Part shown: one piece after another, positions 1-64,000 of the stretch
How the letters are laid out: the number at the start of each line of letters is the position of its first letter
Numbering within the stretch: position 1 is the stretch's first letter
NCBI RefSeq assembly: GCF_036345255.1
Contig: NZ_CP107783.1
Coordinates: 7,428,501 to 7,492,500 of the forward strand
DNA: 64,000 bases
From: Streptomyces sp. NBC_00569
GTDB taxonomy: Bacteria; Actinomycetota; Actinomycetes; Streptomycetales; Streptomycetaceae
Reading direction: 5' to 3'
Notes under the pieces: model-generated
Told to the model about the DNA's origin: nothing
Database searches by the model: none
Seen by the model: the letters and a program-made list of their open reading frames with translations, nothing else
Made by a program: the position numbers and the translations under genes

Positions 1-120
1 GCCGCCCGCCGCGGACGCAGGAGTCTGGGCGAGAGCGGTCCCCCCGAACGTCAGGGCGGCCAGTGATGTCGCGGTCGCGATGTGCGCACGGCGACGGGAC
101 GGTTTGTTACCACGAGCCAT
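1..120 (-). CDS. Secreted protein, N-terminal part only
   Basis: Reading the minus strand from an ATG at 120 gives 40 codons that run off the window edge. The peptide begins MARGNKPSRRRAHIA, followed by a hydrophobic stretch and an Ala-X-Ala type end (TPASAA), which is a classic Sec signal peptide with a twin-charged start. The mature part lies outside the window, so the function is unknown. In Streptomyces such starts are common on cell-wall hydrolases, but nothing here proves that. The 203 bp between this start and the next gene hold only a weak inverted repeat (AGGCG/CGCCT, 214-231). Confidence 0.6.
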   Translation of the reverse strand, partial: MARGNKPSRRRAHIATATSLAALTFGGTALAQTPASAAGG

Positions 121-323
121 GTTTTCCCCCGAAATGGCGACGTGCATGACACATCCCGCCGGAGGCTACCGGAAGATCCCTCTATGCCCATCCATTCCCG
201 GCCAATCGTTTCCAGGCGGGTATTCACGCCTATTCGTGTGCTTCCGGACTCCTGGGCTCCGCACTGAAGTGCCCGGGCCTCACGACCCGCGCGGGCCCGC
301 CGGACGGCTGGCAGGATGCGGGC

Positions 324-1001
324 ATGGCGGAGGAACCTGGCGGTGCGGAGCAGGGCGCGGACGAGCGGGCGCGGGCGTGGAGCGCGCTCGTGGCGACGGC
401 CCGGCGCACCGTTGCCGACGGCCTCGTCGTCGGGACCTCGGGAAACGTCTCGGTGCGGATCGGCGACACCGTCCTCGTCACGCCCAGCGGGGTCCCCTAC
501 GACGAGCTCACCCCCGACGACCTCGTCGCCGTCGGCCTCGACGGCGAGCAGAAGGCCGGGACCCTGACCCCGACCAGCGAACTCCCGATGCATCTCGCGG
601 TCTACCGCGCCACGCCCGCCCGCGCGGTCGTCCACACCCACGCGGTCCACGCCACCGCCGTCTCCACCCTCGTGCCCGAACTCCCACTCATCCACTACAT
701 GGCCGCGGCCCTCGGCGGGCCCGTCCGGGTTGCCCCGTATGCGACGTACGGCACCGAGCGGTTGGCCGGGAACGTCCTCGACGCTCTCGAGGAACGGACA
801 GGCTGCCTGCTCCAGAACCACGGCACCCTCACCTACGGCGACACCCTCGCCGCCGCCTACGACCGCACGGCCCAGCTCGAATGGCTGTGCCGCGTCTGGC
901 TCACCGCGAGCTCCCACCCGCACCACACCCCGACGCTCCTCACCCGCGACCAGGTGCGCGAGGTGGAGGAAAAGCTGCGCGGCTACGGGCAGCGGGGCTG
1001 A
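324..1001 (+). CDS. Class II aldolase/adducin family protein (L-fuculose-phosphate aldolase-like)
   Basis: The 225-residue protein has the class II aldolase pattern. A TSELPMH segment (~residue 85) carries the expected catalytic Glu, HTHAVHAT (~104) gives two zinc-binding His, and QNHG (~165) gives the third. Members cleave or epimerise sugar phosphates such as fuculose-1-phosphate with zinc. The substrate cannot be read from sequence and no sugar kinase or isomerase is adjacent. The length fits the family. The ATG has no obvious ribosome binding site, but CAGGAT lies exactly six bases upstream, which suggests a leaderless transcript. The next gene follows after 69 bp in the same direction. 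Confidence 0.85.
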   Translation: MAEEPGGAEQGADERARAWSALVATARRTVADGLVVGTSGNVSVRIGDTVLVTPSGVPYDELTPDDLVAVGLDGEQKAGTLTPTSELPMHLAVYRATPARAVVHTHAVHATAVSTLVPELPLIHYMAAALGGPVRVAPYATYGTERLAGNVLDALEERTGCLLQNHGTLTYGDTLAAAYDRTAQLEWLCRVWLTASSHPHHTPTLLTRDQVREVEEKLRGYGQRG

Positions 1002-1070
1002 ACCGCCACCCGGCGCCGCCGTGGCCGCGCCCCACTGGCCGGTCGGAGCCCGGGCGCGGACACTGGGACG

Positions 1071-2198
1071 GTGCGCACCGCCAGAGCGACGGCCGCTGCC
1101 GTCACCGCAGTCATCGGTGCCGGCGCGGCCGCGGTCGCGGTCGGCCGGTTGGCCAGCAATGCCGCCCTCAAGGCGCCCGCGGGCCGGCCGCTCCCCACCG
1201 AGCCACGCCTGACCGTCCACGCCACCGCCGCGGGCCAGATCACCCTCACCCGCGACCTGGCCTCCCTGCGCCCGGGCACCTACGGCCTGAGCGGCGACGG
1301 GTTCCACGCCGTGGTCGGGCCCGTCCTCGAGTCCGCCCCGCACGCCGCGCACGCCGTCGTGCGACGCCTGGAGCGCGTCACCCACGGCTCACTCGAATCC
1401 GGTGCCAAGGCCTGGCTCACGCCCCAGGTCCACATCGGTGACCCCAAGGCGGCGCTCGGCCTCGACCACGCAGACATCGACATCCCCGGCGAACTGGGCG
1501 CACTCCCCGCCTGGTTCGTCCCCGGCGCCCGCGACACCTGGGTCATCACCGTCCACGGCCTGGGCACCACCCGCGAGCACCCCATGGTCCTCATGGACTT
1601 CCTGCACCGCCAGCGCTTCCCCGTGCTCGACCTCGCCTACCGCGGCGACCTCGGCGCCCCCCGCTCCCCGGACGGCCTCGGCCACCTCGGCGAGACGGAG
1701 TGGCGCGACCTGGACGCCGCGATCCGCTACGCCGTGCGCTACGGCGCGCAGCGCGTCATCGTGCACGGCTGGTCGACCGGCGCCGCCATGGCACTGCACG
1801 CGGCGGCCCATTCCGCTTTGCGGGACCGCATCTCCGGACTCGTCCTCGACTCACCCGTCCTCGCGTGGGGCGTGACGCTGCGTGCCCTCGCCGGAGCCCG
1901 CGGCATCCCCGGCCCCCTGCTGCCGCTCGCGGTCCGCGCCGCCCAGGGCCGCACCGGGCTGCACGGCGACCGCCTGGACACCGCCGCCCACCCGGACACG
2001 CTCAAGGTCCCCACGCTCGTCATGCACGGCCCCGACGACGAGATCGCCCCCTGGGCCCTGTCCCGCGAACTGGCCGCCCGGCGACCCGATTTGGTCACCC
2101 TCCACACTGTCGGCAACGCCCCGCACGGAGCCATGTGGAACGCGGACCCACACACGTACGAGGAGACGCTGCGCCGCTTCCTCACCCCCCTCATGTAG
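1071..2198 (+). CDS. Alpha/beta hydrolase, membrane anchored or secreted
   Basis: This is a 375-residue serine hydrolase. The first ~35 residues are an Ala/Val-rich hydrophobic segment after MRTAR, so the protein is probably exported or tethered to the membrane. HGWSTGA (~residue 235) is the nucleophile elbow, HGPDDEIAPW (~318) supplies the acid, and NAPHGAMW (~350) the catalytic His. An HGLG oxyanion-hole motif precedes them. This is the peptidase S9/BAAT-like esterase layout, but the substrate is unknown. The start is GTG with GACACT six bases upstream and no Shine-Dalgarno sequence. Confidence 0.82.
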   Translation: MRTARATAAAVTAVIGAGAAAVAVGRLASNAALKAPAGRPLPTEPRLTVHATAAGQITLTRDLASLRPGTYGLSGDGFHAVVGPVLESAPHAAHAVVRRLERVTHGSLESGAKAWLTPQVHIGDPKAALGLDHADIDIPGELGALPAWFVPGARDTWVITVHGLGTTREHPMVLMDFLHRQRFPVLDLAYRGDLGAPRSPDGLGHLGETEWRDLDAAIRYAVRYGAQRVIVHGWSTGAAMALHAAAHSALRDRISGLVLDSPVLAWGVTLRALAGARGIPGPLLPLAVRAAQGRTGLHGDRLDTAAHPDTLKVPTLVMHGPDDEIAPWALSRELAARRPDLVTLHTVGNAPHGAMWNADPHTYEETLRRFLTPLM

Positions 2199-2378
2199 CT
2201 CCGCCGCAGCTCCGGCGGACCCACCGGAACCGCCCGCCGGCCGCACGGGACAGATGCGCAGGAAGGCCCGCGTAGACCCCCGGCGTGCGCCGGTCCGCGG
2301 ACCCTCCCGCGACGCCCGCAAAGAGCCCCGGAACCATTCCGTTTGGGTTTTCGGACCGTCAACCGGAAGACTGCCCCC

Positions 2379-3794
2379 GTGACGTCCCGTATCCCGCGCG
2401 ACTCCAGGCTCCGACTTGTCCGCCCGCGCACCCTCGCCGCCGCCCCCGTGCGGGCAGACGGAGTGGTGACCCAGGCTCGCCCGCCCCGCCCGGCGCCCCG
2501 CCCGCCGGAGGGCACCCCACCACCGGCGGAGCTGGCCCGCATGGCCCGCCGCGGCCTGGCCGACGCCGTCCGCGTGGCCCGCTGGGCCGACGCCGTCCTC
2601 AGCCCCGGCAGCGGCCACGGCGCCCCCGACGGCAGGGGCGCCCTGTCCGCGCCCACCGCCGAACGCGCGGCGGCCGACCTGGAGCTGACCCCGCGACAGG
2701 TCCGCGCCGACTGGGACACCGCACGCCTCGCGGGCCTCGTCGAGGTGCACGGCGACAGCGCGCGCCCCGGCTGGCGCCTGCGCGCCTGGGACCGCGACGA
2801 CACCGCCGTGCTGCGCGGCTGGGTCGCGCTCTTCGACGCCTGGTCCCTGGCCCACCCCGCCGGCGAGAGCCTCGAGGCCGCCGCGGTCGCCGAGGTCGTC
2901 GAGGCGATGCCCCAGGTGCTCTCCCTCCTCCAGCTCTCCGCCGGCCCGGTCCCCGTCCCGCAGCTCCTCGACCTGCTCGGCCAGCGCGTCGAGGAACTGC
3001 GCACGGAGCGCTGCGAGATCCCCTACGGTCCGCAGCCCGAGCGCACCGGACCCGCGACCGGCACCACCGGCGCCGACCTCCCCCCGCTCCTCGACTGGGC
3101 CCTGCACGGCCTCGCCGCCGTCGGCGCCCTCACCTACGCCGACGGCCAGGCGACCCTCACGCCGCTCGGCAGCTGGGCGGTCTGGGTCAAGCTGGAGCAG
3201 ATCTGCGTCGCCGCCCAGTCCCCGGCGGGCAACATCGAGCAGTCCGCCGAGGACATGCTCAGAGGCTGCGCACGGCTGCGCCCGAACGCGGCCCGTGCCG
3301 AGTACCGCGCCTGGCTCGCCGCCCGTCCCGTCGGCAGCGCCGTCACCGAGCTGATCGTCGCCGCCCGTGGCGAGGACGCCCTGCTGCGCGGCCTCGCCTT
3401 CGAGGCGCTGCGCGTCGTCGGAGCCCCCGCCGAGCCGGTCGTCCGATCCGTCGCCGAGGAGCCGCCCCTGCGCCCCTACGCGCTGCTGTGGCTCGCCGAG
3501 TACGAAGGCGCCGATCCCGAGGACGTCCACATGGTGCTGACCCGCGAGGAGACCACCTGGCTGTGGGTGGACACCGCGGCGGCCGTCGCCGACCACGGCG
3601 AGGCCCAGCTCCTCGTGCGCCATCTGGAGTCCGCCGTGCAGCCCACCGTGCCGGCACTGCTCGACGAGGTCCGGGCGGCCGGGCATCCGCGTACCGTGCA
3701 GGTCCTCGTGGCGCTGGCCGCGGCGCACCCGGATCCGGCGCTCGCCAAGGCCGTCCGCCGGGCCGCCTTCCAGGTGCACACCGGAGGCGCGTGA
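2379..3794 (+). CDS. Hypothetical protein with N-terminal winged-helix-like region
   Basis: I do not recognise this 471-residue protein as a named family. Residues ~75-150 (TAERAAADLELTPRQVRADWDTA and following) read like a helix-turn-helix or winged helix that separates sequence-specific contacts from a charged wing. The C-terminal half is Ala/Leu/Glu-rich and predicted all-helical, like short HEAT-type repeats. The first ~50 residues are basic and Pro-rich. No signal peptide or membrane segment is seen. The GTG at 2379 is preferred because AAGACT lies six bases upstream; a TTG at 2343 is the alternative. It could be a regulator or scaffold. Confidence 0.7.
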   Translation: MTSRIPRDSRLRLVRPRTLAAAPVRADGVVTQARPPRPAPRPPEGTPPPAELARMARRGLADAVRVARWADAVLSPGSGHGAPDGRGALSAPTAERAAADLELTPRQVRADWDTARLAGLVEVHGDSARPGWRLRAWDRDDTAVLRGWVALFDAWSLAHPAGESLEAAAVAEVVEAMPQVLSLLQLSAGPVPVPQLLDLLGQRVEELRTERCEIPYGPQPERTGPATGTTGADLPPLLDWALHGLAAVGALTYADGQATLTPLGSWAVWVKLEQICVAAQSPAGNIEQSAEDMLRGCARLRPNAARAEYRAWLAARPVGSAVTELIVAARGEDALLRGLAFEALRVVGAPAEPVVRSVAEEPPLRPYALLWLAEYEGADPEDVHMVLTREETTWLWVDTAAAVADHGEAQLLVRHLESAVQPTVPALLDEVRAAGHPRTVQVLVALAAAHPDPALAKAVRRAAFQVHTGGA

Positions 3795-3809
3795 CACCGC
3801 GCCCCGCGA

Positions 3810-4220
3810 TCAGGCCGGTATCTCCGGCGCGTAGGTCCCGAAGCTCCACACGTTGCCCTCGGCGTCCTTGGCCATGTAGTCCCGGGAGCCGTAGTCCTGG
3901 TCCGTCGGGGGCATCAGGATCTGAACGCCGTGCTCGACGGCGCGGCGGTGATGGGCGTCGACATCGTCCACGACGACATAGATCCCGGTCGGTCCCGCTC
4001 CCCGCATGGCCTCGTCGAAACGGCCGCCGCGGCCCTTCGAGCCGAGCATCACCGCGCCGTTCCCGTACGTCAGCTCGGCGTGCATCACCGAGCCGCCCTC
4101 GCCCTCGTGCACGGCCGCGGCGGTGAAGCCGAACGCCGAGGTCAGCTGCTCGATCGCGGCCTTCGCGTCGGCGTACAGCAAGGACGGGTAGAAACTCGCG
4201 CGCCCCTTCGTACCGCTCAC
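3810..4220 (-). CDS. VOC family (glyoxalase/bleomycin-resistance-like) protein
   Basis: The 136-residue protein has the beta-alpha-beta-beta-beta fold of the vicinal oxygen chelate family. It starts with the YPSLLYADAKAAIEQLTSAFGF strand-helix signature (shortened here) and ends with the KDAEGNVWSFGTY strand typical of PhnB-like members. The PhnB-like type usually occurs as a single gene of this length. Two GTG codons lie close together: the second, at 4220, has AAGGAG eight bases upstream and is chosen over the one at 4229. It converges with the upstream hypothetical gene, with only 15 bp between stop codons. The ligand is unknown. Confidence 0.82.
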   Translation of the reverse strand: MSGTKGRASFYPSLLYADAKAAIEQLTSAFGFTAAAVHEGEGGSVMHAELTYGNGAVMLGSKGRGGRFDEAMRGAGPTGIYVVVDDVDAHHRRAVEHGVQILMPPTDQDYGSRDYMAKDAEGNVWSFGTYAPEIPA

Positions 4221-4310
4221 CGTGCTCACTCCTTCTTCGCCGGTCGGAATGTGCTGCCCGATCCAGACTGGCACCCGGCACCGACAATCCGCCCCGTGAG
4301 GCGGGCCCGC

Positions 4311-5189
4311 TCACCGGAACGTGTTGCACCGCGCCATGTCGCCGCTGCGGTAGCCCTCGTAGAACCACTGCTGCCGCTGCTGGGCCGAGCCGTGCGTCCA
4401 GGTCTCCGGCGTCACCCGGCCCTGGAACCTCTCCTGGATCCGGTCGTCGCCGACGGCGGCCGCCGCGTCCAGGCCGTCCCGGATGTCCGCTTGGGTGAGG
4501 TTCGTGATCAGGGGCTTGCCCGTCTTGTCGTCGGGCGTCGTCGTCGCGTGGTGCGCCCAGACCCCGGCGTAGCAGTCCGCCTGGAGCTCGACCCGCACCG
4601 CGTTGCTGTTCCGGCCCGTACGCCCGTCCTGGGAGCGCTGGAGCGTCCCCATCAAGTTCTGCACGTGGTGCCCGTACTCGTGCGCCACCACGTAGGCCTG
4701 CGCGAAGGGACCGCCGCTGGAGCCGAACTTGGTGCGCAGCTCGTCGAAGAAGCCCAGGTCCAGATAGACCTTGCGGTCACCCGGGCAGTAGAAGGGCCCG
4801 ACCGCCGAGGTCGCCGTGCCGCACGCGGTGGCGACCTGGCCGGTGAAGAACACGGTCTGTGCGGGGGAGTAGGTGCCCCCGCGGTCGCGGAACTCCTGAC
4901 GCCAGTAGTCCTGGACGCTGTTGACGACCGCCACGATGCGGCAGTCCTCCTTGTTGTTCGCGTCCTGCCCCGTACGGCAGTCCTGGCTGACCTGGGCCGC
5001 GGACGAGACGCTGGTGTCGGGTTCGCCACTGCCGGAGGAGAGGCCGAATTCGTTCGTGCCGAAGAAGAGGCCGACCAGGAGGGCGAGCAGGCCCGCGAGG
5101 CCGCCGCCGACGGTCCGCCGGCCGCCGGGGACCCGGCGCCTGTCCTGGACCTCGGAGGTGTCCAGGTCGGCGTCGTCGTCGAACTGCAT
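4311..5189 (-). CDS. Neutral zinc metallopeptidase, YpfJ family
   Basis: The 292-residue protein has an acidic N-terminus ([10 protein letters not shown]), one transmembrane segment at ~30-50 ([12 protein letters not shown]), and an extracytoplasmic peptidase domain. [11 protein letters not shown] at ~169 is the HExxH zinc site, and a downstream [13 protein letters not shown] provides the third ligand region. Length and order match the YpfJ/peptidase M neutral zinc family, whose substrates are poorly known. The ATG is followed directly by a typical N-terminus. It is transcribed away from the ABC-F gene, so the 5190-5413 region holds both promoters. Confidence 0.88.
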
Positions 5190-5318
5190 GGCCGCACCGC
5201 CCTCTGCTGCACGTCAGGGGCGGCGGCCCGCCGCCCATCGCCCACTATCGAACAGTTCGTGGCGGTCTGCCCCTCGGCCCGGGAACGGCAGGGCGGAAAA
5301 CTGTTTGCATCGCCCCGT

Positions 5319-5324
5319 TAGACT
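5319..5324 (+). promoter_or_regulatory. Minus-10 element of a leaderless leader-peptide transcript
   Basis: TAGACT fits TANNNT and ends six bases before an ATG at 5331, placing the likely transcription start on the A of that ATG. No good -35 (TTGACA-like) is present 17-18 bp upstream. GGAAA at 5295-5299 and GTT at 5317-5319, 17 bp apart, loosely resemble a SigR-type ECF promoter. Confidence 0.5.
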
Positions 5325-5330
5325 TGGCCC

Positions 5331-5354
5331 ATGGCCATTCTCCGCATGCACTAG
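5331..5354 (+). CDS. Candidate leader peptide (MAILRMH) before ABC-F gene
   Basis: An ATG followed by six sense codons and TAG encodes MAILRMH. It begins at the predicted transcription start, so it would be translated as a leaderless mRNA. The stop is followed at once by GACGGC (5354-5359), which can pair with GCCGTC (5383-5388), and then by the AGGAG ribosome binding site of the ABC-F gene (5402-5406). Leader peptides with a downstream hairpin control several antibiotic-resistance ABC-F genes by ribosome-mediated attenuation. Whether this one does so is inference. Confidence 0.45.
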   Translation: MAILRMH

Positions 5355-5413
5355 ACGGCTCATCGCCCTCAGTAGCCCTTCCGCCGTCCATATCCCTGCT
5401 CAGGAGTCTGTCC

Positions 5414-7012
5414 GTGATCACCGCTTCCGGCATCGAGCTGCGCGCCGGCGCCCGCATCCTCATCGAGAACGCCACCTTCCGTATCGCCAAGGGCGACCGC
5501 ATCGGCCTGGTCGGACGCAACGGCGCGGGCAAGACGACGCTCACCAAGTGCCTCGCCGGTGAGGGCACCCCGGCCGGAGGTCAGATCGCCCGCTCCGGAG
5601 AGGTCGGCTACCTGCCGCAGGACCCCCGCACCGGCGACCTCGACGTCCTGGCCCGCGACCGCATCCTGTCCGCGCGCGGCCTCGACACCCTGATCCAGAA
5701 GATGCGTGACAACGAGCAGCGCATCGCCAACGGCACGGGCGCCACGCGCGCGAAGGCGCTCAAGCAGTACGAGCGCCAGGAGACGGAGTTCCTCACCAAG
5801 GGCGGATACGCCGCCGAGGCCGAGGCCGCCACCATCGCCGCCGCGCTCAACCTGCCCGACCGCGTGCTCGGCCAGCCCCTGCACACGCTCTCCGGCGGAC
5901 AGCGCCGCCGTATCGAGCTGGCCCGCATCCTCTTCTCCGACGCGGACACCCTGCTCCTCGACGAGCCCACGAACCACCTCGACGCCGACTCCATCGTCTG
6001 GCTGCGCGACTACCTGAAGTCGTACCGCGGTGGCTTCATCGTGATCTCCCACGACGTCGACCTCGTCGAGACGGTCGTCAACAAGGTGTTCTACCTGGAC
6101 GCGAACCGCTCCCAGATCGACGTCTACAACATGGGCTGGAAGCTCTACCAGCAGCAGCGCGAGGCCGACGAGAAGCGCCGCAAGCGCGAGCGCCAGAACG
6201 CCGAGAAGAAGGCCGCGGCCCTCAACTCCCAGGCCGACAAGATGCGCGCCAAGGCGACCAAGACCGTCGCCGCGCAGAACATGGCCAAGCGCGCCGACCG
6301 GCTGCTCGCCGGGCTCGACGCGGTCCGCGTCTCCGACAAGGTCGCCAAGCTGCGCTTCCCCGAGCCCTCCCCGTGCGGCAAGACGCCGCTGATGGCCGAG
6401 GGCCTGTCGAAGTCGTACGGCTCCCTGGAGATCTTCACCGACGTCGACCTGGCCATCGACAAGGGCTCGCGCGTCGTCATCCTCGGCCTCAACGGCGCGG
6501 GCAAGACCACCCTGCTCAAGCTGCTCGGCGGGGCCGAGAAGCCGGACACCGGCGAGATCATCGAGGGCCACGGCCTCAAGCTCGGCTACTACGCGCAGGA
6601 GCACGAGACCCTCGACCCGGAGCGCACGGTCCTGGAGAACATGCGCTCCGCCGCCCCCGACCTGGACCTGGTCGAGGTGCGCAAGACGCTCGGTTCGTTC
6701 CTGTTCTCCGGGGACGACGTCGACAAGCCGGCCGGTGTCCTGTCCGGCGGTGAGAAGACCCGCCTCGCGCTCGCCACGCTCGTCGTGTCGTCCGCGAACG
6801 TCCTGCTCCTCGACGAGCCCACGAACAACCTCGACCCGGCCAGCCGCGAGGAGATCCTCGGCGCGCTGCGCACCTACAAGGGCGCCGTCGTCCTCGTCAC
6901 CCACGACGAGGGCGCCGTGGACGCGCTCCAGCCGGAGCGGATCATCCTGCTGCCCGACGGCGTCGAGGACCTCTGGGGCCAGGACTACGCGGATCTGGTC
7001 AGCCTCGCCTGA
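5414..7012 (+). CDS. ABC-F family ribosome-associated ATPase
   Basis: The 532-residue soluble protein has two ABC domains and no membrane segments. The first has Walker A GRNGAGKTTL (~35), signature LSGGQ and Walker B LLLDEPTNHLD. The second has GLNGAGKTTL (~360), LSGGE and LLLDEPTNNLD. Between them lies a highly charged Lys/Arg/Glu helical linker (~240-300), the element that reaches into the ribosome in ABC-F proteins. These act on stalled or antibiotic-bound ribosomes. The sequence looks like a housekeeping member rather than a cluster-borne resistance factor. GTG start with AGGAG seven bases upstream; the longer reading frame from 5324 is rejected because of this site. Confidence 0.92.
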   Translation: MITASGIELRAGARILIENATFRIAKGDRIGLVGRNGAGKTTLTKCLAGEGTPAGGQIARSGEVGYLPQDPRTGDLDVLARDRILSARGLDTLIQKMRDNEQRIANGTGATRAKALKQYERQETEFLTKGGYAAEAEAATIAAALNLPDRVLGQPLHTLSGGQRRRIELARILFSDADTLLLDEPTNHLDADSIVWLRDYLKSYRGGFIVISHDVDLVETVVNKVFYLDANRSQIDVYNMGWKLYQQQREADEKRRKRERQNAEKKAAALNSQADKMRAKATKTVAAQNMAKRADRLLAGLDAVRVSDKVAKLRFPEPSPCGKTPLMAEGLSKSYGSLEIFTDVDLAIDKGSRVVILGLNGAGKTTLLKLLGGAEKPDTGEIIEGHGLKLGYYAQEHETLDPERTVLENMRSAAPDLDLVEVRKTLGSFLFSGDDVDKPAGVLSGGEKTRLALATLVVSSANVLLLDEPTNNLDPASREEILGALRTYKGAVVLVTHDEGAVDALQPERIILLPDGVEDLWGQDYADLVSLA

Positions 7013-7405
7013 CCCTCCGGCGCCCGCGTCCGGGCCCGCACGATCACGGTCGGCCGTCAGCGCGGCTTGATCGAAAGGCTGATCCACTCGGTATGGATCA
7101 TTCGGCCGATCCGTGATCCATCATCTGAGTGAGATCTCCTCGTACCGCGGTGTGTCCTACACGGATTTCGTCGCCGCACCGGCGCCGGGGCCCTTGTGTT
7201 GACGGACAACGCGCTGACCTGGCCCTTCGCGGACAACGCCGTTTCCGGCCTCGTCGAGGTGTGCCCGGAACCCTCCGTTCCGCTCGTGTCGACCGCTTCC
7301 CGACCGCACAAGCTCGTCGTACGGACCTTGCCGAATGGGTGGCCAGGAAGCCCGGGAGGGGTGATCATGAGAAGTCCAGAGCGCACTTCCCATGAGGAGG
7401 CACGG
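7013..7405. other. 393-bp intergenic region upstream of gbn
   Basis: No convincing gene lies here. The first part holds a dense GATC array (7042-7136). A direct repeat CGGACAACGC occurs at 7203-7212 and 7230-7239. A further GATC is at 7363-7366 and the gbn ribosome binding site GAGGAGG at 7394-7400. The reading frame of gbn stays open back to 7196, but no start there has a ribosome binding site. Confidence 0.7.
7042..7136. promoter_or_regulatory. Cluster of seven GATC sites, candidate Gbn autoregulatory region
   Basis: GATC begins at 7042, 7069, 7081, 7096, 7108, 7115 and 7133. At this base composition GATC is expected about once per 400 bp, so seven in 95 bp is far above chance. The downstream gene encodes a homologue of Gbn (SCO1839), described as a GATC-binding nucleoid protein. 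Autoregulation or nucleation of binding is inferred. Confidence 0.6.
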
Positions 7406-7630
7406 GTGGCCGAGACTCTGAAGAAGGGCAGCCGGGTAACCGGCGCCGCGCGCGACAAGCTCGCGGCAGACCTGAAGAAGAAGTACGACTCCGGTGCGAG
7501 CATCCGAGCGCTGGCCGAAGAAACCGGCCGCTCGTATGGGTTCGTGCACCGGATGCTCAGTGAGTCGGGAGTCACGCTGCGAGGTCGCGGCGGGGCTACA
7601 CGCGGCAAGAAGGCGACCGCGGCCGGCTGA
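7406..7630 (+). CDS. gbn: GATC-binding nucleoid-associated protein Gbn-like
   Basis: The 74-residue basic protein starts at a GTG with GAGGAGG five bases upstream. It has a helix-turn-helix (LAADLKKKYDSGASIRALAE, then TGRSYGFVHRML) and a basic, Gly-rich tail ending RGKKATAAG. This matches the S. coelicolor SCO1839 protein, reported as Gbn, a small abundant protein that binds GATC, shapes the chromosome and influences antibiotic production and development. It is monocistronic here, with the enoyl-CoA hydratase 129 bp downstream. The GATC array upstream supports binding to its own control region. Identity rests on recognition of the sequence, not on a search. Confidence 0.88.
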   Translation: MAETLKKGSRVTGAARDKLAADLKKKYDSGASIRALAEETGRSYGFVHRMLSESGVTLRGRGGATRGKKATAAG

Positions 7631-7759
7631 CCCGGGCAGTGCACAGGCTTCGATGGTGACCACCCGGTCGGTCCGCCGACCGGCCGGTTGGTTACTGTGC
7701 AGTAGTTTCGAGGGCGTCGACACGTCCTCGTCCGACTGCGCACACCATCGGAGGCACAC

Positions 7760-8572
7760 ATGGCTTCGCCCGACAGCGGATCCGGCTCGCTCGCGCCGGT
7801 ACTCGACAAGGACGGGGTCCGCCTCACCGTCGACGGCTCCATCGCCACGGTGACGCTGACCAACCCGGACAAGCGCAACGCCCAAAGTCCTGCTCTGTGG
7901 CGGGCGTTGGCCGACGCCGGGAAGTCCCTGCCGGGCAGCGTGCGCGTCGTCGTACTGCGCGCGGAGGGACTCTCGTTCTCCGCGGGCCTCGACCGTCAGG
8001 CGTTCACGCCCGAGGGTTTCGACGGCGAGCCGTCCTTCATCGACCTGGCGCGCGGCTCCGACGACGTGCTCGACGACACCATCGCCGAGTACCAGGAGGC
8101 GTTCACCTGGTGGCGGCGCAGCGACATCATCACCGTCGCCGCGGTGCAGGGACACGCGATCGGCGCGGGCTTCCAGCTCGCCCTCGCCTGCGATCTGCGG
8201 ATCGCCGCCGAGGACGTGCAGTTCTCCATGCGCGAGACCAGCCTCGGTCTGGTGCCCGACCTCACCGGCACGCATCCGCTCGTCTCCCTCGTGGGATACG
8301 CGCGCGCCCTGGAGATCTGCGTCACCGGCCGCTACGTCCACGCCGACGAGGCCGGCCGCATCGGCCTGGCCAACCTCGTGGTGCCCGCCGACCAGCTCGA
8401 CGCCGCCGCGCGTGACCTCGCCGGAGCGCTCATCGCCGCGCCCCGCGACGCCGTCATCGAGACCAAGGCCCTGCTCCAGGGCGTCTCCGGACGCTCGTAC
8501 GAGGAGCAGCGCACCGCCGAGCGCGCCGCTCAGGGACGCCGGCTCCGGGACCTGGCGGGCCTCGGCGACTGA
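7760..8572 (+). CDS. Enoyl-CoA hydratase/isomerase family protein
   Basis: The 270-residue protein is a crotonase-superfamily member. GAGFQLALACDLRIAAEDVQF (shortened to the core) around residue 135-155 is the oxyanion-hole signature, and the CoA-binding LRAEGLSFSAGLD segment lies near 75. The usual catalytic Glu context (GLVPDLTGTHPL) is altered, carrying Asp in place of the common glycine-rich GAGGT stretch, so it may be an isomerase or another crotonase activity instead of a true hydratase. ATG start with GGAGG upstream. It stands alone between gbn and the Asp23 cluster. Confidence 0.85.
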   Translation: MASPDSGSGSLAPVLDKDGVRLTVDGSIATVTLTNPDKRNAQSPALWRALADAGKSLPGSVRVVVLRAEGLSFSAGLDRQAFTPEGFDGEPSFIDLARGSDDVLDDTIAEYQEAFTWWRRSDIITVAAVQGHAIGAGFQLALACDLRIAAEDVQFSMRETSLGLVPDLTGTHPLVSLVGYARALEICVTGRYVHADEAGRIGLANLVVPADQLDAAARDLAGALIAAPRDAVIETKALLQGVSGRSYEEQRTAERAAQGRRLRDLAGLGD

Positions 8573-8616
8573 CGCGACCCACGCACGGCCCACGCATGAC
8601 CCGGGCCGGACGGCCC

Positions 8617-9351
8617 TCAGTGCACGGCGGTCACCAGAACGGCCACTGACGGATGATCCGCCAGGGCCTCGGTGACCGCCGTCCGCACGTCCCGCGCCAC
8701 ATCGAGCACCCGCCGCCCGCCCGACACGGCCAGTTCGATCCGCACATGCCGGCGCGGCAGGGCGGCCGCCGCGTCCTCGGGACGCTCCCCGATGTGCACC
8801 GCACGCCCCAGGCCGCCCAGCGAACCGGTCAGCCGCGTCACCCCCGGCACGGAGAGCGCGGCCTGCCCGGCCCGTTCCTCGTCGCTGTCACCCCTTGCCT
8901 GCCGGCTGTCCGCGACGTCGGCCTCCGCGTCCACCGAGGCGGGCTGGGCCTGCGTACCGTCGAGCAGCGCCGTCACCAGCAGATCCACCTGGTCCACCAC
9001 GAGTCCGAGCCCGTCGGACGCCGCGTCGTTCAGTGCCGCGCGCAGCCGGGACGCGGCCGTGGGCAGCGGTTCGTCCGGCGCCGCGGCGCACTCCGCGACG
9101 ATTCTCAGCGGCCCCGGCGGCAGGGCACTCGGTGGCGCGGGCACCGCGGACTCGTAGGAGCCGTCGGGGTCGGCGAGCTCGATCCGCAGGCTCTCCAGCC
9201 GGACTCCCGGCACCGATTGGGCTGTCCGGCGCAACGCCGACCGCGCCGCCGATTCGGCCAGCCAGCACCCGTCCCGCGGCCCTCCGAGCGGTACCAGCCT
9301 GCCGAGCCCGAGCTGGTGCCGTACTGCCTGCGTCCATTGGTCAGCGCTCAT
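8617..9351 (-). CDS. Asp23-cluster-associated protein of unknown function
   Basis: The 244-residue protein is divergent from the Asp23 cluster, 117 bp before its first gene. The C-terminal ~70 residues (RRHVRIELAVSGGRRVLDVAR followed by RTAVTEAL) resemble the beta-alpha core of the Asp23/Gls24 fold, suggesting a diverged member fused to an N-terminal helical part. No signal peptide or membrane segment is seen. The start MSADQW at 9351 is chosen over an upstream in-frame start because it gives a clean soluble N-terminus. Cluster position points to envelope stress or cell-surface function; that is inference. Confidence 0.68.
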   Translation of the reverse strand: MSADQWTQAVRHQLGLGRLVPLGGPRDGCWLAESAARSALRRTAQSVPGVRLESLRIELADPDGSYESAVPAPPSALPPGPLRIVAECAAAPDEPLPTAASRLRAALNDAASDGLGLVVDQVDLLVTALLDGTQAQPASVDAEADVADSRQARGDSDEERAGQAALSVPGVTRLTGSLGGLGRAVHIGERPEDAAAALPRRHVRIELAVSGGRRVLDVARDVRTAVTEALADHPSVAVLVTAVH

Positions 9352-9468
9352 TGCCCCAGCCTGCCGCATCCATGGCGCGCGGCCGGGCAACCGCACTTAG
9401 TGTGGTCGAAAGAGCAGTGACTCCCAGAGAACGACCTGAGAGAACCTCTTCGAAAGGGACGACCCGCG

Positions 9469-9930
9469 ATGAGCGACACCGCAGAGAAGCCGGGCGAAGC
9501 GACCGGGGGCAGGACCAGTGTGACCAAGCGGGGCGGCGGGTCCGCCGCGACGCGAGGACGCACCACCATCGCCGACGGTGTGGTCGAGAAGATCGCCGGC
9601 CTCGCCGCGCGGGACGTCATGGGCGTGCACGCGATGGGCAGCGGTCTGTCCCGCACCTTCGGAGCCGTACGCGACCGGGTGCCCGGCGGCGGCAAATCCG
9701 TGTCGCGAGGGGTGAAGGCGGAGGTCGGAGAGGTACAGACGGCGCTGGACCTGGAAATCGTCGTGGAGTACGGGGTGTCGATCGCCGACGTAGCCCGCGA
9801 CGTGCGCGAGAACGTGGTCGCGGCCGTCGAGCGCATGACCGGCCTCGAGGTCGTCGAGGTCAACATCGCGGTGAGCGACGTGAAGCTGCCCGACGAAGAG
9901 GACGAGGAGCCGGAATCCCGGCTTCAGTGA
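9469..9930 (+). CDS. Asp23/Gls24 family envelope stress response protein
   Basis: The 153-residue protein has the family hallmark: TTIADGVVEKIAGLAARDV near residue 30-48, then a variable loop and the VVVEYGVSIADVARDVRENV / ERMTGLEVVEVNIAV segment (both shortened). The N-terminal ~25 residues are Gly/Lys-rich. In Firmicutes Asp23 is tethered to the membrane by AmaP and mutants show cell-wall stress; the role in actinomycetes is less known. ATG start with an AAAGGGA-type site. It is the first gene of a + strand run 9469-11749 that includes two Asp23 paralogues and an AmaP-like anchor. Confidence 0.9.
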   Translation: MSDTAEKPGEATGGRTSVTKRGGGSAATRGRTTIADGVVEKIAGLAARDVMGVHAMGSGLSRTFGAVRDRVPGGGKSVSRGVKAEVGEVQTALDLEIVVEYGVSIADVARDVRENVVAAVERMTGLEVVEVNIAVSDVKLPDEEDEEPESRLQ

Positions 9931-9969
9931 CCACCCGCCCGCGAGCTTGCCCTTGAGGAGGAGCGCTCG

Positions 9970-10155
9970 ATGAACCTGGCCGTGATCGGCATGATCGCCG
10001 GAATGGCTCTCGCATTCGCCGGATACTTCGGCGGCTTCGGGGCCTTCCTGCTGGTGGCGGCGCTCGGCGCCGTCGGCTTCGTCGCAGGCCGGTTCCTCGA
10101 GGGGGACCTGGAGCCCGGCGATTTCTTCCGCTCGCGCGGCGACCGGCGGCGGTGA
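9970..10155 (+). CDS. Small two-helix membrane protein in Asp23 cluster
   Basis: The 61-residue protein is almost entirely two transmembrane helices (AVIGMIAGMALAFAGYF and FLLVAALGAVGFVAG) followed by a charged, Arg-rich tail EGDLEPGDFFRSRGDRRR. This is the DUF2273-like mini-protein commonly found beside Asp23 genes. GGAGGAG lies just upstream of the ATG. It sits 39 bp after the first Asp23 gene and 3 bp before the second, so it is co-transcribed. It probably helps anchor Asp23 proteins at the membrane. Confidence 0.85.
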   Translation: MNLAVIGMIAGMALAFAGYFGGFGAFLLVAALGAVGFVAGRFLEGDLEPGDFFRSRGDRRR

Positions 10156-10158
10156 CCG

Positions 10159-10503
10159 GTGGCGACACAGGTCGCGCCCGCCGACCGCGGTGCGACCCGG
10201 ATCGCCGACCGGGTCGTCGCGAAGATCGCCGCACAGGCGGCGCGTGAGGCGCTGCCCGCCGTTCCGGCGGACAGCAGCGCCCCGCACGCCACCGTCTCCG
10301 TGCGCCACGACATCGCCCATGTGCGGATCAGTCTCGAACTGGACTATCCCGGTGACATCGGAACGCAGTGCGGCGCCGTGCGTCGCCGAGTCGCCGAGCG
10401 GGTAAAGGCGTTGGCGGGGATGGAGGTGCCCGAGGTGGCCGTCCAGGTGGAGCGGCTGCACTCGGAGCACGATCGCGGCGCGGCACAGCGGAGGATCCGA
10501 TGA
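10159..10503 (+). CDS. Second Asp23/Gls24-like protein
   Basis: The 114-residue protein repeats the Asp23 pattern in shorter form: ATRIADRVVAKIAAQAA near residue 12-28 and VSVRHDIAHVRISLELDYP followed by RVKALAGMEVPEVAVQVERL (shortened). It has no signal or membrane segment. GTG start three bases after the previous stop, and its stop overlaps the next ATG by four bases, so translation is coupled on both sides. It is likely a partner of the longer Asp23 protein. Confidence 0.85.
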   Translation: MATQVAPADRGATRIADRVVAKIAAQAAREALPAVPADSSAPHATVSVRHDIAHVRISLELDYPGDIGTQCGAVRRRVAERVKALAGMEVPEVAVQVERLHSEHDRGAAQRRIR

Positions 10504-11165
10504 GCGAGCCCACACAGCCCCTGCCCGTCGTCGAACGCGGGCAGGGCGAGCTCGACCAGTTCGGCCAGTCGGGGTCCGCGGCCTCCTACAAGGCGCTGCC
10601 CACGCCGGAGGGCGAGCACGGCACCGGCCACCGCTTCTGGTCGTCGCGCCGGATCCCCGCCGCACTGGTGGCCATCGTGCTCCTCGGCGGCTCCGGGATT
10701 CTGCTCTACGACATCGCCGCCGTGCGCGCGGGCCACACCGCGATGCACTGGCGGCGCGCCCTCGCCCGCGAACTCGCCGAGCGGCCCCTGGACAACGTCT
10801 GGGTGCTGGTCGGCGCCGGGGTGGCCGCCGCGCTCGGGCTGTGGCTGATCGTGCTGGCCGTGACGCCCGGCCTCCGCGCCGTCCTGCCGATGCGCCGTGC
10901 CCACACCGACGTACGGGCCGGACTGCACCGCGACGCGGCCGCCATGGTCCTGCGGGACCGGGCCATGGAGGTGGCGGGCGTGCAGTCCGTACGCGTACGG
11001 ATGAAGCGCTCCAAGGCCCAGGTGCGGGCCGTCTCGCACTTCCGTCGACTCGACGACGTACGCGCCGATCTGGATGCCGTGATCGGCGAGACCGTCAAGG
11101 GACTCGGGCTCACCGCCACGCCTGGCCTGTCCGTACACGTGGCGCGGCCCGGAAAGAAGGGATGA
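10500..11165 (+). CDS. DUF6286-type membrane protein of Asp23 cluster
   Basis: The 221-residue protein has a ~50-residue acidic cytoplasmic head, two transmembrane segments (~52-72, IPAALVAIVLLGGSGILLY; ~100-122, VLVGAGVAAALGLWLIVLAV) and a cytoplasmic tail that resembles an Asp23 half (RDRAMEVAGVQSVRVRMKRSK). This layout matches the DUF6286 proteins of actinobacterial Asp23 operons. The ATG overlaps the previous stop (ATGA) and its own stop overlaps the next ATG, so all three are coupled. It probably forms part of a membrane-bound Asp23 complex. Confidence 0.82.
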   Translation: MSEPTQPLPVVERGQGELDQFGQSGSAASYKALPTPEGEHGTGHRFWSSRRIPAALVAIVLLGGSGILLYDIAAVRAGHTAMHWRRALARELAERPLDNVWVLVGAGVAAALGLWLIVLAVTPGLRAVLPMRRAHTDVRAGLHRDAAAMVLRDRAMEVAGVQSVRVRMKRSKAQVRAVSHFRRLDDVRADLDAVIGETVKGLGLTATPGLSVHVARPGKKG

Positions 11166-11749
11166 GCCCCGTGCTCAGGACCGTGAACCGGGTCGTCGTC
11201 GGCCTCGTCGGGCTGATCCTCGTCGTGGTCGGAGGGTCCGTACTCGCCGTCGGACTCGGTGTGTCCCCGCCGTCCTGGTGGATCTACGACGGGCGGCACG
11301 ACGTGCTGCTGAGCAGGGCGGACCGCTACCGGTGGCGCGGCGAGGGCTGGTGGTGGCCGGCCGTCATCGCGGTGCTCGCCGTCTGTGTGCTGCTCGCGCT
11401 GTGGTGGCTGGTCGCCCAGCTGCGCCGGCGCCGGCTCGCCGAGGTCCTCGTCGACACCGGGGACGGCGAGGGCGCGCTGCTGCGCGGCCGGGCGCTCGAA
11501 GGGGTCCTCGTCAGCGAGGCGGAGTCGCTCGACGGCGTGGAGAGCGCGCGGGTCCGCTTGACCGGGCGGCGCTCCGCACCCCACGTACGCATGGGCCTGC
11601 TCCTCGAACCGCACGCGGAGCCCGGGGCCGCGCTTCAGCGGATCAGTGAGGAGGCCCTGGGCCACGCGCGGGACTCCGCCGGGCTCGCCGCCCTGCCGGC
11701 CGAGGTACGGCTCCGCGCGGTGAAGCACCGCGCGGAGCGTGTGAGTTGA
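11162..11749 (+). CDS. AmaP-like alkaline shock membrane anchor
   Basis: The 195-residue protein begins with a transmembrane helix (VVVGLVGLILVVVGGSVLAV), a short external loop with WWIYDG, a second helix (PAVIAVLAVCVLLALWWLVA) and a cytoplasmic domain. That is the topology of AmaP, the anchor for Asp23 in Gram-positive bacteria. The cytoplasmic part (VSEAESLDGVESARVRLTGR) is Asp23-like. ATGA overlap with the preceding gene. It closes the cluster; the next gene is convergent with a 25-bp gap. Confidence 0.83.
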   Translation: MSPVLRTVNRVVVGLVGLILVVVGGSVLAVGLGVSPPSWWIYDGRHDVLLSRADRYRWRGEGWWWPAVIAVLAVCVLLALWWLVAQLRRRRLAEVLVDTGDGEGALLRGRALEGVLVSEAESLDGVESARVRLTGRRSAPHVRMGLLLEPHAEPGAALQRISEEALGHARDSAGLAALPAEVRLRAVKHRAERVS

Positions 11750-11774
11750 CCCGGCAGGCTCGGCGCCCGCCCGG

Positions 11775-12530
11775 TCAGAAGCCGTGCCGGTAGCCGCCGT
11801 CCACCGGGAGCATCACGCCCGTCAGGTACGACGCGGCGGGCGAGAGGAAGAAGGCGGCGGCGCGGCCGAACTCCTCCGGCCTGCCGTAGCGGCGCAGCGG
11901 GATGCGCGCCTCGTTGGCGGCGCGGGTCGCCTCCGGGTCGGCGGACAGGCCATCGAGCTCACGGACCCGGTCCGTGTCGATCCGCGCCGGGAGCAGGCCG
12001 ACGACGCGGATGCCGCGCGGGCCGAGCTCGTCCGCGAGGGACTTCGCGAACCCGGCGAGCCCGGGGCGCAGGCCGTTGGAGATGGTCAGTCCGGGGATCG
12101 GCTCGTGGACGGAGCCGGAGAGCACGAAGCCGATGACACCGCCCTCACCGAGTTCGGCCGCGGCCGAGCGGGCGAGCCGCACCGCGCCGAGGAAGACCGA
12201 CTCGAAGGCCGACTCCCACTGCTCGTCGGTGTTGTCCGCGAGGAAGCCGGGGGCCGGCCCGCCGACGCTGATCAGTACGCCGTCGAAGCCGCCGAAGTGC
12301 TCGCGCGCGGCGTCGATCAGGCGCCGCGCGACGGCGGGGTCGGCGTTGTCGGCGGCGACGCCCACGGCGTTCTCGCCGAGCGCTTCGGCGGCCTCGGCCA
12401 CCCGCTTCTCGTCCCGCCCGGTGATGATCACCTTCGCGCCGTCGGCGACGAGCTCACGCGCGGCGGCGTTGCCCAGGCCGCGGGTGGCGCCGGTGACGAC
12501 GTAGACACGGTCCTTCAGTCCAAGATCCAT
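11775..12530 (-). CDS. SDR family protein with altered catalytic residues
   Basis: The 251-residue protein has a complete Rossmann N-terminus (TGATRGLGNAAARELVADG, ~12-30) and an SDR tail (GRAAAFFLSPAASYLTGVMLPVDGG, shortened core LTGVMLPVDGGY). The usual YxxxK is not present: the aligned segment reads SNGLRPGLAGFAKSLADEL, with Ser in place of Tyr and Arg in place of Lys. The NADP-preferring GRD at ~37 is kept. It may have lost dehydrogenase activity or use other residues. ATG at 12530. It is 5 bp upstream of the stop of the GH15 gene in the same direction, so it is the downstream member of that operon. Confidence 0.82.
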   Translation of the reverse strand: MDLGLKDRVYVVTGATRGLGNAAARELVADGAKVIITGRDEKRVAEAAEALGENAVGVAADNADPAVARRLIDAAREHFGGFDGVLISVGGPAPGFLADNTDEQWESAFESVFLGAVRLARSAAAELGEGGVIGFVLSGSVHEPIPGLTISNGLRPGLAGFAKSLADELGPRGIRVVGLLPARIDTDRVRELDGLSADPEATRAANEARIPLRRYGRPEEFGRAAAFFLSPAASYLTGVMLPVDGGYRHGF

Positions 12531-12535
12531 GGGGC

Positions 12536-14362
12536 CTATCCTGCCTCGCCCGTCCCGAACAGGGTGAAGGCGGTCCCCACCAGGCCGATATGACTGAAGG
12601 CCTGAGGGAAGTTCCCGAGCTGGCGCCCCGACACGGGGTCGTACTCCTCGGCGAGCAGTCCCACGTCGTTGCCGAGCGCGCAGAGCCGGTCGAACAGGTC
12701 GCGGGCCTCCTTCGTGTGCCCCGTCAGATGCAGCGCGTCCGCGAGCCAGAACGAGCAGACGAGGAACGTGCCCTCGCGGCCGGGAAGTCCGTCGACGCCC
12801 GTCGCCTCGGCGCTGTAGCGGCGCACCAGGCCGTTGTCGGAGAGCTCGTCGCGGACCGCCTTGACGGTGCCGATGACGCGCGGGTCGTCCGGCGGCAGGA
12901 AGCCGACGCGGGGGATGATCAGCAGGGACGCGTCGAGCTCCGTCGAGCCGTAGTACTGGGTGAACGTGTTGCGTTCCGCGTCGTATCCGCGCTCCAGCAC
13001 GTCATGGTGGATGTCGTCGCGCAGCCGCCTTATGGCGTCGAGATCGCCCGGCAGATCGGGCTCGTCCTCGAGGACCTTGACGATGCGGTCGGCGGCCACC
13101 CACGCCATCACCTTGGAGTGCACGAAGTGCCGGCGCGGCCCACGCACCTCCCAGAGCCCCTGGTCGGGCCGGCGCCACGCGGTGCTCAGGAATTCCACGA
13201 GGGCCAGCTGGAGCCGCCACGCGTGCGGCTCGGACGGCATACCCGCGAGCCGTGCCAGGGCCAGCGAGTCGATCACCTCTCCGTACACGTCCAGCTGGAG
13301 CTGGTGCACGGCGTCATTGCCCGCGCGTACGGGGACGGAGTGGCTGTATCCGGCCAGCCACGGGAGTTCGGTCTCGGGCAGGCGGCGCTCGCCCGAGAGC
13401 CCGTACATGATCTGCAGGTCCGCCGGGTCGCCCGCGACCGCGCGCAGCAGCCAGTCCCGCCACGCCTTGGCCTCGTCGAGATAGCCGGCCGACACGAGCG
13501 CGCCGAGGGTGAGGGTCGAGTCGCGCAGCCAGCAGTACCGGTAGTCCCAGTTGCGCACGCCGCCGATCTCCTCCGGCAGCGACGTGGTGGGCGCGGCGAC
13601 GATCCCGCCGGTGGGTTCGAACGTGAGCGCCTTCAGGGTGAGCAGGGAGCGCAGGACCGCGTCCTTGTGCGGACCCTCGTAGCGGCACTGCGCCGACCAC
13701 TCCTCCCACTCCTCCTCGGAGCGGCGCAGGGAGTCGAACGGGTCGATGAGGCCGGGGCGCGGCTCGTGCGACGGGTGCCAGGTCAGCACGAACGCGACGG
13801 ACTCGCCCTCCTCGACGGTGAACTCGGAGTGGGTGGTGAGGTCCTTGCCCCAGGTGCGTACGGGGGGTTCGCTGCGCAGCCACATCGAATCGGGCCCCGC
13901 GACGGCCACGCGGTGGCCGTCGGACTTGCGCATCCACGGCACGATCGACCCGTAGTCGAAGCGCAGGCGCAGAGTGCCGCGCATCGTGACGCGGCCCCTG
14001 AGCCCCTCGACGACACGTACGAGGTCGGGGGCCTTGTCGCGCTGCGGCATCAGGTCGGTGACCCGCACGCTGCCCTCGTCGGTGTCCCACTCCGTGTCGA
14101 GGACGAGGGTGCCGGGGCGGTAGGAGCGGCGGGTGCAGTCGCCCGCGGCCTTCGGGGCGAGCTGCCAGTGGCCGTTCTCCTCCTTCTTGCCCACGAGCGC
14201 GGCGAAACAGGCCGCCGAGTCGAAGCGGGGGAGACAGAGCCAGTCGACGGAGCCGCCGCGAGAGATGAGGGCGGCCGTCTGCTGGTCGCCGATGAGCGCG
14301 TAGTCCTCAAGGGGTCGGTGCACGTGAGCCGGGTTCCCGGCGGAGCGGGCCGCCAATCCCAC
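12536..14362 (-). CDS. Glycoside hydrolase family 15 protein (trehalase/glucoamylase-like)
   Basis: The 608-residue protein has the GH15 layout: an N-terminal beta-sandwich (~15-230, starting EDYALIGDQQTAALISRGGS), then an (alpha/alpha)6 barrel. NWDYRYCWLRDSTLTL (~275) and EEYDPVSGRQLGNFPQAF (~575) contain the conserved acid/base and nucleophile Glu contexts. Actinobacterial members of this type are often trehalases that yield glucose; others are glucan glucohydrolases. No signal peptide, so it is cytoplasmic. The GTG at 14362 is used; a GTG near HRPLEDY (about 14320) is possible. It ends 5 bp before the SDR gene. Confidence 0.88.
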   Translation of the reverse strand: MGLAARSAGNPAHVHRPLEDYALIGDQQTAALISRGGSVDWLCLPRFDSAACFAALVGKKEENGHWQLAPKAAGDCTRRSYRPGTLVLDTEWDTDEGSVRVTDLMPQRDKAPDLVRVVEGLRGRVTMRGTLRLRFDYGSIVPWMRKSDGHRVAVAGPDSMWLRSEPPVRTWGKDLTTHSEFTVEEGESVAFVLTWHPSHEPRPGLIDPFDSLRRSEEEWEEWSAQCRYEGPHKDAVLRSLLTLKALTFEPTGGIVAAPTTSLPEEIGGVRNWDYRYCWLRDSTLTLGALVSAGYLDEAKAWRDWLLRAVAGDPADLQIMYGLSGERRLPETELPWLAGYSHSVPVRAGNDAVHQLQLDVYGEVIDSLALARLAGMPSEPHAWRLQLALVEFLSTAWRRPDQGLWEVRGPRRHFVHSKVMAWVAADRIVKVLEDEPDLPGDLDAIRRLRDDIHHDVLERGYDAERNTFTQYYGSTELDASLLIIPRVGFLPPDDPRVIGTVKAVRDELSDNGLVRRYSAEATGVDGLPGREGTFLVCSFWLADALHLTGHTKEARDLFDRLCALGNDVGLLAEEYDPVSGRQLGNFPQAFSHIGLVGTAFTLFGTGEAG

Positions 14363-14413
14363 CGAGGGCCGGGCGGGTGAGGGCGAATGCGCGTGCGGAG
14401 GTGGCCCCGGGTC

Positions 14414-15208
14414 CTACACCGTGGCGGGTTCGGGGCCCGCGGGGGTCTCCTCGGCCGACGCCGCCTCGGCGCGGTCACGGCGCTCGCGCCGGACCAGCAC
14501 GACGAAGCCGACGGGCACGGCCGCGGCGAACAGCCACCACTGGACCGCGTACGCCATGTGCGGGCCGATGTCGCTGTGGTTGGGCGTGGGGATCAGCTGG
14601 GGGGTGTCGCCCTTCGGGTCGGGCGACGTCTGCTCGATGAAACCGCCGAGGACCTGTTTGCCGAGCGCCTTGGCCTGCTGGCCGCTGCTGATCAGCATGA
14701 TCTGACGGTCCGGCAGGCCCTTGATGTCCTTGATGCCGCTCGCGGCGGTCGTCTCGTCGGCCATGAGGCGGCCGGTGACGGTGATCTCGCCGCTCGCGGG
14801 CGCAGGGATCTTCGGGAACGCGGTCTGCGCGCCGTCGGCCGGGATCCAGCCGCGGTTGACCAGGAGCACCTTGCCGTCGTCGAGGACGAACGGGGTCAGG
14901 ACGTGGAAGCCGACCTCGTCGTCGGTGTTCGTGCGGCGCCGGACGACGACCTCGTGCGCAGTGTCGAACGTCCCCTTCGCGGAGACCCTGCGGTGGATCT
15001 CGGCCTTGGGAACGGGCTTCCCGGGGGAGGTGAGCTGCTCTGCGGGCAGCGGCTTCGCGGCGAGCGCGGCACCGATCTGATCGTTCTGCGCGACGCGGTG
15101 CTCGTGGCGGTGCAGCTGCCAGAAGCCCAGCTCGATCATCGTGGGGATGAGGAGGAGGGTGATGAGGGTGAGGATCACCCACTGCCGGGACAACAGGAAG
15201 CGGTACAC
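14414..15208 (-). CDS. SURF1 family cytochrome oxidase assembly protein
   Basis: The 264-residue protein starts VYRFLLSRQWVILTL and has one transmembrane helix near the N-terminus and one near 215-235 (WWLFAAAVPVGFVVLVR), the SURF1 hairpin topology. IELGFWQLHRHEHR (~25-38) and VLLVNRGWIP (~120) are family signatures. SURF1 helps insert heme into cytochrome aa3 oxidase. The GTG at 15208 is chosen because TACGGT ends six bases upstream, so the message is probably leaderless; a TTG at 15223 would lie upstream of that start. A long palindrome covers the promoter. It ends 51 bp from the GH15 start. Confidence 0.87.
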   Translation of the reverse strand: MYRFLLSRQWVILTLITLLLIPTMIELGFWQLHRHEHRVAQNDQIGAALAAKPLPAEQLTSPGKPVPKAEIHRRVSAKGTFDTAHEVVVRRRTNTDDEVGFHVLTPFVLDDGKVLLVNRGWIPADGAQTAFPKIPAPASGEITVTGRLMADETTAASGIKDIKGLPDRQIMLISSGQQAKALGKQVLGGFIEQTSPDPKGDTPQLIPTPNHSDIGPHMAYAVQWWLFAAAVPVGFVVLVRRERRDRAEAASAEETPAGPEPATV

Positions 15209-15236
15209 CCCACGACCGTACAACTCGGTCGTGGGG
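15208..15236. promoter_or_regulatory. 11-bp palindrome over the SURF1 promoter
   Basis: CCCCACGACCG (15208-15218) and CGGTCGTGGGG (15226-15236) are perfect inverted arms around a seven-base centre. Read on the minus strand, the -10 TACGGT (15220-15215) lies in the centre and second arm and the GTG start uses the last G. This is the position of a repressor operator. A 5-prime mRNA hairpin is less likely if the transcript is leaderless. Confidence 0.6.
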
Positions 15237-15263
15237 CGACATCACGGGGGTGTGCCGGAGGAG

Positions 15264-15497
15264 TCAGACCTTGTCGACGATCCCCACCTTCCCCTCCGCG
15301 CGGGAGCAGTGCGCCCCGCAGTACCAGTGCCCGTCGACCTCTACTCCCTGGCCGACGATGCGGCACCGGCAGTGCTCGCAGATCGGCGCCATGCGGTGGA
15401 TGGCGCAGGAGAAACAGTCGAAGACGTGCACCGCGCCCTGCGCGTGCACCTCGAAGGACATTCCGTAGTCGTTTCCGCAGACCTCACAACGTGCCAT
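15264..15497 (-). CDS. Small double zinc-finger (LIM-like) protein
   Basis: The 77-residue protein is rich in Cys/His: CEVC near the start, CFSCAIH (~28-34), CEHCRC (~40-45) and YCGAHC (~58-63), joined by GQGVEVDGHW. Spacing resembles a LIM or double treble-clef zinc finger, usually a protein-protein contact module. No catalytic motif is visible. The ATG at 15497 (MARCEVCG) is the natural start. It lies 63 bp after the exonuclease stop and 28 bp before the palindrome upstream of SURF1, so it may share the exonuclease transcript. I do not know a function. Confidence 0.75.
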   Translation of the reverse strand: MARCEVCGNDYGMSFEVHAQGAVHVFDCFSCAIHRMAPICEHCRCRIVGQGVEVDGHWYCGAHCSRAEGKVGIVDKV

Positions 15498-15560
15498 GCG
15501 CCACAGGGTGGGCTTCGCCGTCGCGTGGGGCGAGCGGCGGGCGGGCGAGTCGCCGCGCAA

Positions 15561-16556
15561 TCACCCGTCTGACGCCGGGGCCACGTCCCGCAGGAGCTGC
15601 CCGAAGGCCGCCTCGTCGATGACCGGTGTCCCGTACTGCTTCGCCTTGACGGCCTTCGACGTGTACGAGTCGGGGTCGTTCGTGACGAGGACGCTGGTGA
15701 GCCGGGACAGGCTCGTCGCGATGTGCAGCCCGGCCTCGACGGCGCGGTCCTCCAGGAGTTCGCGGTCCACCGAGGTGTCTCCGGAGAACGCCACCCGCAT
15801 GCCCTGCTTGAGCTGTTTGCCCGGTTCGTACCGTCCGGGGTTCGGGTACGGGCACGGCTGCCGCTTGCGCGACGGGCGCCACGTCCCGCCGCCCCCGTAC
15901 GAGGACGACGACGGGGCCGAGCCCTGGCGGCCGATGCGCGCCGCGCCGTCCGTCCACTCCGTGAGCGGCCTGCACTCGAGCAGGGGCAGCCGCACTCCGC
16001 CGCTCGCGGCGGCCCGCAGGCTCGGCCGGAACGCCTCGGCGAGCACGCGCGCGTCGTCGAGCGCGTGGTGCGCGTTGCGCTGGACGACGCCGAAGTGCGC
16101 GGCGAGGGACTCCAGCTTGTGGTTGGGCAGGGGGAGGCCCAGCTCCTTGGACAGCGCGATGGTGCACAGGCGCTGGCGGACGGGGGCGGTGCGCTCCGCG
16201 CGGGCGTACTCCCGGGCGATCATCGACCAGTCGAAGACCGCGTTGTGGGCGACGAGCACGCGGCCGTCGAGCCGGGTCGCGAACTCCTCGGCGATGTCCT
16301 TGAAGAGGGGCGCGCCTTCGAGCACGTCGTTCGTCAGGCCGTGGATCCAGACGGGGCCCGGGTCGCGCTCGGGGTTGACCAGCGTGTACCAGTGGTCCTC
16401 GACCTCGCCCCGCGCGTCGAGCCGGTAGACGGCTGCGGAGATGATCCGGTCGTCCCGGGAGAGGCCGGTGGTCTCCACGTCGACGACCGCGTATCCCTGC
16501 GGATACGCGGCCGGCCAAGGAGCGGCGGACGCGGCGGTCGTCTGGTCTTCGAGCAT
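15561..16556 (-). CDS. DEDDh 3'-5' exonuclease with C-terminal BRCT domain
   Basis: The 331-residue protein has an epsilon-type exonuclease domain (~18-185): VVDVETTG gives D and E, HNAVFDWSM gives D, and HHALDDARVL gives the catalytic His and last Asp. A low-complexity linker (SSSSYGGGG) leads to a BRCT domain (~255-325) with GMRVAFSGDTSVDRELL. The fusion is known for actinobacterial DnaQ-like proteins that act in DNA repair or replication editing; this is not the replicative subunit itself by sequence alone. ATG at 16556 with no clear ribosome binding site. It follows the TetR gene by 61 bp. Confidence 0.88.
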   Translation of the reverse strand: MLEDQTTAASAAPWPAAYPQGYAVVDVETTGLSRDDRIISAAVYRLDARGEVEDHWYTLVNPERDPGPVWIHGLTNDVLEGAPLFKDIAEEFATRLDGRVLVAHNAVFDWSMIAREYARAERTAPVRQRLCTIALSKELGLPLPNHKLESLAAHFGVVQRNAHHALDDARVLAEAFRPSLRAAASGGVRLPLLECRPLTEWTDGAARIGRQGSAPSSSSYGGGGTWRPSRKRQPCPYPNPGRYEPGKQLKQGMRVAFSGDTSVDRELLEDRAVEAGLHIATSLSRLTSVLVTNDPDSYTSKAVKAKQYGTPVIDEAAFGQLLRDVAPASDG

Positions 16557-16617
16557 GGTCCATGAGGATACGGGCCGCGACTGACACCTCCGTCGCCCGG
16601 TCCCGCGACTGCGTCCG

Positions 16618-17247
16618 TTATGTCCGCAACAGGCCTGACACCAGAGCCCTGACGGAGGCGTCGAACACCTTCTCCGGGTCGGCCGGAAGGCTGAGCGCGC
16701 GGGCCAAGAAGGCGTCGCCCTCCGCCGTCCGCGCGCCCCACAGCTCCTCCTCGCCGGGCCGCTGCACGGGCGCGCGCTCGCGTTGACGCTCCACCAGGAC
16801 GTGGCCGACGACATGGAACTGCACCGCGCGTACGACCCCGGCGGCGCGGGTCCCGCGCAGGCCCGCGGCGTGCACCTCGCGCACGAGGACCTGTTGCGCG
16901 GGCAGGAACATCCGCTCGGTCAGGCCGCGTTCGTGGACCATCGCGACGAGATGCGGGTGGTCGCGCAGCTGCCGGCGCAGGGCGCGGGCGACGGAGGCGA
17001 CGCGCTGCTCCGGTGTGGCGCCGCGGGGGCGGATCTCCCCGAGGTCGGCGACGGTGCGCTCGACCAGGGCTTCGAGCAGCGACTCGCGGTTGCCGACATG
17101 CCAGTAGATCGAGGTGACGGCGGTGCCGAGCTCGGCGGCGAGCTTGCGCATCGTCAGGGACTGCGGGCCCTGCTGCTTCACCAGCTTCGCGGCGGCGGCG
17201 AGGACCTGTTCCCTGTCGAGATGTGTGCGCGTGTCTTTACCCTTCAC
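16618..17247 (-). CDS. TetR family regulator of the divergent catabolic operon
   Basis: The 209-residue protein has an N-terminal TetR helix-turn-helix (LTMRKLAAELGTAVTSIYWHVGNRESLLEAL, core LAAELGTAVTSIYWHVGNRE) and a helical ligand domain. GTG at 17247 (MKGKDTRTHL) is preferred because an upstream ATG at 17277 would place the operator inside the gene. It is divergent from the acetoacetate-decarboxylase-like gene across 83 bp that hold a perfect palindrome, so it very likely represses that operon and itself. The inducer is unknown. Confidence 0.87.
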   Translation of the reverse strand: MKGKDTRTHLDREQVLAAAAKLVKQQGPQSLTMRKLAAELGTAVTSIYWHVGNRESLLEALVERTVADLGEIRPRGATPEQRVASVARALRRQLRDHPHLVAMVHERGLTERMFLPAQQVLVREVHAAGLRGTRAAGVVRAVQFHVVGHVLVERQRERAPVQRPGEEELWGARTAEGDAFLARALSLPADPEKVFDASVRALVSGLLRT

Positions 17248-17256
17248 GGAAGCTGT

Positions 17257-17271
17257 TGTAACTGTGTTACA
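17257..17271. promoter_or_regulatory. TetR operator palindrome
   Basis: TGTAAC-TGT-GTTACA is a perfect inverted repeat with three central bases, in the intergenic region between the TetR gene and the catabolic operon. Size and symmetry are typical of TetR-family operators. Binding by the adjacent regulator is inferred. Confidence 0.7.
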
Positions 17272-17330
17272 GAGCATCCGCAAGTGCACGCCCGTCCACG
17301 CAAGTCCGCGCCGACGAAGGGTGGTACGAC

Positions 17331-18128
17331 ATGGCACGCATTCGATACGGAGCACGCACGGAGGCGGAGATCTCCGCCGCGCGCACCGCGAGCTCGAAGC
17401 TCCCCGACATCTGGTCCACGGGGGTGGTGGCCGTCTGGGAGAGCGACCCGGACGCGGTCGCCGCGGTACTTCCGCCCCCGCTCAAGCCCACCGAACGCCC
17501 GCTGGTGCGGGCCAACATCAGCAAGGTCGACCTGCCCGGCTACCCCCTGGGCGCCGGCTCGGTCGCCGTCGCCGCCGAGCACGGCGGCGTCGAGGGCTGG
17601 TATCCGCTCGTCATGCCGATGACGCACGAGCGCGCCCTGATCGGCGGCCGTGAGGTCTTCGGCGAGCCCAAGAAGCTCGGCGAGGTGAGCGTCGAGCGCG
17701 ACGGCCTCGTGGTGCGCGCGGCACTCGCCCGGCACGGCATCGCCTTCGTGGAGGTGCGCGGCGCGGTGAGCGGCGCCCTGCCCCTGCCCGAACCGGCGCT
17801 CAAGACGGACTTCTACTTCAAGTTCCTTCCCGCGGTGGACGGTTCGGGCTTCGACATGGAGCCGGTGCTCGTGCACTGTCTGCGCAACGAGAAGGTCCGC
17901 AAGCTGGAGCGGATCACCGGGGACGTGGTCCTGCGGGAGTCGATGTACGACCCGGTCGCCGACCTTCCGGTGCGCGCCGTCGTCGAGCTCACCATCGGCG
18001 AGAAGACGACCGACCAGAAGGGCAGGGTCGTCGAACGCGTCAGCGCGCAGGCCCTGCTGCCGTACATTCACCAGCGCTACGACGACCCGCAGCAGATCCT
18101 CGACGGGCCGCCCGAGGGGAGCCTGTGA
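17331..18128 (+). CDS. Acetoacetate decarboxylase (ADC) family protein
   Basis: The 265-residue protein has the ADC fold signature: PPLKPTERPLVRANISKV near 50-65, and GREVFGEPKKLGEVSVER (~110-125) with the family Lys that forms a Schiff base. Relatives decarboxylate beta-keto acids or act as aldolase-dehydratases. The ATG at 17331 has a GGGTGG site. The gene ends with a TGATG overlap onto the SDR, so they are coupled. Context with SDR and two amidohydrolases suggests degradation of a cyclic or branched acid and not acetone formation. Confidence 0.85.
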   Translation: MARIRYGARTEAEISAARTASSKLPDIWSTGVVAVWESDPDAVAAVLPPPLKPTERPLVRANISKVDLPGYPLGAGSVAVAAEHGGVEGWYPLVMPMTHERALIGGREVFGEPKKLGEVSVERDGLVVRAALARHGIAFVEVRGAVSGALPLPEPALKTDFYFKFLPAVDGSGFDMEPVLVHCLRNEKVRKLERITGDVVLRESMYDPVADLPVRAVVELTIGEKTTDQKGRVVERVSAQALLPYIHQRYDDPQQILDGPPEGSL

Positions 18129-19012
18129 TGCGGCTGGAAGCGGGACAGGTCGCCGTCGTCACGGGCGCGGCGAGCGGCATCGGCCTCGCGATGGCGCGGC
18201 GGTTCGCGGCGGACGGCCTGAAGGTCGTGCTCGCGGACGTCGAGGAGTCCGCCCTGGAGAAGGCCGCGGCCGGCCTGCGCGAGGACGGTGCCACCGTGCA
18301 CGCGCGCGTGGTCGACGTCGGCGACCGAGGGCAGGTCTTCGGCCTCGCGGACGCGGCGTACGAGAAGTTCGGCGCCGTCCATGTCCTGTGCAACAACGCG
18401 GGCGTCGGCTCGGGCGCCGAGGGCCGCATGTGGCAGCACGAACCGAACGACTGGAAGTGGGCCTTCGAGGTCAACGTGTGGGGCGTCTTCCACGGCATCC
18501 AGGCCTTCGTGCCGCGCATGATCGAGGGCGGCGAGCCCGGCCACGTCGTCAACACGTCCTCCGGCGACGGCGGTATCGCCCCGCTGCCCACGGCCTCCGT
18601 GTACGCGGTGACCAAGGCGGCCGTCGTGACGATGACCGAGTCCCTGTACGCGCATCTGAAGGCGGAGCACGCGCGCGTGGGCGCCTCCGTGCTCTTCCCC
18701 GGACCCCACATGCTGCGCACCGGGCTGTGGGAGTCGCACCGCAACCGGCCCGAGCGGTACGCCAAGGAGAGGCCGCGCAGGACCCCCTACCGCAGCCTCG
18801 GCCAGTGGGAGTCCGCGATGAAGGAGGCGGGCAAGGAGGTGGAGTTCACGCCGGTCGAGGAGGTCGCGGACTTCGTCGCCGAGGGCATCGGCGCCGGCCG
18901 CTTCTGGCTGCTGCCGCAGAGCGAGCACAGCGACCGGCAGATCAAGGCCAGGTCCGCCTCGATGCTCGAGCGCGCGAACCCGGCGTACCTGGAGAGCTTC
19001 ATTCTGGACTGA
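18128..19012 (+). CDS. SDR family oxidoreductase
   Basis: The 294-residue protein is a classical-type SDR: VTGAASGIGLAMARRFAADG (~11-30), NNAG (~93), and SSGDGGIAPLPTASVYAVTK with the catalytic Ser, Tyr and Lys. A C-terminal extension of ~40 residues after YAVTK is longer than in minimal SDRs and includes ERYAKERPRRTPYRSLG. The Asp after the second strand (LADVEE) favours NAD. ATG at 18128 overlaps the ADC stop (TGATG). It probably oxidises a hydroxyl intermediate in the catabolic path. Confidence 0.88.
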   Translation: MRLEAGQVAVVTGAASGIGLAMARRFAADGLKVVLADVEESALEKAAAGLREDGATVHARVVDVGDRGQVFGLADAAYEKFGAVHVLCNNAGVGSGAEGRMWQHEPNDWKWAFEVNVWGVFHGIQAFVPRMIEGGEPGHVVNTSSGDGGIAPLPTASVYAVTKAAVVTMTESLYAHLKAEHARVGASVLFPGPHMLRTGLWESHRNRPERYAKERPRRTPYRSLGQWESAMKEAGKEVEFTPVEEVADFVAEGIGAGRFWLLPQSEHSDRQIKARSASMLERANPAYLESFILD

Positions 19013-19022
19013 AGGGCATGTG

Positions 19023-20315
19023 ATGACCGACCAGGATCCCTACCTGATCATCTCCTCCGACTGCCACGCCGGGCTGCCCACCGAGGAGTACCGGCCCTAT
19101 CTGGACAGCCGTTTCCACCGCGCCTTCGACGAGTTCCTCGGCGAGCGGGGCGCCCGCCGCGAGGAGGCGACGCGGCTCGGCATCCGCAACGACGAGTTCG
19201 CCGCCAAATGGTTCGCCGACAACTCGGAAGGACTGCGCGGCGGTTGGGACGCCGCACAGCGCCTCAAGGAGCTGGACGGCGACGGGGTGGCCGCCGAGGT
19301 CGTCTTCCCCGACGCGGACGCCGTGGACAGCCGGACGGCCGCGCCCTTCGGCGTGGGGCTCGGGCTCTCCGGTGACCAGGACCCGGAGCTCGGCATGGCG
19401 GGCGCCCAGGCGCACAACCGCTGGCTCGCCGACTTCGTGTCCGAACACCCCGAACGGCACTGCGGGGTGGCCCTGTTGCCCATCACCGGCGAGGTGGACC
19501 GCGTCGTCGCCGAGGTCCACCGGGCCAAGGAGTCGGGGCTCGGCGCGCTGATGATCCCCTCCATGTGGGTCGACAAGGCGCCCTACCACGACCGGCGTTA
19601 CGACCCCGTGTGGGCCGCGGCGGCGGACTGCGCGATGCCCGTGGTCACGCACTCCGGGGCGGCGCCCCGCCACGAGTACGGCGACCACCTCGGGATCTAT
19701 GTCTCCGAAGTGACGTGGTGGCCCGCGCGGCCGCTGTGGTTCATGCTCTGGTCGGGCGTCTTCGAGCGCCACCCGGGCCTGAAGTTCGGCGTCGCGGAGT
19801 CGGGCTGCTGGTGGCTGCCCAACCTGCTGTGGTTCATGGACCGCCTCTATCTGGGCGCGCACGGCGGCAAGAAGCTCTCGCCGTTCGCGGAGCTGAAACG
19901 CTCCCCGCACGAGTACCTGGACCGCCAGGTGTTCATCTGTGCCACCAACACCAAGCGCCGCGAACTCGCCCAGCGCTACGAGATCGGCGTCGACAACATC
20001 CTCTGGGGCAGCGACTTCCCGCACCCCGAGGGCACCTGGCCCGACACGCGCACGTGGCTGAAGAAGACCTTCCACGACATCCCGGTGGCGGAGACCCGGC
20101 GCATGCTGGGGCTCGCCGCCGCCGAGGTCTTCGGCTTCGACACGGGGAAACTGGCCCCGCTGGCCGCCCGCATCGGACCGACCCCCGCCGAACTCGGCCA
20201 AGACGCAGACGACGCGGCCCAGTCGGCCGTCGAGGCCTCCTGGGCGCGCTCGCGTGAGGTGGGCCGCCACTGGCTGACCGATCACGACTTCCCCACCCTG
20301 GGGGTGACCTCATGA
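19023..20315 (+). CDS. Amidohydrolase_2 (ACMSD-like) family protein, copy 1
   Basis: The 430-residue protein is a metal-dependent amidohydrolase. It starts YLIISSDCHAGLPTEEYRPYL; the first metal site reads DxH and not HxH. VVTHSGAAPRHEYG (~205) supplies a His, and NILWGSDFPHPEGTWPDT (~322-339) holds the catalytic Asp and second-shell His. Family members decarboxylate or hydrate aromatic breakdown products. The ATG at 19023 is preferred (GAAGGG upstream); a GTG at 19020 is next to it. It lies 10 bp after the SDR and overlaps the second copy by four bases. Confidence 0.86.
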   Translation: MTDQDPYLIISSDCHAGLPTEEYRPYLDSRFHRAFDEFLGERGARREEATRLGIRNDEFAAKWFADNSEGLRGGWDAAQRLKELDGDGVAAEVVFPDADAVDSRTAAPFGVGLGLSGDQDPELGMAGAQAHNRWLADFVSEHPERHCGVALLPITGEVDRVVAEVHRAKESGLGALMIPSMWVDKAPYHDRRYDPVWAAAADCAMPVVTHSGAAPRHEYGDHLGIYVSEVTWWPARPLWFMLWSGVFERHPGLKFGVAESGCWWLPNLLWFMDRLYLGAHGGKKLSPFAELKRSPHEYLDRQVFICATNTKRRELAQRYEIGVDNILWGSDFPHPEGTWPDTRTWLKKTFHDIPVAETRRMLGLAAAEVFGFDTGKLAPLAARIGPTPAELGQDADDAAQSAVEASWARSREVGRHWLTDHDFPTLGVTS

Positions 20316-21538
20316 GCGAGCGCTACACCGTGATCTCCGCGGACTGCCACGCGGGAGCCGATCTCCTCGACTACCGGCCCTACTTGGAGTCCCGCCACCA
20401 CGACGCCTTCGACGCGTGGGCGGCGAGCTACGTCAATCCGTACGCCGACCTGCTCGCGGACACCGCCGACCGGAACTGGAACTCGGACCGGCGCATCGCC
20501 GAGCTCGAACAGGACGGCATCGTCGCGGAGGTCGTCTTCCCGAACACGATCCCGCCGTTCTTCCCGTCCGCGTCCCTGATGGCCCCGGCCCCGACGCGCG
20601 AGGAGTTCACGCGGCGCTGGGCGGGGCTGCGCGCCCACAACCGCTGGCTCGCCGACTTCTGCGCCGCCGCCCCGGGACGCAGGGCGGGCGTCTTCCAGAT
20701 CCTTCTCAACGACGTCGACGAGGCAGTCAAGGAGATCAGGTGGGCCGCGGCCGCAGGGCTCACCGGCGGGCTGCTGCTGCCCGGCACACCGCCCGGCTCG
20801 GGCCTTCCCGAGCTGTACTCGGCCGCGTACGACCCGATCTGGGCGACCTGCGCCGAGCTCGGCGTGCCGGTCAACCACCACGCGGGCTCGGCGTCCCCGC
20901 CGCTCGGCGACGAACCGGCCGCGCGCGCCGTGTTCATGGTCGAGACGACGTGGTTCTCGCACCGGGCCCTGTGGCACCTGGTGTTCGGCGGCGCGTTCCG
21001 CCGTCACCCCGGCCTGAAGCTGGTCCTGACCGAACAGGGCTCGGGCTGGATCCCCGGGGTCCTGGACATGCTGGACTACTACCACGGGCGTCTGGTGGCC
21101 GCGGCGACACGGGCGAGCACGGCGGAGTCCAAGTTCGGCGCGGGGCTGGCCGATTCGATGGGCAAGGGGCCATCCGAGGTGTGGCGGGAGAACTGCTACG
21201 TGGGGGCCAGTTTCATGCGCCCGCACGAGGTGCCGCTGCGCGACCGTATCGGCCTCGACAAGATCATGTGGGGCAGCGACTACCCGCACGACGAGGGCAC
21301 GTACCCGTACACCCGCGAAGGGCTGCGGATCGCGTACGCGGGGCTGCCGCGCGACGAGGTCGCCGCGATGGTCGGCGGCAACACGGCCCGCGTCTACGGC
21401 TTCGACCTCGGCCTGCTCGACCCGATCGCGGCCCGCGTCGGGCCGACCGTCCAGGAACTGGACGAACTCCTCGACGAGGCGCCGAAGGACGCGACAAGTC
21501 CGGTGTTCGCCCGGGGAGGGTCGGTCCGGATCTGGTGA
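20312..21538 (+). CDS. Amidohydrolase_2 (ACMSD-like) family protein, copy 2
   Basis: The 408-residue protein is a paralogue of the preceding gene: YTVISADCHAGADLLDYRPYL at the start, VNHHAGSASPPLGDE (~190) and IMWGSDYPHDEGTYPYT (~316). The shared DCHAG...YRPYLxSR start and WGSD(F/Y)PHxEGT(W/Y)P motif indicate tandem duplication followed by divergence. ATGA overlap with copy 1, so both are coupled and may form a heteromer or act on consecutive substrates. The VIT gene starts 22 bp downstream and could be part of the same transcript. Confidence 0.86.
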   Translation: MSERYTVISADCHAGADLLDYRPYLESRHHDAFDAWAASYVNPYADLLADTADRNWNSDRRIAELEQDGIVAEVVFPNTIPPFFPSASLMAPAPTREEFTRRWAGLRAHNRWLADFCAAAPGRRAGVFQILLNDVDEAVKEIRWAAAAGLTGGLLLPGTPPGSGLPELYSAAYDPIWATCAELGVPVNHHAGSASPPLGDEPAARAVFMVETTWFSHRALWHLVFGGAFRRHPGLKLVLTEQGSGWIPGVLDMLDYYHGRLVAAATRASTAESKFGAGLADSMGKGPSEVWRENCYVGASFMRPHEVPLRDRIGLDKIMWGSDYPHDEGTYPYTREGLRIAYAGLPRDEVAAMVGGNTARVYGFDLGLLDPIAARVGPTVQELDELLDEAPKDATSPVFARGGSVRIW

Positions 21539-21560
21539 CCGACGGTGCGATGCTCGTCGG

Positions 21561-22283
21561 GTGACTGACGATGTGCAGGACGAACCGCACGATGAGTCCC
21601 ACGGCGGCGCGCTCGGAGCGCGGCTCAACTGGCTGCGCGCCGCCGTGCTCGGCGCCAACGACGGCGTGGTCTCCACCGCCGGGCTGGTCGTCGGCGTGGC
21701 CGGCGCCACCGAGGACCGCAGCACGCTCCTGACGGCGGGCCTCGCCGGGCTGCTCGCCGGCTCCATGTCGATGGCCGCGGGGGAGTACGTCTCCGTGTCC
21801 ACGCAGCGCGACTCGCAGAAGGCGGCGCTCGCGCAGGAGAAGCGGGAGCTGCGCGAGTACCCGGAAGCCGAACTCGTGGAGCTGACGGGGCTGCTCGAGG
21901 ACCGAGGGCTCAGCCCCGAAGTGGCGCGGGAGGCCGCCGAGCAGCTCACCTCGCGCGACGCGCTGCGGGCGCACGCGCGCGTGGAGCTCGGCATCGACCC
22001 CGACGACCTCACCAACCCGTGGCACGCCGCCTGGGCGAGCTTCCTCGCCTTCACCGTGGGGGCGCTGCTGCCGTTGCTCGCGATCGTCCTGCCGCCCGGA
22101 GCCTGGCGGCTGCCCGTCACCGTGGTCTCCGTGCTCGCGGCGCTCGCCCTCACCGGCTGGAGCAGCGCCCGGATGGGCTCGGCGGCGGTGCGGCCCGCGG
22201 TGTGGCGGAACATGGCGGGCGGGGCCCTCGCGATGGCCGTGACGTACGGGGCGGGGTCGCTCCTGGGGGCGGCCGGGGTCTGA
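21561..22283 (+). CDS. VIT1/CCC1 family iron/manganese transporter
   Basis: The 240-residue membrane protein has the VIT signature: LRAAVLGANDGVVSTAGLVVG (helix 1, core ANDGVVSTAGLV) and GSMSMAAGEYVSVSTQRD (helix 2). A cytoplasmic, Glu-rich metal-binding segment follows (~80-150: EKRELREYPEAEL...LEDRGLSPE), then three more helices. The family moves Fe2+ or Mn2+, usually out of the cytosol. GTG start 22 bp after the amidohydrolase. It probably supports metal balance in its own right and not the catabolic operon. Confidence 0.88.
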   Translation: MTDDVQDEPHDESHGGALGARLNWLRAAVLGANDGVVSTAGLVVGVAGATEDRSTLLTAGLAGLLAGSMSMAAGEYVSVSTQRDSQKAALAQEKRELREYPEAELVELTGLLEDRGLSPEVAREAAEQLTSRDALRAHARVELGIDPDDLTNPWHAAWASFLAFTVGALLPLLAIVLPPGAWRLPVTVVSVLAALALTGWSSARMGSAAVRPAVWRNMAGGALAMAVTYGAGSLLGAAGV

Positions 22284-22395
22284 GCGAACGCGCGGGAACC
22301 GGCGGAGATCAATGGAGGAAGGCACCAACAACGAGCGGTGTACCGCAGGTAATACTTGTCGGTAACACCGTCTAGCCGTGGCCCGTCCGCGCCTC

Positions 22396-22401
22396 TACGG
22401 T
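22396..22401 (+). promoter_or_regulatory. Minus-10 element, leaderless start of the fatty-acid-hydroxylase gene
   Basis: TACGGT fits TANNNT and is followed by six bases and the ATG at 22408. No -35 match is clear. The predicted transcript begins at the start codon. Confidence 0.5.
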
Positions 22402-22407
22402 GCAGGC

Positions 22408-23310
22408 ATGTCGCCGAACCTGCCCGATGTCGTGCTCTGGTCGATCCCGGCCTTCGTGCTGCTCACCGTCGTCGAGATCGTGAGCGTACGCATCCATCCC
22501 GACGACGACGCCGCAGGCTACGAGACCAAGGACGCCGCGACGAGCATCGGCATGGGGCTCGGCAGCCTCGTCTTCGACTTCCTGTGGAAGATCCCGATCG
22601 TCGCGATCTACACGGCGGTCTACGAGCTGACACCGCTGCGCGTGCCGATCCTGTGGTGGACGATCCCGCTGATGCTCCTCGCGCAGGACTTCTTCTACTA
22701 CTGGTCGCACCGCGGGCACCACGTCATCCGCATCCTGTGGGCCTGCCACGTCGTGCACCACTCCAGCCGCAAGTTCAACCTGTCGACCGCGCTGCGCCAG
22801 CCGTGGACGAGCCTGACGGTGTGGCCGTTCTACCTGCCGCTCATCGCATGCGGCGTGCACCCGGCCGCGCTCGCGTTCTGCTCGTCGGTGAACCTCGTCT
22901 ACCAGTTCTGGATCCACACCGAGCGCATCGACAAGCTGCCCCGCGCCTTCGAGTTCGTCCTCAACACCCCCTCCCACCACCGCGTCCACCACGCCTCCCA
23001 GGGCGGCTACCTGGACCGCAACTTCGGCGGCATCCTCATCGTCTGGGACCGCCTCTTCGGGTCCTTCGTGGCCGAGGTCGAGCGCCCGGTGTTCGGCCTG
23101 ACCAAGAACATCAGCACGTACAACCCGCTGCGGGTCGCCACGCACGAGTACGCGGCCATCGCCAGGGACGTGAAGGCGGCCGGCAGCTGGCGTGAGCGCG
23201 GCGGCCGGGTGTTCGGCGGGCCGGGGTGGCAGCCGAAGGACGCGCCCGCACCGGTTCCGGCCCCCGCTGCGGGCCAGACCACCGAGAAGGCAGCCGAGGG
23301 CACCGCGTGA
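22408..23310 (+). CDS. Sterol desaturase/fatty acid hydroxylase family membrane protein
   Basis: The 300-residue integral membrane protein has the di-iron histidine clusters of the superfamily: SHRGHH (~110), CHVVHHSS (~122) and the late HHRVHHAS (~194). Four to six hydrophobic segments surround them. The family hydroxylates or desaturates lipids; the lipid cannot be predicted. ATG at 22408 is chosen from the TACGGT-N6 promoter spacing; a GTG at 22378 is upstream. Its stop overlaps the next GTG (GTGA). Confidence 0.86.
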   Translation: MSPNLPDVVLWSIPAFVLLTVVEIVSVRIHPDDDAAGYETKDAATSIGMGLGSLVFDFLWKIPIVAIYTAVYELTPLRVPILWWTIPLMLLAQDFFYYWSHRGHHVIRILWACHVVHHSSRKFNLSTALRQPWTSLTVWPFYLPLIACGVHPAALAFCSSVNLVYQFWIHTERIDKLPRAFEFVLNTPSHHRVHHASQGGYLDRNFGGILIVWDRLFGSFVAEVERPVFGLTKNISTYNPLRVATHEYAAIARDVKAAGSWRERGGRVFGGPGWQPKDAPAPVPAPAAGQTTEKAAEGTA

Positions 23311-24032
23311 CGCCGACTCCGGCCCCGGTGCCGGCAGAGGCGCCGGTACCCGCCCGTGAGCGCGCGGCGCGCCTCCTGCTCGCCGCCTTCGCCCTGGCGA
23401 CCGCCGTCGACCTGATCGCCGTGCTCGCCGGGACCGACATCGTCCACACCGCTGCCAAACCGCTCCTCATGCCGCTGCTCGCCGCGTACGTCGTCGTGCG
23501 CCGCGGCCCCCGGCTCCTGACCGCCGCGCTGCTCCTCGGGTGGGGCGGTGACGTGCTGCTCCTCTTCGACGCCGACATCGCGTTCCTCGCGGGCATGGGG
23601 TCCTTCGCCGCCGGACACGTCTGCTACCTCGTGCTCTTCAAGCGCGCGGGCACACCACGCGCCCGTGGCGCCCTGCTCGCGGCCGCGTACGGCATCGCGC
23701 TCGTGACGACCGTGGTGCTCCTGTGGCCCGACCTGCCGGCCGACATGCGCGGGCCCGTCGCCGGTTACAGCCTGCTCCTGACCGCCATGGCGTACGGCTC
23801 CTCACGCCTGGGCGCCACGGCGGGATGGGGCGGCGCGCTCTTCCTGCTGTCGGACACCCTCATCGCGACCGGCGTCGCCGACTGGCCGCAGCCCCCTCGG
23901 CCCGACTTCTGGGTGATGCTCACCTACCTCGCCGCCCAATACCTGCTGGCGCGCGGCGTGCTCGGACACCCCCTCGACGCGCGGGCCGTACCGGTGGCGG
24001 CGTACCGTGAAAGGCGCACGACCACCACCTGA
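23307..24032 (+). CDS. Lysoplasmalogenase family (YhhN) membrane protein
   Basis: The 241-residue protein has about eight transmembrane helices after a Pro/Ala-rich head. AAKPLLMPLLAAYVV near 55 and LLGWGGDVLLLFD (~85-98) are the YhhN/TMEM86 signature, with conserved Lys and Asp in the membrane; GGALFLLSDTLIAT near 175 carries the third. TMEM86B cleaves the vinyl-ether bond of lysoplasmalogen; bacterial homologues are less studied. The GTG overlaps the hydroxylase stop, so the two lipid-related proteins are coupled, which suggests a joint role in ether or modified lipids. Confidence 0.83.
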   Translation: MTPTPAPVPAEAPVPARERAARLLLAAFALATAVDLIAVLAGTDIVHTAAKPLLMPLLAAYVVVRRGPRLLTAALLLGWGGDVLLLFDADIAFLAGMGSFAAGHVCYLVLFKRAGTPRARGALLAAAYGIALVTTVVLLWPDLPADMRGPVAGYSLLLTAMAYGSSRLGATAGWGGALFLLSDTLIATGVADWPQPPRPDFWVMLTYLAAQYLLARGVLGHPLDARAVPVAAYRERRTTTT

Positions 24033-24090
24033 GGCGTCCCGCACGCGATCCGTCAGCGGCGCCTGTGACCAGCACGAAGGACCCCCACTC

Positions 24091-25134
24091 ATGCGCGCCA
24101 CCACCATCCATGCCCCGTTCGACATGCGCGTGGAGGACGTGCCGGAGCCGGTCGTCCAGCTCCCCACCGACGCCGTCGTCAGGGTCCTGCGGGCCTGTAT
24201 CTGCGGCAGCGACCTGTGGGCCTACCGCGGTGAGGCGGCCCGCCAGCCCGGCCAGCGCATCGGACACGAGTTCCTCGGCATCGTCGAGGACACCGGCTCC
24301 GAGGTGGCCGGCGTCCGGCGCGGCGACCTGGTCGTCGCCCCCTTCATGTGGTCGGACGGGGTCTGCGACTACTGCACCGAGGGCCTCACCACCTCCTGCG
24401 AGCACGGCGGCTTCTGGGGCGCGGTCGGTTACGACGGCGGCCAGGGCGAAGCGGTCCGCGTCCCGTACGCGGACGGCACCCTCGTCCAGTTGCCCGCCGA
24501 CGCGGCCTCCGACGAGCACCTCCTGTCGGCGCTGCTCACGCTCTCCGACGTCATGGGCACCGGCCACCACGCCGCGCTCGGAGCGGGTGCGCGCGCGGGC
24601 GCCACGGTCGCCGTCGTCGGTGACGGCGCCGTCGGCCTGTGCGCGGTCCTCGCCGCCAAGCGGCTCGGCGCCGAGCGGATCATCGCGCTCGGCCGGCACC
24701 AGGTCCGTACCGACATCGCGCGCCGCTTCGGCGCCACCGACGTCGTCGCCGAGCGCGGTGACGCGGCGATCGAGGCCGTCCGTGAGCTGACCCGCGGCCA
24801 GGGCGCCCATGCCGTGATCGAGGCCGTCGGCACCGAGCAGTCCATGAGCACGGCCGTGAGCATCACCCGCGACGGCGGCGCCATCGGCTTCGTCGGCGTG
24901 CCGCACGGCAGCGGCACCGGTCTCGACCTCAGCGTCATGTTCGACCGGAACATCGCCCTGCGCGGCGGCGTCGCACCCGTGCGCACGTACATCCCGCAGC
25001 TGCTGCCCGACATCCTCGACGGCACGATCGACCCGTCGCCCGTCTTCGACCTGACCGTCGGCATCGAGGGGGTCCCCGACGGTTACAAGGCGATGGACCA
25101 GCGCACCGCGCTCAAGGTGCTCGTCACGAACTGA
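24091..25134 (+). CDS. Zinc-dependent alcohol dehydrogenase family protein
   Basis: The 347-residue medium-chain dehydrogenase has ACICGSDLWAYRG (~37, catalytic zinc Cys), GHEFLGIVEDTG (~61) and CDYCTEGLTTSCEHGG (~94-108), where one of the four usual structural-zinc Cys is absent. VAVVGDGAVGLCAVLAAKRLGA (~175-195, core GDGAVG) binds NAD(P). The substrate is probably a small alcohol or polyol. ATG at 24091 with GAAGGA upstream. It converges with CopD, 18 bp apart, and stands alone. Confidence 0.87.
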   Translation: MRATTIHAPFDMRVEDVPEPVVQLPTDAVVRVLRACICGSDLWAYRGEAARQPGQRIGHEFLGIVEDTGSEVAGVRRGDLVVAPFMWSDGVCDYCTEGLTTSCEHGGFWGAVGYDGGQGEAVRVPYADGTLVQLPADAASDEHLLSALLTLSDVMGTGHHAALGAGARAGATVAVVGDGAVGLCAVLAAKRLGAERIIALGRHQVRTDIARRFGATDVVAERGDAAIEAVRELTRGQGAHAVIEAVGTEQSMSTAVSITRDGGAIGFVGVPHGSGTGLDLSVMFDRNIALRGGVAPVRTYIPQLLPDILDGTIDPSPVFDLTVGIEGVPDGYKAMDQRTALKVLVTN

Positions 25135-25152
25135 CGTCCCGCGCGCGGGGGT

Positions 25153-26184
25153 TCACGACCAGCGGATCGGGAGCGGCAGCGCGGTCAGGACGGCCGACAC
25201 CGCGACCACCACGCCCAAGGCGGCTACCTCCGCGCGCGCGGGCACGTACGCGGCCCCCAGGTCGCGGTGGCGCAGCCGCCCCCGCGCGGCCAGCGCGAAC
25301 ACGGAGACGACGGCCACGAGGATCACCTTCGCCAGCAGGGTGCGCCCGTAGGCCGTCGTCACCAGCTGGTCGAGGACCGTGCTCACCGGCATCCGGCGCA
25401 GCGTGCTGCACACACCGGTCGCCGTGATGGCGGCGAGCAGGACGGCCGCCACGCGCGCGTAGAGCCCCAGCAGCGCGGCTCCCGCCCCGGGAGCCGTCGT
25501 ACGCCAGCGGCGCAGCGTCCGCAGGACGTGCAGCAGACCGCCCACCCACAGCGCGGCACACGTCAGATGGACGACGGTCAGGGCCGAGCCCAGATACGCC
25601 GTGTGCTCGGCCGGCGGATGGGCGCGCAGCGCCTCCGCCACCACGACGGCGGCCAGCGGCGCGAGCGCGGTCGCCGGGCGCCGCGACCGGGCGCACAGGG
25701 CCGCCACCACGAACGCGTTGACCTCGACGAGGGCGAGGCTGCCGTCCCTGGTCCCGTAGAGCCCGGCGATGTCCAGGTCGGAGAGCGCGTGCGGCACGAG
25801 GTTGCCGTTCGCCACGATCGACGCGAGCCCCAGTGCGGCCAGGAACCCCGCCCAGGGCGCGTACGCCGACCAGCTGCGCGGCTCGTCCGCGGACGGCGCC
25901 CCGGGCACCCGCCGGGCCAGCCGCGCCACGAACAGCTCGCCCGCCTGTACGCAGAGGGCGGCGAACAGGACCGTCCGAAGGAGCGCCACGCCGGTGACCC
26001 CGGGCGCCGCCGCCTCCCCCGTGCCGTCAAGGGCGGCGGAGGGCCCGAGCAGGGGGATCACCGCGGCCGCGGCCACGAGGACGAGCGCGAGGACGGCGCG
26101 TGCGGTGGCGGGCCGTCGGGCGGGAAGGGCGGGGTCGTCCCCACCGGGGGCGGGCGCCTCGGCGGTCGGTCGTATGGAACTCAC
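25153..26184 (-). CDS. Copper resistance D (CopD) domain membrane protein
   Basis: The 343-residue protein has about eight transmembrane helices. The C-terminal ~110 residues show the CopD pattern (HLTCAALWVGGLLHVLRTLRR, then YGRTLLAKVILVAVV), with the LWVGG and GRTLLAK motifs. No CopC-like periplasmic domain is fused or adjacent. CopD proteins take part in copper import or tolerance. GTG at 26184 (MSSIRPTAEA) is the probable start; an in-frame TTG at 26220 is upstream. It follows the CoA-transferase start region by 84 bp on the same strand. Confidence 0.82.
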   Translation of the reverse strand: MSSIRPTAEAPAPGGDDPALPARRPATARAVLALVLVAAAAVIPLLGPSAALDGTGEAAAPGVTGVALLRTVLFAALCVQAGELFVARLARRVPGAPSADEPRSWSAYAPWAGFLAALGLASIVANGNLVPHALSDLDIAGLYGTRDGSLALVEVNAFVVAALCARSRRPATALAPLAAVVVAEALRAHPPAEHTAYLGSALTVVHLTCAALWVGGLLHVLRTLRRWRTTAPGAGAALLGLYARVAAVLLAAITATGVCSTLRRMPVSTVLDQLVTTAYGRTLLAKVILVAVVSVFALAARGRLRHRDLGAAYVPARAEVAALGVVVAVSAVLTALPLPIRWS

Positions 26185-26268
26185 CGCATGATCTTCGCCA
26201 GGTGTGACAGATCCGGGCAAGTCCAGGAAAACAACTGGCGCAGTGTCATTCCGCCTGAGCGGCCGGCT

Positions 26269-27675
26269 TCAGCCATGCCGCCACTCGGGCGAGTCGGCAC
26301 CCCAAAGCCCGGGCGGGCGCTCCCAGTTGACGGGTCCTCCGGTGAAGCCGGCCGGCGGCAGCGCGTGCCGCAGCCGTCCCGCGGCACTGTCGGTCTCCGT
26401 GAGCCAGCGCGCCGGGTTCTCGGCGTCGTACGTCTCCGTGACCGCGGTGGGCCCGTGCGGGAGCTTCCGCGTCAGCCAGTGCGCGGTCCGGGCGAGCGCC
26501 GCCCGCAGCGCGCGCGTGCCGCCCTCGTCCAGCTGCTCGGTGACGGCGCGCAGCACGGCCGCCGCCAGGAGATAGCCCGTGCCGTGGTCCAGGGCCTGCG
26601 CGGGCAGCGCCCCCGGCCGCTCCACGGACCCCTCGACGACCGCGATGCCCGTGGCCACCTGCACCACGCTGTCGAAGCCGCGCCGCTCGCCCCACGGCCC
26701 GTACGCGCCCCACGCGGACAGCTGCGCCACGACGAGCCCCGGCCTGCGCGAGGCCAGCGCCTCGGGGGTGAGGCTGAACCGGTCGAGCGCGCCGGGCCGG
26801 TAGCCGGTCACGACAACGTCCGCGCCCGCGAGGAGGTCCTCGAAGGCGCGCCGGTCCGCCGCGCCCGTCAGATCGAGCCGTGTGGACCGCTTCCCGAACC
26901 CGGTGTCCGCGTGCGCCTCCGGATCCTCCGGCAGCTGCGGGGCGTCGACGCGCAGCACGTCCGCGCCGAACAGCGCGAGGGTGCGCGTGGCGACGGGACC
27001 GCCGGTGACCCGCGTCAGGTCGAGGACACGCAGGCCGGACGCGGGCAGCAGCGGGTCACCCGTGAGCGGGGGCAGAGAACGGGGCGCCGCCTTGTCGAGG
27101 CGCTCACGGTCGAGCAGCGACCGCCCGGCGATCGCCACTGCCTGAGGGTGCGCGGCCCATTCCTCCGTGGTGCGCAGGGCGACGGCCAGGCCCCCGGCGG
27201 CGTACACGGTCTCCTCGGCCTCGGCGGCCGACCGCTCCGCGAGCAGCGCGGCGACCCGCTCCACGGAGGCGTCGTCGCCGAGCCCGAGCGCGGCCAGGAG
27301 CCGTGCCCGGTGGTGCGGATAGTTGGCATGGGTGCGCAGCCACCCGTCCGCCGTGCGCCAGAACCGGGACAGCGGCGCGAAGTTGACCGTCGCCCGCCCG
27401 TCGATCAGCAGATGCCGCTCACTGACGAACGCGGTGGCCAGGGCGCCGTCGTCGAGGACCACGCGGGGTACGGGCCGTCCGGTGCGCCGGGCGGCCAGCT
27501 CGGCCGCGGCCAGCGAGCACGCGCCCACGCACGCGCGTGCCAGGTCGATCACGGGCAGCCGCGCGGGCAGCGCCCCCTCCCTTGCCACGGACGTGATGTG
27601 CGAGGTCAGGGCCGGGTCGCCGCCGAGCGCCGCCCAGGCCGCCCGCGTTCCCTCACCCACCGGTGCATGTGTCAT
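26269..27675 (-). CDS. CaiB/BaiF CoA-transferase family protein
   Basis: The 468-residue protein is a family III CoA-transferase. LRVLDLTRVTGGPVATRTLALFGADVLRVD (~213-243, core LDLTRVTGGP) is the start of the catalytic fold and ALDHGTGY (~365) holds the usual catalytic Asp. A ~200-residue N-terminal extension carries a second, degenerate copy of the fold. The family moves CoA between carboxylic acids without a covalent thioester on Glu. The ATG at 27675 (MTHAPVGEGT) is chosen. It is followed by CopD after 84 bp. Donor and acceptor are unknown. Confidence 0.82.
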   Translation of the reverse strand: MTHAPVGEGTRAAWAALGGDPALTSHITSVAREGALPARLPVIDLARACVGACSLAAAELAARRTGRPVPRVVLDDGALATAFVSERHLLIDGRATVNFAPLSRFWRTADGWLRTHANYPHHRARLLAALGLGDDASVERVAALLAERSAAEAEETVYAAGGLAVALRTTEEWAAHPQAVAIAGRSLLDRERLDKAAPRSLPPLTGDPLLPASGLRVLDLTRVTGGPVATRTLALFGADVLRVDAPQLPEDPEAHADTGFGKRSTRLDLTGAADRRAFEDLLAGADVVVTGYRPGALDRFSLTPEALASRRPGLVVAQLSAWGAYGPWGERRGFDSVVQVATGIAVVEGSVERPGALPAQALDHGTGYLLAAAVLRAVTEQLDEGGTRALRAALARTAHWLTRKLPHGPTAVTETYDAENPARWLTETDSAAGRLRHALPPAGFTGGPVNWERPPGLWGADSPEWRHG

Positions 27676-27709
27676 GCGGGCACTATCGCGCACGGCCCGA
27701 GGAACGACA

Positions 27710-27742
27710 CAGGTGGGCCGGACGAAGCCGTCGGCCCACCTG
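27710..27742. terminator. Hairpin downstream of the first subtilase
   Basis: CAGGTGGGCCG (27710-27720) and CGGCCCACCTG (27732-27742) pair perfectly over 11 bp with an 11-base loop. It lies 20 bp past the subtilase stop and before the CoA-transferase start, both minus strand, so it separates the two units. Confidence 0.65.
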
Positions 27743-27761
27743 AACTGTCATGCCTGCGCGG

Positions 27762-29309
27762 CTACTTGGTCACCGCGTCCAGGGCGTCGGCCATGCCGTG
27801 CCCGTAGAAGCCGTTCTTGTTCTTGCCGCCCTCGCACACCGCGTCGACCTTGCCGTCGCCGTCGATGTCGTACGGGTCGGTGCACGGCGTGGCGTCGGCC
27901 TGCGCGTACAGGAGCGCCTTCACCGCCGCCGCGGAGGCGTGCGGGTGCGTCGACTTGATCAGCGCGGCGACGCCGGCGACGTGCGGGGACGCCATCGACG
28001 TACCGGCCATGTAGCCCCACTTGCCGCCGGGCAGCGGGCCGAGGATCAGGCCGCTCGTGGCGGGCGGCGCCGGCGTCTGGTACGCCGTCGAGTCGCCGCC
28101 GGGGGCCGCGATGTCGATGATGCCCTGACCGTAGTTGGAGAACGACGACTTGAGGCCCTTGGCCCCGGTCGCCGCGGTCGTGACGACGCCCGGCAGCTGC
28201 GTCGGGATGTCGAAGCACTTGGACGGGTCGACGACCCGGTCGCCCGGGGTCGTGTCGTTCGGGCTCGACGGGTCGGTGATCTCGTCGGAGGCGAGGTCGT
28301 AGTTCTCGTTGCCCGCCGCCGCGACGTTCACGGCGCCCTTCTTCTCCGCGTACTGCGAGGCCCGCGCGACGGCCTTCACCAGGGCCTTCTGTTCCGGGTC
28401 GTCCGTGCAGTTGAAGTACCACGGGTCGGTGTAATAGCTGTTGTTGGTGACGTCGACGCCGTGCTCGGCCGCGAACACGAAGCCGCACACCACGGCCTCC
28501 GTGTAGAAGAAGCCGTCCGGGTTGCCCACCTTGATGCCCGAGACCTTCACGCCGGGCGCGACCCCCGTGATGCCGACGCCGTTCTTGGCGCCCGCGATCT
28601 CACCCGCGACATGCGTGCCGTGCGGGCTCTCCGAGGCGCTGGGGCGCCAGGAGCCGTCCGTCGTGTCCGGCTTGCCCGAGACACAGTTCGCGGACGCCCC
28701 GCGGTCGAAGTTCGGCGCGATGTCCGGGTGGGTGTCGTCGACGCCGGTGTCGATCACCGCGACGGTGACCTTCCTGCTGCCGAGCGACTTCTCGTGCGCC
28801 TTGTCCGCCTTGATGGCGGGCAGGTCCCACTGCAACGGCTCCAGCGGGTCCTGTCCGGCGGCGGCCTGACCGGTCGTGGCCGCCAGCTGGGCTGCGGTCA
28901 GTGCCTTCGGGGTGCCGAGGTCGGCCGTGGACTGGGCGGGCAGCGGCGCGGTGCGCGTGGCACCCGCCGAGTCGACCCCGCGGGCCTTGCGGATCGTCTT
29001 CGCGAAGTCCGGGTTCGAAGAGTGCGCGACGATGACGCCGATCTTGTCGTACGCGATGACGACGGTGCCGCCGGCCTTGGTGATCTCCTTCTGGACGGCG
29101 GCCGAAGTGCCGTGTCCGGAACGCACGTTGACCACGTAGCTGAGCGAGGGGCCGTCCGTGGCGACCGGGGCCTGAGGGGCCTGCGGGGCCTGACCCGCGG
29201 CCGACGCGGTCGCGTTCGGCAGGAACGCGAGCGCCGTGGCCATGGCCATCCCGGCCGGTACGGCTATCGAACGGCGGATGGAACGGGAGCGCGCGAGGGG
29301 CGCCGTCAT
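27762..29309 (-). CDS. Secreted S8 family serine peptidase (subtilase), copy 1
   Basis: The 515-residue protein begins with a signal peptide (RSIAVPAGMAMATALAFLPN...ASA). An inhibitor I9-like propeptide follows (~55-130). The catalytic triad is Asp in VAVIDTGVDDTHPD (~183), His in PHGTHVAGE (~230) and Ser in GTSMASPHVAGVAAL (~437). NNSYYTDPWYFNC (~287) carries the oxyanion Asn. The end, YGHGMADALDAVTK, is at the normal peptidase boundary. ATG at 29309 with AGGAG upstream. A paralogue lies 103 bp upstream on the same strand, so both may be transcribed together. Confidence 0.9.
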   Translation of the reverse strand: MTAPLARSRSIRRSIAVPAGMAMATALAFLPNATASAAGQAPQAPQAPVATDGPSLSYVVNVRSGHGTSAAVQKEITKAGGTVVIAYDKIGVIVAHSSNPDFAKTIRKARGVDSAGATRTAPLPAQSTADLGTPKALTAAQLAATTGQAAAGQDPLEPLQWDLPAIKADKAHEKSLGSRKVTVAVIDTGVDDTHPDIAPNFDRGASANCVSGKPDTTDGSWRPSASESPHGTHVAGEIAGAKNGVGITGVAPGVKVSGIKVGNPDGFFYTEAVVCGFVFAAEHGVDVTNNSYYTDPWYFNCTDDPEQKALVKAVARASQYAEKKGAVNVAAAGNENYDLASDEITDPSSPNDTTPGDRVVDPSKCFDIPTQLPGVVTTAATGAKGLKSSFSNYGQGIIDIAAPGGDSTAYQTPAPPATSGLILGPLPGGKWGYMAGTSMASPHVAGVAALIKSTHPHASAAAVKALLYAQADATPCTDPYDIDGDGKVDAVCEGGKNKNGFYGHGMADALDAVTK

Positions 29310-29412
29310 GGTGTCTCCTGGGTTCGTTGCGTTCGGGATGCGTGGAGCGGCAGGCAGCCGGAGCCGCCCCGGGTACCTCTGGTGCAGGGCTGCTCGGCGG
29401 GTCGCGTCAGGG

Positions 29413-30954
29413 TCACTTCTTGACGGCGTCGAGCGCGTCGACGATGCCGAAGCCGTAGAAGCCGTTGACGTGCTTCCCGCCCTCGCAGGTGGCGTCGACG
29501 ACACCGTCGCCGTCCCCGTCGTACGGGGCCGAGGGGCAGCCCGGGTTGTCGGCCTCGGCCTTGAGCAGGGCCTGGAGCTGGGCCGGAGTGGCCCTCGGGT
29601 GCGTCGACTTGAGCAGCGCGGCGACCCCGGCGGCGTGCGGCGACGCCATCGACGTGCCCTGGAGGAAGCCGTACTGGCCGCCCGGCATCGTCGACAGGAT
29701 GCGGCCGTTCTTCGACGGGGTGTCCGGGAACTGGAACTTGTCTCCGCCCGGCGCCGCGATGTCGATGACACCCTTGCCGTAGCTGGAGTAGTACGCCTTG
29801 GCACCCGTCGGGCCCGAGGCGCTGACGGTGACGACGCCCGGCAGCTGCGTCGGGATGTCGAAGCACTTGTGCGGGTCGATCGTGCGGTGGACCGGCGTCG
29901 AGTCGTCGGGGCTGGAGTCGTCGACGAGCGCGTCCGAGTCCAGGTCGTCGTTGGAGTTGCCGGCCGACGCCAGGTTGAGGGTGCCCTTCTTCTGGGCGTA
30001 CAGCTGGGCCCGGTCGACCGCGTCGACGATGGCCTTCTGGTCGGGGTCGTCCATGCAGTTGTAGAGCCAAGGGTCCACGTAATAGCTGTTGTTGGTGACC
30101 TCGACGCCGTGGTCGGCGGCGAACACGAAGGCGCAGACCACGTTCTCCGGGTAGAAGAGGCCGTCGTGGGGGTCGCTGACCTTGATGCCCGCGACCTTCA
30201 CACCGGGAGCGACCCCGGCGACGCCTATGCCGTTGCGGGCCGCGGCTATCTCACCGGCGACGTGCGTGCCGTGGTAGTCCTCGGCCGGGTCGTAGGGTCG
30301 CCACGCGCCGGGCGAGGTGTCCGCCTTGCCGCCGACACAGTTCGCGGACTGCGAGGCGGAGAAGTTCGGGGCGAGGTCGGGGTGGGTGTCGTCGACGCCC
30401 GTGTCGATGACACCGACGGTGACGTCGCGGCTGCCCGGGTTGATCTTCGCGGCCTTGTCGGCGCCGATCGCCCGCAGATCCCACTGGTCGGCCTCGAGTG
30501 GCTCGGCGCCCGAATCGGCTTTCGCCGCAAGGGACTTGGCCTGCGCCTTCGACAGGACCTGGGCGGCACCCTCGTCCGTGGTGCCGGCGGCGACCAGCGG
30601 GGACGTACGCGTGGCGCCCGCCGACTGCACCCCCTTGACGGCGCGGATCTGCCGGCCGAAGTCCGGGTTCGACGCGTGGACGACGATCACGCCGATCCGG
30701 TCGTACGAGGCCACGACGGTCCCGCCGGCCTTGTCGATCGCCTTCTTCACCGACGCGAGGGTGCGGTGGTCCGTCCTGGTGTTCACGACGTACGCGAGTG
30801 CCCCTGCGTCGGCGGTGGCCGAACCGGCAGTGGCGGCGGGGGAGTCGGCGGGTGCGGCCGACGCGGCGCCGGGCAGGAAGCCGAGGGACGCGGTGAGCGC
30901 GAGGCCGAGCGGCAGGGTGAGCGCCAGCCGGCGTCTGGAGCGCAGATGAGCCAT
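29413..30954 (-). CDS. Secreted S8 family serine peptidase (subtilase), copy 2
   Basis: The 513-residue protein has a signal peptide (LALTLPLGLALTASLGFLPG, ending ASAA) and the same order as its neighbour: propeptide, Asp in VGVIDTGVDDTHPDL (~176), His in YHGTHVAGEI (~228), Asn in NNSYYVDPWLYNC and Ser in GTSMASPHAAGVAAL (~435). Both copies share the unusual NSYYxDPWxxNCxDDPxQKA stretch after the Asn, so they arose by duplication. ATG at 30954 with GGGATC... upstream. The long 30955-31289 region upstream probably carries the promoter for both. Confidence 0.9.
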   Translation of the reverse strand: MAHLRSRRRLALTLPLGLALTASLGFLPGAASAAPADSPAATAGSATADAGALAYVVNTRTDHRTLASVKKAIDKAGGTVVASYDRIGVIVVHASNPDFGRQIRAVKGVQSAGATRTSPLVAAGTTDEGAAQVLSKAQAKSLAAKADSGAEPLEADQWDLRAIGADKAAKINPGSRDVTVGVIDTGVDDTHPDLAPNFSASQSANCVGGKADTSPGAWRPYDPAEDYHGTHVAGEIAAARNGIGVAGVAPGVKVAGIKVSDPHDGLFYPENVVCAFVFAADHGVEVTNNSYYVDPWLYNCMDDPDQKAIVDAVDRAQLYAQKKGTLNLASAGNSNDDLDSDALVDDSSPDDSTPVHRTIDPHKCFDIPTQLPGVVTVSASGPTGAKAYYSSYGKGVIDIAAPGGDKFQFPDTPSKNGRILSTMPGGQYGFLQGTSMASPHAAGVAALLKSTHPRATPAQLQALLKAEADNPGCPSAPYDGDGDGVVDATCEGGKHVNGFYGFGIVDALDAVKK

Positions 30955-31116
30955 GGGATCTCCACATCATCCGTCGTATATGGAAAAGCCCGAACACAGT
31001 TGGTGCCCGGGCAGGTACATGACGCGTGGTGCTCGGGTGAACGTATCCCGGGTCCTCGCAGGCCAGCAATGAAATCCCAAAGAAAGCGCATGACCGGGCA
31101 ACGCAGTTGAACCGGT

Positions 31117-31157
31117 GTGCGCGTGCCCCCGTGACGTTGAGCAGGGGGCATGCGCAC
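31117..31157. terminator. Strong hairpin in the divergent intergenic region
   Basis: GTGCGCGTGCCCCC (31117-31130) pairs with GGGGGCATGCGCAC (31144-31157) with one G-T wobble and a 13-base loop. No U-tract follows. It may insulate the two divergent units or lie in the leader of one of them. Confidence 0.45.
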
Positions 31158-31214
31158 GATCCTCGCCCCCTGTCGGATCACGCCGGGTGGCCCTACCATC
31201 GCCTCCCGGCCCAG

Positions 31215-31228
31215 GTGATCCAGATCAC
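31215..31228. promoter_or_regulatory. CRP-like palindrome upstream of the acetate-uptake operon
   Basis: GTGATCCAGATCAC reads GTGA-N6-TCAC, the core of cAMP receptor protein sites. It lies 62-75 bp before the GTG at 31290. In E. coli the equivalent yjcH-actP genes are CRP controlled. It also contains two GATC sites. Binding by Streptomyces Crp is inferred. Confidence 0.5.
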
Positions 31229-31289
31229 TGTGAGGTCTGAGAACCACATGTCCGTTTCACCCGCCGCACCCGCACCGCGAGGAGACTCC

Positions 31290-31658
31290 GTGGCCACCGA
31301 TGCACCGCCACCGTCGAAAAGCGGGCCCCGCAACCAACCCGCACCGCCCTCCACGGAGGAATTCATCGCGGAGCAGGAGAGCGCGGAGTTCGCCGAACTG
31401 CGCCACGCGCACCGCTCGTTCGCCTTCCCTCTGACCGTCGCCTTCATCGCCTGGTACCTGCTGTACGTACTGCTGTCGAACTACGCGGGCGACTTCATGG
31501 GCACCAAGCTCTTCGGCAACATCAATGTCGCGCTGGTCCTCGGCCTCGCCCAGTTCCTGACCACGTTCCTCATCGCCTGGTGGTACTCCCGCCACGCTGC
31601 CACCAAGCTCGACCCCAAGGCCGAGGCGATCAAGTCCCGGATGGAGGGCGGCGCATGA
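31290..31658 (+). CDS. DUF485 (YjcH-like) small membrane protein
   Basis: The 122-residue protein has a Pro-rich cytoplasmic head and two transmembrane helices (~50-70, FPLTVAFIAWYLLYVLLS; ~83-105, VALVLGLAQFLTTFLIAWWY), with RHAHRSFAFP before the first. This matches DUF485, the partner of acetate permease (YjcH in E. coli). GTG at 31290 with GAGGAG five bases upstream is preferred; an ATG at 31248 lacks such a site. Its stop overlaps the next ATG (ATGA), so translation is coupled to the symporter. Confidence 0.85.
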   Translation: MATDAPPPSKSGPRNQPAPPSTEEFIAEQESAEFAELRHAHRSFAFPLTVAFIAWYLLYVLLSNYAGDFMGTKLFGNINVALVLGLAQFLTTFLIAWWYSRHAATKLDPKAEAIKSRMEGGA

Positions 31659-33283
31659 GCCCCGCAGTCACGCAGGTAATCGCCGTGGGTGAGGCGAGCG
31701 AGCACCGGCCGCTCATCATCTCCCTGTTCGCGGTGTTCGTCCTCGCCACCCTGGTGATCACCGTCTGGGCGGGCCGTCAGACGAGGAGCGCCTCCGACTT
31801 CTACGCGGGCGGGCGCCAGTTCACCGGCTTCCAGAACGGACTCGCCGTCTCCGGCGACTACATGTCCGCGGCCTCGTTCCTCGGCATCGCCGGAGCGATC
31901 GCCCTCTTCGGCTACGACGGCTTCCTCTACTCCATCGGCTTCCTCGTCGCGTGGCTCGTCGCCCTGCTCCTGGTCGCCGAGCCGCTGCGCAACTCCGGCC
32001 GCTACACGATGGGCGACGTCCTCGCGTACCGGATGCGCCAGCGCCCGGTCCGCACCGCGGCCGGCACCTCCACGATCGTCGTCTCGATCTTCTACCTGCT
32101 CGCGCAGATGGCGGGCGCGGGCGTCCTCGTCTCGCTGCTCCTCGGCATCACGTCCGACGCGGGCAAGGTCGGCATCGTCGCCCTCGTCGGCGTCCTGATG
32201 ATCGTGTACGTCACCATCGGCGGTATGAAGGGCACCACCTGGGTCCAGATGGTCAAGGCCGTGCTCCTGATCGCGGGCACGATCCTGCTCACCTTCCTGG
32301 TCCTGTTGAAGTTCAACTTCAACATCTCCGACCTGCTCGGCAAGGCGGCGTCCAACAGCGGGAAGGGCGCCTCGTTCCTGGAGCCGGGACTCAAGTACGG
32401 CGCCACGTCGACGTCGAAGATCGACTTCATCTCGCTCGGCATCGCGCTCGTCCTCGGCACCGCGGGACTGCCGCACATCCTGATCCGCTTCTACACGGTC
32501 CCCACCGCCAAGGCCGCCCGTAAGTCCGTGAACTGGGCGATCGGCATCATCGGCGCGTTCTACCTGATGACGATCGCGCTCGGCTTCGGTGCCGCCGCCC
32601 TCATCAAGCCGGAAGAGATCATCGCGTCCAACCCGGCGGGCAACACCGCGGCGCCGCTGCTCGCGCTGCACCTCGGCGGGGTCGACTCGTCGTGGGGCGC
32701 GATCCTCCTCGCGACGATCTCGGCGGTCGCCTTCGCCACGATCCTCGCGGTCGTCGCGGGCCTGACCCTCGCCTCGTCCTCCTCGTTCGCGCACGACATC
32801 TACGCGAACGTCATCAAGAAGGGCAAGGCCTCCGAGAAGCAGGAGATGAAGGCGGCCCGCTGGGCGACCGTCTTCATCGGCATCGTCTCCATCGGCCTCG
32901 GCGCCCTCGCCCGCGACCTGAACGTGGCCGGCCTGGTCGCGCTCGCCTTCGCGGTCGCCGCCTCAGCCAACCTGCCGACGATCCTCTACAGCCTCTTCTG
33001 GAAGCGCTTCACCACCCAGGGCGCGCTCTGGTCGATCTACGGAGGCCTCTTCGCGGCGGTCTTCCTGGTGCTGTTCTCGCCGGTCGTCTCCGGCAACCCG
33101 AAGACGTCCATGTTCAAGGGCGTCGACTTCCACTGGTTCCCCTTGGACAACCCGGGCATCATCTCGATCCCGGTCGGCTTCCTGCTCGGCTGGCTCGGCA
33201 CCGTCCTGTCCAAGGAGAAGGCGGACGCCGGCAAATACGCGGAGCTCGAAGTCCGCTCCCTCACCGGTACGGGAGCCCACTGA
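31655..33283 (+). CDS. Cation/acetate symporter, sodium:solute symporter family (ActP-like)
   Basis: The 542-residue membrane protein has about 13 helices. SASDFYAGGRQFTGFQNGLAVSGDYMSAASFLGIAGA (core AGGRQ and GDYMSAASFLG) near 45-80 is the SSS family signature, and GLPHILIRFYTVPTAKAARKSV (~270) is typical of the ActP branch that moves acetate and other short acids with Na+ or H+. It overlaps the DUF485 gene and ends before a strong terminator. Expression control probably depends on the shared promoter with the CRP-like site. Confidence 0.9.
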   Translation: MSPAVTQVIAVGEASEHRPLIISLFAVFVLATLVITVWAGRQTRSASDFYAGGRQFTGFQNGLAVSGDYMSAASFLGIAGAIALFGYDGFLYSIGFLVAWLVALLLVAEPLRNSGRYTMGDVLAYRMRQRPVRTAAGTSTIVVSIFYLLAQMAGAGVLVSLLLGITSDAGKVGIVALVGVLMIVYVTIGGMKGTTWVQMVKAVLLIAGTILLTFLVLLKFNFNISDLLGKAASNSGKGASFLEPGLKYGATSTSKIDFISLGIALVLGTAGLPHILIRFYTVPTAKAARKSVNWAIGIIGAFYLMTIALGFGAAALIKPEEIIASNPAGNTAAPLLALHLGGVDSSWGAILLATISAVAFATILAVVAGLTLASSSSFAHDIYANVIKKGKASEKQEMKAARWATVFIGIVSIGLGALARDLNVAGLVALAFAVAASANLPTILYSLFWKRFTTQGALWSIYGGLFAAVFLVLFSPVVSGNPKTSMFKGVDFHWFPLDNPGIISIPVGFLLGWLGTVLSKEKADAGKYAELEVRSLTGTGAH

Positions 33284-33294
33284 CCTCGGGATTC

Positions 33295-33342
33295 GGACGG
33301 CCGCCTCGCGGACCCTCGTACGGATCTACGAGGCGGCCGTCC
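33295..33342 (+). terminator. Terminator of the acetate-uptake operon
   Basis: A 14-bp perfect stem (33295-33308 with 33329-33342) encloses a 20-base loop, starting 12 bp past the symporter stop. No U-tract, as usual for Streptomyces. Confidence 0.7.
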
Positions 33343-33427
33343 CGCTCCCGTGGGATCAGGGGCACCCCGGTGTCGGACCCATCACGTAGGCTCGCACTAT
33401 CAGATCCGCATCGGAGAGGGGGCCCAC

Positions 33428-34417
33428 GTGCTGATCGACACTTATGGCCGAGTGGCCACCGACCTCCGCGTCTCGCTGACCGACCGGTGCAATCTCCGGT
33501 GTACGTACTGCATGCCCGAAGAGGGCCTCCAGTGGCTGGCCAAGCCCGATCTGCTCACGGACGACGAGATCGTCCGGCTCATCCGGATCGCCGTCACCCA
33601 GCTCGGCATCACGGAGGTCAGGTTCACCGGCGGCGAGCCCCTGCTGCGCCCCGGCCTCGTCGGCATCGTGGAGCGCGTGGCCCAGTTGGAGCCGCGCCCC
33701 CAGATGTCCCTGACGACGAACGGGATCGGGCTCAAGCGCACCGCCGCCGCCCTCAAGCAGGCCGGCCTCGACCGGGTCAACGTCTCGCTGGACACCCTGC
33801 GCCCCGACGTCTTCAAGACCCTCACGCGGCGCGACCGCCACAAGGACGTCATCGCCGGCCTCGAAGCCGCGAGCGAAGCCGGCCTCACCCCCGTCAAGGT
33901 CAACTCCGTGCTGATGCCGGGGCTGAACGACGACGAGGCACCCGAACTCCTGGCCTGGGCCGTCGAGCACGACTACGAGCTGCGCTTCATCGAGCAGATG
34001 CCGCTGGACGCCCAGCACGGCTGGAAGCGCGACGGCATGATCACCGCCGGTGACATCCTCGCGTCCCTGCGTACGCGCTTCGACCTCGCGCCCGAAGGCT
34101 CCGGCGAGCGGGGTTCCGCCCCCGCCGAGCGCTGGCTGGTGGACGGCGGACCGCAGCGCGTCGGCGTCATCGCCTCCGTCACCCGCCCGTTCTGCTCGGC
34201 CTGCGACCGCACCCGGCTCACCGCCGACGGACAGGTGCGCACCTGCCTGTTCGCCAGCGAGGAGACGGACCTGCGCGCGGCCCTGCGCTCGGACAGCGGG
34301 GACGACGAGATCGCCCGTATCTGGAAGCTCGCCATGTGGGGCAAGAAGGCCGGCTCCGGCCTGGACGACCCGACGTTCCTCCAGCCCGAGCGCCCGATGT
34401 CCGCGATCGGCGGCTGA
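33428..34417 (+). CDS. moaA: GTP 3',8-cyclase MoaA
   Basis: The 329-residue radical SAM enzyme converts GTP to the cyclic 3',8 intermediate of molybdenum cofactor synthesis. CNLRCTYC (~20-27) binds the SAM iron-sulfur cluster and FCSACDRTR...RTCLF (~255-280) binds the second, substrate-side cluster. The C-terminus ends ...IGG, the Gly-Gly end needed for activity. GTG at 33428 with GGAGAGGGGG upstream is used; an upstream frame to 33350 lacks a site. No other moa gene is in the window, so it is an isolated copy. Confidence 0.93.
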   Translation: MLIDTYGRVATDLRVSLTDRCNLRCTYCMPEEGLQWLAKPDLLTDDEIVRLIRIAVTQLGITEVRFTGGEPLLRPGLVGIVERVAQLEPRPQMSLTTNGIGLKRTAAALKQAGLDRVNVSLDTLRPDVFKTLTRRDRHKDVIAGLEAASEAGLTPVKVNSVLMPGLNDDEAPELLAWAVEHDYELRFIEQMPLDAQHGWKRDGMITAGDILASLRTRFDLAPEGSGERGSAPAERWLVDGGPQRVGVIASVTRPFCSACDRTRLTADGQVRTCLFASEETDLRAALRSDSGDDEIARIWKLAMWGKKAGSGLDDPTFLQPERPMSAIGG

Positions 34418-34426
34418 CCCGGGGCC

Positions 34427-34648
34427 TCAGCCCTCGTGGTCCCCGGACTCCCAGTCCTTCAGCGCGACGACATCCTTCAGAAAGCCGCGCACGCCGAGGA
34501 ACTGGGAGAGATGCTCGCGGTGTTCGTCGCACGCGAGCCACGTCTTGCGCCGCTCCGGCGTGTGCAGCTTCGGGTTGTTCCAGGCGAGCACCCAGACCGC
34601 GTCGACGCGGCAGCCCTTGGCGGAACAGATCGGGTTTTCGTCACTCAC
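34427..34648 (-). CDS. Small Cys/His-containing hypothetical protein
   Basis: The 73-residue protein starts MSDENPICSAKGCR and has CSAKGC near the N-terminus and CDEHREHL near 50, a CxxxxC...CxxH pattern consistent with one bound zinc. WVLAWNNPKLHTPERRKTW is a conserved-looking middle. GTG at 34648 gives this start; the open frame further upstream has no supporting site. It converges with moaA, with 9 bp between stop codons. Function is unknown; it looks like a compact zinc protein kept across actinomycetes. Confidence 0.7.
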   Translation of the reverse strand: MSDENPICSAKGCRVDAVWVLAWNNPKLHTPERRKTWLACDEHREHLSQFLGVRGFLKDVVALKDWESGDHEG

Positions 34649-34685
34649 AGGTACCGCCCCAAACACATACGCGCCCAAACAAAGG

Positions 34686-34723
34686 CGACGCCGAGCAGCC
34701 ACGGGGGGAGCTGCCCGGCGTCG
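34686..34723 (-). terminator. Hairpin between two small minus-strand genes
   Basis: CGACGCCG (34686-34693) pairs with CGGCGTCG (34716-34723), and GCAGC/GCTGC pair inside it. It lies downstream of the DUF3099 gene and upstream of the zinc protein gene. The AT-rich direct repeat GAGCTTT near 34810-34830 is also in this gap. Confidence 0.5.
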
Positions 34724-34844
34724 GTCCGTCGCTCCGACGGGGGATGCGGAGCGCGTACGAAGTATGTCATGGGGGACCGGCCGCCCGGCACCGGAACTAC
34801 ATGATTGATCTGAGCTTTTATTGAGCTTTGCGGATCGCCGGTGG

Positions 34845-35231
34845 TCAGCCGCGGTCACCGAAGTGATCACTCCGAGCGTCGTCGTGCGCGCCGGTGCTGT
34901 CCCGCGGAACGGACTCCGCGGAGGCGTCGGCGGCGGGCGGCGTGATCATCGGCCGCACGGGCGTGGTGACGAAGGTCGACGGCAGCGAACGGACGTTCTC
35001 CCGGCCCGCGTTGGCGATCACCACGGCGACGTAGGGGAGCAGCAGGCCGAGCACCAGGGCCACGATCGCCACCGGGCGTTCGACGTTCCACAGGGCCGCG
35101 CCGAGGATCACGGCGAGGGTGCGGACCGACATCGAGATGACATAGCGGCGCTGCCGGCCACGGACGTCGTCGGCGAGACTCTGCCTCGCCCCGGTGATCC
35201 GGAAGACCTCGCCGCTGCTCTGCTTCCGCAT
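34845..35231 (-). CDS. DUF3099 family membrane protein
   Basis: The 128-residue protein has a cytoplasmic head (MRKQSSGEVFRITGARQSLA), two transmembrane helices (SVRTLAVILGAALW and PVAIVALVLGLLLPYVAVVIA) and a charged tail with TPPAADASAE. RITGAR...GRQRRYV is the DUF3099 signature. The ATG at 35231 is chosen over longer frames. It is divergent from the GlsB-like gene, with 215 bp between starts. The function of the family is unknown. Confidence 0.8.
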   Translation of the reverse strand: MRKQSSGEVFRITGARQSLADDVRGRQRRYVISMSVRTLAVILGAALWNVERPVAIVALVLGLLLPYVAVVIANAGRENVRSLPSTFVTTPVRPMITPPAADASAESVPRDSTGAHDDARSDHFGDRG

Positions 35232-35446
35232 CACACACCACCACCTGCCTGCCATGCCGGACTCTCCCCGGTCCGGACTTCTTCCACGGTACGCCCGGCT
35301 TCCCTCGCGTTCGAGACCGGGGCGGGCCCGGCCTGTGCGTACGCGCTGCCCCGTACCGCGTACGGGTGCGCCCGACATGCGCTGTATGGCGGACAAGCCG
35401 AGACTGGGCGCAGATGCGCACAGCGCGCCACAGAGGAGGCGACGAC

Positions 35447-35722
35447 ATGAGCTGGTTGTGGGCGATCATCGTGGGTCTGGTGCTCGGACTGATCGCGAAG
35501 GCGATCCTGCCGGGCAAGCAGCAGATCCCTCTGTGGCTGACCGTGATCTTCGGAATCATCGGCAGCGTGCTGGGTAACACGGTCGCCACCTGGATCGGCG
35601 TCAACGACACCAAAGGCATCGACTGGACCCGCCACCTGCTCCAACTCGCCGGAGCCGTGCTCATCGTGTGGCTGGGAGACATGGCCTGGGTGGCCCTGCG
35701 ACGCAACAAACAGCGCGTCTGA
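35447..35722 (+). CDS. GlsB/YeaQ/YmgE family membrane protein
   Basis: The 91-residue protein has three short transmembrane helices: WLWAIIVGLVLGLIAKAILPG, LTVIFGIIGSVLGNTVATWIG and LAGAVLIVWLGDMAW. The first, with GLIAKAILPGKQ, is the transglycosylase-associated (YeaQ/GlsB) signature; members respond to stress. Streptomyces versions usually start MSWLWAIIVG as here. ATG at 35447 with GAGGAGG upstream. It ends in a long hairpin shared with convergent tyrS. Confidence 0.88.
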   Translation: MSWLWAIIVGLVLGLIAKAILPGKQQIPLWLTVIFGIIGSVLGNTVATWIGVNDTKGIDWTRHLLQLAGAVLIVWLGDMAWVALRRNKQRV

Positions 35723-35779
35723 GACAGCCGGAAGGGCGGCCACGCACCAGGTGCGCGGCCGCCCTTCCGGCTGTCTCAG
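35719..35779. terminator. Bidirectional terminator between GlsB-like gene and tyrS
   Basis: Arms 35719-35741 and 35757-35779 are perfect 23-bp inverted repeats, and the centre CGCAC/GTGCG (35743-35747, 35751-35755) extends the stem. The first arm includes the GlsB-like stop codon. The hairpin lies between convergent genes. Confidence 0.85.
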
Positions 35780-35801
35780 AGCGTGTTCGAAGACTGTGCG
35801 C

Positions 35802-37070
35802 TCAGGCGCTGACGACCTCGATCGCCGCCAGGTTCTTCTTGCCGCGGCGCAGCACGAGCCAGCGCCCGTGCAGCAGCTCGTCCGCGGCCGGCACCGCGTC
35901 CTCGGCGGCGACCTTCACGTTGTTCACGTACGCGCCGCCCTCCTTCACCGTGCGCCGGGCGGCCGACTTGCTCGCCACGAGACCGACCTCGGCGAGCAGG
36001 TCCACGACCGGGCCGAGCGCGTCGACCTTGGCGTGCGGCAGCTCGGACAGGGCGGCCGCCAGGGTCGCCTCGTCCAGCTCACCCAGGTCACCCTGCCCGA
36101 ACAGCGCCTTGGACGCGGCGATGACGGCGGCGCACTGGTCGGCGCCGTGCACCAGCGTCGTCAGCTCCTCGGCCAGGGCCCGCTGAGCGGTCCGCGCCTG
36201 CGGCCGCTCCTCGGTCTGCCGCTCCAGGTCCTCGATCTCCTCACGGGACTTGAAGCTGAAGATCCGCAGGAACTTGGACACATCGCGGTCGTCGGCGTTC
36301 AGCCAGAACTGGTAGAAGGCGTACGGGGTGGTCAGCTCGGCGTCGAGCCAGACCGTGCCGGACTCCGTCTTGCCGAACTTGGTGCCGTCCGCCTTGGTGA
36401 TCAACGGAGTGGCCAGCGCGTGCACCGACGCCTCGGGCTCGACCCGGTGGATCAGGTCGGTGCCCGCGGTGAGGTTTCCCCACTGGTCACTGCCGCCGGT
36501 CTGCAGCGTGCAGCCGTACCGACGGTTCAGCTGCATGAAGTCCATGCCCTGAAGGATCTGGTAGCTGAACTCGGTGTAGCTGATGCCCGCGTCGGAATTG
36601 AGCCGTCGGGAGACGGCCTCCTTGGCGATCATCTTGTTGACCCGGAAGTACTTGCCGATGTCCCGCAGGAAGTCGATCGCCGACAGACCCGAGGTCCAGT
36701 CCAGGTTGTTGACCATGCGGGCGGCGTACGGGCCCTCGAAGTCGAGGAACCGCTCGATCTGCCCGCGCAGCCGCTCGACCCACAGCGCCACCGTCTCCGG
36801 GGCGTTCAGCGTCCGCTCGGCGTTCGGCTTCGGGTCGCCGATCAGGCCGGTGGCCCCGCCGACCAGGCCCAGCGGGAGGTTCCCCGCGAGCTGGATGCGG
36901 CGCATGGTGAGGATCTGGACCAGGTTGCCGAGGTGGAGACTCGGCGCGGTCGGGTCGAACCCGCAATAGAACGTGAGGGGACCGTCCGCGAACGCCTTGC
37001 GCAATGCGTCCTCGTCAGTGGACAGGGCCAGCAGGCCGCGCCACTGAAGTTCGTCGACGATGTCCGTCAC
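35802..37070 (-). CDS. tyrS: Tyrosyl-tRNA synthetase
   Basis: The 422-residue class I enzyme charges tRNA-Tyr. FDPTAPSLHLGN (~38-49) is the HIGH-like motif, GGSDQWGNLTAG (~195) the tyrosine pocket, and KADGTKFGKT (~225-234) the KMSKS-like loop; the C-terminal ~80 residues form an S4 domain with RRTVKEGGAYVNN. GTG start with GAGGAG upstream. It follows the TldE gene by 52 bp, so it may be transcribed from the tldD-tldE promoter. The gap is too short for a T-box element. Confidence 0.95.
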   Translation of the reverse strand: MTDIVDELQWRGLLALSTDEDALRKAFADGPLTFYCGFDPTAPSLHLGNLVQILTMRRIQLAGNLPLGLVGGATGLIGDPKPNAERTLNAPETVALWVERLRGQIERFLDFEGPYAARMVNNLDWTSGLSAIDFLRDIGKYFRVNKMIAKEAVSRRLNSDAGISYTEFSYQILQGMDFMQLNRRYGCTLQTGGSDQWGNLTAGTDLIHRVEPEASVHALATPLITKADGTKFGKTESGTVWLDAELTTPYAFYQFWLNADDRDVSKFLRIFSFKSREEIEDLERQTEERPQARTAQRALAEELTTLVHGADQCAAVIAASKALFGQGDLGELDEATLAAALSELPHAKVDALGPVVDLLAEVGLVASKSAARRTVKEGGAYVNNVKVAAEDAVPAADELLHGRWLVLRRGKKNLAAIEVVSA

Positions 37071-37122
37071 GGTTCTCGTATCTCCTCGGATGACTTGGAT
37101 GCTGCCCGACCAGGTTACGGGG

Positions 37123-38517
37123 TCATACGCCCTGGCTGACCGAGCTCATGTTGAAGTCCGGCACCCGAAGGGCCGGCATCGCAGCCCTAGTGAACCAGTC
37201 GCTCCACTCCCTGGGCAGCGTCTTTTCCGTCCGTCCGGCCTCCACCGCGCGCCCCAGCAGGTCGACGGGCGACTCGTTGAACCGGAAGTTGTTCACCTCG
37301 CCCACCACCTCGCCGTCCTCCACGAGGTACACCCCGTCCCGGGTCAGACCGGTCAGCAGCAGCGTCGCCGGATCGACCTCACGGATGTACCAGAGGCAGG
37401 TCAGGAGCAGCCCGCGCCCGGTGGCCGCGACCATCTCGTCCAGGGAACGGTCCTCGCCCCCGTCCAGGATCAGGTTGTCGATCGCCGGCGCCACCGGGAG
37501 ACCGGTGAGGCCCGCGCTGTGCCGGGTCGTCGTCAGATGGGCCAGCTCGCCCTCGCGCACCCAGTCTGTCGCCGTCAGCGGCAGCCCGTTGTCGAACACG
37601 GAGGCGCTGTCGCCCGAGGCGTGCGCGAGGACGAACGGCGCCGACTCCAGGCCCGGCTCGTTCGGGTCGCTGCGCAGTGACAGCGGGAGCTCGGTCAGCC
37701 GCTCGCCGACGCGCGTGCCGCCGCCCGGCCTGCTGAAGACGGTCCGGCCCTCGGCGGCGTCCCGGGCCGCGGACGACCACAGCTGGTAGATCAGCAGGTC
37801 GGCGACCGCGGTCGGCGGCAGCAGCGTCTCGTAACGGCCCGCGGGCAGCTCGATGCGGCGGCGCGCCCAGTCGAGGCGCTGCGCCAGCTCGGCGTCGAGC
37901 GCGCCCGGGTCGACGTCCTTGAAGTCGCGCGTCGAGCGCCCCGCCCAGGCCGAGCGCGTCCGGTCCGGGGACTTCGCGTTCACCTCCAGCGTCCCGTTCG
38001 GCTGGTCGTGGCGCAGGCGCAGGCCCGTCGACGTACCGAGATAGCTGGAGACGAGCTCGTGGTTGGCGAAGCCGTACAGCTCACGCCCTCCCGCGCGGGC
38101 GCGGGCGAACGACTCGCCCAGGGCCGGGGCGAAGTCCGCGAAGACGGCCGACGAGGTCTCGGCGGGCGCGTCCGTGAAGTCGGGGGAGTGCGGCATTCCG
38201 GAGACCAGCGGCCCGGCGTCCTCGGCGGGCGCCGCGCCCCGGGCGGCGGCCTCGGCGGCCCGCACCAGCGGTTCGAGGTCGTCCGTGGTCACGGCCGAGC
38301 GGGAGACGACCCCGGAGGCCGTGCCCTCCTTGCCGTCGACGGTGGCGATGACCGTGAGGGTGCGCCCGCGCGTGACTCCGTTCGTCGTGAGCGCGTTGCC
38401 CGCCCAGCGCAGATTGGCGGTGGACTGCTCGTCGGCGATGACCACGCAGCCGTCGGCCGTGGACAGTTCGAGGGCACGCTCGACGATCTCGTGCGGCTTG
38501 TTCGTACGAGGACTCAT
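37123..38517 (-). CDS. TldE/PmbA family protein (metallopeptidase partner)
   Basis: The 464-residue protein has the U62 family fold but no HExxxH zinc motif, as for TldE/PmbA, the non-catalytic partner of TldD. VARAGGRELYGFANHELVSSYLGTST (core GFANHELVSSYLG) around 140-160 and the late NLILDGGEDRSLDEMV are typical. In E. coli TldD-TldE matures microcin B17 and degrades CcdA; in actinomycetes such pairs mostly have unknown targets. ATG at 38517 is used; a GTG at 38526 overlaps the TldD stop. It is coupled to tldD and lies before tyrS. Confidence 0.87.
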   Translation of the reverse strand: MSPRTNKPHEIVERALELSTADGCVVIADEQSTANLRWAGNALTTNGVTRGRTLTVIATVDGKEGTASGVVSRSAVTTDDLEPLVRAAEAAARGAAPAEDAGPLVSGMPHSPDFTDAPAETSSAVFADFAPALGESFARARAGGRELYGFANHELVSSYLGTSTGLRLRHDQPNGTLEVNAKSPDRTRSAWAGRSTRDFKDVDPGALDAELAQRLDWARRRIELPAGRYETLLPPTAVADLLIYQLWSSAARDAAEGRTVFSRPGGGTRVGERLTELPLSLRSDPNEPGLESAPFVLAHASGDSASVFDNGLPLTATDWVREGELAHLTTTRHSAGLTGLPVAPAIDNLILDGGEDRSLDEMVAATGRGLLLTCLWYIREVDPATLLLTGLTRDGVYLVEDGEVVGEVNNFRFNESPVDLLGRAVEAGRTEKTLPREWSDWFTRAAMPALRVPDFNMSSVSQGV

Positions 38518-38522
38518 AGGGC

Positions 38523-40046
38523 TCACCGTCCGGCCTCCTGCGTGGTGTTCAGAATGTTCACGCCCTTGAAGAGGGCGGACGGGCAGCCGTGCGACACCGC
38601 AGCGACCTGCCCCGGCTGGGCCTTTCCGCAGTTGAACGCGCCGCCCAGTACGTACGTCTGCGGGCCGCCGACCGCCGCCATCGAACCCCAGAAGTCGGTG
38701 GTCGTGGCCTGGTAGGCGACGTCGCGCAGCTGCCCGGCGAGCCGGCCGTTCTCGATGCGGTAGAACCGCTGCCCCGTGAACTGGAAGTTGTAGCGCTGCA
38801 TGTCGATCGACCAGGAACGGTCGCCCACGACGTAGATGCCGCGGTCGACGCCCCCGATCAGGTCCTCGGTCGACAGGCCGCCCGGGTCCGGCTGGAGCGA
38901 CACGTTCGCCATCCGCTGGACGGGCACATGGCCGGGGGAGTCCGCGTACGCGCAGCCGTTCGACCGGTCGAAGCCCGTCAGCTTCGCGATGCGGCGGTCC
39001 AGCTGATAGCCGACGAGCGTCCCGTCCCTGACCAGGTCCCAGGACTGCCCCGCCACGCCCTCGTCGTCGTACCCGATGGTCGCGAGGCCGTGCTCGGCGG
39101 TGCGGTCACCCGTCACGTTCATGATCTCGGAGCCGTACCTGAGCTTGCCGAGCTGGTCGAACGTGGCGAAGGACGTGCCCGCGTACGCCGCCTCGTAGCC
39201 GAGCGCCCGGTCCAGCTCGGTCGCGTGGCCGATGGACTCGTGGATGGTCAGCCACAGGTTGGACGGGTCGACCACCAGGTCGTACAGGCCCGCCTCGACG
39301 CTGGGCGCCCGCATCTTCTCGGCGAGCAGCTCCGGGATCTCGGCCAGCTCGCGGTCCCAGTCCCAGCCGGTCCCGGTGAGGTACTCCCAGCCCCGGCCCA
39401 CCGGTGGCGCAAGCGTCCGCATGGAATCGAACTCGCCGCTCGAACCGTCCACGGCGACCGCCGTCAGCTGCGGATGCAGCCGCACCCGCTGCTGCGTCGT
39501 CACCGTCCCCGCCGTATCGGCGTAGAACTTGTTCTCGTGCACGGTGAGCAGCGAGGCGTCCACATGGTCGACGCCGTTCGCACCGAGCAGCCGAGCACTC
39601 CAGTCGGCGAGCAGCCCGGCCTTCTCCTCGTCCGGCACGGCGAACGGATCGATCTCGTACGAGGACACCCACGTCCGGTCCTCGTGCACCGGCTCGGCGG
39701 CCAGCTCCACTCTCTCGTCCGAACCCGCGGCCTTGATCACCTGTGCCGACAGCTTCGCCATCGCGACGGCCTGCGACGCCACCTTCGCGGCCGCGTCCAT
39801 CGTCAGATCCACGCCCGACGCGAAGCCCCATGTGCCGCCGTGTACGACGCGCACCGCGTACCCGAGGTCCGTGGTGTCCGACGAGCCCGCGGGCCGCGCG
39901 TCCCGCAGCCGCCGCTCCGCGCTGCGCACCCGCTCCATGCGGAAGTCCGCGTGGTCGGCGCCGAGAGCCCGCGCGCGGGCCAGCGCGGCATCGGCGAGGG
40001 CCCGCAGCGGCAGCGCCGTGAAGGCTTCATCGATCGAATGGGGCAC
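38523..40046 (-). CDS. TldD family zinc metallopeptidase
   Basis: The 507-residue protein contains TIHESIGHATELDRALGYE (~243-261), the HExxxH zinc motif of TldD. DPSNLWLTIHES before it and the later VQRMANVSLQPDPGG complete the family signature. It should form a heterodimer with the downstream TldE and cut unfolded or peptide substrates. GTG at 40046 with GGGAG upstream. The 244 bp up to fabG hold both promoters. Whether a local peptide is processed is unknown; no RiPP precursor was seen nearby. Confidence 0.9.
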   Translation of the reverse strand: MPHSIDEAFTALPLRALADAALARARALGADHADFRMERVRSAERRLRDARPAGSSDTTDLGYAVRVVHGGTWGFASGVDLTMDAAAKVASQAVAMAKLSAQVIKAAGSDERVELAAEPVHEDRTWVSSYEIDPFAVPDEEKAGLLADWSARLLGANGVDHVDASLLTVHENKFYADTAGTVTTQQRVRLHPQLTAVAVDGSSGEFDSMRTLAPPVGRGWEYLTGTGWDWDRELAEIPELLAEKMRAPSVEAGLYDLVVDPSNLWLTIHESIGHATELDRALGYEAAYAGTSFATFDQLGKLRYGSEIMNVTGDRTAEHGLATIGYDDEGVAGQSWDLVRDGTLVGYQLDRRIAKLTGFDRSNGCAYADSPGHVPVQRMANVSLQPDPGGLSTEDLIGGVDRGIYVVGDRSWSIDMQRYNFQFTGQRFYRIENGRLAGQLRDVAYQATTTDFWGSMAAVGGPQTYVLGGAFNCGKAQPGQVAAVSHGCPSALFKGVNILNTTQEAGR

Positions 40047-40290
40047 GGATGTTCTCCCTGCTGTCGGAGGCGCTGTCGCCAGAGCTGTCAGGAGCCTCGG
40101 GCACCGGCCGCTCCCGGGTACGGGCACCGGTCAGCCCCGATCATGTCGCGTCGGCGGGCCCCGCGGCCACACTTTTCTGTAGGGACCCGACAGCGACTGT
40201 CCGGCGCCACTGTCGGTGGTCGATTCTCCGTATCCAGGGCGGTACCGATAGGTTTTCGAGGTACCAGACCGCTATCGAAAGGGTGATCCG

Positions 40291-41007
40291 TTGAGCCGCT
40301 CGGTTCTCGTCACCGGAGGAAACCGGGGCATCGGCCTCGCCATCGCCCGTGCGTTCGCCGACGCCGGCGACAAGGTCGCGATCACGTACCGCTCGGGCGA
40401 CGCCGCCGAGCTGGAGAAGGCCGGCTTCCTCGCCGTCAAGTGCGACATCACCGACAGCGAGCAGGTGGAGCAGGCCTACAAGGAGATCGAGGAGAAGCAC
40501 GGTCCCGTCGAGGTCCTCGTGGCCAACGCCGGCGTCACCAAGGACCAGCTCCTCATGCGCATGTCCGAGGACGACTTCACGTCGGTCCTCGACACCAACC
40601 TCACCGGCACCTTCCGGGTCGTGAAGCGTGCCAACCGCGGCATGCTGCGCGCCAAGAAGGGCCGCGTCGTACTCATCTCCTCCGTGGTCGGCCTGCTCGG
40701 CTCCGCGGGACAGGCGAACTACGCCGCGTCGAAGGCGGGTCTGGTCGGTTTCGCGCGCTCCCTGGCCCGTGAGCTCGGGTCGCGCAACCTCACTTTCAAC
40801 GTCGTCGCGCCCGGTTTCGTCGACACCGACATGACCAAGGCGCTCACCGACGAGCAGCGCGAGGGCATCGTGAAGCAGGTGCCCCTCGGCCGCTACGCGC
40901 AGCCCGAGGAGATCGCCGCGACGGTGCGGTTCCTCGCCTCGGACGACGCCTCGTACATCACTGGAGCCGTCATTCCCGTCGACGGCGGATTGGGCATGGG
41001 TCACTGA
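40291..41007 (+). CDS. fabG: 3-oxoacyl-ACP reductase FabG
   Basis: The 238-residue SDR reduces 3-oxoacyl-ACP with NADPH in fatty-acid elongation. VTGGNRGIGLAIARAFADAG (~7-26) is the cofactor loop, NAGVT (~79), then SSVVGLLGSAGQANYAASKAG gives Ser, Tyr and Lys. The start is a rare TTG at 40291 (MSRSVLVTGG). The gene lies 5 bp before fabI, like the fabG1-inhA pair of actinomycetes. Two GGTACC repeats lie upstream (near 40240-40262) and CGATAG/CTATCG pair around them, possibly an operator. Confidence 0.93.
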   Translation: MSRSVLVTGGNRGIGLAIARAFADAGDKVAITYRSGDAAELEKAGFLAVKCDITDSEQVEQAYKEIEEKHGPVEVLVANAGVTKDQLLMRMSEDDFTSVLDTNLTGTFRVVKRANRGMLRAKKGRVVLISSVVGLLGSAGQANYAASKAGLVGFARSLARELGSRNLTFNVVAPGFVDTDMTKALTDEQREGIVKQVPLGRYAQPEEIAATVRFLASDDASYITGAVIPVDGGLGMGH

Positions 41008-41012
41008 TCACC

Positions 41013-41780
41013 ATGAGCGGAATTCTCGAGGGCAAGCGCGTCCTGATCACCGGTGTGCTGATGGAGTCCTCCATCGCCTTCCACGCCGCGAAGCTGGCCC
41101 AGGAGCAGGGTGCGGAGATCATCCTCACCGCGTTCCCGCGGCCCACGCTGACCGAGCGCATTGCCAAGAAGCTCCCCAAGCCCACCAAGGTCATCGAGCT
41201 CGACGTCACCAACGACGAGCACCTCGGCCGCCTCGCCGAGATCGTCGGCGAGGAGCTCGGCGGCCTCGACGGCGTCGTGCACTCCATCGGCTTCGCGCCG
41301 CAGGACGCCCTCGGCGGCAACTTCCTCAACACCCCGTTCGAGTCGGTCGCCACGGCCATGCACGTCTCCGCCTTCTCCCTGAAGTCGCTGACCATGGCCT
41401 GCCTGCCGCTGATGCAGAACGGCGGCTCGGTCGTCGGCCTCACCTTCGACGCCCAGTACGCCTGGCCGCAGTACGACTGGATGGGCCCGGCCAAGGCCGC
41501 CCTCGAGGCCACCAACCGGTACCTCGCGCGTGACCTCGGCAAGCAGAACGTCCGCTCGAACCTCATCTCGGCCGGCCCGATCGGCTCCATGGCCGCCAAG
41601 TCCATCCCGGGCTTCGGCGAGCTGGCCGCCGTCTGGGACGACCGCGCTCCGCTGGAGTGGGACCTCAAGGACCCGGAGCCGGCGGGCAAGGGCATCGTCG
41701 CCCTGCTGAGCGACTGGTTCCCGAAGACCACCGGCGAGATCATCCACGTCGACGGCGGTCTGCACGCGATCGGCGCCTGA
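41013..41780 (+). CDS. fabI: Enoyl-ACP reductase FabI (InhA-like)
   Basis: The 255-residue protein does the last step of each elongation cycle. ILEGKRVLITGVLMESSIAFHAAKLAQEQGAE (core ITGVLMESSIAFH) is the InhA/FabI cofactor loop, and QYDWMGPAKAAL contains the Tyr-x6-Lys active site. QPDALGG-like substrate loop reads FAPQDALGGNFL. NADH is the expected donor. ATG 5 bp after fabG, so the two are one operon. This enzyme is the target class for triclosan and isoniazid in related organisms. Confidence 0.95.
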   Translation: MSGILEGKRVLITGVLMESSIAFHAAKLAQEQGAEIILTAFPRPTLTERIAKKLPKPTKVIELDVTNDEHLGRLAEIVGEELGGLDGVVHSIGFAPQDALGGNFLNTPFESVATAMHVSAFSLKSLTMACLPLMQNGGSVVGLTFDAQYAWPQYDWMGPAKAALEATNRYLARDLGKQNVRSNLISAGPIGSMAAKSIPGFGELAAVWDDRAPLEWDLKDPEPAGKGIVALLSDWFPKTTGEIIHVDGGLHAIGA

Positions 41781-41933
41781 TCACCCGTACGTGGCCGACG
41801 CCCCGTTCCCCGCACTGCGCGGGGGGCGGGGCGTCACCCGTTCGGCCCACCGGCCGGGCGGGTGCATGGGGTGGGCACGCAGGCTGAGAAGGCGTTCGTT
41901 CCCCCTCTCCCGTACGGCCGAGGAGGTCCCTTT

Positions 41934-42311
41934 GTGCGCCTTTTCCAGCGCAGTGCCCAGGTACTCGCAGCTTTCGTACTCCTCTTCGCGGTGCCGTACG
42001 ACGCCGCTTCCCGGCCCGCCCGGACCGCGCCCCACGCGCGCGTGGCGGACGGCGGGGACGACCGCGGGACCGAGCCCTTCGGGGCGGACTGCCGGGTGAC
42101 CGTCTCCGGTTCGGACGTGACGGCGTACTGCCACAACCCGTATCCGGCGACCGACGCGGTCAGCCTCCACGTCGAGTGCGACCGCTGGTGGGACATAGAC
42201 AGCGACGGCGGGCAGGTTCCGGCCGAGGCCGCCGAGACCGTGCGGCTCACCGGCCGGTGCTGGAAAGAGGTCAGCTCGGCCTGGATCAGCCACGCCAAGG
42301 TCGACGGCTGA
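41934..42311 (+). CDS. Small secreted protein with four cysteines
   Basis: The 125-residue protein starts at a GTG with GAGGAGG just upstream, then RLFQRSAQVLAAFVLLFAVPYDAASRPART, a signal peptide. The mature part (~95 residues) has four Cys (GADCRV, TAYCHN, VECDRW, GRCWKE), enough for two disulfides, and a beta-rich, Asp/Val-rich sequence. No family was recognised. The longer frame from 41862 lacks a site. It is isolated between fabI and the convergent GntR gene. Confidence 0.72.
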   Translation: MRLFQRSAQVLAAFVLLFAVPYDAASRPARTAPHARVADGGDDRGTEPFGADCRVTVSGSDVTAYCHNPYPATDAVSLHVECDRWWDIDSDGGQVPAEAAETVRLTGRCWKEVSSAWISHAKVDG

Positions 42312-42333
42312 GCGCCGCGCCCGGGCTTTTCGG

Positions 42334-43017
42334 CTACTGAGTGGCGGACGGGATCGGCAGGCACAGGAACGGATAGCGCGCCGCCTCGGCGGCGGCCGCC
42401 TCCGCGTCACCGATCCGGATCGCCTCGAGCAGACCCCTGTGGTCCATGTGGTTCTCGGGCGTCAGCTCCTCGCCCACATCCACGCGCAGGACGTCCCGCA
42501 GGACCTCACCGAGGTCCGCGTACATGGCCGTCATGACGTCGTTGTGCGACGCGGCCACGACCGCCAGGTGGAAGGTCGCGTCGGCGGTCACGAACGCCTC
42601 CGCGTCGCCCGACGCCCAGGCGTCCTCGCGGCGCACCATCAGCGCGTCGAGCTGCTTGAGGTCGCGTTCGGTACGACGCTGCGCGGCGAGGCTCGCGGCG
42701 CTGGACTCCAGCGTCGAGCGCAGCTCGGCGATGTGCCGGGGGTCGGCGTCGGCGAACCTGCGCTGCATCACGCCCGCCAGCTCGCTGGTCGCGACGACGT
42801 AGGTGCCCGACCCCTGCCGGATGTCGAGCAGGCCGTTGTGGGCGAGTGCGCGCACGGCCTCGCGCACCGTGTTGCGCGCGACGCCGAGCTGCTCGACCAG
42901 TTCGGGCTCGGTCGGGATGCGGGAGCCCACCGGCCACTCGCCCGACGAGATCTGGGCGCGCAGCTCGGCGATGACCTGTTCGGAGAGAGCCGAGCGCCTG
43001 GGGGAGGTCAGCGGCAT
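42334..43017 (-). CDS. FadR-type GntR family regulator
   Basis: The 227-residue protein has an N-terminal GntR winged helix (VGSRIPTEPELVEQLGVARN, core IPTEPELVEQLGVARNTVREA) and a C-terminal FCD domain, with the ATFHLAVVAASHN stretch and late H residues that bind metal or ligand in FadR-type proteins. It is divergent from an MFS transporter over 127 bp holding two overlapping palindromes. It probably represses that transporter until a carboxylate ligand is present. ATG at 43017. Confidence 0.86.
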   Translation of the reverse strand: MPLTSPRRSALSEQVIAELRAQISSGEWPVGSRIPTEPELVEQLGVARNTVREAVRALAHNGLLDIRQGSGTYVVATSELAGVMQRRFADADPRHIAELRSTLESSAASLAAQRRTERDLKQLDALMVRREDAWASGDAEAFVTADATFHLAVVAASHNDVMTAMYADLGEVLRDVLRVDVGEELTPENHMDHRGLLEAIRIGDAEAAAAEAARYPFLCLPIPSATQ

Positions 43018-43104
43018 GACGGTCCTTGGTGCGATGTCCGGGGCGAACCGGGGCGGGCAGAAACGGGCGCGGGCGGGGTGACCGCGCCAAGTGTGACGCA
43101 ATCC

Positions 43105-43131
43105 GATTGGACACCCAATCATCCCATGATT
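43105..43131. promoter_or_regulatory. Overlapping palindromes, candidate GntR operator
   Basis: GATTGG-ACAC-CCAATC (43105-43120) and AATCAT-CCC-ATGATT (43117-43131) are both perfect and overlap by four bases. They lie just before the -10 of the MFS gene, where a repressor would block RNA polymerase. Confidence 0.6.
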
Positions 43132-43132
43132 C

Positions 43133-43138
43133 TAAGAT
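43133..43138 (+). promoter_or_regulatory. Minus-10 element, leaderless MFS transporter gene
   Basis: TAAGAT fits TANNNT and is followed by six bases and the ATG at 43145. No Shine-Dalgarno sequence is present. Confidence 0.55.
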
Positions 43139-43144
43139 GGGGTC

Positions 43145-44437
43145 ATGGCCAGTGAGGAAACCCCGACGATGACACAGACCCCGATACGGACCGAGAGCGC
43201 ACCCGAAGCGAAAACAGCCCCCACGCGCGCGTGGGCCGTGCGCCTGATGATCGTGGGCATCGTCCTTGCGGCCCTGAACCTGCGCCCCGCCATCACCAGC
43301 CTCGGTGCCCTCCTCGAAGAGGTGCGCGACGGGCTCGGCATGAGCGGCAGCGTCGCAGGCCTCCTCACCTCCGTACCCCCGCTCTGTTTCGCGATCTTCG
43401 GGGTGATGGCGCCCCGGCTCGCCCGCCGCTTCGGCCCCGGCGCCGTGGTGTGCGCCGGAATGGCCGCGATCGCCGCCGGTCTGGTGATCCGCCCGTTCAC
43501 CGGCAGCACCGTGGGCTTCCTCGTCGCCAGCGGCCTCGCCCTCATGGGCATCGCGGTCAGCAACGTCCTCATGCCGGTGATCGTCAAACGCTGGTTCCCC
43601 GACCGCGTGGGCTCCATGACCGGCCTCTACTCGATGGCCCTCGCGCTCGGCACCTCCCTCGCGGCGGCCGTGACCGTGCCCATGACGGACGCGCTCGGCG
43701 GCAGCTGGAAGACCGGACTCGCCGTCTGGGCCGCTCTCGCCGTGGCCGCCGTCGTCCCGTGGGTCCCGCTCGTACGCGAACAGGGAGCCGAGAGCGGCAC
43801 CACCGCCGGTACCGCCGATACCCCGAGGCAGGACGACGGCCTGCGCATCACCCGCAGCCGCACCGCCTGGGCGCTCGCCGTCTTCTTCGGCCTCCAGGCC
43901 ACCGCCGCCTACATCACCATGGGCTGGATGGCGCAGATCTTCCGTGACGCCGGAGTCTCCGCGGGCACCGCGGGTGTGCTGCTCGCCGTCACCATGGCGA
44001 TGGGCGTACCGCTCGCCTTCGTCATCCCGCGCCTCGCCACCCGCCTGCCCAGCCAGGGACCCATCGTCATCGCCCTCGGCGTGTGCGGACTCGCCGGTTA
44101 CGCGGGCCTCTACCTCGCCCCGGCCGGTGGGGCCTGGGCGTGGGCCGTCCTCCTCGGCATCTCCAACTGCGCCTTCCCGCTCGCCCTGACGATGGTCGGC
44201 ATGCGGGCGCGGACCGGCGCGGGCGTCGCCAAGCTCTCCGCGTTCGCCCAGAGCACCGGCTATCTGATCTCCATCCCGGGACCGCTGCTCGTCGGCGTGC
44301 TCTACCAGCACAGCGGCGGCTGGGGCGTCCCCATCGCGCTCATGGCGGCCCTCATGGTGCCGCAGATCGTGGTGGGCGTCATCGCGGGACGCAACCGTAC
44401 GGTCGAGGACGAGGCCGCTCCGGCCGGCGCGGTCTGA
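43145..44437 (+). CDS. MFS transporter, CynX/NimT-like
   Basis: The 430-residue protein has 12 transmembrane helices. RLMIVGIVLAALNLRPAITSLGALLEEVR (core LAALNLRPAITSLG) in helix 1 is the CynX/NimT signature. A central cytoplasmic loop has ESGTTAGTADTPRQDD. Family members export or import cyanate or 2-nitroimidazole, but substrate calls from sequence are weak. The ATG at 43145 is probably leaderless. A mini-protein gene follows 60 bp later. Control by the divergent GntR regulator is likely. Confidence 0.88.
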   Translation: MASEETPTMTQTPIRTESAPEAKTAPTRAWAVRLMIVGIVLAALNLRPAITSLGALLEEVRDGLGMSGSVAGLLTSVPPLCFAIFGVMAPRLARRFGPGAVVCAGMAAIAAGLVIRPFTGSTVGFLVASGLALMGIAVSNVLMPVIVKRWFPDRVGSMTGLYSMALALGTSLAAAVTVPMTDALGGSWKTGLAVWAALAVAAVVPWVPLVREQGAESGTTAGTADTPRQDDGLRITRSRTAWALAVFFGLQATAAYITMGWMAQIFRDAGVSAGTAGVLLAVTMAMGVPLAFVIPRLATRLPSQGPIVIALGVCGLAGYAGLYLAPAGGAWAWAVLLGISNCAFPLALTMVGMRARTGAGVAKLSAFAQSTGYLISIPGPLLVGVLYQHSGGWGVPIALMAALMVPQIVVGVIAGRNRTVEDEAAPAGAV

Positions 44438-44497
44438 CCTCCGCACGGTGCCCACCCCGGCTCCAGGAGCCGGGGCAAAGGGTGCGAGACTGACCGC

Positions 44498-44617
44498 ATG
44501 TCGCCTGTGCTCGACCCGAACCCCCAGAACGGCCAGAAGAAGCTCCTCATCGTGCTCGGCTCGATGCTGGCCATCACCGTGATCATCGCGGTCATCGCCT
44601 CGATCGCCTCACCGTGA
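44498..44617 (+). CDS. SGM_5486-type transporter-associated mini-protein
   Basis: The 39-residue protein (MSPVLDPNPQNGQKK, then a single hydrophobic helix LLIVLGSMLAITVIIAVIAS) matches the small family found next to MFS genes in Streptomyces. It has one transmembrane helix and a short polar N-terminus. GAGACT lies six bases before the ATG, so it can be transcribed on its own as a leaderless message. A role as a subunit or assembly aid of the transporter is inferred from position only. Confidence 0.75.
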   Translation: MSPVLDPNPQNGQKKLLIVLGSMLAITVIIAVIASIASP

Positions 44618-44618
44618 C

Positions 44619-44654
44619 CATCGACGCCATCGACGCCATCGACGCCATCGACCT
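44619..44654 (+). repeat. 9-bp tandem repeat after the mini-protein gene
   Basis: CATCGACGC is repeated three full times plus a partial copy, starting two bases past the mini-protein stop. It is short, perfect and non-coding. Confidence 0.7.
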
Positions 44655-44686
44655 CATAGGCGCCATCGCGGCACTGTGACAGCGGT

Positions 44687-44741
44687 CCCCGGCCCGTTCG
44701 TGGCCGGGGTTGGTGGTGCTGGCACCACCAACCCCTAGGGG
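44687..44741. terminator. Overlapping hairpins, terminator or switch
   Basis: Stem 1 is CCCCGGCC (44687-44694) with GGCCGGGG (44702-44709). Stem 2 is 44706-44719 with 44722-44735, a 14-bp perfect repeat with a two-base centre. Both need GGGG at 44706-44709, so they exclude each other. CCCCTAGGGG (44732-44741) is a third palindrome. The block lies after the mini-protein gene. Confidence 0.55.
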
Positions 44742-44810
44742 GCCAGTGTCAGGGTCAACTGGGTGGATCACCGGATGGGTTGAGGGCCCGGCCTTCCGTA
44801 AATTCGAGAT

Positions 44811-45083
44811 GTGACCGCGAACACCGCGGACCACGGCAGCGAGCATCTCGATGACCCCGGAGGCGTCATGTCGGCCCCTACGCACACCAGGCCCCACCCG
44901 GCCCCAGCGGGCGGCATCGACGTCAGGCTCCCGTGGTGGGCGATCGCCCTGCCCGCGATCACCTTCGCCGTACTCCTGCTCCTGATACTCAACCCGGCCG
45001 ACGCGCACGCAGCGACCGGTGACCCGGCAGTCGGCCAGCTCCTCGACCGCATTCAGCAGGCGGTGCTGCACACGGCCCCGTGA
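44811..45083 (+). CDS. Small single-span membrane protein
   Basis: The 90-residue protein has a His/Pro-rich head, one strong transmembrane helix (LPWWAIALPAITFAVLLLLIL) and a short tail NPADAHAATGD...LLDRIQQAVLHTAP. Two starts are possible: GTG at 44811 with TAAATT exactly six bases upstream (leaderless), or ATG at 44868 with GGAGG upstream (71 residues). Both could be used from the same transcript. No family was recognised. It precedes the SixA-like gene by 85 bp. Confidence 0.62.
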   Translation: MTANTADHGSEHLDDPGGVMSAPTHTRPHPAPAGGIDVRLPWWAIALPAITFAVLLLLILNPADAHAATGDPAVGQLLDRIQQAVLHTAP

Positions 45084-45168
45084 GCGGCCCGCACGGCGCG
45101 TCACCCGTGCCGGTCGAGCGCGCCAACTCCCTGCGCCCCGTGGCCGGTTTCGTGCGAAGCTGGGACCC

Positions 45169-45687
45169 ATGAGCGTCGCAGAACCCCGCAGGATTGTCCT
45201 TTTCCGGCATGCGAAGGCGGACTGGCCCCAGGTCTCCGACCACGAGAGGCCGCTCGCCGAGAGGGGCCGAAAGGACGCGCCCGTCGCCGGCCGCAAGCTC
45301 GCCGACTCCGGTATCGACCTCGACCTGGCCCTCTGCTCGACCTCCGCGAGGACCCGCGAGACATGGAAGCTCGCCGTCCACGAGCTGCCCCACCGGCCCA
45401 GGACGGTGTACGAGGAGCGGGTCTACGAGGCCTCGCCCGGTGAGCTCATCGCCGTACTGAACGAGACCCCGGACGACGTGCGGAGCGCGGTGCTGATCGG
45501 CCACAACCCCGGGATCCAGGGGCTCGCCGACGTCCTCTCCGGGCAGGCCGAGGGCGACGCGGGGGAGCGGATGGCCCGGCGCGGCTTCCCGACCTCCGCC
45601 TTCGCGGTCCTGTCCTTCACCGGCCCCTGGAAGTCACTCGAGCCGGGCACCGCCACCCTCGTCGACTACTGGGCACCGTCCGAGTGA
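45169..45687 (+). CDS. SixA-like histidine phosphatase
   Basis: The 172-residue protein has LFRHAKADWP (~10-19), the RHG/RHA motif with phospho-accepting His, and IGHNPGIQGLADVLSG (~112) with the second catalytic His. This is the compact SixA branch that removes phosphate from protein histidine, for example phosphotransfer domains in E. coli. The start MSVAEPRR at 45169 is clear. It converges with serB over a shared terminator. The target protein is unknown. Confidence 0.87.
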   Translation: MSVAEPRRIVLFRHAKADWPQVSDHERPLAERGRKDAPVAGRKLADSGIDLDLALCSTSARTRETWKLAVHELPHRPRTVYEERVYEASPGELIAVLNETPDDVRSAVLIGHNPGIQGLADVLSGQAEGDAGERMARRGFPTSAFAVLSFTGPWKSLEPGTATLVDYWAPSE

Positions 45688-45722
45688 CCCGTCGACCGAC
45701 GGCCGGACCCTGACACGCCGAC

Positions 45723-45752
45723 GGGCCCCGATACGCATGGGTACCGGGGCCC
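45723..45752. terminator. Bidirectional terminator between SixA-like gene and serB
   Basis: GGGCCCCG (45723-45730) pairs with CGGGGCCC (45745-45752); three more pairs with one wobble extend the stem. It lies between convergent genes. Confidence 0.7.
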
Positions 45753-45784
45753 GCCGCATCAGTGATCGTCCGCGTCGACCGGAG

Positions 45785-47023
45785 TCAGTCGTCGTGGGCG
45801 TCCGCGGCCTCGACCTCTTCGCGGGTGATGCCGAGGAGGTAGAGCACGGTGTCGAGGAACGGCACGTTCACCGCGGTGTGCGCGGCCTCGCGGACCACGG
45901 GCTTCGCGTTGAAGGCGACACCGAGGCCCGCCGCGTTCAGCATGTCCAGATCGTTGGCTCCGTCGCCGATCGCCACGGTCTGCGCGAGCGGCACCCCGGC
46001 CTCCGCGGCGAACCGGCGCAGCAGACGCGCCTTGCCCGCGCGGTCCACGATCTCGCCGGTGACCCGGCCGGTCAGCTTTCCGTCGACGATCTCCAGGGTG
46101 TTGGCCTGGGCGAAGTCGAGCCCGAGCCGGTCCTGCAGATCGTCCGTGACCTGGGTGAATCCGCCCGAGACGACGCCCACTTGATAGCCGAGCCGCTTCA
46201 GGGTGCGGATCAGGGTCCGCGCGCCGGGCGTGAGCCGCACCTCGGCGCGGACCTTGTCGACGACTGACGCGTCGAGCCCCTCGAGCAGCGCGACCCGCGC
46301 GTGCAGCGACTGCTCGAAGTCCAGCTCGCCCCGCATCGCCGCCGCGGTGACCTCGGCGACCTTGTCCTCGCAGCCGGCGTGCGCCGCGAAGAGCTCGATG
46401 ACCTCGTCCTGGATGAGTGTCGAGTCGACGTCCATCACGACGAGGCGCTGGGCGCGCCGGTGCAGTCCGGCCGCGACGACGGCGACATCGACGCCGAGCG
46501 CCGCCGACTCCGTCGCGAGTGCGGTGCGCAGGGGCTCGGTCTCGGTGCCGGAGACGGCGAACTCGACCGCGGTCACGGGGTACTTCGCGAGCCGGAAGAT
46601 ACGGTCGATGTTGCCGCCGGTGCCGGTGATCCTGGCGGCGATGGCGGCCGTCGTCTCCGCGGTCAGCGGGTGGCCGAGCACGGTGACGAGCGAGCGGCCG
46701 AGACCGCGCGGACGGTTGTCGCCGATGCCCGAGATGATCTCGGCCTGCATCCGCATGGACTCCGCCCAGCTGTGGACGGTGGCCCGCAGGTCGCCCTCGA
46801 GACCGGGGGGCGGCTCCGTCACCAGGGCGCACAGGACGATGCGGCCGCGGGTGACGACCTGCTCGATGTCGACGACATCGAGGGAGTAGGCGGCGAGGGT
46901 GTCGAAGAGCCCGGCGGTGATACCGGGTCGGTCCTTGCCGAATATCTTGACGAGGAGCGTCGGGACGTCGTCCGGAACTGCGACCGGGACATCAGCGGGG
47001 TGGCGGGGCTGCGAAGCACTCAT
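45785..47023 (-). CDS. serB: Phosphoserine phosphatase with N-terminal ACT domains
   Basis: The 412-residue protein makes serine from phosphoserine. The C-terminal HAD domain has VVMDVDSTLIQDE (~195-207, nucleophile Asp), VSGGFTQVTD (~290) and VAIGDGANDLDML (~353-365). The N-terminal ~180 residues contain two ACT-type segments (IFGKDRPGITAGLFDTLAAY; SLVTVLGHPLTAE...), which bind serine and allow feedback control, as in mycobacterial SerB2. ATG at 47023 with no clear ribosome site. It is not linked to serA or serC here. Confidence 0.94.
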   Translation of the reverse strand: MSASQPRHPADVPVAVPDDVPTLLVKIFGKDRPGITAGLFDTLAAYSLDVVDIEQVVTRGRIVLCALVTEPPPGLEGDLRATVHSWAESMRMQAEIISGIGDNRPRGLGRSLVTVLGHPLTAETTAAIAARITGTGGNIDRIFRLAKYPVTAVEFAVSGTETEPLRTALATESAALGVDVAVVAAGLHRRAQRLVVMDVDSTLIQDEVIELFAAHAGCEDKVAEVTAAAMRGELDFEQSLHARVALLEGLDASVVDKVRAEVRLTPGARTLIRTLKRLGYQVGVVSGGFTQVTDDLQDRLGLDFAQANTLEIVDGKLTGRVTGEIVDRAGKARLLRRFAAEAGVPLAQTVAIGDGANDLDMLNAAGLGVAFNAKPVVREAAHTAVNVPFLDTVLYLLGITREEVEAADAHDD

Positions 47024-47136
47024 GGTGGTCCCACGTTATCCGGCCCACGTCGCGGCGCGCGGTGGTGGTCCGTGTGGCGGACATGTGGGGCGCCCGCTCC
47101 GACCGGCCGGTTCGCCGTCCACCGCCCGTACTCGGC

Positions 47137-49173
47137 TCAGCCGCGCGGGCCCCTCCGGGGTGGCTGCGGCCCCTCCTCGTCCGGCGCCGACGGTGACCGT
47201 GACGGCGGGCGCGGCAGTGGCGGTGGGGGAGGAGGCGGTGGCGGCACGGGCCATCCCTTGCCGGACCCGGACCCGGAACCCGACCCGGGCCGCCCTCGCG
47301 GACGCGGCGGCACCGGTGGCCTGACCGGCCCCACCATCGTCGGCGCCCCGTACAGATCGTCCGGCAGATCATCCTGCCGATTGCCCGACCGATCGCTCGG
47401 CCTGTTCTCCGACCGATCCTGCGGCCGATCGCTCGGCCTGTTCTCCGACTGATCTTGCGGCCGATCGTTCGGCCTGTTCTCCGACTGATCTTGCGGCCGA
47501 TCGCTCGGCCTGTTCTCCGACCGATCCTGCGGCCGATCGCTCGACCTGTTCCCCGACCGATCGCTCGTCCGATCGCCCGCCCGTTCGTCGGCCAGTTCGC
47601 CCGGCGGCTTCAGATACGGGTTCGTCGCGTCCGGCGACGCCCGGTACGGCGTGCTCGGCCGATACGGCCCCGCCTCCTGGGACGGGACGAGCCCGACGGG
47701 CCGGACCACACCGTCCCCCCGTTCGCGCGGTTCGCCCCGTGCCCACCGCTCCTCCGGTTCCACTCCGCCCCCGCTCAGCGCAGCTGGCGCCGCCCGCCGG
47801 CCCGCCGCCCCCGCCCCGTGAGCCAGCAGCGCTCCCACCGCTCCCGCCCCCGCTCCCCAGGCGGCCCCGAGCAGCAGCGCCATGCCGAGATGTCCGTGCA
47901 GCTCGATGCCGGCCCCGAACGCGTCGAAGCCGAGTACGGACAGCGAGGCGTCCGCCGACACGTCCGTCAGCCGCACGAGCAGCGGGAGGCCGAGCGCCAT
48001 GACGACCCCGAGCCGCAGCGCGCACCTCCCGGCGAAGCCGGCGGCGCCCATCGGCCGCGACCCGGGCCCGCCGGTCACCGCAGGTGTCCGCACGGCGGTC
48101 AGTACGCCCGCGAGCACCGTCATCAGAAGGGTCGCGAAGGCCAACAGCCATATTCTGTCGTCCAGTTCGGCGAGACGGCCCAGCGTCACCGGCTCGTTCG
48201 TGTGCATCCGCAGCAACTCGTCGACCGGGTGGGGAAGGGTCTGCGCGAGAGTGCCCGTCGCCTTGCCGTCCCACGGGACGAAGAGGCCGAGGGGGATGCC
48301 GAGCCACACCCCGTTGGGTGCCCCGAGCAGCGCGGCGCCCGCGATCCGCCGCGGATGGTCGTCGCCGATCATCGCGTACGCCGCTGCCGCGAGCCCCGCG
48401 GCAACCGCTACCGACAACACCGTGACCAGTGACGAAGCGGCGGGACGGACCACCCGGTGCAGCGCGTCGAGGGCGCGCGGGAGCGGCGTCCTGCGCGAGG
48501 CGAGCAGTGCGATCAGCAGGACGCCGATCACCCACGCGGCGCCGCCCAGCAGAGAGGATCCGGTCTCGACGGTGAACCCGACGGTCGCCTTCGCGTCCGC
48601 GAGGCGGCCGATGTGGTCCGGCAGGAGTCCTCCGAGGTCGAGGCCGCCCGGCAGCTTGTCCTTGATGCCGCCCGGCAGATCCCCGTCCGGTATCCGGTCG
48701 AGCCCGAGCTTCCCGCCGTCAATCGTGATGAGGTCGTGACCCGCCCGGGCAAGCCCTGCGAGCATCGCCAGAAACAGTGTGACCACGCTCCCCGCGCGTG
48801 CCGCGAGTTCGGCCGGCGTGACCTCAACTCCCGCCCCACGTAGGGAACGCAGGAAGAACCAGCTGAGCAGCAGAGCGCCCGTGAGGCCCACGCCGAGCGG
48901 CGCGATATCGATGGCCGTGTGGGCCTGCGCGCCGTCCAGTCCGAAGGCTGAGACGTCTCCCGACGGCGTGACTTTCCCACCCACCCCAAGGGCCACCACC
49001 GCGGCCGTCATCGGGCCGAGCGAACCCGCGGAATCCGCTCCGAGCAGATGAAGGCCGGCCGCGGCGACCGTCGCCATCCCGATGAACGCCCAGCTCACGG
49101 AGGCGACCGCGCAGAGCAATACGTCGCTCCAGCGCACGCCCTCGCGCCCGCTCCCCCGGACAACGGTCTCCAT
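47137..49173 (-). CDS. Streptophobe family membrane protein
   Basis: The 678-residue protein has ~9-11 transmembrane helices, including a short LLSWFFLRSLRGAGVEVTPAE loop region, and matches the actinomycete-specific streptophobe group of very hydrophobic proteins. A Gly/Asp-rich loop (IPDGDLPGGIKDKLPGG) faces outside. From ~555 a hydrophilic tail carries four 12-residue repeats of RPQDxSENRPSD, then a Pro/Gly-rich end with PPPPPPPPPLP. ATG at 49173. It is divergent from the FHA-ABC gene across ~200 bp. The function is unknown. Confidence 0.78.
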   Translation of the reverse strand: METVVRGSGREGVRWSDVLLCAVASVSWAFIGMATVAAAGLHLLGADSAGSLGPMTAAVVALGVGGKVTPSGDVSAFGLDGAQAHTAIDIAPLGVGLTGALLLSWFFLRSLRGAGVEVTPAELAARAGSVVTLFLAMLAGLARAGHDLITIDGGKLGLDRIPDGDLPGGIKDKLPGGLDLGGLLPDHIGRLADAKATVGFTVETGSSLLGGAAWVIGVLLIALLASRRTPLPRALDALHRVVRPAASSLVTVLSVAVAAGLAAAAYAMIGDDHPRRIAGAALLGAPNGVWLGIPLGLFVPWDGKATGTLAQTLPHPVDELLRMHTNEPVTLGRLAELDDRIWLLAFATLLMTVLAGVLTAVRTPAVTGGPGSRPMGAAGFAGRCALRLGVVMALGLPLLVRLTDVSADASLSVLGFDAFGAGIELHGHLGMALLLGAAWGAGAGAVGALLAHGAGAAGRRAAPAALSGGGVEPEERWARGEPRERGDGVVRPVGLVPSQEAGPYRPSTPYRASPDATNPYLKPPGELADERAGDRTSDRSGNRSSDRPQDRSENRPSDRPQDQSENRPNDRPQDQSENRPSDRPQDRSENRPSDRSGNRQDDLPDDLYGAPTMVGPVRPPVPPRPRGRPGSGSGSGSGKGWPVPPPPPPPPPLPRPPSRSPSAPDEEGPQPPRRGPRG
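47391..47534 (-). repeat. Four 36-bp coding repeats rich in GATC
   Basis: Four near-identical 36-bp units (starting 47391, 47427, 47463, 47499) encode RPQD(R/Q)SENRP(S/N)D in the tail of the streptophobe protein; a degenerate fifth follows. Each unit contains two GATC sites. It is a coding minisatellite, not a CRISPR, since units abut without spacers. Confidence 0.85.
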
Positions 49174-49401
49174 CAGGGCCCCCGATCCGTACGGCCATGT
49201 ATCGGATGTCCCATTTGCGCATGATCCGTAGGCACTTGTGGGTGCTTACCACTCTCCGGGGCTGTTTCTGCCTCGTCAACGGGGCGGGCGTACAGGCGCG
49301 TGGACGGTCTTCACAAGGCCCGCCTCAAGGCCCGACTTTCGGTCAGGGGGCTCCGCCTGAAATAGTTCCCCACGATGTTCGACATCCCTAGACTCCCCAA
49401 G

Positions 49402-51978
49402 ATGGGGGCTAGCTCGGGGGACAACTCAGTGGGGCATGGAGTGCCGGAACTCGTACTGGAATTGAATGGAAGGACCTGGACGCTCGACCCGTCCAGGCCA
49501 TACACCCTCGGACGTGATCCGCAGGGGGACGTCGCGATCGACGATGCCAGGGTGTCCTGGCGTCACGCCACCATCAGCTGGGGCGGCCGCAGTTGGGTCA
49601 TCGAGGATCACGGCTCCACCAACGGCACGTTCGTGCAGGGCCGGCGGATCCATCAGATGGAGATCGGCCCGGGCTCGACGCTGCACCTCGGCAACGCGAC
49701 GGACGGTCCGAGGGTGAGCCTCTCGGGCAGCGCCTCCGGCGCGGCCGTGCCCGCGGCCCAGCAGGCCCAGCAGCAGGCCCATCCGCAGCAGGCGCCGGCC
49801 CAGCAGCCGCACGTGGCGCCGCAGGGTGGCGACCCCGGCTGGGTGCACAAAGCCCCGCCGCAGCAGCAGGTTCCCGCCCAGCAGGGCTGGCAGCAGCCGC
49901 AGCAGGCGCAGAACATCCCGCCCCAGCAGGGGCCCGGCGGTGCCGCGGGGGCCCCGCCGGTGTACGGCGACCGCAGCCCCACCACGTTCCACCAGCTGGC
50001 CCTCGGCCGCGTGATGCGGATCGGCCGTGCCCTCGAGAACGAGCTGGTGGTCTCCGACCTCCAAGTCTCGCGCCTGCACGCCGAGTTCCACGCGACGCCC
50101 GACGGCCGCTACGAGATCCGTGACCTCGGCTCGCACAATGGCACGTACGTCAACGGTATGCCGATCGCCAAGGGCGGCTCCGCGCTGCTCGGCCCGAACG
50201 ACATCGTCGGCGTCGGCCACTCGACGTTCCGCCTCGTCGGCGACCGTCTCGAAGAGTTCGTCGACACCGGTGAGGTCTCCTTCTCCGCCCGCCATCTGAC
50301 GGTGACGGTCGACGGCGGCAAGGACATCCTCAAGGACGTCTCCTTCGGCGTCCCGGAGAAGTCGCTCATCGCGGTCATCGGCCCCTCGGGTTCCGGCAAG
50401 TCCACCTTGCTCAAGGCGCTCACCGGCTACCGGCCCGCCAACAAGGGCGACGTGCTCTACGACAACCGGAACCTGTACAAGCAGTTCGCCGAGCTGCGTC
50501 AGCGCATCGGTCTGGTTCCGCAGGACGACATCCTGCACAAGGAACTGACCGTCAAGAAGGCTCTCAAGTACGCGGCCAAGCTGCGCTTCCCCTCGGACAC
50601 CAGTGAGCAGGAGCGCGAGCAGCGCATCGACGAGGTGCTGCGCGAGCTCAAGCTGGACATCCACAAGGAGAAGAAGGTCACCTCCCTCTCCGGTGGCCAG
50701 CGCAAGCGTGTCTCCGTCGCCCTGGAGCTGCTCACCAAGCCGTCGCTGATCTTCCTGGACGAGCCGACCTCCGGCCTCGACCCGGGCATGGACCGCGACG
50801 TCATGCAGCTCCTGCGCGGCCTCGCCGACGACGGCCGCACGGTCCTCGTCGTCACGCACTCGGTCGCCGAGCTGGCGATCTGCGACAAGCTCCTGGTGAT
50901 GGCGCCCGGCGGTTCGGTGGCGTACTTCGGTCCGCCCGAGGAGGCCCTGAACTTCTTCGGCTACGGCACCTGGGCCGACGTCTTCTCCGCCTTCGAGAAC
51001 TACCGCGACTACGACTGGGCGGGCCGCTGGAAGGGCTCGCAGCACTACCAGATGTACGCCGCGGACATCGACGCCGTCGCCGCACAGTCCGTACACATGC
51101 CGCCACCGCAGGCGATGAAGCCGCCCAAGCCGCAGGGCTGGGGCTCGCAGCTGTGGACCCTGATCCGCCGCTACACGTCGGTGATCGCGTCCGACAAGGG
51201 CTTCCTGGGCCTGATGGTGATCCTGCCCGCGGTCCTCGGTGTCGTCAGCACGGTGATCCCGGCCGACTTCGGCCTGGGCCCGCCGAAGCCGCCGTCCCGG
51301 TTCAACGGCGACGCCGGCACGATCATGCTGATCCTCGCGGTCGGCATGTGCTTCTCGGGCGCGGCCAACTCCGTGCGTGAGCTGATCAAGGAACGCGTGA
51401 TCTACGAACGGGAGCGGGCCACCGGCCTGTCCCGCTCGGCGTACCTGATGTCCAAGGTGATCGTGCTCGGCGTCGTCACGGCCATCCAGGGCGTGATCAT
51501 CTGCGCCATCGGCTTCGTCCCGCGCGACCTGCCGGCCGAGGGTCTGATGATGCCGCCGGCCGTCGAGCTGTGCATCGTGATCATCGCGCTCGGCTTCACG
51601 TCGATGATGTTCGGCCTGGTCATCTCCTCGCTGGTGAAGACCGCCGAGAAGACGATGCCGCTCCTGGTCATGTTCGCGATCGTCCAGGTCGTCTTCACCG
51701 GCATCCTCTTCCAGGTGTACGGCTCGCCGGGCCTGGAGCAGTTCGCCTGGCTGATGCCGTCGCGCTGGGCCATCGCCGGTGCCGGTTCGACGCTCGACCT
51801 CGCGCACCTCATGCCGCCGTGGGACCAGGCGCACCCGAACGACCTGGACCCGCTGTGGGAGCACTCGGTGAGCCAGTGGGGCATCAACCTCGCGATCCTG
51901 ATCGCCCTCGGGGTCCTCTGCGGCTTCGCGGTCGCGCGCCTGCTGCGCCGCCACGAGCCCGAGGTCATGCGCAAGTAG
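49402..51978 (+). CDS. FHA-domain ABC transporter, ABCG-type half transporter
   Basis: The 858-residue protein has two FHA domains (~20-100 with GRDPQGDVAIDDARVSWRHA; ~205-275 with GRALENELVVSDLQVSRLHA), each with the SxRHA/SRLHA phosphothreonine site, joined by a Gln/Pro-rich linker. An ABC domain follows (GPSGSGKSTLL; SGGQRKRVSVALELL; FLDEPTSGLD) and then six helices of the ABC2 type. The order matches Mycobacterium Rv1747. FHA domains bind Thr-phosphorylated partners, so a Ser/Thr kinase should control it. Start uncertain: ATG 49402 has TAGACT seven bases upstream; 49375 and GTG 49441 are alternatives. Confidence 0.9.
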   Translation: MGASSGDNSVGHGVPELVLELNGRTWTLDPSRPYTLGRDPQGDVAIDDARVSWRHATISWGGRSWVIEDHGSTNGTFVQGRRIHQMEIGPGSTLHLGNATDGPRVSLSGSASGAAVPAAQQAQQQAHPQQAPAQQPHVAPQGGDPGWVHKAPPQQQVPAQQGWQQPQQAQNIPPQQGPGGAAGAPPVYGDRSPTTFHQLALGRVMRIGRALENELVVSDLQVSRLHAEFHATPDGRYEIRDLGSHNGTYVNGMPIAKGGSALLGPNDIVGVGHSTFRLVGDRLEEFVDTGEVSFSARHLTVTVDGGKDILKDVSFGVPEKSLIAVIGPSGSGKSTLLKALTGYRPANKGDVLYDNRNLYKQFAELRQRIGLVPQDDILHKELTVKKALKYAAKLRFPSDTSEQEREQRIDEVLRELKLDIHKEKKVTSLSGGQRKRVSVALELLTKPSLIFLDEPTSGLDPGMDRDVMQLLRGLADDGRTVLVVTHSVAELAICDKLLVMAPGGSVAYFGPPEEALNFFGYGTWADVFSAFENYRDYDWAGRWKGSQHYQMYAADIDAVAAQSVHMPPPQAMKPPKPQGWGSQLWTLIRRYTSVIASDKGFLGLMVILPAVLGVVSTVIPADFGLGPPKPPSRFNGDAGTIMLILAVGMCFSGAANSVRELIKERVIYERERATGLSRSAYLMSKVIVLGVVTAIQGVIICAIGFVPRDLPAEGLMMPPAVELCIVIIALGFTSMMFGLVISSLVKTAEKTMPLLVMFAIVQVVFTGILFQVYGSPGLEQFAWLMPSRWAIAGAGSTLDLAHLMPPWDQAHPNDLDPLWEHSVSQWGINLAILIALGVLCGFAVARLLRRHEPEVMRK

Positions 51979-51996
51979 CGTGACCCGCGCACGGAT

Positions 51997-52030
51997 GAAG
52001 GGCGGCACCCCGCACGGGGTGCCGCCCTTC
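51997..52030. terminator. Bidirectional terminator between the FHA-ABC and transglycosylase genes
   Basis: A perfect 16-bp inverted repeat (51997-52012 with 52015-52030) with a two-base centre lies between convergent genes. Confidence 0.85.
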
Positions 52031-52065
52031 GGCGTTCACGAAGACCCTGAGGTCCAGGGAGAGTC

Positions 52066-52794
52066 TCAGTAAGCGCTGTTCACGTTGTCCATCGAGCCGT
52101 ACTTGTCCGCGGCGTAGTTCGCGGCGGCGGTGATGTTGGCGACCGGGTCGTAGATGTTCCACGAGGTACCGGGGACGTGGTACGCGGCGAAGGTCGGCGG
52201 GATGACCTGCAGCAGACCCTTCGACGGGATGCCGTTGATCGCGTTGATGTCCCAGTTGTTGATCGCCTGCGGGTTGCCGGACGACTCACGGAGGATGTTG
52301 CGGTGCAGGCCCTCGTAGGAGCCCGGAATGCCCTTGGACTTCATGATGTCCAGGGACTGGCGGATCCAGCCGTCCAGGTTGTTCGCGTAGATCGGCTTGC
52401 GGGCGGCGGCGCGGCTGGCGGCCTCCCTGACCTGGCGGTCCTTCTCGGCCTTGGCCTTTGCGGCCGTGTCGACCTTCGCCTTCGCCGCGGCCGCGTCGGC
52501 GGCCTTCTTCGTGGCGGCGACCTGCGTGGCCTTCAGCTTGGCGGCCGCGTTCTTGACCTGCTGGTCGACGGTGGCCTGCTGGTTGGTGACGCTGGCGTGT
52601 ACGTCCTTGATCTGGGGCTTGCCGGCCACCTGGAAGGCGACCGGAGCCGCCGACATCGTCTCGGCCTCCGCGTTCGAGTTGCCCGGCACCAGCGTGAACG
52701 CGAGGGCAGCGGCGCCAAGGGTGGCGATACCGGCGATCGAGTACTTGTGGGTCTTCGTCAGGGGACTATGACCGGAGAAGCTGAGCTTGGACAT
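52066..52794 (-). CDS. Secreted transglycosylase (SLT domain)
   Basis: The 242-residue protein has a cytoplasmic head, a hydrophobic signal (YSIAGIATLGAAALAFTLVPG) and an Ala/Lys-rich coiled-coil linker (~60-135). The C-terminal SLT domain has NILRESSGNPQAINNWD (~162, catalytic Glu) and SKGLLQVIPPTFAAYHVPG (~192). It should cleave peptidoglycan glycan strands to form anhydro-muropeptides. ATG at 52794 with GAGG seven bases upstream; an earlier in-frame start at 52827 is possible. A -35/-10 promoter and two hairpins lie upstream. Confidence 0.88.
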   Translation of the reverse strand: MSKLSFSGHSPLTKTHKYSIAGIATLGAAALAFTLVPGNSNAEAETMSAAPVAFQVAGKPQIKDVHASVTNQQATVDQQVKNAAAKLKATQVAATKKAADAAAAKAKVDTAAKAKAEKDRQVREAASRAAARKPIYANNLDGWIRQSLDIMKSKGIPGSYEGLHRNILRESSGNPQAINNWDINAINGIPSKGLLQVIPPTFAAYHVPGTSWNIYDPVANITAAANYAADKYGSMDNVNSAY

Positions 52795-52827
52795 GGAGGA
52801 CCTCTTCGAATCGGGGAAGTCGCTCAC

Positions 52828-52865
52828 CGGTCCAAGCAGGACCGTTCATGTTTCGGTCATGAACG
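52828..52865 (-). promoter_or_regulatory. Two hairpins in the transglycosylase 5' leader
   Basis: CGGTCC-AAGCA-GGACCG (52828-52843) and CGTTCATG-TTTCGGT-CATGAACG (52843-52865) are perfect and adjacent. They lie between the predicted transcription start (~52898) and the ATG. No c-di-AMP riboswitch core was found. Confidence 0.5.
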
Positions 52866-52904
52866 CCGCGGGTAGAGGCCCACGCTGTCGAGCAACGAGA
52901 GCCA

Positions 52905-52933
52905 TTGTTAGCGGCCGCAAAATTGCGTGGCAA
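52905..52933 (-). promoter_or_regulatory. Housekeeping-type promoter for the transglycosylase gene
   Basis: On the minus strand TTGCCA (52933-52928) and TAACAA (52910-52905) are separated by 17 bp, close to the vegetative sigma consensus. Transcription should begin near 52898, giving a ~100-nt leader. CTTCGTACGT (53035-53044) and ACGTACGAAG (52941-52950) form a wide inverted repeat upstream. Confidence 0.6.
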
Positions 52934-53088
52934 AGGTGTGACGTACGAAGCCGGGTAGTGGATCAGGCCCCCCGGCGAGGTCGATTTCCCCCCTCCTGCC
53001 CCGGTAACGCTGCCCCCAGCTAATTCCTAGCCGCCTTCGTACGTGATGTGCGCCCTATGCGCGGGCTCACATCGGGCACGTAACGACC

Positions 53089-54171
53089 TCACCAAGCGTT
53101 GCCACTGCAACGCGCTGTGTGACCAGATTTATCGGGAAGTATGAGGTGGACGTCCCCGAACTCATGCCACAGGTAAAAATGTCCCAATGCTTCCGTATAT
53201 GTACTGGTAATTGCCTCGACTCCTGCGATGGCCTCCAGCATCAACAGATGCGACGCCTCAGGCTCGTGCAGCCCGGTGAGCAGGCCGTCCACCACCCGCA
53301 CACCCCGCTCGGGCGTCACCACGAGGTCCGTCCAGCCCGCGACCGCCCGCACCACCCCGTCCCGCCCGGCGGCCGACTCCACGGCCCGTACGGCCGTCGT
53401 ACCGACCGCCACCACCCGGCCGCCCCCGGCCCTCGCCGCGTTGATCAGCCGTGCCGACGCCTCCGGCACCTCGAACCGCTCCGGATACGGCGGCTCGTGC
53501 GACTCCGCCGACGCCACCCCTGTGTGCAGCGTGACGGGCGCGAACTGCACACCCCTGCTGACCAGCTCCGCCACCAGCCGCGCGGTGAACGGACGTGCCG
53601 CACTCGGCATCTCCGCACTCCCCGCGCCGTCCGCGTACGGCAGCGCGAACACCGTCTGATAGACGGAGAGCGGCTGATCGCGCTCCGTATAGGAGTAGCG
53701 GATGGGCCTGCCGTGCCGCCGCAGCAGCGCGGGCACGTCCCCCGTGACCCGCACCCACCACAATCGCGCCCCACCGCCCGCCTGCGGCTCCTCCCATACG
53801 AGGCGCACATCCCCGGGGAGCACTGCCGCCGTCCCCTTCGGACCGCCCGCACGCGGGCGCGTGGTGCCACGCCCGTCCGGGTTTCGCAACTCGACGGCCC
53901 ATCGCCCGTCATCGCCACGCGTGGAGAAATGCACCACCACGCGCGCGTGCCCGATCTGCCCGTCGACCGCGGCGGCCAGCGTCGGCGACGTATTGACCAC
54001 GAGCAGATCCCCGGCCCGCAGTTCTCCCGGCAGCTGTGCGAAGTCCCGGTGCGTGACCTCCGTGCCGCGCGAGACGAGCAGCCGCACCGCGTCCCTGTCC
54101 AGACCGGGCCCACGCTGCTCCGCCGGCACCCGGGCCGACAACTCCTCCGGTACGCGCACCGCGATCGTCAC
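53089..54171 (-). CDS. QueA-like S-adenosylmethionine:tRNA ribosyltransferase-isomerase
   Basis: The 360-residue protein follows the QueA pattern: DFAQLPGELRAGDLLVVN (~43), FSTRGDDGRWAVELR, then PFTARLVAELVSRGVQFAPVTLHTG (core GVQFAPVTLHTG, ~230) and ATSTYTEALGHFYLWHEFGD near the end. QueA moves the ribosyl group of SAM to preQ1 in tRNA to form epoxyqueuosine. No other queuosine gene is in the window, and I believe many Streptomyces lack the full path, so the substrate may differ. GTG at 54171 overlaps the SDR stop (GTGA). Confidence 0.83.
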   Translation of the reverse strand: MTIAVRVPEELSARVPAEQRGPGLDRDAVRLLVSRGTEVTHRDFAQLPGELRAGDLLVVNTSPTLAAAVDGQIGHARVVVHFSTRGDDGRWAVELRNPDGRGTTRPRAGGPKGTAAVLPGDVRLVWEEPQAGGGARLWWVRVTGDVPALLRRHGRPIRYSYTERDQPLSVYQTVFALPYADGAGSAEMPSAARPFTARLVAELVSRGVQFAPVTLHTGVASAESHEPPYPERFEVPEASARLINAARAGGGRVVAVGTTAVRAVESAAGRDGVVRAVAGWTDLVVTPERGVRVVDGLLTGLHEPEASHLLMLEAIAGVEAITSTYTEALGHFYLWHEFGDVHLILPDKSGHTARCSGNAW

Positions 54172-54869
54172 CGTGCCTCCAGAAGAAGAGAGGGAGCGGC
54201 ATACCGCCCGCTGTCCGGCCGCTCGTCGAGCAGCCGCAGGAACGCCGGCACCACGGTTTCCGGCAGCGGCCGGTCCGAGTCGTCGTCGAGCGGCGCCGCC
54301 GCCCGGTAGAGATCCGTGCGCATGTCACCCGGATCCACCGCCCACACCCGCAGCCCCGGCTCCTCCACCGCGAGGACCGCGGACAGCTGGTCGAGCGCGG
54401 CCTTGGAGGCCCCGTAGCCGCCCCAGGTCTCGTACGCCTCCGCCGACGCGTCCGAGCTCACCGAGACGACCGCGCCCCCGGCCGTCTCCCGAAGCAGCGG
54501 CAGCGCCTCCTGCACCAGCCCGAGCGCCGCCACGACATTGACCTCCAGCGCCCGCCGCAGCCCCTCCACCGGCAGCGCGTCGAGGCGGACCAGCGGCTCG
54601 GCCCCCAGCGCGCTCGCGTTGTTCACCAGCAGATCGAGACCCCCGAGACTGCGCGCCGCCGCCACCAGCTCCGCGCGGTGCGCCGCGTCCGTGACATCCC
54701 CGGACAGCGCCTCCACCCGCGTCCCGTACTTCCCCGCCTCGTCCGCGGCCTCCCGCAGCATCGCCCCGGACCTGGCGTCGAGCACCAGATCCCAGCCGCG
54801 CCGCGCGAGAGCCACGGCGAGCGCGCGACCGAGCCCCTTCGAAGCCCCCGTGATGATCGCCACCGGCAT
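54168..54869 (-). CDS. SDR family oxidoreductase
   Basis: The 233-residue SDR has ITGASKGLGRALAVALARRG (~6-25), NNASALG (~82) and SVSSDASAEAYETWGGYGASKAAL with the full Ser-Tyr-Lys set. DARS after the second strand suggests NADP. ATG at 54869 (MPVAIITGASKG) is the natural start; the frame is open far upstream but without a site. It overlaps the QueA-like gene by four bases, so the two are coupled. The coupling of a reductase with a tRNA-modifying-type enzyme is notable. Confidence 0.85.
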   Translation of the reverse strand: MPVAIITGASKGLGRALAVALARRGWDLVLDARSGAMLREAADEAGKYGTRVEALSGDVTDAAHRAELVAAARSLGGLDLLVNNASALGAEPLVRLDALPVEGLRRALEVNVVAALGLVQEALPLLRETAGGAVVSVSSDASAEAYETWGGYGASKAALDQLSAVLAVEEPGLRVWAVDPGDMRTDLYRAAAPLDDDSDRPLPETVVPAFLRLLDERPDSGRYAAPSLLLEAR

Positions 54870-55059
54870 GACATCCGTCCCCTCGGGCCCGTCGGGCCGC
54901 CCTTGTGCCGTACGTGCTTCGATCTGCCTCCAACGTAGGAACCGACCCGTCCCGGGCGCCTCGTCCGCGGGCCGCACCTGACCGGGGCCCTTCGCCCTAC
55001 GTCCACCGGACCAGAAGGCGGTCCCCGCAGGCCCGATACGCGCTGTCACACCCCGCCGG

Positions 55060-55065
55060 TAAGTT
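55060..55065 (+). promoter_or_regulatory. Minus-10 element, leaderless sensor kinase gene
   Basis: TAAGTT fits TANNNT and ends six bases before the ATG at 55072. No Shine-Dalgarno sequence precedes the ATG. Confidence 0.55.
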
Positions 55066-55071
55066 GAGGTC

Positions 55072-56217
55072 ATGAGTCACGGCCCACGATCAGGCCTCTC
55101 CGCGGTGAGCTCCGCGCTGCTGGCCATGAGCAGACACCTCGAGGTGCGCGACGTCCTCAAGACGATCGTCGCGTCGGCCCGCGAGCTGCTCGACGCCGAG
55201 TACGCGGCCCTCGGAGTGCCGGACGACCACGGAGGCTTCGCCCAGTTCGTCGTCGACGGCGTCAGCGACGCGCAGTGGAAGGCCATCGGCCCGCTCCCGC
55301 GCCAGCACGGCATCCTCGCCGCGATGTTGCGCGAGGCGAAGACCGAGCGCCTGGGCGACGTGCGCAAGGACCCGCGCTTCGAGGGCTGGCCGTCCGCGCA
55401 CCCCGAGATGTCCGACTTCCTCGGCCTGCCCATCCGTGACGGGGACGAGGTCATCGGCGCTCTCTTCCTCGCCAACAAGAAGTGCCCCAAGCCGCAAGGA
55501 GGTTGCGGCTTCACGAGGGAGGACGAGGAGCTGCTGACGATCCTCGCCCAGCACGCGGCCATCGCCCTGACGAACGCCCGCCTGTACGAACGCAGCCGCG
55601 AGCTCACCATCGCCGAGGAGCGCTCGCGCCTCGCCCACGAACTGCACGACGCCGTGAGCCAGAAGCTCTTCTCCCTGCGCCTGACCGCCCAGGCCGCCGC
55701 GGCCCTCGTCGACCGCGACCCGTCCCGCGCCAAGGGCGAGTTGCAGCACGTGGCGGAGCTGGCCGCCGAAGCCACCGACGAACTGCGCGCCGCCGTGGTC
55801 GAGTTGCGCCCCGCCGCACTCGACGAGGACGGTCTGATCGCCACGCTGCGCACGCAGATCCAGGTACTCGACCGCGCCCACTCGGCCCGCGTCACGTTCG
55901 ACTGCGGCGGCATCCGCGCCCTGCCCGCCTCCCAGGAGGAGGCCATGCTCCGCGTCGCCCAGGAGGCGCTGCACAACGCGCTGCGCCACTCGGGCGCCGA
56001 GCACGTCAGCGTGACGCTCGACAAAAGAGGCCCCGGAGCCGTCCTGCGCGTCAGCGACGACGGCGGCGGCTTCGAACCCAAGGCCGTCCGGCATGCGGGA
56101 CGCCACCTCGGCCTGGTCTCGATGCGTGACCGGTCCAGTGGCGTCGGCGGCCGTCTGACGGTGGAATCGGAGCCCGGCAAGGGCACCACGATCGAGATGG
56201 AGGTCCCCGGTGGCTGA
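55072..56217 (+). CDS. GAF-domain sensor histidine kinase
   Basis: The 381-residue soluble protein has a GAF domain (~20-170, with EYAALGVPDD and FLGLPIRDGDEVIGALFLANK) and a HisKA_3/HATPase pair: LAHELHDAVSQKLFSLRL (~192-209, phospho-acceptor His) and VSDDGGGFEPKAV (~323). It resembles the DevS/NreB group, whose GAF domain often binds heme or a small ligand; CGF in GGCGFTREDEE is the only Cys there. The response regulator overlaps by eight bases. Signal and targets are unknown. Confidence 0.9.
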   Translation: MSHGPRSGLSAVSSALLAMSRHLEVRDVLKTIVASARELLDAEYAALGVPDDHGGFAQFVVDGVSDAQWKAIGPLPRQHGILAAMLREAKTERLGDVRKDPRFEGWPSAHPEMSDFLGLPIRDGDEVIGALFLANKKCPKPQGGCGFTREDEELLTILAQHAAIALTNARLYERSRELTIAEERSRLAHELHDAVSQKLFSLRLTAQAAAALVDRDPSRAKGELQHVAELAAEATDELRAAVVELRPAALDEDGLIATLRTQIQVLDRAHSARVTFDCGGIRALPASQEEAMLRVAQEALHNALRHSGAEHVSVTLDKRGPGAVLRVSDDGGGFEPKAVRHAGRHLGLVSMRDRSSGVGGRLTVESEPGKGTTIEMEVPGG

Positions 56218-56854
56218 CAACAGGATCCGGGTGCTGCTGGTCGACGACCACCAGGTCGTCCGCCGAGGGCTGCGCACGTTCCTCGAGGTCCAGGACGACA
56301 TCGAGGTCGTGGGGGAGGCGTCGGACGGCGCCGAGGGTGTCGCCCGTACCGAGGAGCTGAAGCCGGACGTCGTCCTGATGGACGTCAAGATGCCCGTCAT
56401 GGACGGCGTCGAGGCCCTGCGCAAGCTGCGCGAGCTGTCCAACCCCGCGCGCGTGCTCATCGTCACGAGCTTCACCGAACAGCGCACCGTGGTCCCCGCC
56501 CTGCGCGCGGGCGCCGCCGGATACGTCTACAAGGACGTCGACCCGGACGCCCTGGCCGGCGCCATCCGCTCGGTGCACGCGGGCCATGTCCTGCTCCAGC
56601 CGGAGGTGGCGGGCGCCCTGCTCTCGCAGGAGGAGACCGGCGGAGGACAGGGGAGAGGCAATTCTCTGACCGAGCGGGAGCGAGAGGTGCTCGGCCTGAT
56701 CGCGGACGGCCGGTCGAACCGGGAGATCGCCCGCGCCCTCGTCCTCTCCGAGAAGACGGTCAAGACTCATGTGTCCAACATCCTCATGAAGCTCGATCTG
56801 GCGGACCGTACCCAGGCCGCTCTGTGGGCCGTACGCCATGGGGCGGCCGGCTGA
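56210..56854 (+). CDS. NarL/LuxR family response regulator
   Basis: The 214-residue protein has a receiver domain (LLVDDHQVVRRGL; VVLMDVKMPVMDG with the phospho-Asp ~53; SFTEQRTV; YVYKDVDPD) and a LuxR helix-turn-helix (LTEREREVLGLIADGRSNREI, core LTEREREVLGLIA, ~152-205). GTG start with GGAGG upstream, inside the kinase gene. It is the partner of the GAF kinase. The two chaplins downstream are candidate targets by position only. Confidence 0.92.
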   Translation: MADNRIRVLLVDDHQVVRRGLRTFLEVQDDIEVVGEASDGAEGVARTEELKPDVVLMDVKMPVMDGVEALRKLRELSNPARVLIVTSFTEQRTVVPALRAGAAGYVYKDVDPDALAGAIRSVHAGHVLLQPEVAGALLSQEETGGGQGRGNSLTEREREVLGLIADGRSNREIARALVLSEKTVKTHVSNILMKLDLADRTQAALWAVRHGAAG

Positions 56855-57050
56855 ACGACGCCGCGGCTGCGGCACGGCACGAGGCTTCGCCGGGCCGGGC
56901 GAGGGGACGGCATCGGATGGTTCCGTTCCGGGCTGAGATTCATACTGTCGTGTGTATGTCCCTCGGATGGCACATCCTGCGCGAGGCTCCGGCGTTCTCC
57001 AGTGCGTGCTGCGGCGGTTCGTCGCAGTGATCGCCTAGGAGGGTCAAGAA

Positions 57051-57293
57051 GTGAAGAAGCTGAAGAGGGTCGCGGCCGTATCGATGGTCGCCGGTGGGCT
57101 CGTGGCTGCCGGCGCCGGTATGGCCTCCGCCACCGACGCGCACGCGGACGGCCAGGCCGTGCACTCGCCCGGCGTCGTCTCGGGCAACGTGATCCAGGCT
57201 CCGATCCACGTCCCGGTCAACGTCGTCGGCAACACCGTGAACGTCATCGGTCTGCTCAACCCGGCCTTCGGCAACCTCGGCGTCAACCACTGA
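57051..57293 (+). CDS. Short chaplin without cysteines (ChpE-like), copy 1
   Basis: The 80-residue protein has a signal peptide (VAAVSMVAGGLVAAGAGMASA) and one chaplin domain: HSPGVVSGNVIQAPIHVPVN, then VVGNTVNVIGLLNPAFGN. Chaplins are secreted amyloid-forming surface proteins needed for aerial growth. Most short chaplins carry two Cys (NVCGN and GNTC); here they are Val and Gly. S. coelicolor ChpE also lacks them. GTG start with AGGAGGG upstream. A terminator follows. No sortase site is present, as expected for short chaplins. Confidence 0.9.
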   Translation: MKKLKRVAAVSMVAGGLVAAGAGMASATDAHADGQAVHSPGVVSGNVIQAPIHVPVNVVGNTVNVIGLLNPAFGNLGVNH

Positions 57294-57319
57294 CGTAGCT
57301 TTCAGGTCCACCAGTGACC

Positions 57320-57348
57320 ACCGGCCCCCGGTACCCCCGGGGGCCGGT
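57320..57348 (+). terminator. Terminator of chaplin copy 1
   Basis: ACCGGCCCCCG (57320-57330) pairs with CGGGGGCCGGT (57338-57348), 27 bp past the stop, and TTTCC follows soon after. It separates the two chaplin genes. Confidence 0.75.
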
Positions 57349-57491
57349 CCCGTTTCCGGCCCGGCCGCGGAGCAGTTGATCCGAACGGGCGCATCGCCGC
57401 TCCCGCCCGTGTCATCAGCCTCGCCCACCCGTTGCACAGCGTGCACCCCCGTGGCTGGGGTCGAATCGCCATAGCTGGAGGAATACTTCTC

Positions 57492-57731
57492 ATGAACATC
57501 GCCAAGAAGGCCGCCCTGGCCGTCGCCGTCGCCGGTCTCGCCGCGGGCGCTTCCGCCGGAGCCGCTTTCGCGGACTCGGGCGCCGAGGGCCTGGCAGCCA
57601 ACTCCCCGGGTGTGGGCTCGGGCAACCTGGTGGAGGTCCCGGTCCACGTTCCGGTCAACGCCACGGGCAACAGTGTCAACGTGATCGGCCTGCTGAACCC
57701 GACGTTCGGCAACGCCTCCACGAACAGCTGA
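57492..57731 (+). CDS. Short chaplin without cysteines, copy 2
   Basis: The 79-residue protein has a signal peptide (KKAALAVAVAGLAAGASAGAAFA) and the domain NSPGVGSGNLVEVPVHVPVN, then ATGNSVNVIGLLNPTFGNASTNS. Both chaplin Cys positions are Thr and Ser. It shares 60% or so of the domain with copy 1 and probably arose by duplication, but has its own promoter region (199 bp) and terminator. TGCAC-AGC-GTGCA near 57435 may be an operator. ATG at 57492 with GGAGG upstream. Confidence 0.9.
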   Translation: MNIAKKAALAVAVAGLAAGASAGAAFADSGAEGLAANSPGVGSGNLVEVPVHVPVNATGNSVNVIGLLNPTFGNASTNS

Positions 57732-57741
57732 CACACCCCCA

Positions 57742-57779
57742 GGAAGGGCCCCGCGGACACAGATCCGCGGGGCCCTTCC
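57742..57779 (+). terminator. Terminator of chaplin copy 2
   Basis: A perfect 16-bp stem (57742-57757 with 57764-57779) with a six-base loop, 11 bp past the stop. It may also serve the convergent minus-strand gene. Confidence 0.85.
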
Positions 57780-57849
57780 CCCGTGTTACGTCACTCCCGA
57801 GCGCCTGAGAGCGCCGGCGCCCCGCGCCTCAACGCCCTACGTCGCGGCC

Positions 57850-58638
57850 TCACCGGCCCCCGCGCTCCCGCTCCTCCACGAAAGCGTTGTACGCCGCGAC
57901 CTGCGCCCGCCGGGCCGTCCGCTCCACCGGACGCAGCGCCTCCGACCGCGCCGCCATCTCCGAGGCGCTCACGGCCCCGCCGTGTCCGCTCTCGTACGCC
58001 ACCGAGATCAGCAGCCCGACGCGTTGCGCCAGCTCCAACACCCTTACCGCGCGCGGCGGATAACCCGGCGCGAGAACCTCACGCCCCCGCTCGGCCCGCG
58101 CCCGGTACGCGTCCACCGCCGCCTCGGCCACAGGGCCCGACCCGGCGACGTCGAGCCGCGAAAGCACGGTCGTCGCGTCCCGCAGCGCCTCCGCCAGCTC
58201 CCGCTCGGCCTCACTGAGGGAAGGCACGTCAGCAGGGGGCGCCTCCCGCACGGGTAGGCAGTGCCACAGGACGTCCACATGGACGTCGCCGGCGGGCCCG
58301 GCCTCGTACACCTCGGGCACGAGCCCGAGCGCGGCCCCCTCGCATACGACGGCCTCCTCCGCGTCGAGGGCGCGCGCGTTGAACTCGGGAGGACCGCTCA
58401 GGCCGAGGGGGTGGCCCGGCGCGGGCAGCGCCACCCGCAGCCCGGTCGCCCCCAGCGTGCGCAGCCGCCCCAGGGCGAGCGTCAGCCCCACCGGCGCCGA
58501 CTCGCCGGGCAGCCCCTCCACCCGGTGCACCGCGTCCTCGCCGACTATGGCGAGCGCGGCGTCATCGGGAGCGACAAACCCGGCCAAAAGGGCATTTCCC
58601 CATGCGGCCAGCCGACCTGAGCGTGGTTCCGAAAGCAT
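57850..58638 (-). CDS. Conserved hypothetical protein
   Basis: I do not recognise this 262-residue protein. It starts MLSEPRSGRLAAWGNALLAGF. Residues ~85-110 (AALGLVPEVYEAGPAGDVHV) look like a beta-alpha core, and the C-terminal ~120 residues are a long Glu/Ala/Arg-rich helical region with repeated heptad-like spacing. No signal peptide or membrane segment is present. ATG at 58638 gives this start; upstream sequence shows a shared region with the divergent ABC gene (124 bp). Confidence 0.7.
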   Translation of the reverse strand: MLSEPRSGRLAAWGNALLAGFVAPDDAALAIVGEDAVHRVEGLPGESAPVGLTLALGRLRTLGATGLRVALPAPGHPLGLSGPPEFNARALDAEEAVVCEGAALGLVPEVYEAGPAGDVHVDVLWHCLPVREAPPADVPSLSEAERELAEALRDATTVLSRLDVAGSGPVAEAAVDAYRARAERGREVLAPGYPPRAVRVLELAQRVGLLISVAYESGHGGAVSASEMAARSEALRPVERTARRAQVAAYNAFVEERERGGR

Positions 58639-58762
58639 GGGCTCCACCCTAAAGACCGGCCGATGGATTGGAGCGGTCGACCGGTGGCGTAGGTTTTCCC
58701 TTGGGGGATGCGTCCACAAGACGCACGCGACTGCCGAGACTGCAATGGGAGACAACGCGCTC

Positions 58763-59560
58763 ATGAGCGATGTACTGGAGCTGGTGGACGTATCCGTGGT
58801 CCGCGAGGGCCGGGCTCTGGTGGACCAGGTCTCCTGGTCGGTCAAGGAAGGTGAGCGCTGGGTCATCCTCGGCCCGAACGGCGCCGGCAAGACGACCCTC
58901 CTGAACGTCGCCTCCAGCTACCTCTTCCCCAGCCAGGGCGCCGCCACGATCCTCGGCGAGACCCTCGGCAAGCCCGGCACCGACGTCTTCGACCTGCGCC
59001 CGCGCATCGGCGTCGCCGGCATCGCGCTCGCCGAGAAGCTCCCCAAGCGCCAGACCGTCCTGCAGACGGTCCTCACCGCCGCGTACGGCATGACCGCCGG
59101 CTGGCACGAGGACTACGAGGACATCGACGAGCAGCGCGCCCGCGCCTTCCTCGACCGCCTCGGCATGACCGAGTACGTGGACCGCAAGTTCGGCACGCTC
59201 TCCGAGGGCGAGCGCAAGCGCACCCTCATCGCCCGCGCCCTCATGACCGACCCCGAGCTCCTCCTCCTCGACGAGCCCGCCGCCGGCCTCGACCTCGGCG
59301 GCCGCGAGGACCTCGTACGCCGTCTCGGCCGCCTCGCCCGCGACCCGATCGCCCCCTCGATGATCATGGTCACGCACCATGTCGAGGAGATCGCCCCCGG
59401 CTTCACCCACGTCCTCATGATCCGCCAGGGCAAGGTCCTCGCCGCGGGCCCCCTGGAGCTGGAGCTGACCTCCCGCAACCTCTCCCTCTGCTTCGGCCTC
59501 CCGCTCGTCGTCGAGCAGCGCGGCGAGCGCTGGAGCGCGCAGGGCCTCCCGCTGGGCTGA
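58763..59560 (+). CDS. Lone ABC transporter ATP-binding protein (YlmA-like)
   Basis: The 265-residue ATPase has GPNGAGKTTLL (~35, Walker A), SEGERKRTLIARAL (~147, signature, with E in place of the usual G) and LLLDEPAAGLD (~170). H-loop VTHHVEEI (~205). The C-terminal ~25 residues are unusual for a transporter subunit. No permease gene is close, so it may be a soluble member like YlmA. Start ATG 58763 is preferred; ATG 58745 adds six residues. Confidence 0.84.
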   Translation: MSDVLELVDVSVVREGRALVDQVSWSVKEGERWVILGPNGAGKTTLLNVASSYLFPSQGAATILGETLGKPGTDVFDLRPRIGVAGIALAEKLPKRQTVLQTVLTAAYGMTAGWHEDYEDIDEQRARAFLDRLGMTEYVDRKFGTLSEGERKRTLIARALMTDPELLLLDEPAAGLDLGGREDLVRRLGRLARDPIAPSMIMVTHHVEEIAPGFTHVLMIRQGKVLAAGPLELELTSRNLSLCFGLPLVVEQRGERWSAQGLPLG

Positions 59561-59612
59561 CCCGGCGCGGGCCGCTCCCAAGGCACCCTGTCGCCGGAGG
59601 GAACCCCGGTCC

Positions 59613-59618
59613 TACCAT
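59613..59618 (+). promoter_or_regulatory. Minus-10 element, leaderless nfeD-like gene
   Basis: TACCAT fits TANNNT and ends six bases before the GTG at 59625. No Shine-Dalgarno sequence is present. Confidence 0.55.
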
Positions 59619-59624
59619 GACCAT

Positions 59625-60056
59625 GTGGCAGACATCGACGCATGGGTGTGGTGGCTGATCGGGGCGGCCGCGCTCGGAATCCCTCTCGTCATCACCGCGA
59701 TGCCCGAATTCGGCATGCTCTCCGCCGGCGCCGTCGCGGGCGCCGTGACCGCCGGCCTCGGCGGCGGGATGGTGATGCAGGTCCTCGTCTTCGCCGCCGT
59801 CTCGGTCGCGCTCATCGCAGTCGTACGGCCCATCGCGGCCCGCCACAGCGCCCAACGCCCCGTGCTCGCCACCGGAATCGAGGCCCTCAAGGGCAAACAG
59901 GCCGTCGTCGTCGAACGTGTCGACGGCAGCGGCGGCCGCATCAAGCTGGCCGGAGAGATCTGGTCCGCCCGCTCACTCGACGAGTCCGAGAGCTACGAGC
60001 CGGGCCGTCACGTCGACGTCGTCGACATCGAGGGAGCCACCGCGATCGTCGTGTGA
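59625..60056 (+). CDS. NfeD family membrane protein (short type)
   Basis: The 143-residue protein has three transmembrane helices (~8-72; VWWLIGAAALGIPLVITAMP, GAVAGAVTAGLGG, VLVFAAVSVALIAVVRP) and a cytoplasmic OB-fold domain (LKGKQAVVVERVDGSGGRIKL; VDVVDIEGATAIVV). This is the short NfeD form that works with SPFH proteins. GTG start is probably leaderless. An SPFH gene follows 140 bp later, the usual partner. Confidence 0.88.
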   Translation: MADIDAWVWWLIGAAALGIPLVITAMPEFGMLSAGAVAGAVTAGLGGGMVMQVLVFAAVSVALIAVVRPIAARHSAQRPVLATGIEALKGKQAVVVERVDGSGGRIKLAGEIWSARSLDESESYEPGRHVDVVDIEGATAIVV

Positions 60057-60196
60057 TCATGGTGACGTGATCGGGGAGGTGGCTTGAACTCCCCACGCCG
60101 CAGGGCCCGTTCTGACAGACTCGACCAGCAAGATCCTCAAGATCTTCCGGCGGGACCCGCCGGAACGACGACGGCACGAAGGGCACGGGAGACGCG

Positions 60197-61129
60197 ATGT
60201 CAGCGATCATCATCGTCCTGATCATTCTGGTGGTGCTGGTCTTCATAGCCCTGATCAAGACCATTCAAGTCATCCCGCAGGCGAGCGCGGCGATCGTCGA
60301 ACGCTTCGGCCGCTACACCCGCACCCTGAACGCGGGCCTGAACATCGTCGTCCCGTTCATCGACTCGATCCGCAACCGGATCGACCTGCGTGAACAGGTC
60401 GTACCCTTCCCGCCCCAGCCGGTGATCACCCAGGACAACCTGGTCGTGAACATCGACACCGTCATCTACTACCAGGTGACCGACGCCCGCGCCGCGACCT
60501 ACGAGGTCGCCAGCTACATCCAGGCCATCGAGCAGCTCACGGTCACCACGCTGCGCAACATCATCGGCGGCATGGACCTGGAGCGGACCCTGACCTCCCG
60601 CGAGGAGATCAACGCGGCCCTGCGCGGCGTCCTCGACGAGGCCACCGGCAAGTGGGGCATCCGCGTCAACCGCGTCGAGCTCAAGGCGATCGAGCCGCCC
60701 ACCTCCATCCAGGACTCGATGGAGAAGCAGATGCGCGCCGACCGTGACAAGCGCGCCGCGATCCTCACCGCCGAAGGTATCCGCCAGTCCCAGATCCTCA
60801 CCGCCGAGGGCGAGAAGCAGTCCGCGATCCTGCGCGCCGAAGGTGAGGCCAAGGCCGCCGCCCTGCGCGCAGAGGGCGAGGCCCAGGCCATCCGTACGGT
60901 CTTCGAGTCCATCCACGCCGGTGACGCCGACCAGAAGCTCCTCGCCTACCAGTACCTCCAGATGCTCCCGAAGATCGCCGAGGGCGACGCCAACAAGCTC
61001 TGGATCGTGCCCAGCGAGATCGGCGACGCCCTCAAGGGGCTCTCCGGCGCCATGGGCAACTTCGGCCCGATGGGCGGCGGTTCGGCCCCCGCGGGCGCCG
61101 AGCGCCGCGAGCAGCCCCCCATCGACTGA
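60197..61129 (+). CDS. SPFH domain/Band 7 family protein (slipin)
   Basis: The 310-residue protein has one N-terminal membrane helix (IIIVLIILVVLVFIALI), an SPFH domain (~25-190, with ERFGRYTRTLNAGLNIVVPF and LRNIIGGMDLERTL) and a coiled-coil with repeated AEGEKQSAILRAEGEAKAAALRAEGEA (core ILRAEGEAKAAALRAEGEA). Such proteins form microdomain-organising oligomers, often with NfeD. ATG with GGGAGACG upstream. A Gly/Met-rich tail ends QPPID. It forms a two-gene unit with nfeD and is followed by a terminator. Confidence 0.92.
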   Translation: MSAIIIVLIILVVLVFIALIKTIQVIPQASAAIVERFGRYTRTLNAGLNIVVPFIDSIRNRIDLREQVVPFPPQPVITQDNLVVNIDTVIYYQVTDARAATYEVASYIQAIEQLTVTTLRNIIGGMDLERTLTSREEINAALRGVLDEATGKWGIRVNRVELKAIEPPTSIQDSMEKQMRADRDKRAAILTAEGIRQSQILTAEGEKQSAILRAEGEAKAAALRAEGEAQAIRTVFESIHAGDADQKLLAYQYLQMLPKIAEGDANKLWIVPSEIGDALKGLSGAMGNFGPMGGGSAPAGAERREQPPID

Positions 61130-61140
61130 CCCGCCCCGCA

Positions 61141-61185
61141 CACGAAGAAGCCCGCCCCGGCACCCCGGAGGCGGGCTCTTCCGTG
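61141..61185. terminator. Bidirectional terminator between SPFH and HNH genes
   Basis: AGCCCGCC (61149-61156) pairs with GGCGGGCT (61170-61177), with CACG/CGTG at the base. It lies between convergent genes. Confidence 0.7.
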
Positions 61186-61201
61186 CGCGCCGCGTCCCGC
61201 G

Positions 61202-61708
61202 CTACGCCGCCGTACGCGCCAGCCAGGCCGGCAGCGCGTCCCGCTCGGACTGGCCGAGCGTCAGCAGCATCGCATCGGCCGGCGTGGGCTCGAACGGTTC
61301 CCGCAGCAGCGGCATCCCCGCCTGCTCCGGGGTCCGGTCCGCCTTGCGGTGGTTGTCCTCCGCACACGAGGCGACCGTATTCAGCCAGGAGTCCGCACCA
61401 CCGCGCGACCGCGGCACCACGTGGTCCACGGTCGTCGCCCGCCGCCCGCAGTACGCACACCGGTGCTGGTCACGCACCAGCACACCCCGCCTCGACCACG
61501 GAGCCCGTCTTCGGAAGGGCACCCGTACGTACCTGCAGAGCCTGATCACCTGCGGCACCGGTATGTCCACGGCGGCCGCACGCACTCGGAGTCCGGGGTG
61601 GGCCTGCTCGACGACGGCCTTGTCCTGCAGCACCAGTACGACGGCTCGGTTGAGCGTCACCGTCGACAACGGCTCGAAGCTGGCGTTCAGTACCAGCGTG
61701 TCCCGCAT
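61202..61708 (-). CDS. HNH endonuclease family protein
   Basis: The 168-residue protein starts MRDTLVLNASFEPLSTVTLN, the actinobacterial HNH form, with RCAYCGRRATTVDHVVPRSRGG (~93-114) and WLNTVASCAEDNHRKADRT: two CxxC-type zinc pairs around the HNH catalytic His. The C-terminus ends WLARTAA. These are small nucleases or nickases with mostly unknown targets; some are phage-derived but this one is a conserved chromosomal gene. ATG at 61708 with GGAGG eight bases upstream. Confidence 0.87.
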   Translation of the reverse strand: MRDTLVLNASFEPLSTVTLNRAVVLVLQDKAVVEQAHPGLRVRAAAVDIPVPQVIRLCRYVRVPFRRRAPWSRRGVLVRDQHRCAYCGRRATTVDHVVPRSRGGADSWLNTVASCAEDNHRKADRTPEQAGMPLLREPFEPTPADAMLLTLGQSERDALPAWLARTAA

Positions 61709-61800
61709 CTCGCCCACCTCCCGTACGACCCCGGCCCACCCCCGTGGCGGGCTTGGATCAACTCTGGCCGGGCGCGCCGAGATGGACAACGCAATAAAAA

Positions 61801-61838
61801 TGCCCGCCCCCGATCACTTCCATGACCGGGGACGGGCA
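61801..61838 (-). terminator. Intrinsic terminator of the PEBP gene, with U-tract
   Basis: On the minus strand a 12-bp stem with one mismatch (61838-61827 with 61812-61801) is followed at once by TTTTTATT. This is a full rho-independent terminator, rare in such GC-rich DNA, located 16 bp past the PEBP stop. Confidence 0.85.
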
Positions 61839-61853
61839 AACAGCCGATGAACG

Positions 61854-62393
61854 CTAGCTGTCCGCGGAAGCCGCGTACTGAGCGAGGACCTGCGCGCGCG
61901 CAAGCGTGTGGAAGCGCAGGTTGAACCCGACGACAGCCGGCGAGGCGTCCGAGTCGGGACCCAGCTTCTCCTGATCCACCGCGTACACGGTGAAGACGTA
62001 ACGGTGGGCCGGGTCACCGGGCGGCGGGGCGGCGCCCCCGAAGTCCTTCGTCCCGTAGTCGTTGCGCACCTGCACCGCACCGGCGGGCAGCCCCTCGAAC
62101 TTGCCGCTGCCCGCGCCGGCCGGCAGCTCGGTCACCGACACCGGGATGTCGAACACGGTCCAGTGCCAAAAACCACTGCCCGTCGGAGCGTCCGGGTCGA
62201 AGCACGTCACGGCGAAACTCTTGGTCTCGGCCGGGAAGCCCTCCCACCGCAGCTGCGGCGAGGTGTTCCCGGCCGCGTAGACCTGAGCGTCCTCGAGTAC
62301 CGCACCCGGCTCGAAGTCCTCGCTCACCACCGTGAACGACGGCACCTGCGGATGGAAGTCATGGGGAAGCGGCGGCCTCTTGAGGTCGGTCAC
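61854..62393 (-). CDS. YbhB/YbcL (PEBP) family protein
   Basis: The 179-residue protein is a phosphatidylethanolamine-binding-type protein. [36 protein letters not shown] (core [16 protein letters not shown], ~70-85) is the ligand pocket with DPDAP and HW, and [22 protein letters not shown] (core [16 protein letters not shown]) the second motif. Cytoplasmic, no signal peptide. GTG at 62393 with AGGAGG upstream; the longer frame is rejected. Function in bacteria is unclear. It ends in a strong terminator. Confidence 0.92.
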
Positions 62394-62488
62394 GTCGGCA
62401 CCTCCTGATCGGCGAAAACTCTCGGTGCCGAGCCTATGCCCCGCCCGGCCGGCAGCGGACGGCGCCGCCACCGGCCGGCACACCGGGG

Positions 62489-63271
62489 TCAGAACCAGTT
62501 GCGCTTGCTGCCGACCTCGGACAGCCACTGGTGCAGATACGCCGACCAGTCCGTCCCCTGGAAGTCGTTGTGCCCCACGACGAACGACCGGAACGTGTCA
62601 CTGCTCTCGCTGAAGAGCCCCGGCTTCTTGTCCATCTCCAGGACGACGTCCATCTCGCGGTCGTCCGCCACGAAGCTCAGCTCGACCTGGTTGAGCCCGC
62701 GGTACTGCTGCGGCGGGTAGAACTCGATCTCCTGGTAGAAGGGCAGCTTCTGCCGCGTCCCCCGGATGTGCCCGCGCTCCATGTCCGCGCTCTTGAACCG
62801 GAAGCCCAGCCCGATGAAGGCGTCCAGGATCGCCTGCTGCGACGGCAGCGGGTGCACGTTGATCGGGTCGAGGTCACCGGAGTCCAGCGCACGCGCGATC
62901 TCCAGCTCCGTCGTCACACCGATGTTCATGCCGCGCAGCTGCTGCCCGTCGATCGTCGTGACCGGCGTCTCCCACGGGATCTCGAGCCCGAACGGCACCG
63001 CGTGCACCGCGTTCGCCTGCAGCTGGAACGCCCCGCCGAGGCGCAGCTTCGTGAACTCGATGTCCTGCTTGGTCTCCTGGTCGGCGCCCTCGACCTCGAC
63101 CCGCGCCTGCAGACCGACCGACAGCCCCTCGATGTCCTGGTCCACGGACCCGCCCTGGATCCGCACCTCACCCTGGACGACGCCACCCGGCACCACGTTG
63201 ATCTCGGTCAGCACCGTCTCGACCGACGCACCGCCCGCACCCAGACTCGCCAGCAGCCGCTTGAACCCCAT
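62489..63271 (-). CDS. Sporulation-control protein Spo0M-like
   Basis: The 260-residue protein has the arrestin-like Spo0M fold: [21 protein letters not shown], then [20 protein letters not shown] (core PGGVVQGEV) and a beta-rich body with [24 protein letters not shown], and the late [14 protein letters not shown]. Spo0M affects sporulation and cell morphology in Bacillus. ATG at 63271 is clear. It is divergent from the DNA glycosylase gene over 193 bp. The PEBP gene lies 95 bp downstream. Confidence 0.88.
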
Positions 63272-63424
63272 GACTCCACTCCTCCCCGTGCCACAACCCG
63301 TGGCCCGTGTCTTCCTGTCGCGATCCTTGATCTCTACCAACGCGATAGACCGGTGACCGGTTCCGCGCGGCTCACCCTGGCAAGCAACGGAGCCCGAGGC
63401 CACCCGTCCACGCCGATTCGCCGC

Positions 63425-63446
63425 ACTTCTCCGTTACTTCTCCGTT
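63425..63446 (+). repeat. 11-bp tandem direct repeat before the DNA glycosylase gene
   Basis: ACTTCTCCGTT occurs twice in a row, so the units are one helical turn apart. They lie just upstream of TACGCT (63451-63456), a possible -10, and thus in the -35 region, where an activator or repressor would bind as a dimer. Confidence 0.6.
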
Positions 63447-63464
63447 GGACTACGCTCGTCCGCC

Positions 63465-64000
63465 ATGATCGCGGCCCCTGACCGTACGCCCCTCACACGG
63501 GACTTCTTCGACCGGCCCGTACTGGAGGTCGCCCCCGATCTTCTGGGGCGCGTCCTCGTGCGCAACACCCCGGAAGGCCCGATCGAACTGCGGCTCACAG
63601 AGGTGGAGGCCTACGACGGCCCGAACGACCCCGGCTCCCACGCCTACCGCTCCCGCACCGCACGCAACGACGTGATGTTCGGTCCGCCCGGACACGCGTA
63701 CGTCTACTTCACCTACGGCATGTGGCACTGCCTCAACCTGGTGTGCGGCCAGGAAGGCACCGCGAGCGGGGTCCTGCTCCGCGCCGGCGAGATCACGAAG
63801 GGCGCCGACCTCACGCGTAAACGTCGACTATCGGCCCGCAACGACAAGGAACTGGCCAAAGGCCCGGCGCGCCTGGCCACGGCTCTGGACGTGGACCGCG
63901 CACTCAACGGCACCGACGTCTGCGCCTCCCCGGACTCCCCGCTCGCGATCCTCTCCGGCACCCCCACACCACGCGACCAGGTACGGAACGGTCCGCGCAC
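63465..64000 (+). CDS. DNA-3-methyladenine glycosylase (AAG/MPG type), N-terminal part
   Basis: An ATG at 63465 opens a frame that runs off the window end (178 codons). It reads [20 protein letters not shown], then [34 protein letters not shown] (core [16 protein letters not shown]) and [21 protein letters not shown] (core [13 protein letters not shown]), and [13 protein letters not shown]. These are the signatures of monofunctional AAG glycosylases that remove alkylated and deaminated purines. It has no overlap with other genes; the C-terminal ~30 residues are outside. Confidence 0.92.

Follow-up and report, generated by a model that had tools for sequence, protein, structure and literature searches.

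Comparative evidence that the predicted –10 box of gbn may also be a binding site for Gbn

Why is the gene for a GATC-binding nucleoid protein preceded by a dense array of GATC sites? We addressed this question at the gbn locus of Streptomyces sp. NBC_00569, within a stretch of 64,000 nucleotides (the window). A first-pass annotation had named the gene downstream of the array as a gbn (SCO1839) homologue, and this identification holds: the 74-aa product is 95–100% identical over 70–74 residues to the proteins of 80 named loci (the best 80 of 434 confirmed, nearly all of them Streptomyces), and HTH_58 is its sole Pfam match above cut-off. It has the form of the Gbn/SCO1839 family, i.e., a small actinobacterial protein of about 73 aa with a single HTH. 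The source genome holds one gbn match, and a homologue is present in 135 of 196 class-level genomes. Comparison by sequence of Gbn with solved structures gave no match; the protein (7406–7630) also has a weak match, below cut-off, to the model of Cbp1, which binds CRISPR DNA repeats (E 1.5e-8). The features of the locus are collected in Table 1.

Table 1. Features of the gbn locus, in window coordinates.
Feature	Position	Strand	Basis
ABC-F ATPase gene, upstream neighbour	5324..7012	+	ORF list; above-cut-off matches to Pfam ABC_tran and to NCBIfam ribosomal-protection-like ABC-F; start 5324 is mechanical and the true start may be later
Seven-site GATC array	7042..7136	.	GATC starts 7042, 7069, 7081, 7096, 7108, 7115, 7133
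Conserved distal block TGGATCATTCGGCC...GTGATCC..CATCTGNGTGAG...	7094..7146	+	Many near-invariant columns; GATCATTCGGC in 93/99 loci
Conserved TGACCTGG box	7215..7222	+	148 bp before the –10 in 57/63 occurrences
AtrA-like inverted repeat GGAAC-N5-GTTCC	7267..7281	.	Resembles the AtrA element GGAACCACCGGTTCC of PMC4457907
Predicted –35 box TGGCCA (TRGCSA family)	7340..7345	+	TGGCCA-N17-GATCAT in 99/99 loci
Predicted –10 box GATCAT, also a full Gbn motif (putative operator)	7363..7368	+	Comparative sequence evidence
Ribosome-binding site GAGGAGG	7394..7400	+	Sequence; conserved
gbn homologue, 74 aa, GTG start	7406..7630	+	Pfam PF19575 HTH_58, E 2.3e-33
Enoyl-CoA hydratase family gene, downstream neighbour	7760..8572	+	ORF list and domain match

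The closest known system is Gbn of S. coelicolor, the same gene with a multi-GATC upstream region, to which binding has been demonstrated by ChIP-seq and EMSA (Du et al. 2022, PMC9239103). The protein binds GATC(A/T)T, and its ChIP summit at gbn lies at –326/–324, where enrichment was 67.75- and 58.18-fold, more than for any other entry in Table 1 of that paper; –326 corresponds to position 7080 of the window, inside the array, if the spacing is the same. The array and the binding of Gbn to it are thus already known in S. coelicolor, and the array as such is not new. What is new here is comparative evidence on the gbn upstream region. Deletion of gbn accelerates development by 2–5 h, and sporulation comes about 17 h late when gbn is expressed constitutively; gbn is reported to rise late in growth, and an AtrA site was predicted in its promoter (PMC9239103). 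The published mutant removes +1 to +207 and Table 1 of the paper gives no gbn expression change; this mutant cannot show autorepression, because the gene itself has been removed. The main text of PMC9239103 contains no wording on autoregulation, feedback, self-regulation or cooperativity. In the parts of that paper covered here we found no treatment of a –10 overlap at –43, of site conservation or of distance phasing, and nothing on how Gbn dose is set; nor did the covered parts of the open-licence Streptomyces literature naming Gbn mention its autoregulation.

All seven GATC starts between 7042 and 7133 are present as annotated, and seven sites in 95 bp is far above chance. The assumed background of one GATC per 400 bp was too low, given that the window has 403 in 64 kb, or about one per 159 bp. 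The maximum per 95 bp was five in 300 dinucleotide shuffles of the whole window and six, once, in 5000 shuffles of the intergenic region 7013–7405, so that seven was reached in 0/300 and 0/5000 cases, respectively. In a natural background of 781 kb, comprising 80 related loci and the window minus the 600 bp upstream of gbn, a six-GATC cluster starts at 4 of 3567 GATC sites and a seven-GATC cluster at none; three of the four belong to a tandem repeat within the window. A control using the reversed pattern was uninformative, because CTAG is rare. GATC arrays are not unique to gbn in the source genome: among the matches listed, an 11-bp repeat at G000:C1:729334-729403 carries seven GATC in 70 bp and is denser than the gbn array, and a 36-bp tandem repeat at 47389–47576 of the window (5.2 copies, 5–6 GATC per 95 bp) forms a second GATC-dense patch there. 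Of the seven array sites just one, 7096 (GATCAT), matches the published motif GATCWT in full when both strands are considered.

We compared the upstream region across 99 Streptomyces-type loci (80 named, 18 unnamed and the window; some species are possibly represented twice, and four named ones are not labelled Streptomyces). GATC is above background in these loci, with a mean of 4.93 sites against 0.86 expected in the 190 bp from –420 to –230, and the array thus withstands this check. At least four sites per 95 bp occur in 64 loci, at least five in 45 and seven in four; the window array is the dense end of a real trait. In an alignment of 81 loci, three array sites are kept at the aligned position in most (7081 in 65, 7096 in 79 and 7115 in 77). 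The other four vary, being kept in 45 loci or fewer (7042 in 2, 7069 in 19, 7108 in 14 and 7133 in 45). The conserved distal block contains sites 7096, 7108, 7115 and 7133, with 7081 just before it, and it also has near-invariant bases outside GATC. No –35 at a matching distance was seen by eye inside the block, and a second promoter there was rejected. As a regulon motif GGATCATTCGGC was also discarded, having two copies in the source genome, one of them at gbn; CTGNGTGAGATC has eight copies in that genome.

The most conserved GATC site was absent from the list of the first-pass annotation. This is the GATCAT at 7363, which is separate from the array, is kept in 81/81 aligned loci and lies exactly 17 bp after TGGCCA in all 99. 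A sigma-70-type promoter asks for a 17-bp spacer and for A at position 2 and T at position 6 of the –10 hexamer. The 17-bp spacer with a NANNNT hexamer, a match in sequence form, is found in 99/99 Streptomyces-type loci and in 33 of 56 genera of other families. The upstream element is TRGCSA, a poor match to TTGACA, and a plain sigma-70 consensus scan found no promoter. From this arrangement we infer the gbn promoter, and with it the transcription start. The GATCWT motif overlaps the predicted –10, as an operator over a core promoter would. An alternative assignment, with TRGC as the –10 and GATCAT downstream of the start, was rejected: it gives no reason for the exact 23-bp offset and misfits the register switch described below. 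The strict form TRGCSA-N17-GATCATG occurs once in the source genome. Among 24 further genomes of the family that lacked a distal match, 23 were readable: all 23 have GATCAT upstream of gbn, 22 have the –35 pattern and one has TGGTCA, and at least four array sites are present in one. The comparative result moves the centre of interest from the array to a promoter box about 230 bp downstream. Against this promoter site, the published EMSA fragment (–561 to –239) excludes –43, and the ChIP summit falls on the array and away from –43. In its favour, enhanced constitutive expression was obtained with an ermE promoter in place of –157 to +4 (PMC9239103), a stretch that contains the predicted gbn promoter. 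Weak gbn-like second copies (L241, L242) carry a ATGATCAT-type palindrome about 40 bp upstream and no –35 signature; the promoter signature was found in none of six weak second copies examined.

To follow the predicted promoter beyond Streptomyces we used 105 loci, from 116 matched genomes outside the genus, covering 56 of 58 genera and 28 families and counting one locus per genus. Within 150 bp upstream of gbn there are 59 forward GATCWT sites in 39/56 genera (shuffle mean 4.8, maximum 10 in 200), and 20 reverse sites in 19 loci (shuffle mean 4.7, maximum 11). This enrichment in front of homologues is indirect support for GATC(A/T)T binding by the homologue in the window. Further upstream, at –450 to –150, there are 7 forward GATCWT sites, against 2.4 by shuffles (maximum 8) and 9.3 expected from the rest of the loci, and 99 GATC, where the rest of the loci would predict 112.9 and shuffles 55.5. 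GATCWT near the promoter thus stays in excess in other families despite the lack of a distal GATC excess over the rest of the loci, and in our reading the distal block is an addition in Streptomyces and related genera. In family f15 (L106-L108, L112-L115, L123) we observed a separate GATC series at about –134, –115, –93, –67 and –49, which by eye lies partly inside the end of the ABC-F gene.

The spacing found in Streptomyces recurs in these families. TRGC stands exactly 23 bp before a forward GATCWT in 23 genera (11 families), whereas the other 53 offsets average about 0.6, and it stands there at 0/196 GATCWT sites elsewhere in the loci and at 0/20 reverse-sense sites read in their own sense. 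TRGCS followed by NANNNT at +23 occurs in 30/56 genera, against 0–6 at other distances from 15 to 31, and GATC overlaps the hexamer in 29 of these 30. With the –35 relaxed to T(A/G/T)G, 17 bp before a –10-like hexamer overlapping GATCWT, the arrangement is present in 33/56 genera and 17/28 families. Two registers occur, in different families: 25 of the 33 genera have GATCAT (forward) and eight have NAWGATC (reverse), the latter with both W variants of the motif, GAAGATC (f16) and CATGATC (f20, f26, f32). The two registers are two ways of fitting GATCWT into NANNNT. Because of the 17-bp spacer, the NANNNT fit and the two registers, we take this as evidence that the predicted –10 box is maintained as a Gbn site by selection. 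Since loci from the same clade are not independent and genera of one family are related, these genus counts, like the phasing statistic given below, are optimistic, and the independent unit is nearer to the family. The exact signature is absent in 23/56 genera, including all representatives of f4 (2), f13 (2) and f14 (5); the spacer is 18 bp in two of the 23 (f15) and 16 bp in one (f7). A GATC excess is absent in f4 (0.7-fold) and f24 (0.6-fold).

We further analyzed the position of the distal block relative to the predicted –10. In 93 loci (six of the 99, without the exact distal core, were dropped), the distance from the core GATC at 7096 to the –10 takes the values 233, 243, 264–268, 276–277 and 287–291. 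A search of 394 genomes of the family over the range 226–256 found five genomes, at 243, 243, 244, 255 and 256, filling the missing step; over the range 269–299 it found 90 genomes, 89 of them at 275–279 or 287–293 and one at 269, in 7 of the 17 genera of the family. The remainder of the covered range of 226–299 was searched in 121 genomes, with none in the gap 257–263 and 19 at 264–268. The six distance clusters, at 233, 243.2, 255.5, 266.7, 277.7 and 289.4, are separated by a step of about 11.35 bp, with R 0.98 at this value against 0.65 at 10.5 bp. Randomly placed centres were this regular in 12/20000 trials, or in 1/5000 with a minimum spacing; these figures include at least three genomes twice and treat related clades as if they were independent. 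Between the block and the –10, GGAA-N7-TTCC is present in 85/99 loci (the longer GGAAC-N5-GTTCC in only 4/99) and lies 96 bp before the –10 in 81/82 occurrences. Since this distance is constant in nearly all occurrences and the 148 bp of TGACCTGG in most, the length of the region varies mainly between the distal block and TGACCTGG; two loci have also lost 22 bp downstream of TGACCTGG. The steps of about 11.3 bp suggest helical phasing of the distal block against the –10.

These distances bear on whether the distal array could be a sink for Gbn, or a chromosome-organising patch, with no effect on gbn. The array has the highest fold enrichment in the published table, its density differs between species, and promoter-bound genes seldom respond to loss of gbn (of genes with strongly bound promoters, 9.5% change significantly in the mutant, against 6.9% overall; PMC9239103). 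A sink, however, would not be expected to hold a position-conserved block of about 50 bp, nor to keep a quantised distance to the promoter, and we consider it the less likely account of the array, with perhaps a minor chance of being right. A somewhat smaller chance attaches to the proposal that TRGCS-N18-GATCATGG serves a different regulator or a specialised sigma factor and resembles the Gbn motif only by coincidence or secondarily. Its –35 part departs from the housekeeping consensus and yet is conserved. This looser form occurs in 114/196 genomes, 0–6 times in each and, among the matches listed, mostly away from gbn (by eye, about 14 of the listed places are at gbn), so that our argument depends on where the word stands at gbn and how it is spaced, and not on the word as such. 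Against the proposal, some families have GATCAT and others NAWGATC, with the –35 distance and the NANNNT frame unchanged, and both W variants of the published motif appear in the reverse register. Such a switch is unexpected for a bipartite site of one protein and is expected for a –10 that must also be GATCWT; we therefore regard another regulator or sigma factor as unlikely.

The first-pass annotation had proposed from the spacings that the array serves cooperative loading or as a nucleation site, an account under which Gbn would nucleate or spread along the DNA. Several Gbn molecules do bind multi-site fragments (PMC9239103), which would suit this proposal. The common spacings in the 99 loci (19, 15, 12, 18 and 7) are irregular, however, and not helically phased, so that we rejected regular spacing or phasing inside the array, and the extra sites are not conserved. 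Moreover, Gbn causes minimal DNA deformation, with steric hindrance suggested between close sites, and the tethered-particle test on the gbn promoter registered a change of only around 4 nm (PMC9239103). Nucleation thus seems quite improbable, and this part of the annotation was not supported. Finally, GATCATG as an alternative start codon, or as part of an RNA leader and not a DNA site, is barely credible and was rejected in both forms: the ATG is in frame with gbn in the window and its flanks are conserved in Streptomyces, but the frame is not kept across families (it is lost in several other loci, e.g., L112, L125, L126 and L168), some genera carry GATCATT or GATCATC, and the window leader folds no better than shuffles (z 1.12 and 0.78) with no match in Rfam.

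The reading that we favour, and judge probable on the comparative evidence, is that the –10 box of gbn is a Gbn site through which Gbn would repress its own gene by promoter occlusion, with the distal block tuning repression. Autoregulation, which the first-pass annotation had suggested from the array, is in this respect supported by comparative genomics, mainly via the promoter site at 7363 and not via the seven sites. When Gbn is scarce, polymerase would use TGGCCA-N17-GATCAT. Since the predicted –10 fits both the sigma hexamer NANNNT and the complete Gbn motif GATCWT, Gbn bound there would keep RNA polymerase out, and rising Gbn would occupy GATCAT and so limit expression of its gene. The distal block of Streptomyces and several related genera has its GATC sites about 230–290 bp upstream of the –10, where they would keep to one helical face relative to the promoter, and in Streptomyces it is often expanded to a dense array; it probably increases the concentration of Gbn nearby and makes the repression stronger or adjusts it, possibly through a loop. 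Occupancy of 7363 in vivo, the repression and the loop are what we infer from this arrangement. An AtrA-like activator site lies between, from which AtrA may activate, and the late-growth rise of gbn would need activation or a change in free Gbn.

Autorepression via an operator overlapping the promoter –10 is a general mechanism of repressors. The likeness lies in a binding site placed to block polymerase; at gbn, in contrast, the predicted –10 hexamer would itself be the word that a nucleoid-associated protein recognises, set in one of two registers depending on the family. The distance steps resemble those of lac-type repression loops, in which distances are likewise favoured in steps of about one helical turn, a turn being given as 11 bp for bacterial DNA loops in vivo (PMC8501960); at gbn the likeness is one of sequence spacing. 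As to the bridging of two sites by Gbn that a loop would require, the tethered-particle data gave a very small change (PMC9239103). AtrA-activated promoters (PMC4457907) share with the gbn upstream region the inverted repeat GGAAC-N5-GTTCC, and the AtrA site at gbn is a prediction.

Taken as a whole, these observations raise a broader and more tentative possibility, which falls somewhat short of an even chance: that a Gbn word lies inside its own gene's –10 across 18 actinobacterial families (17 and that of Streptomyces) in two registers, and that in Streptomyces and relatives a phased array loops to this –10, forming a switch that sets Gbn dose and sporulation timing. Gbn dose affects the timing of sporulation in S. 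coelicolor, and a conserved promoter with a Gbn site as its –10 would be a direct and testable answer to how that dose is set. It would also be a clear example of a single DNA word shared by sigma factor and repressor, which may be traced across a whole bacterial class.
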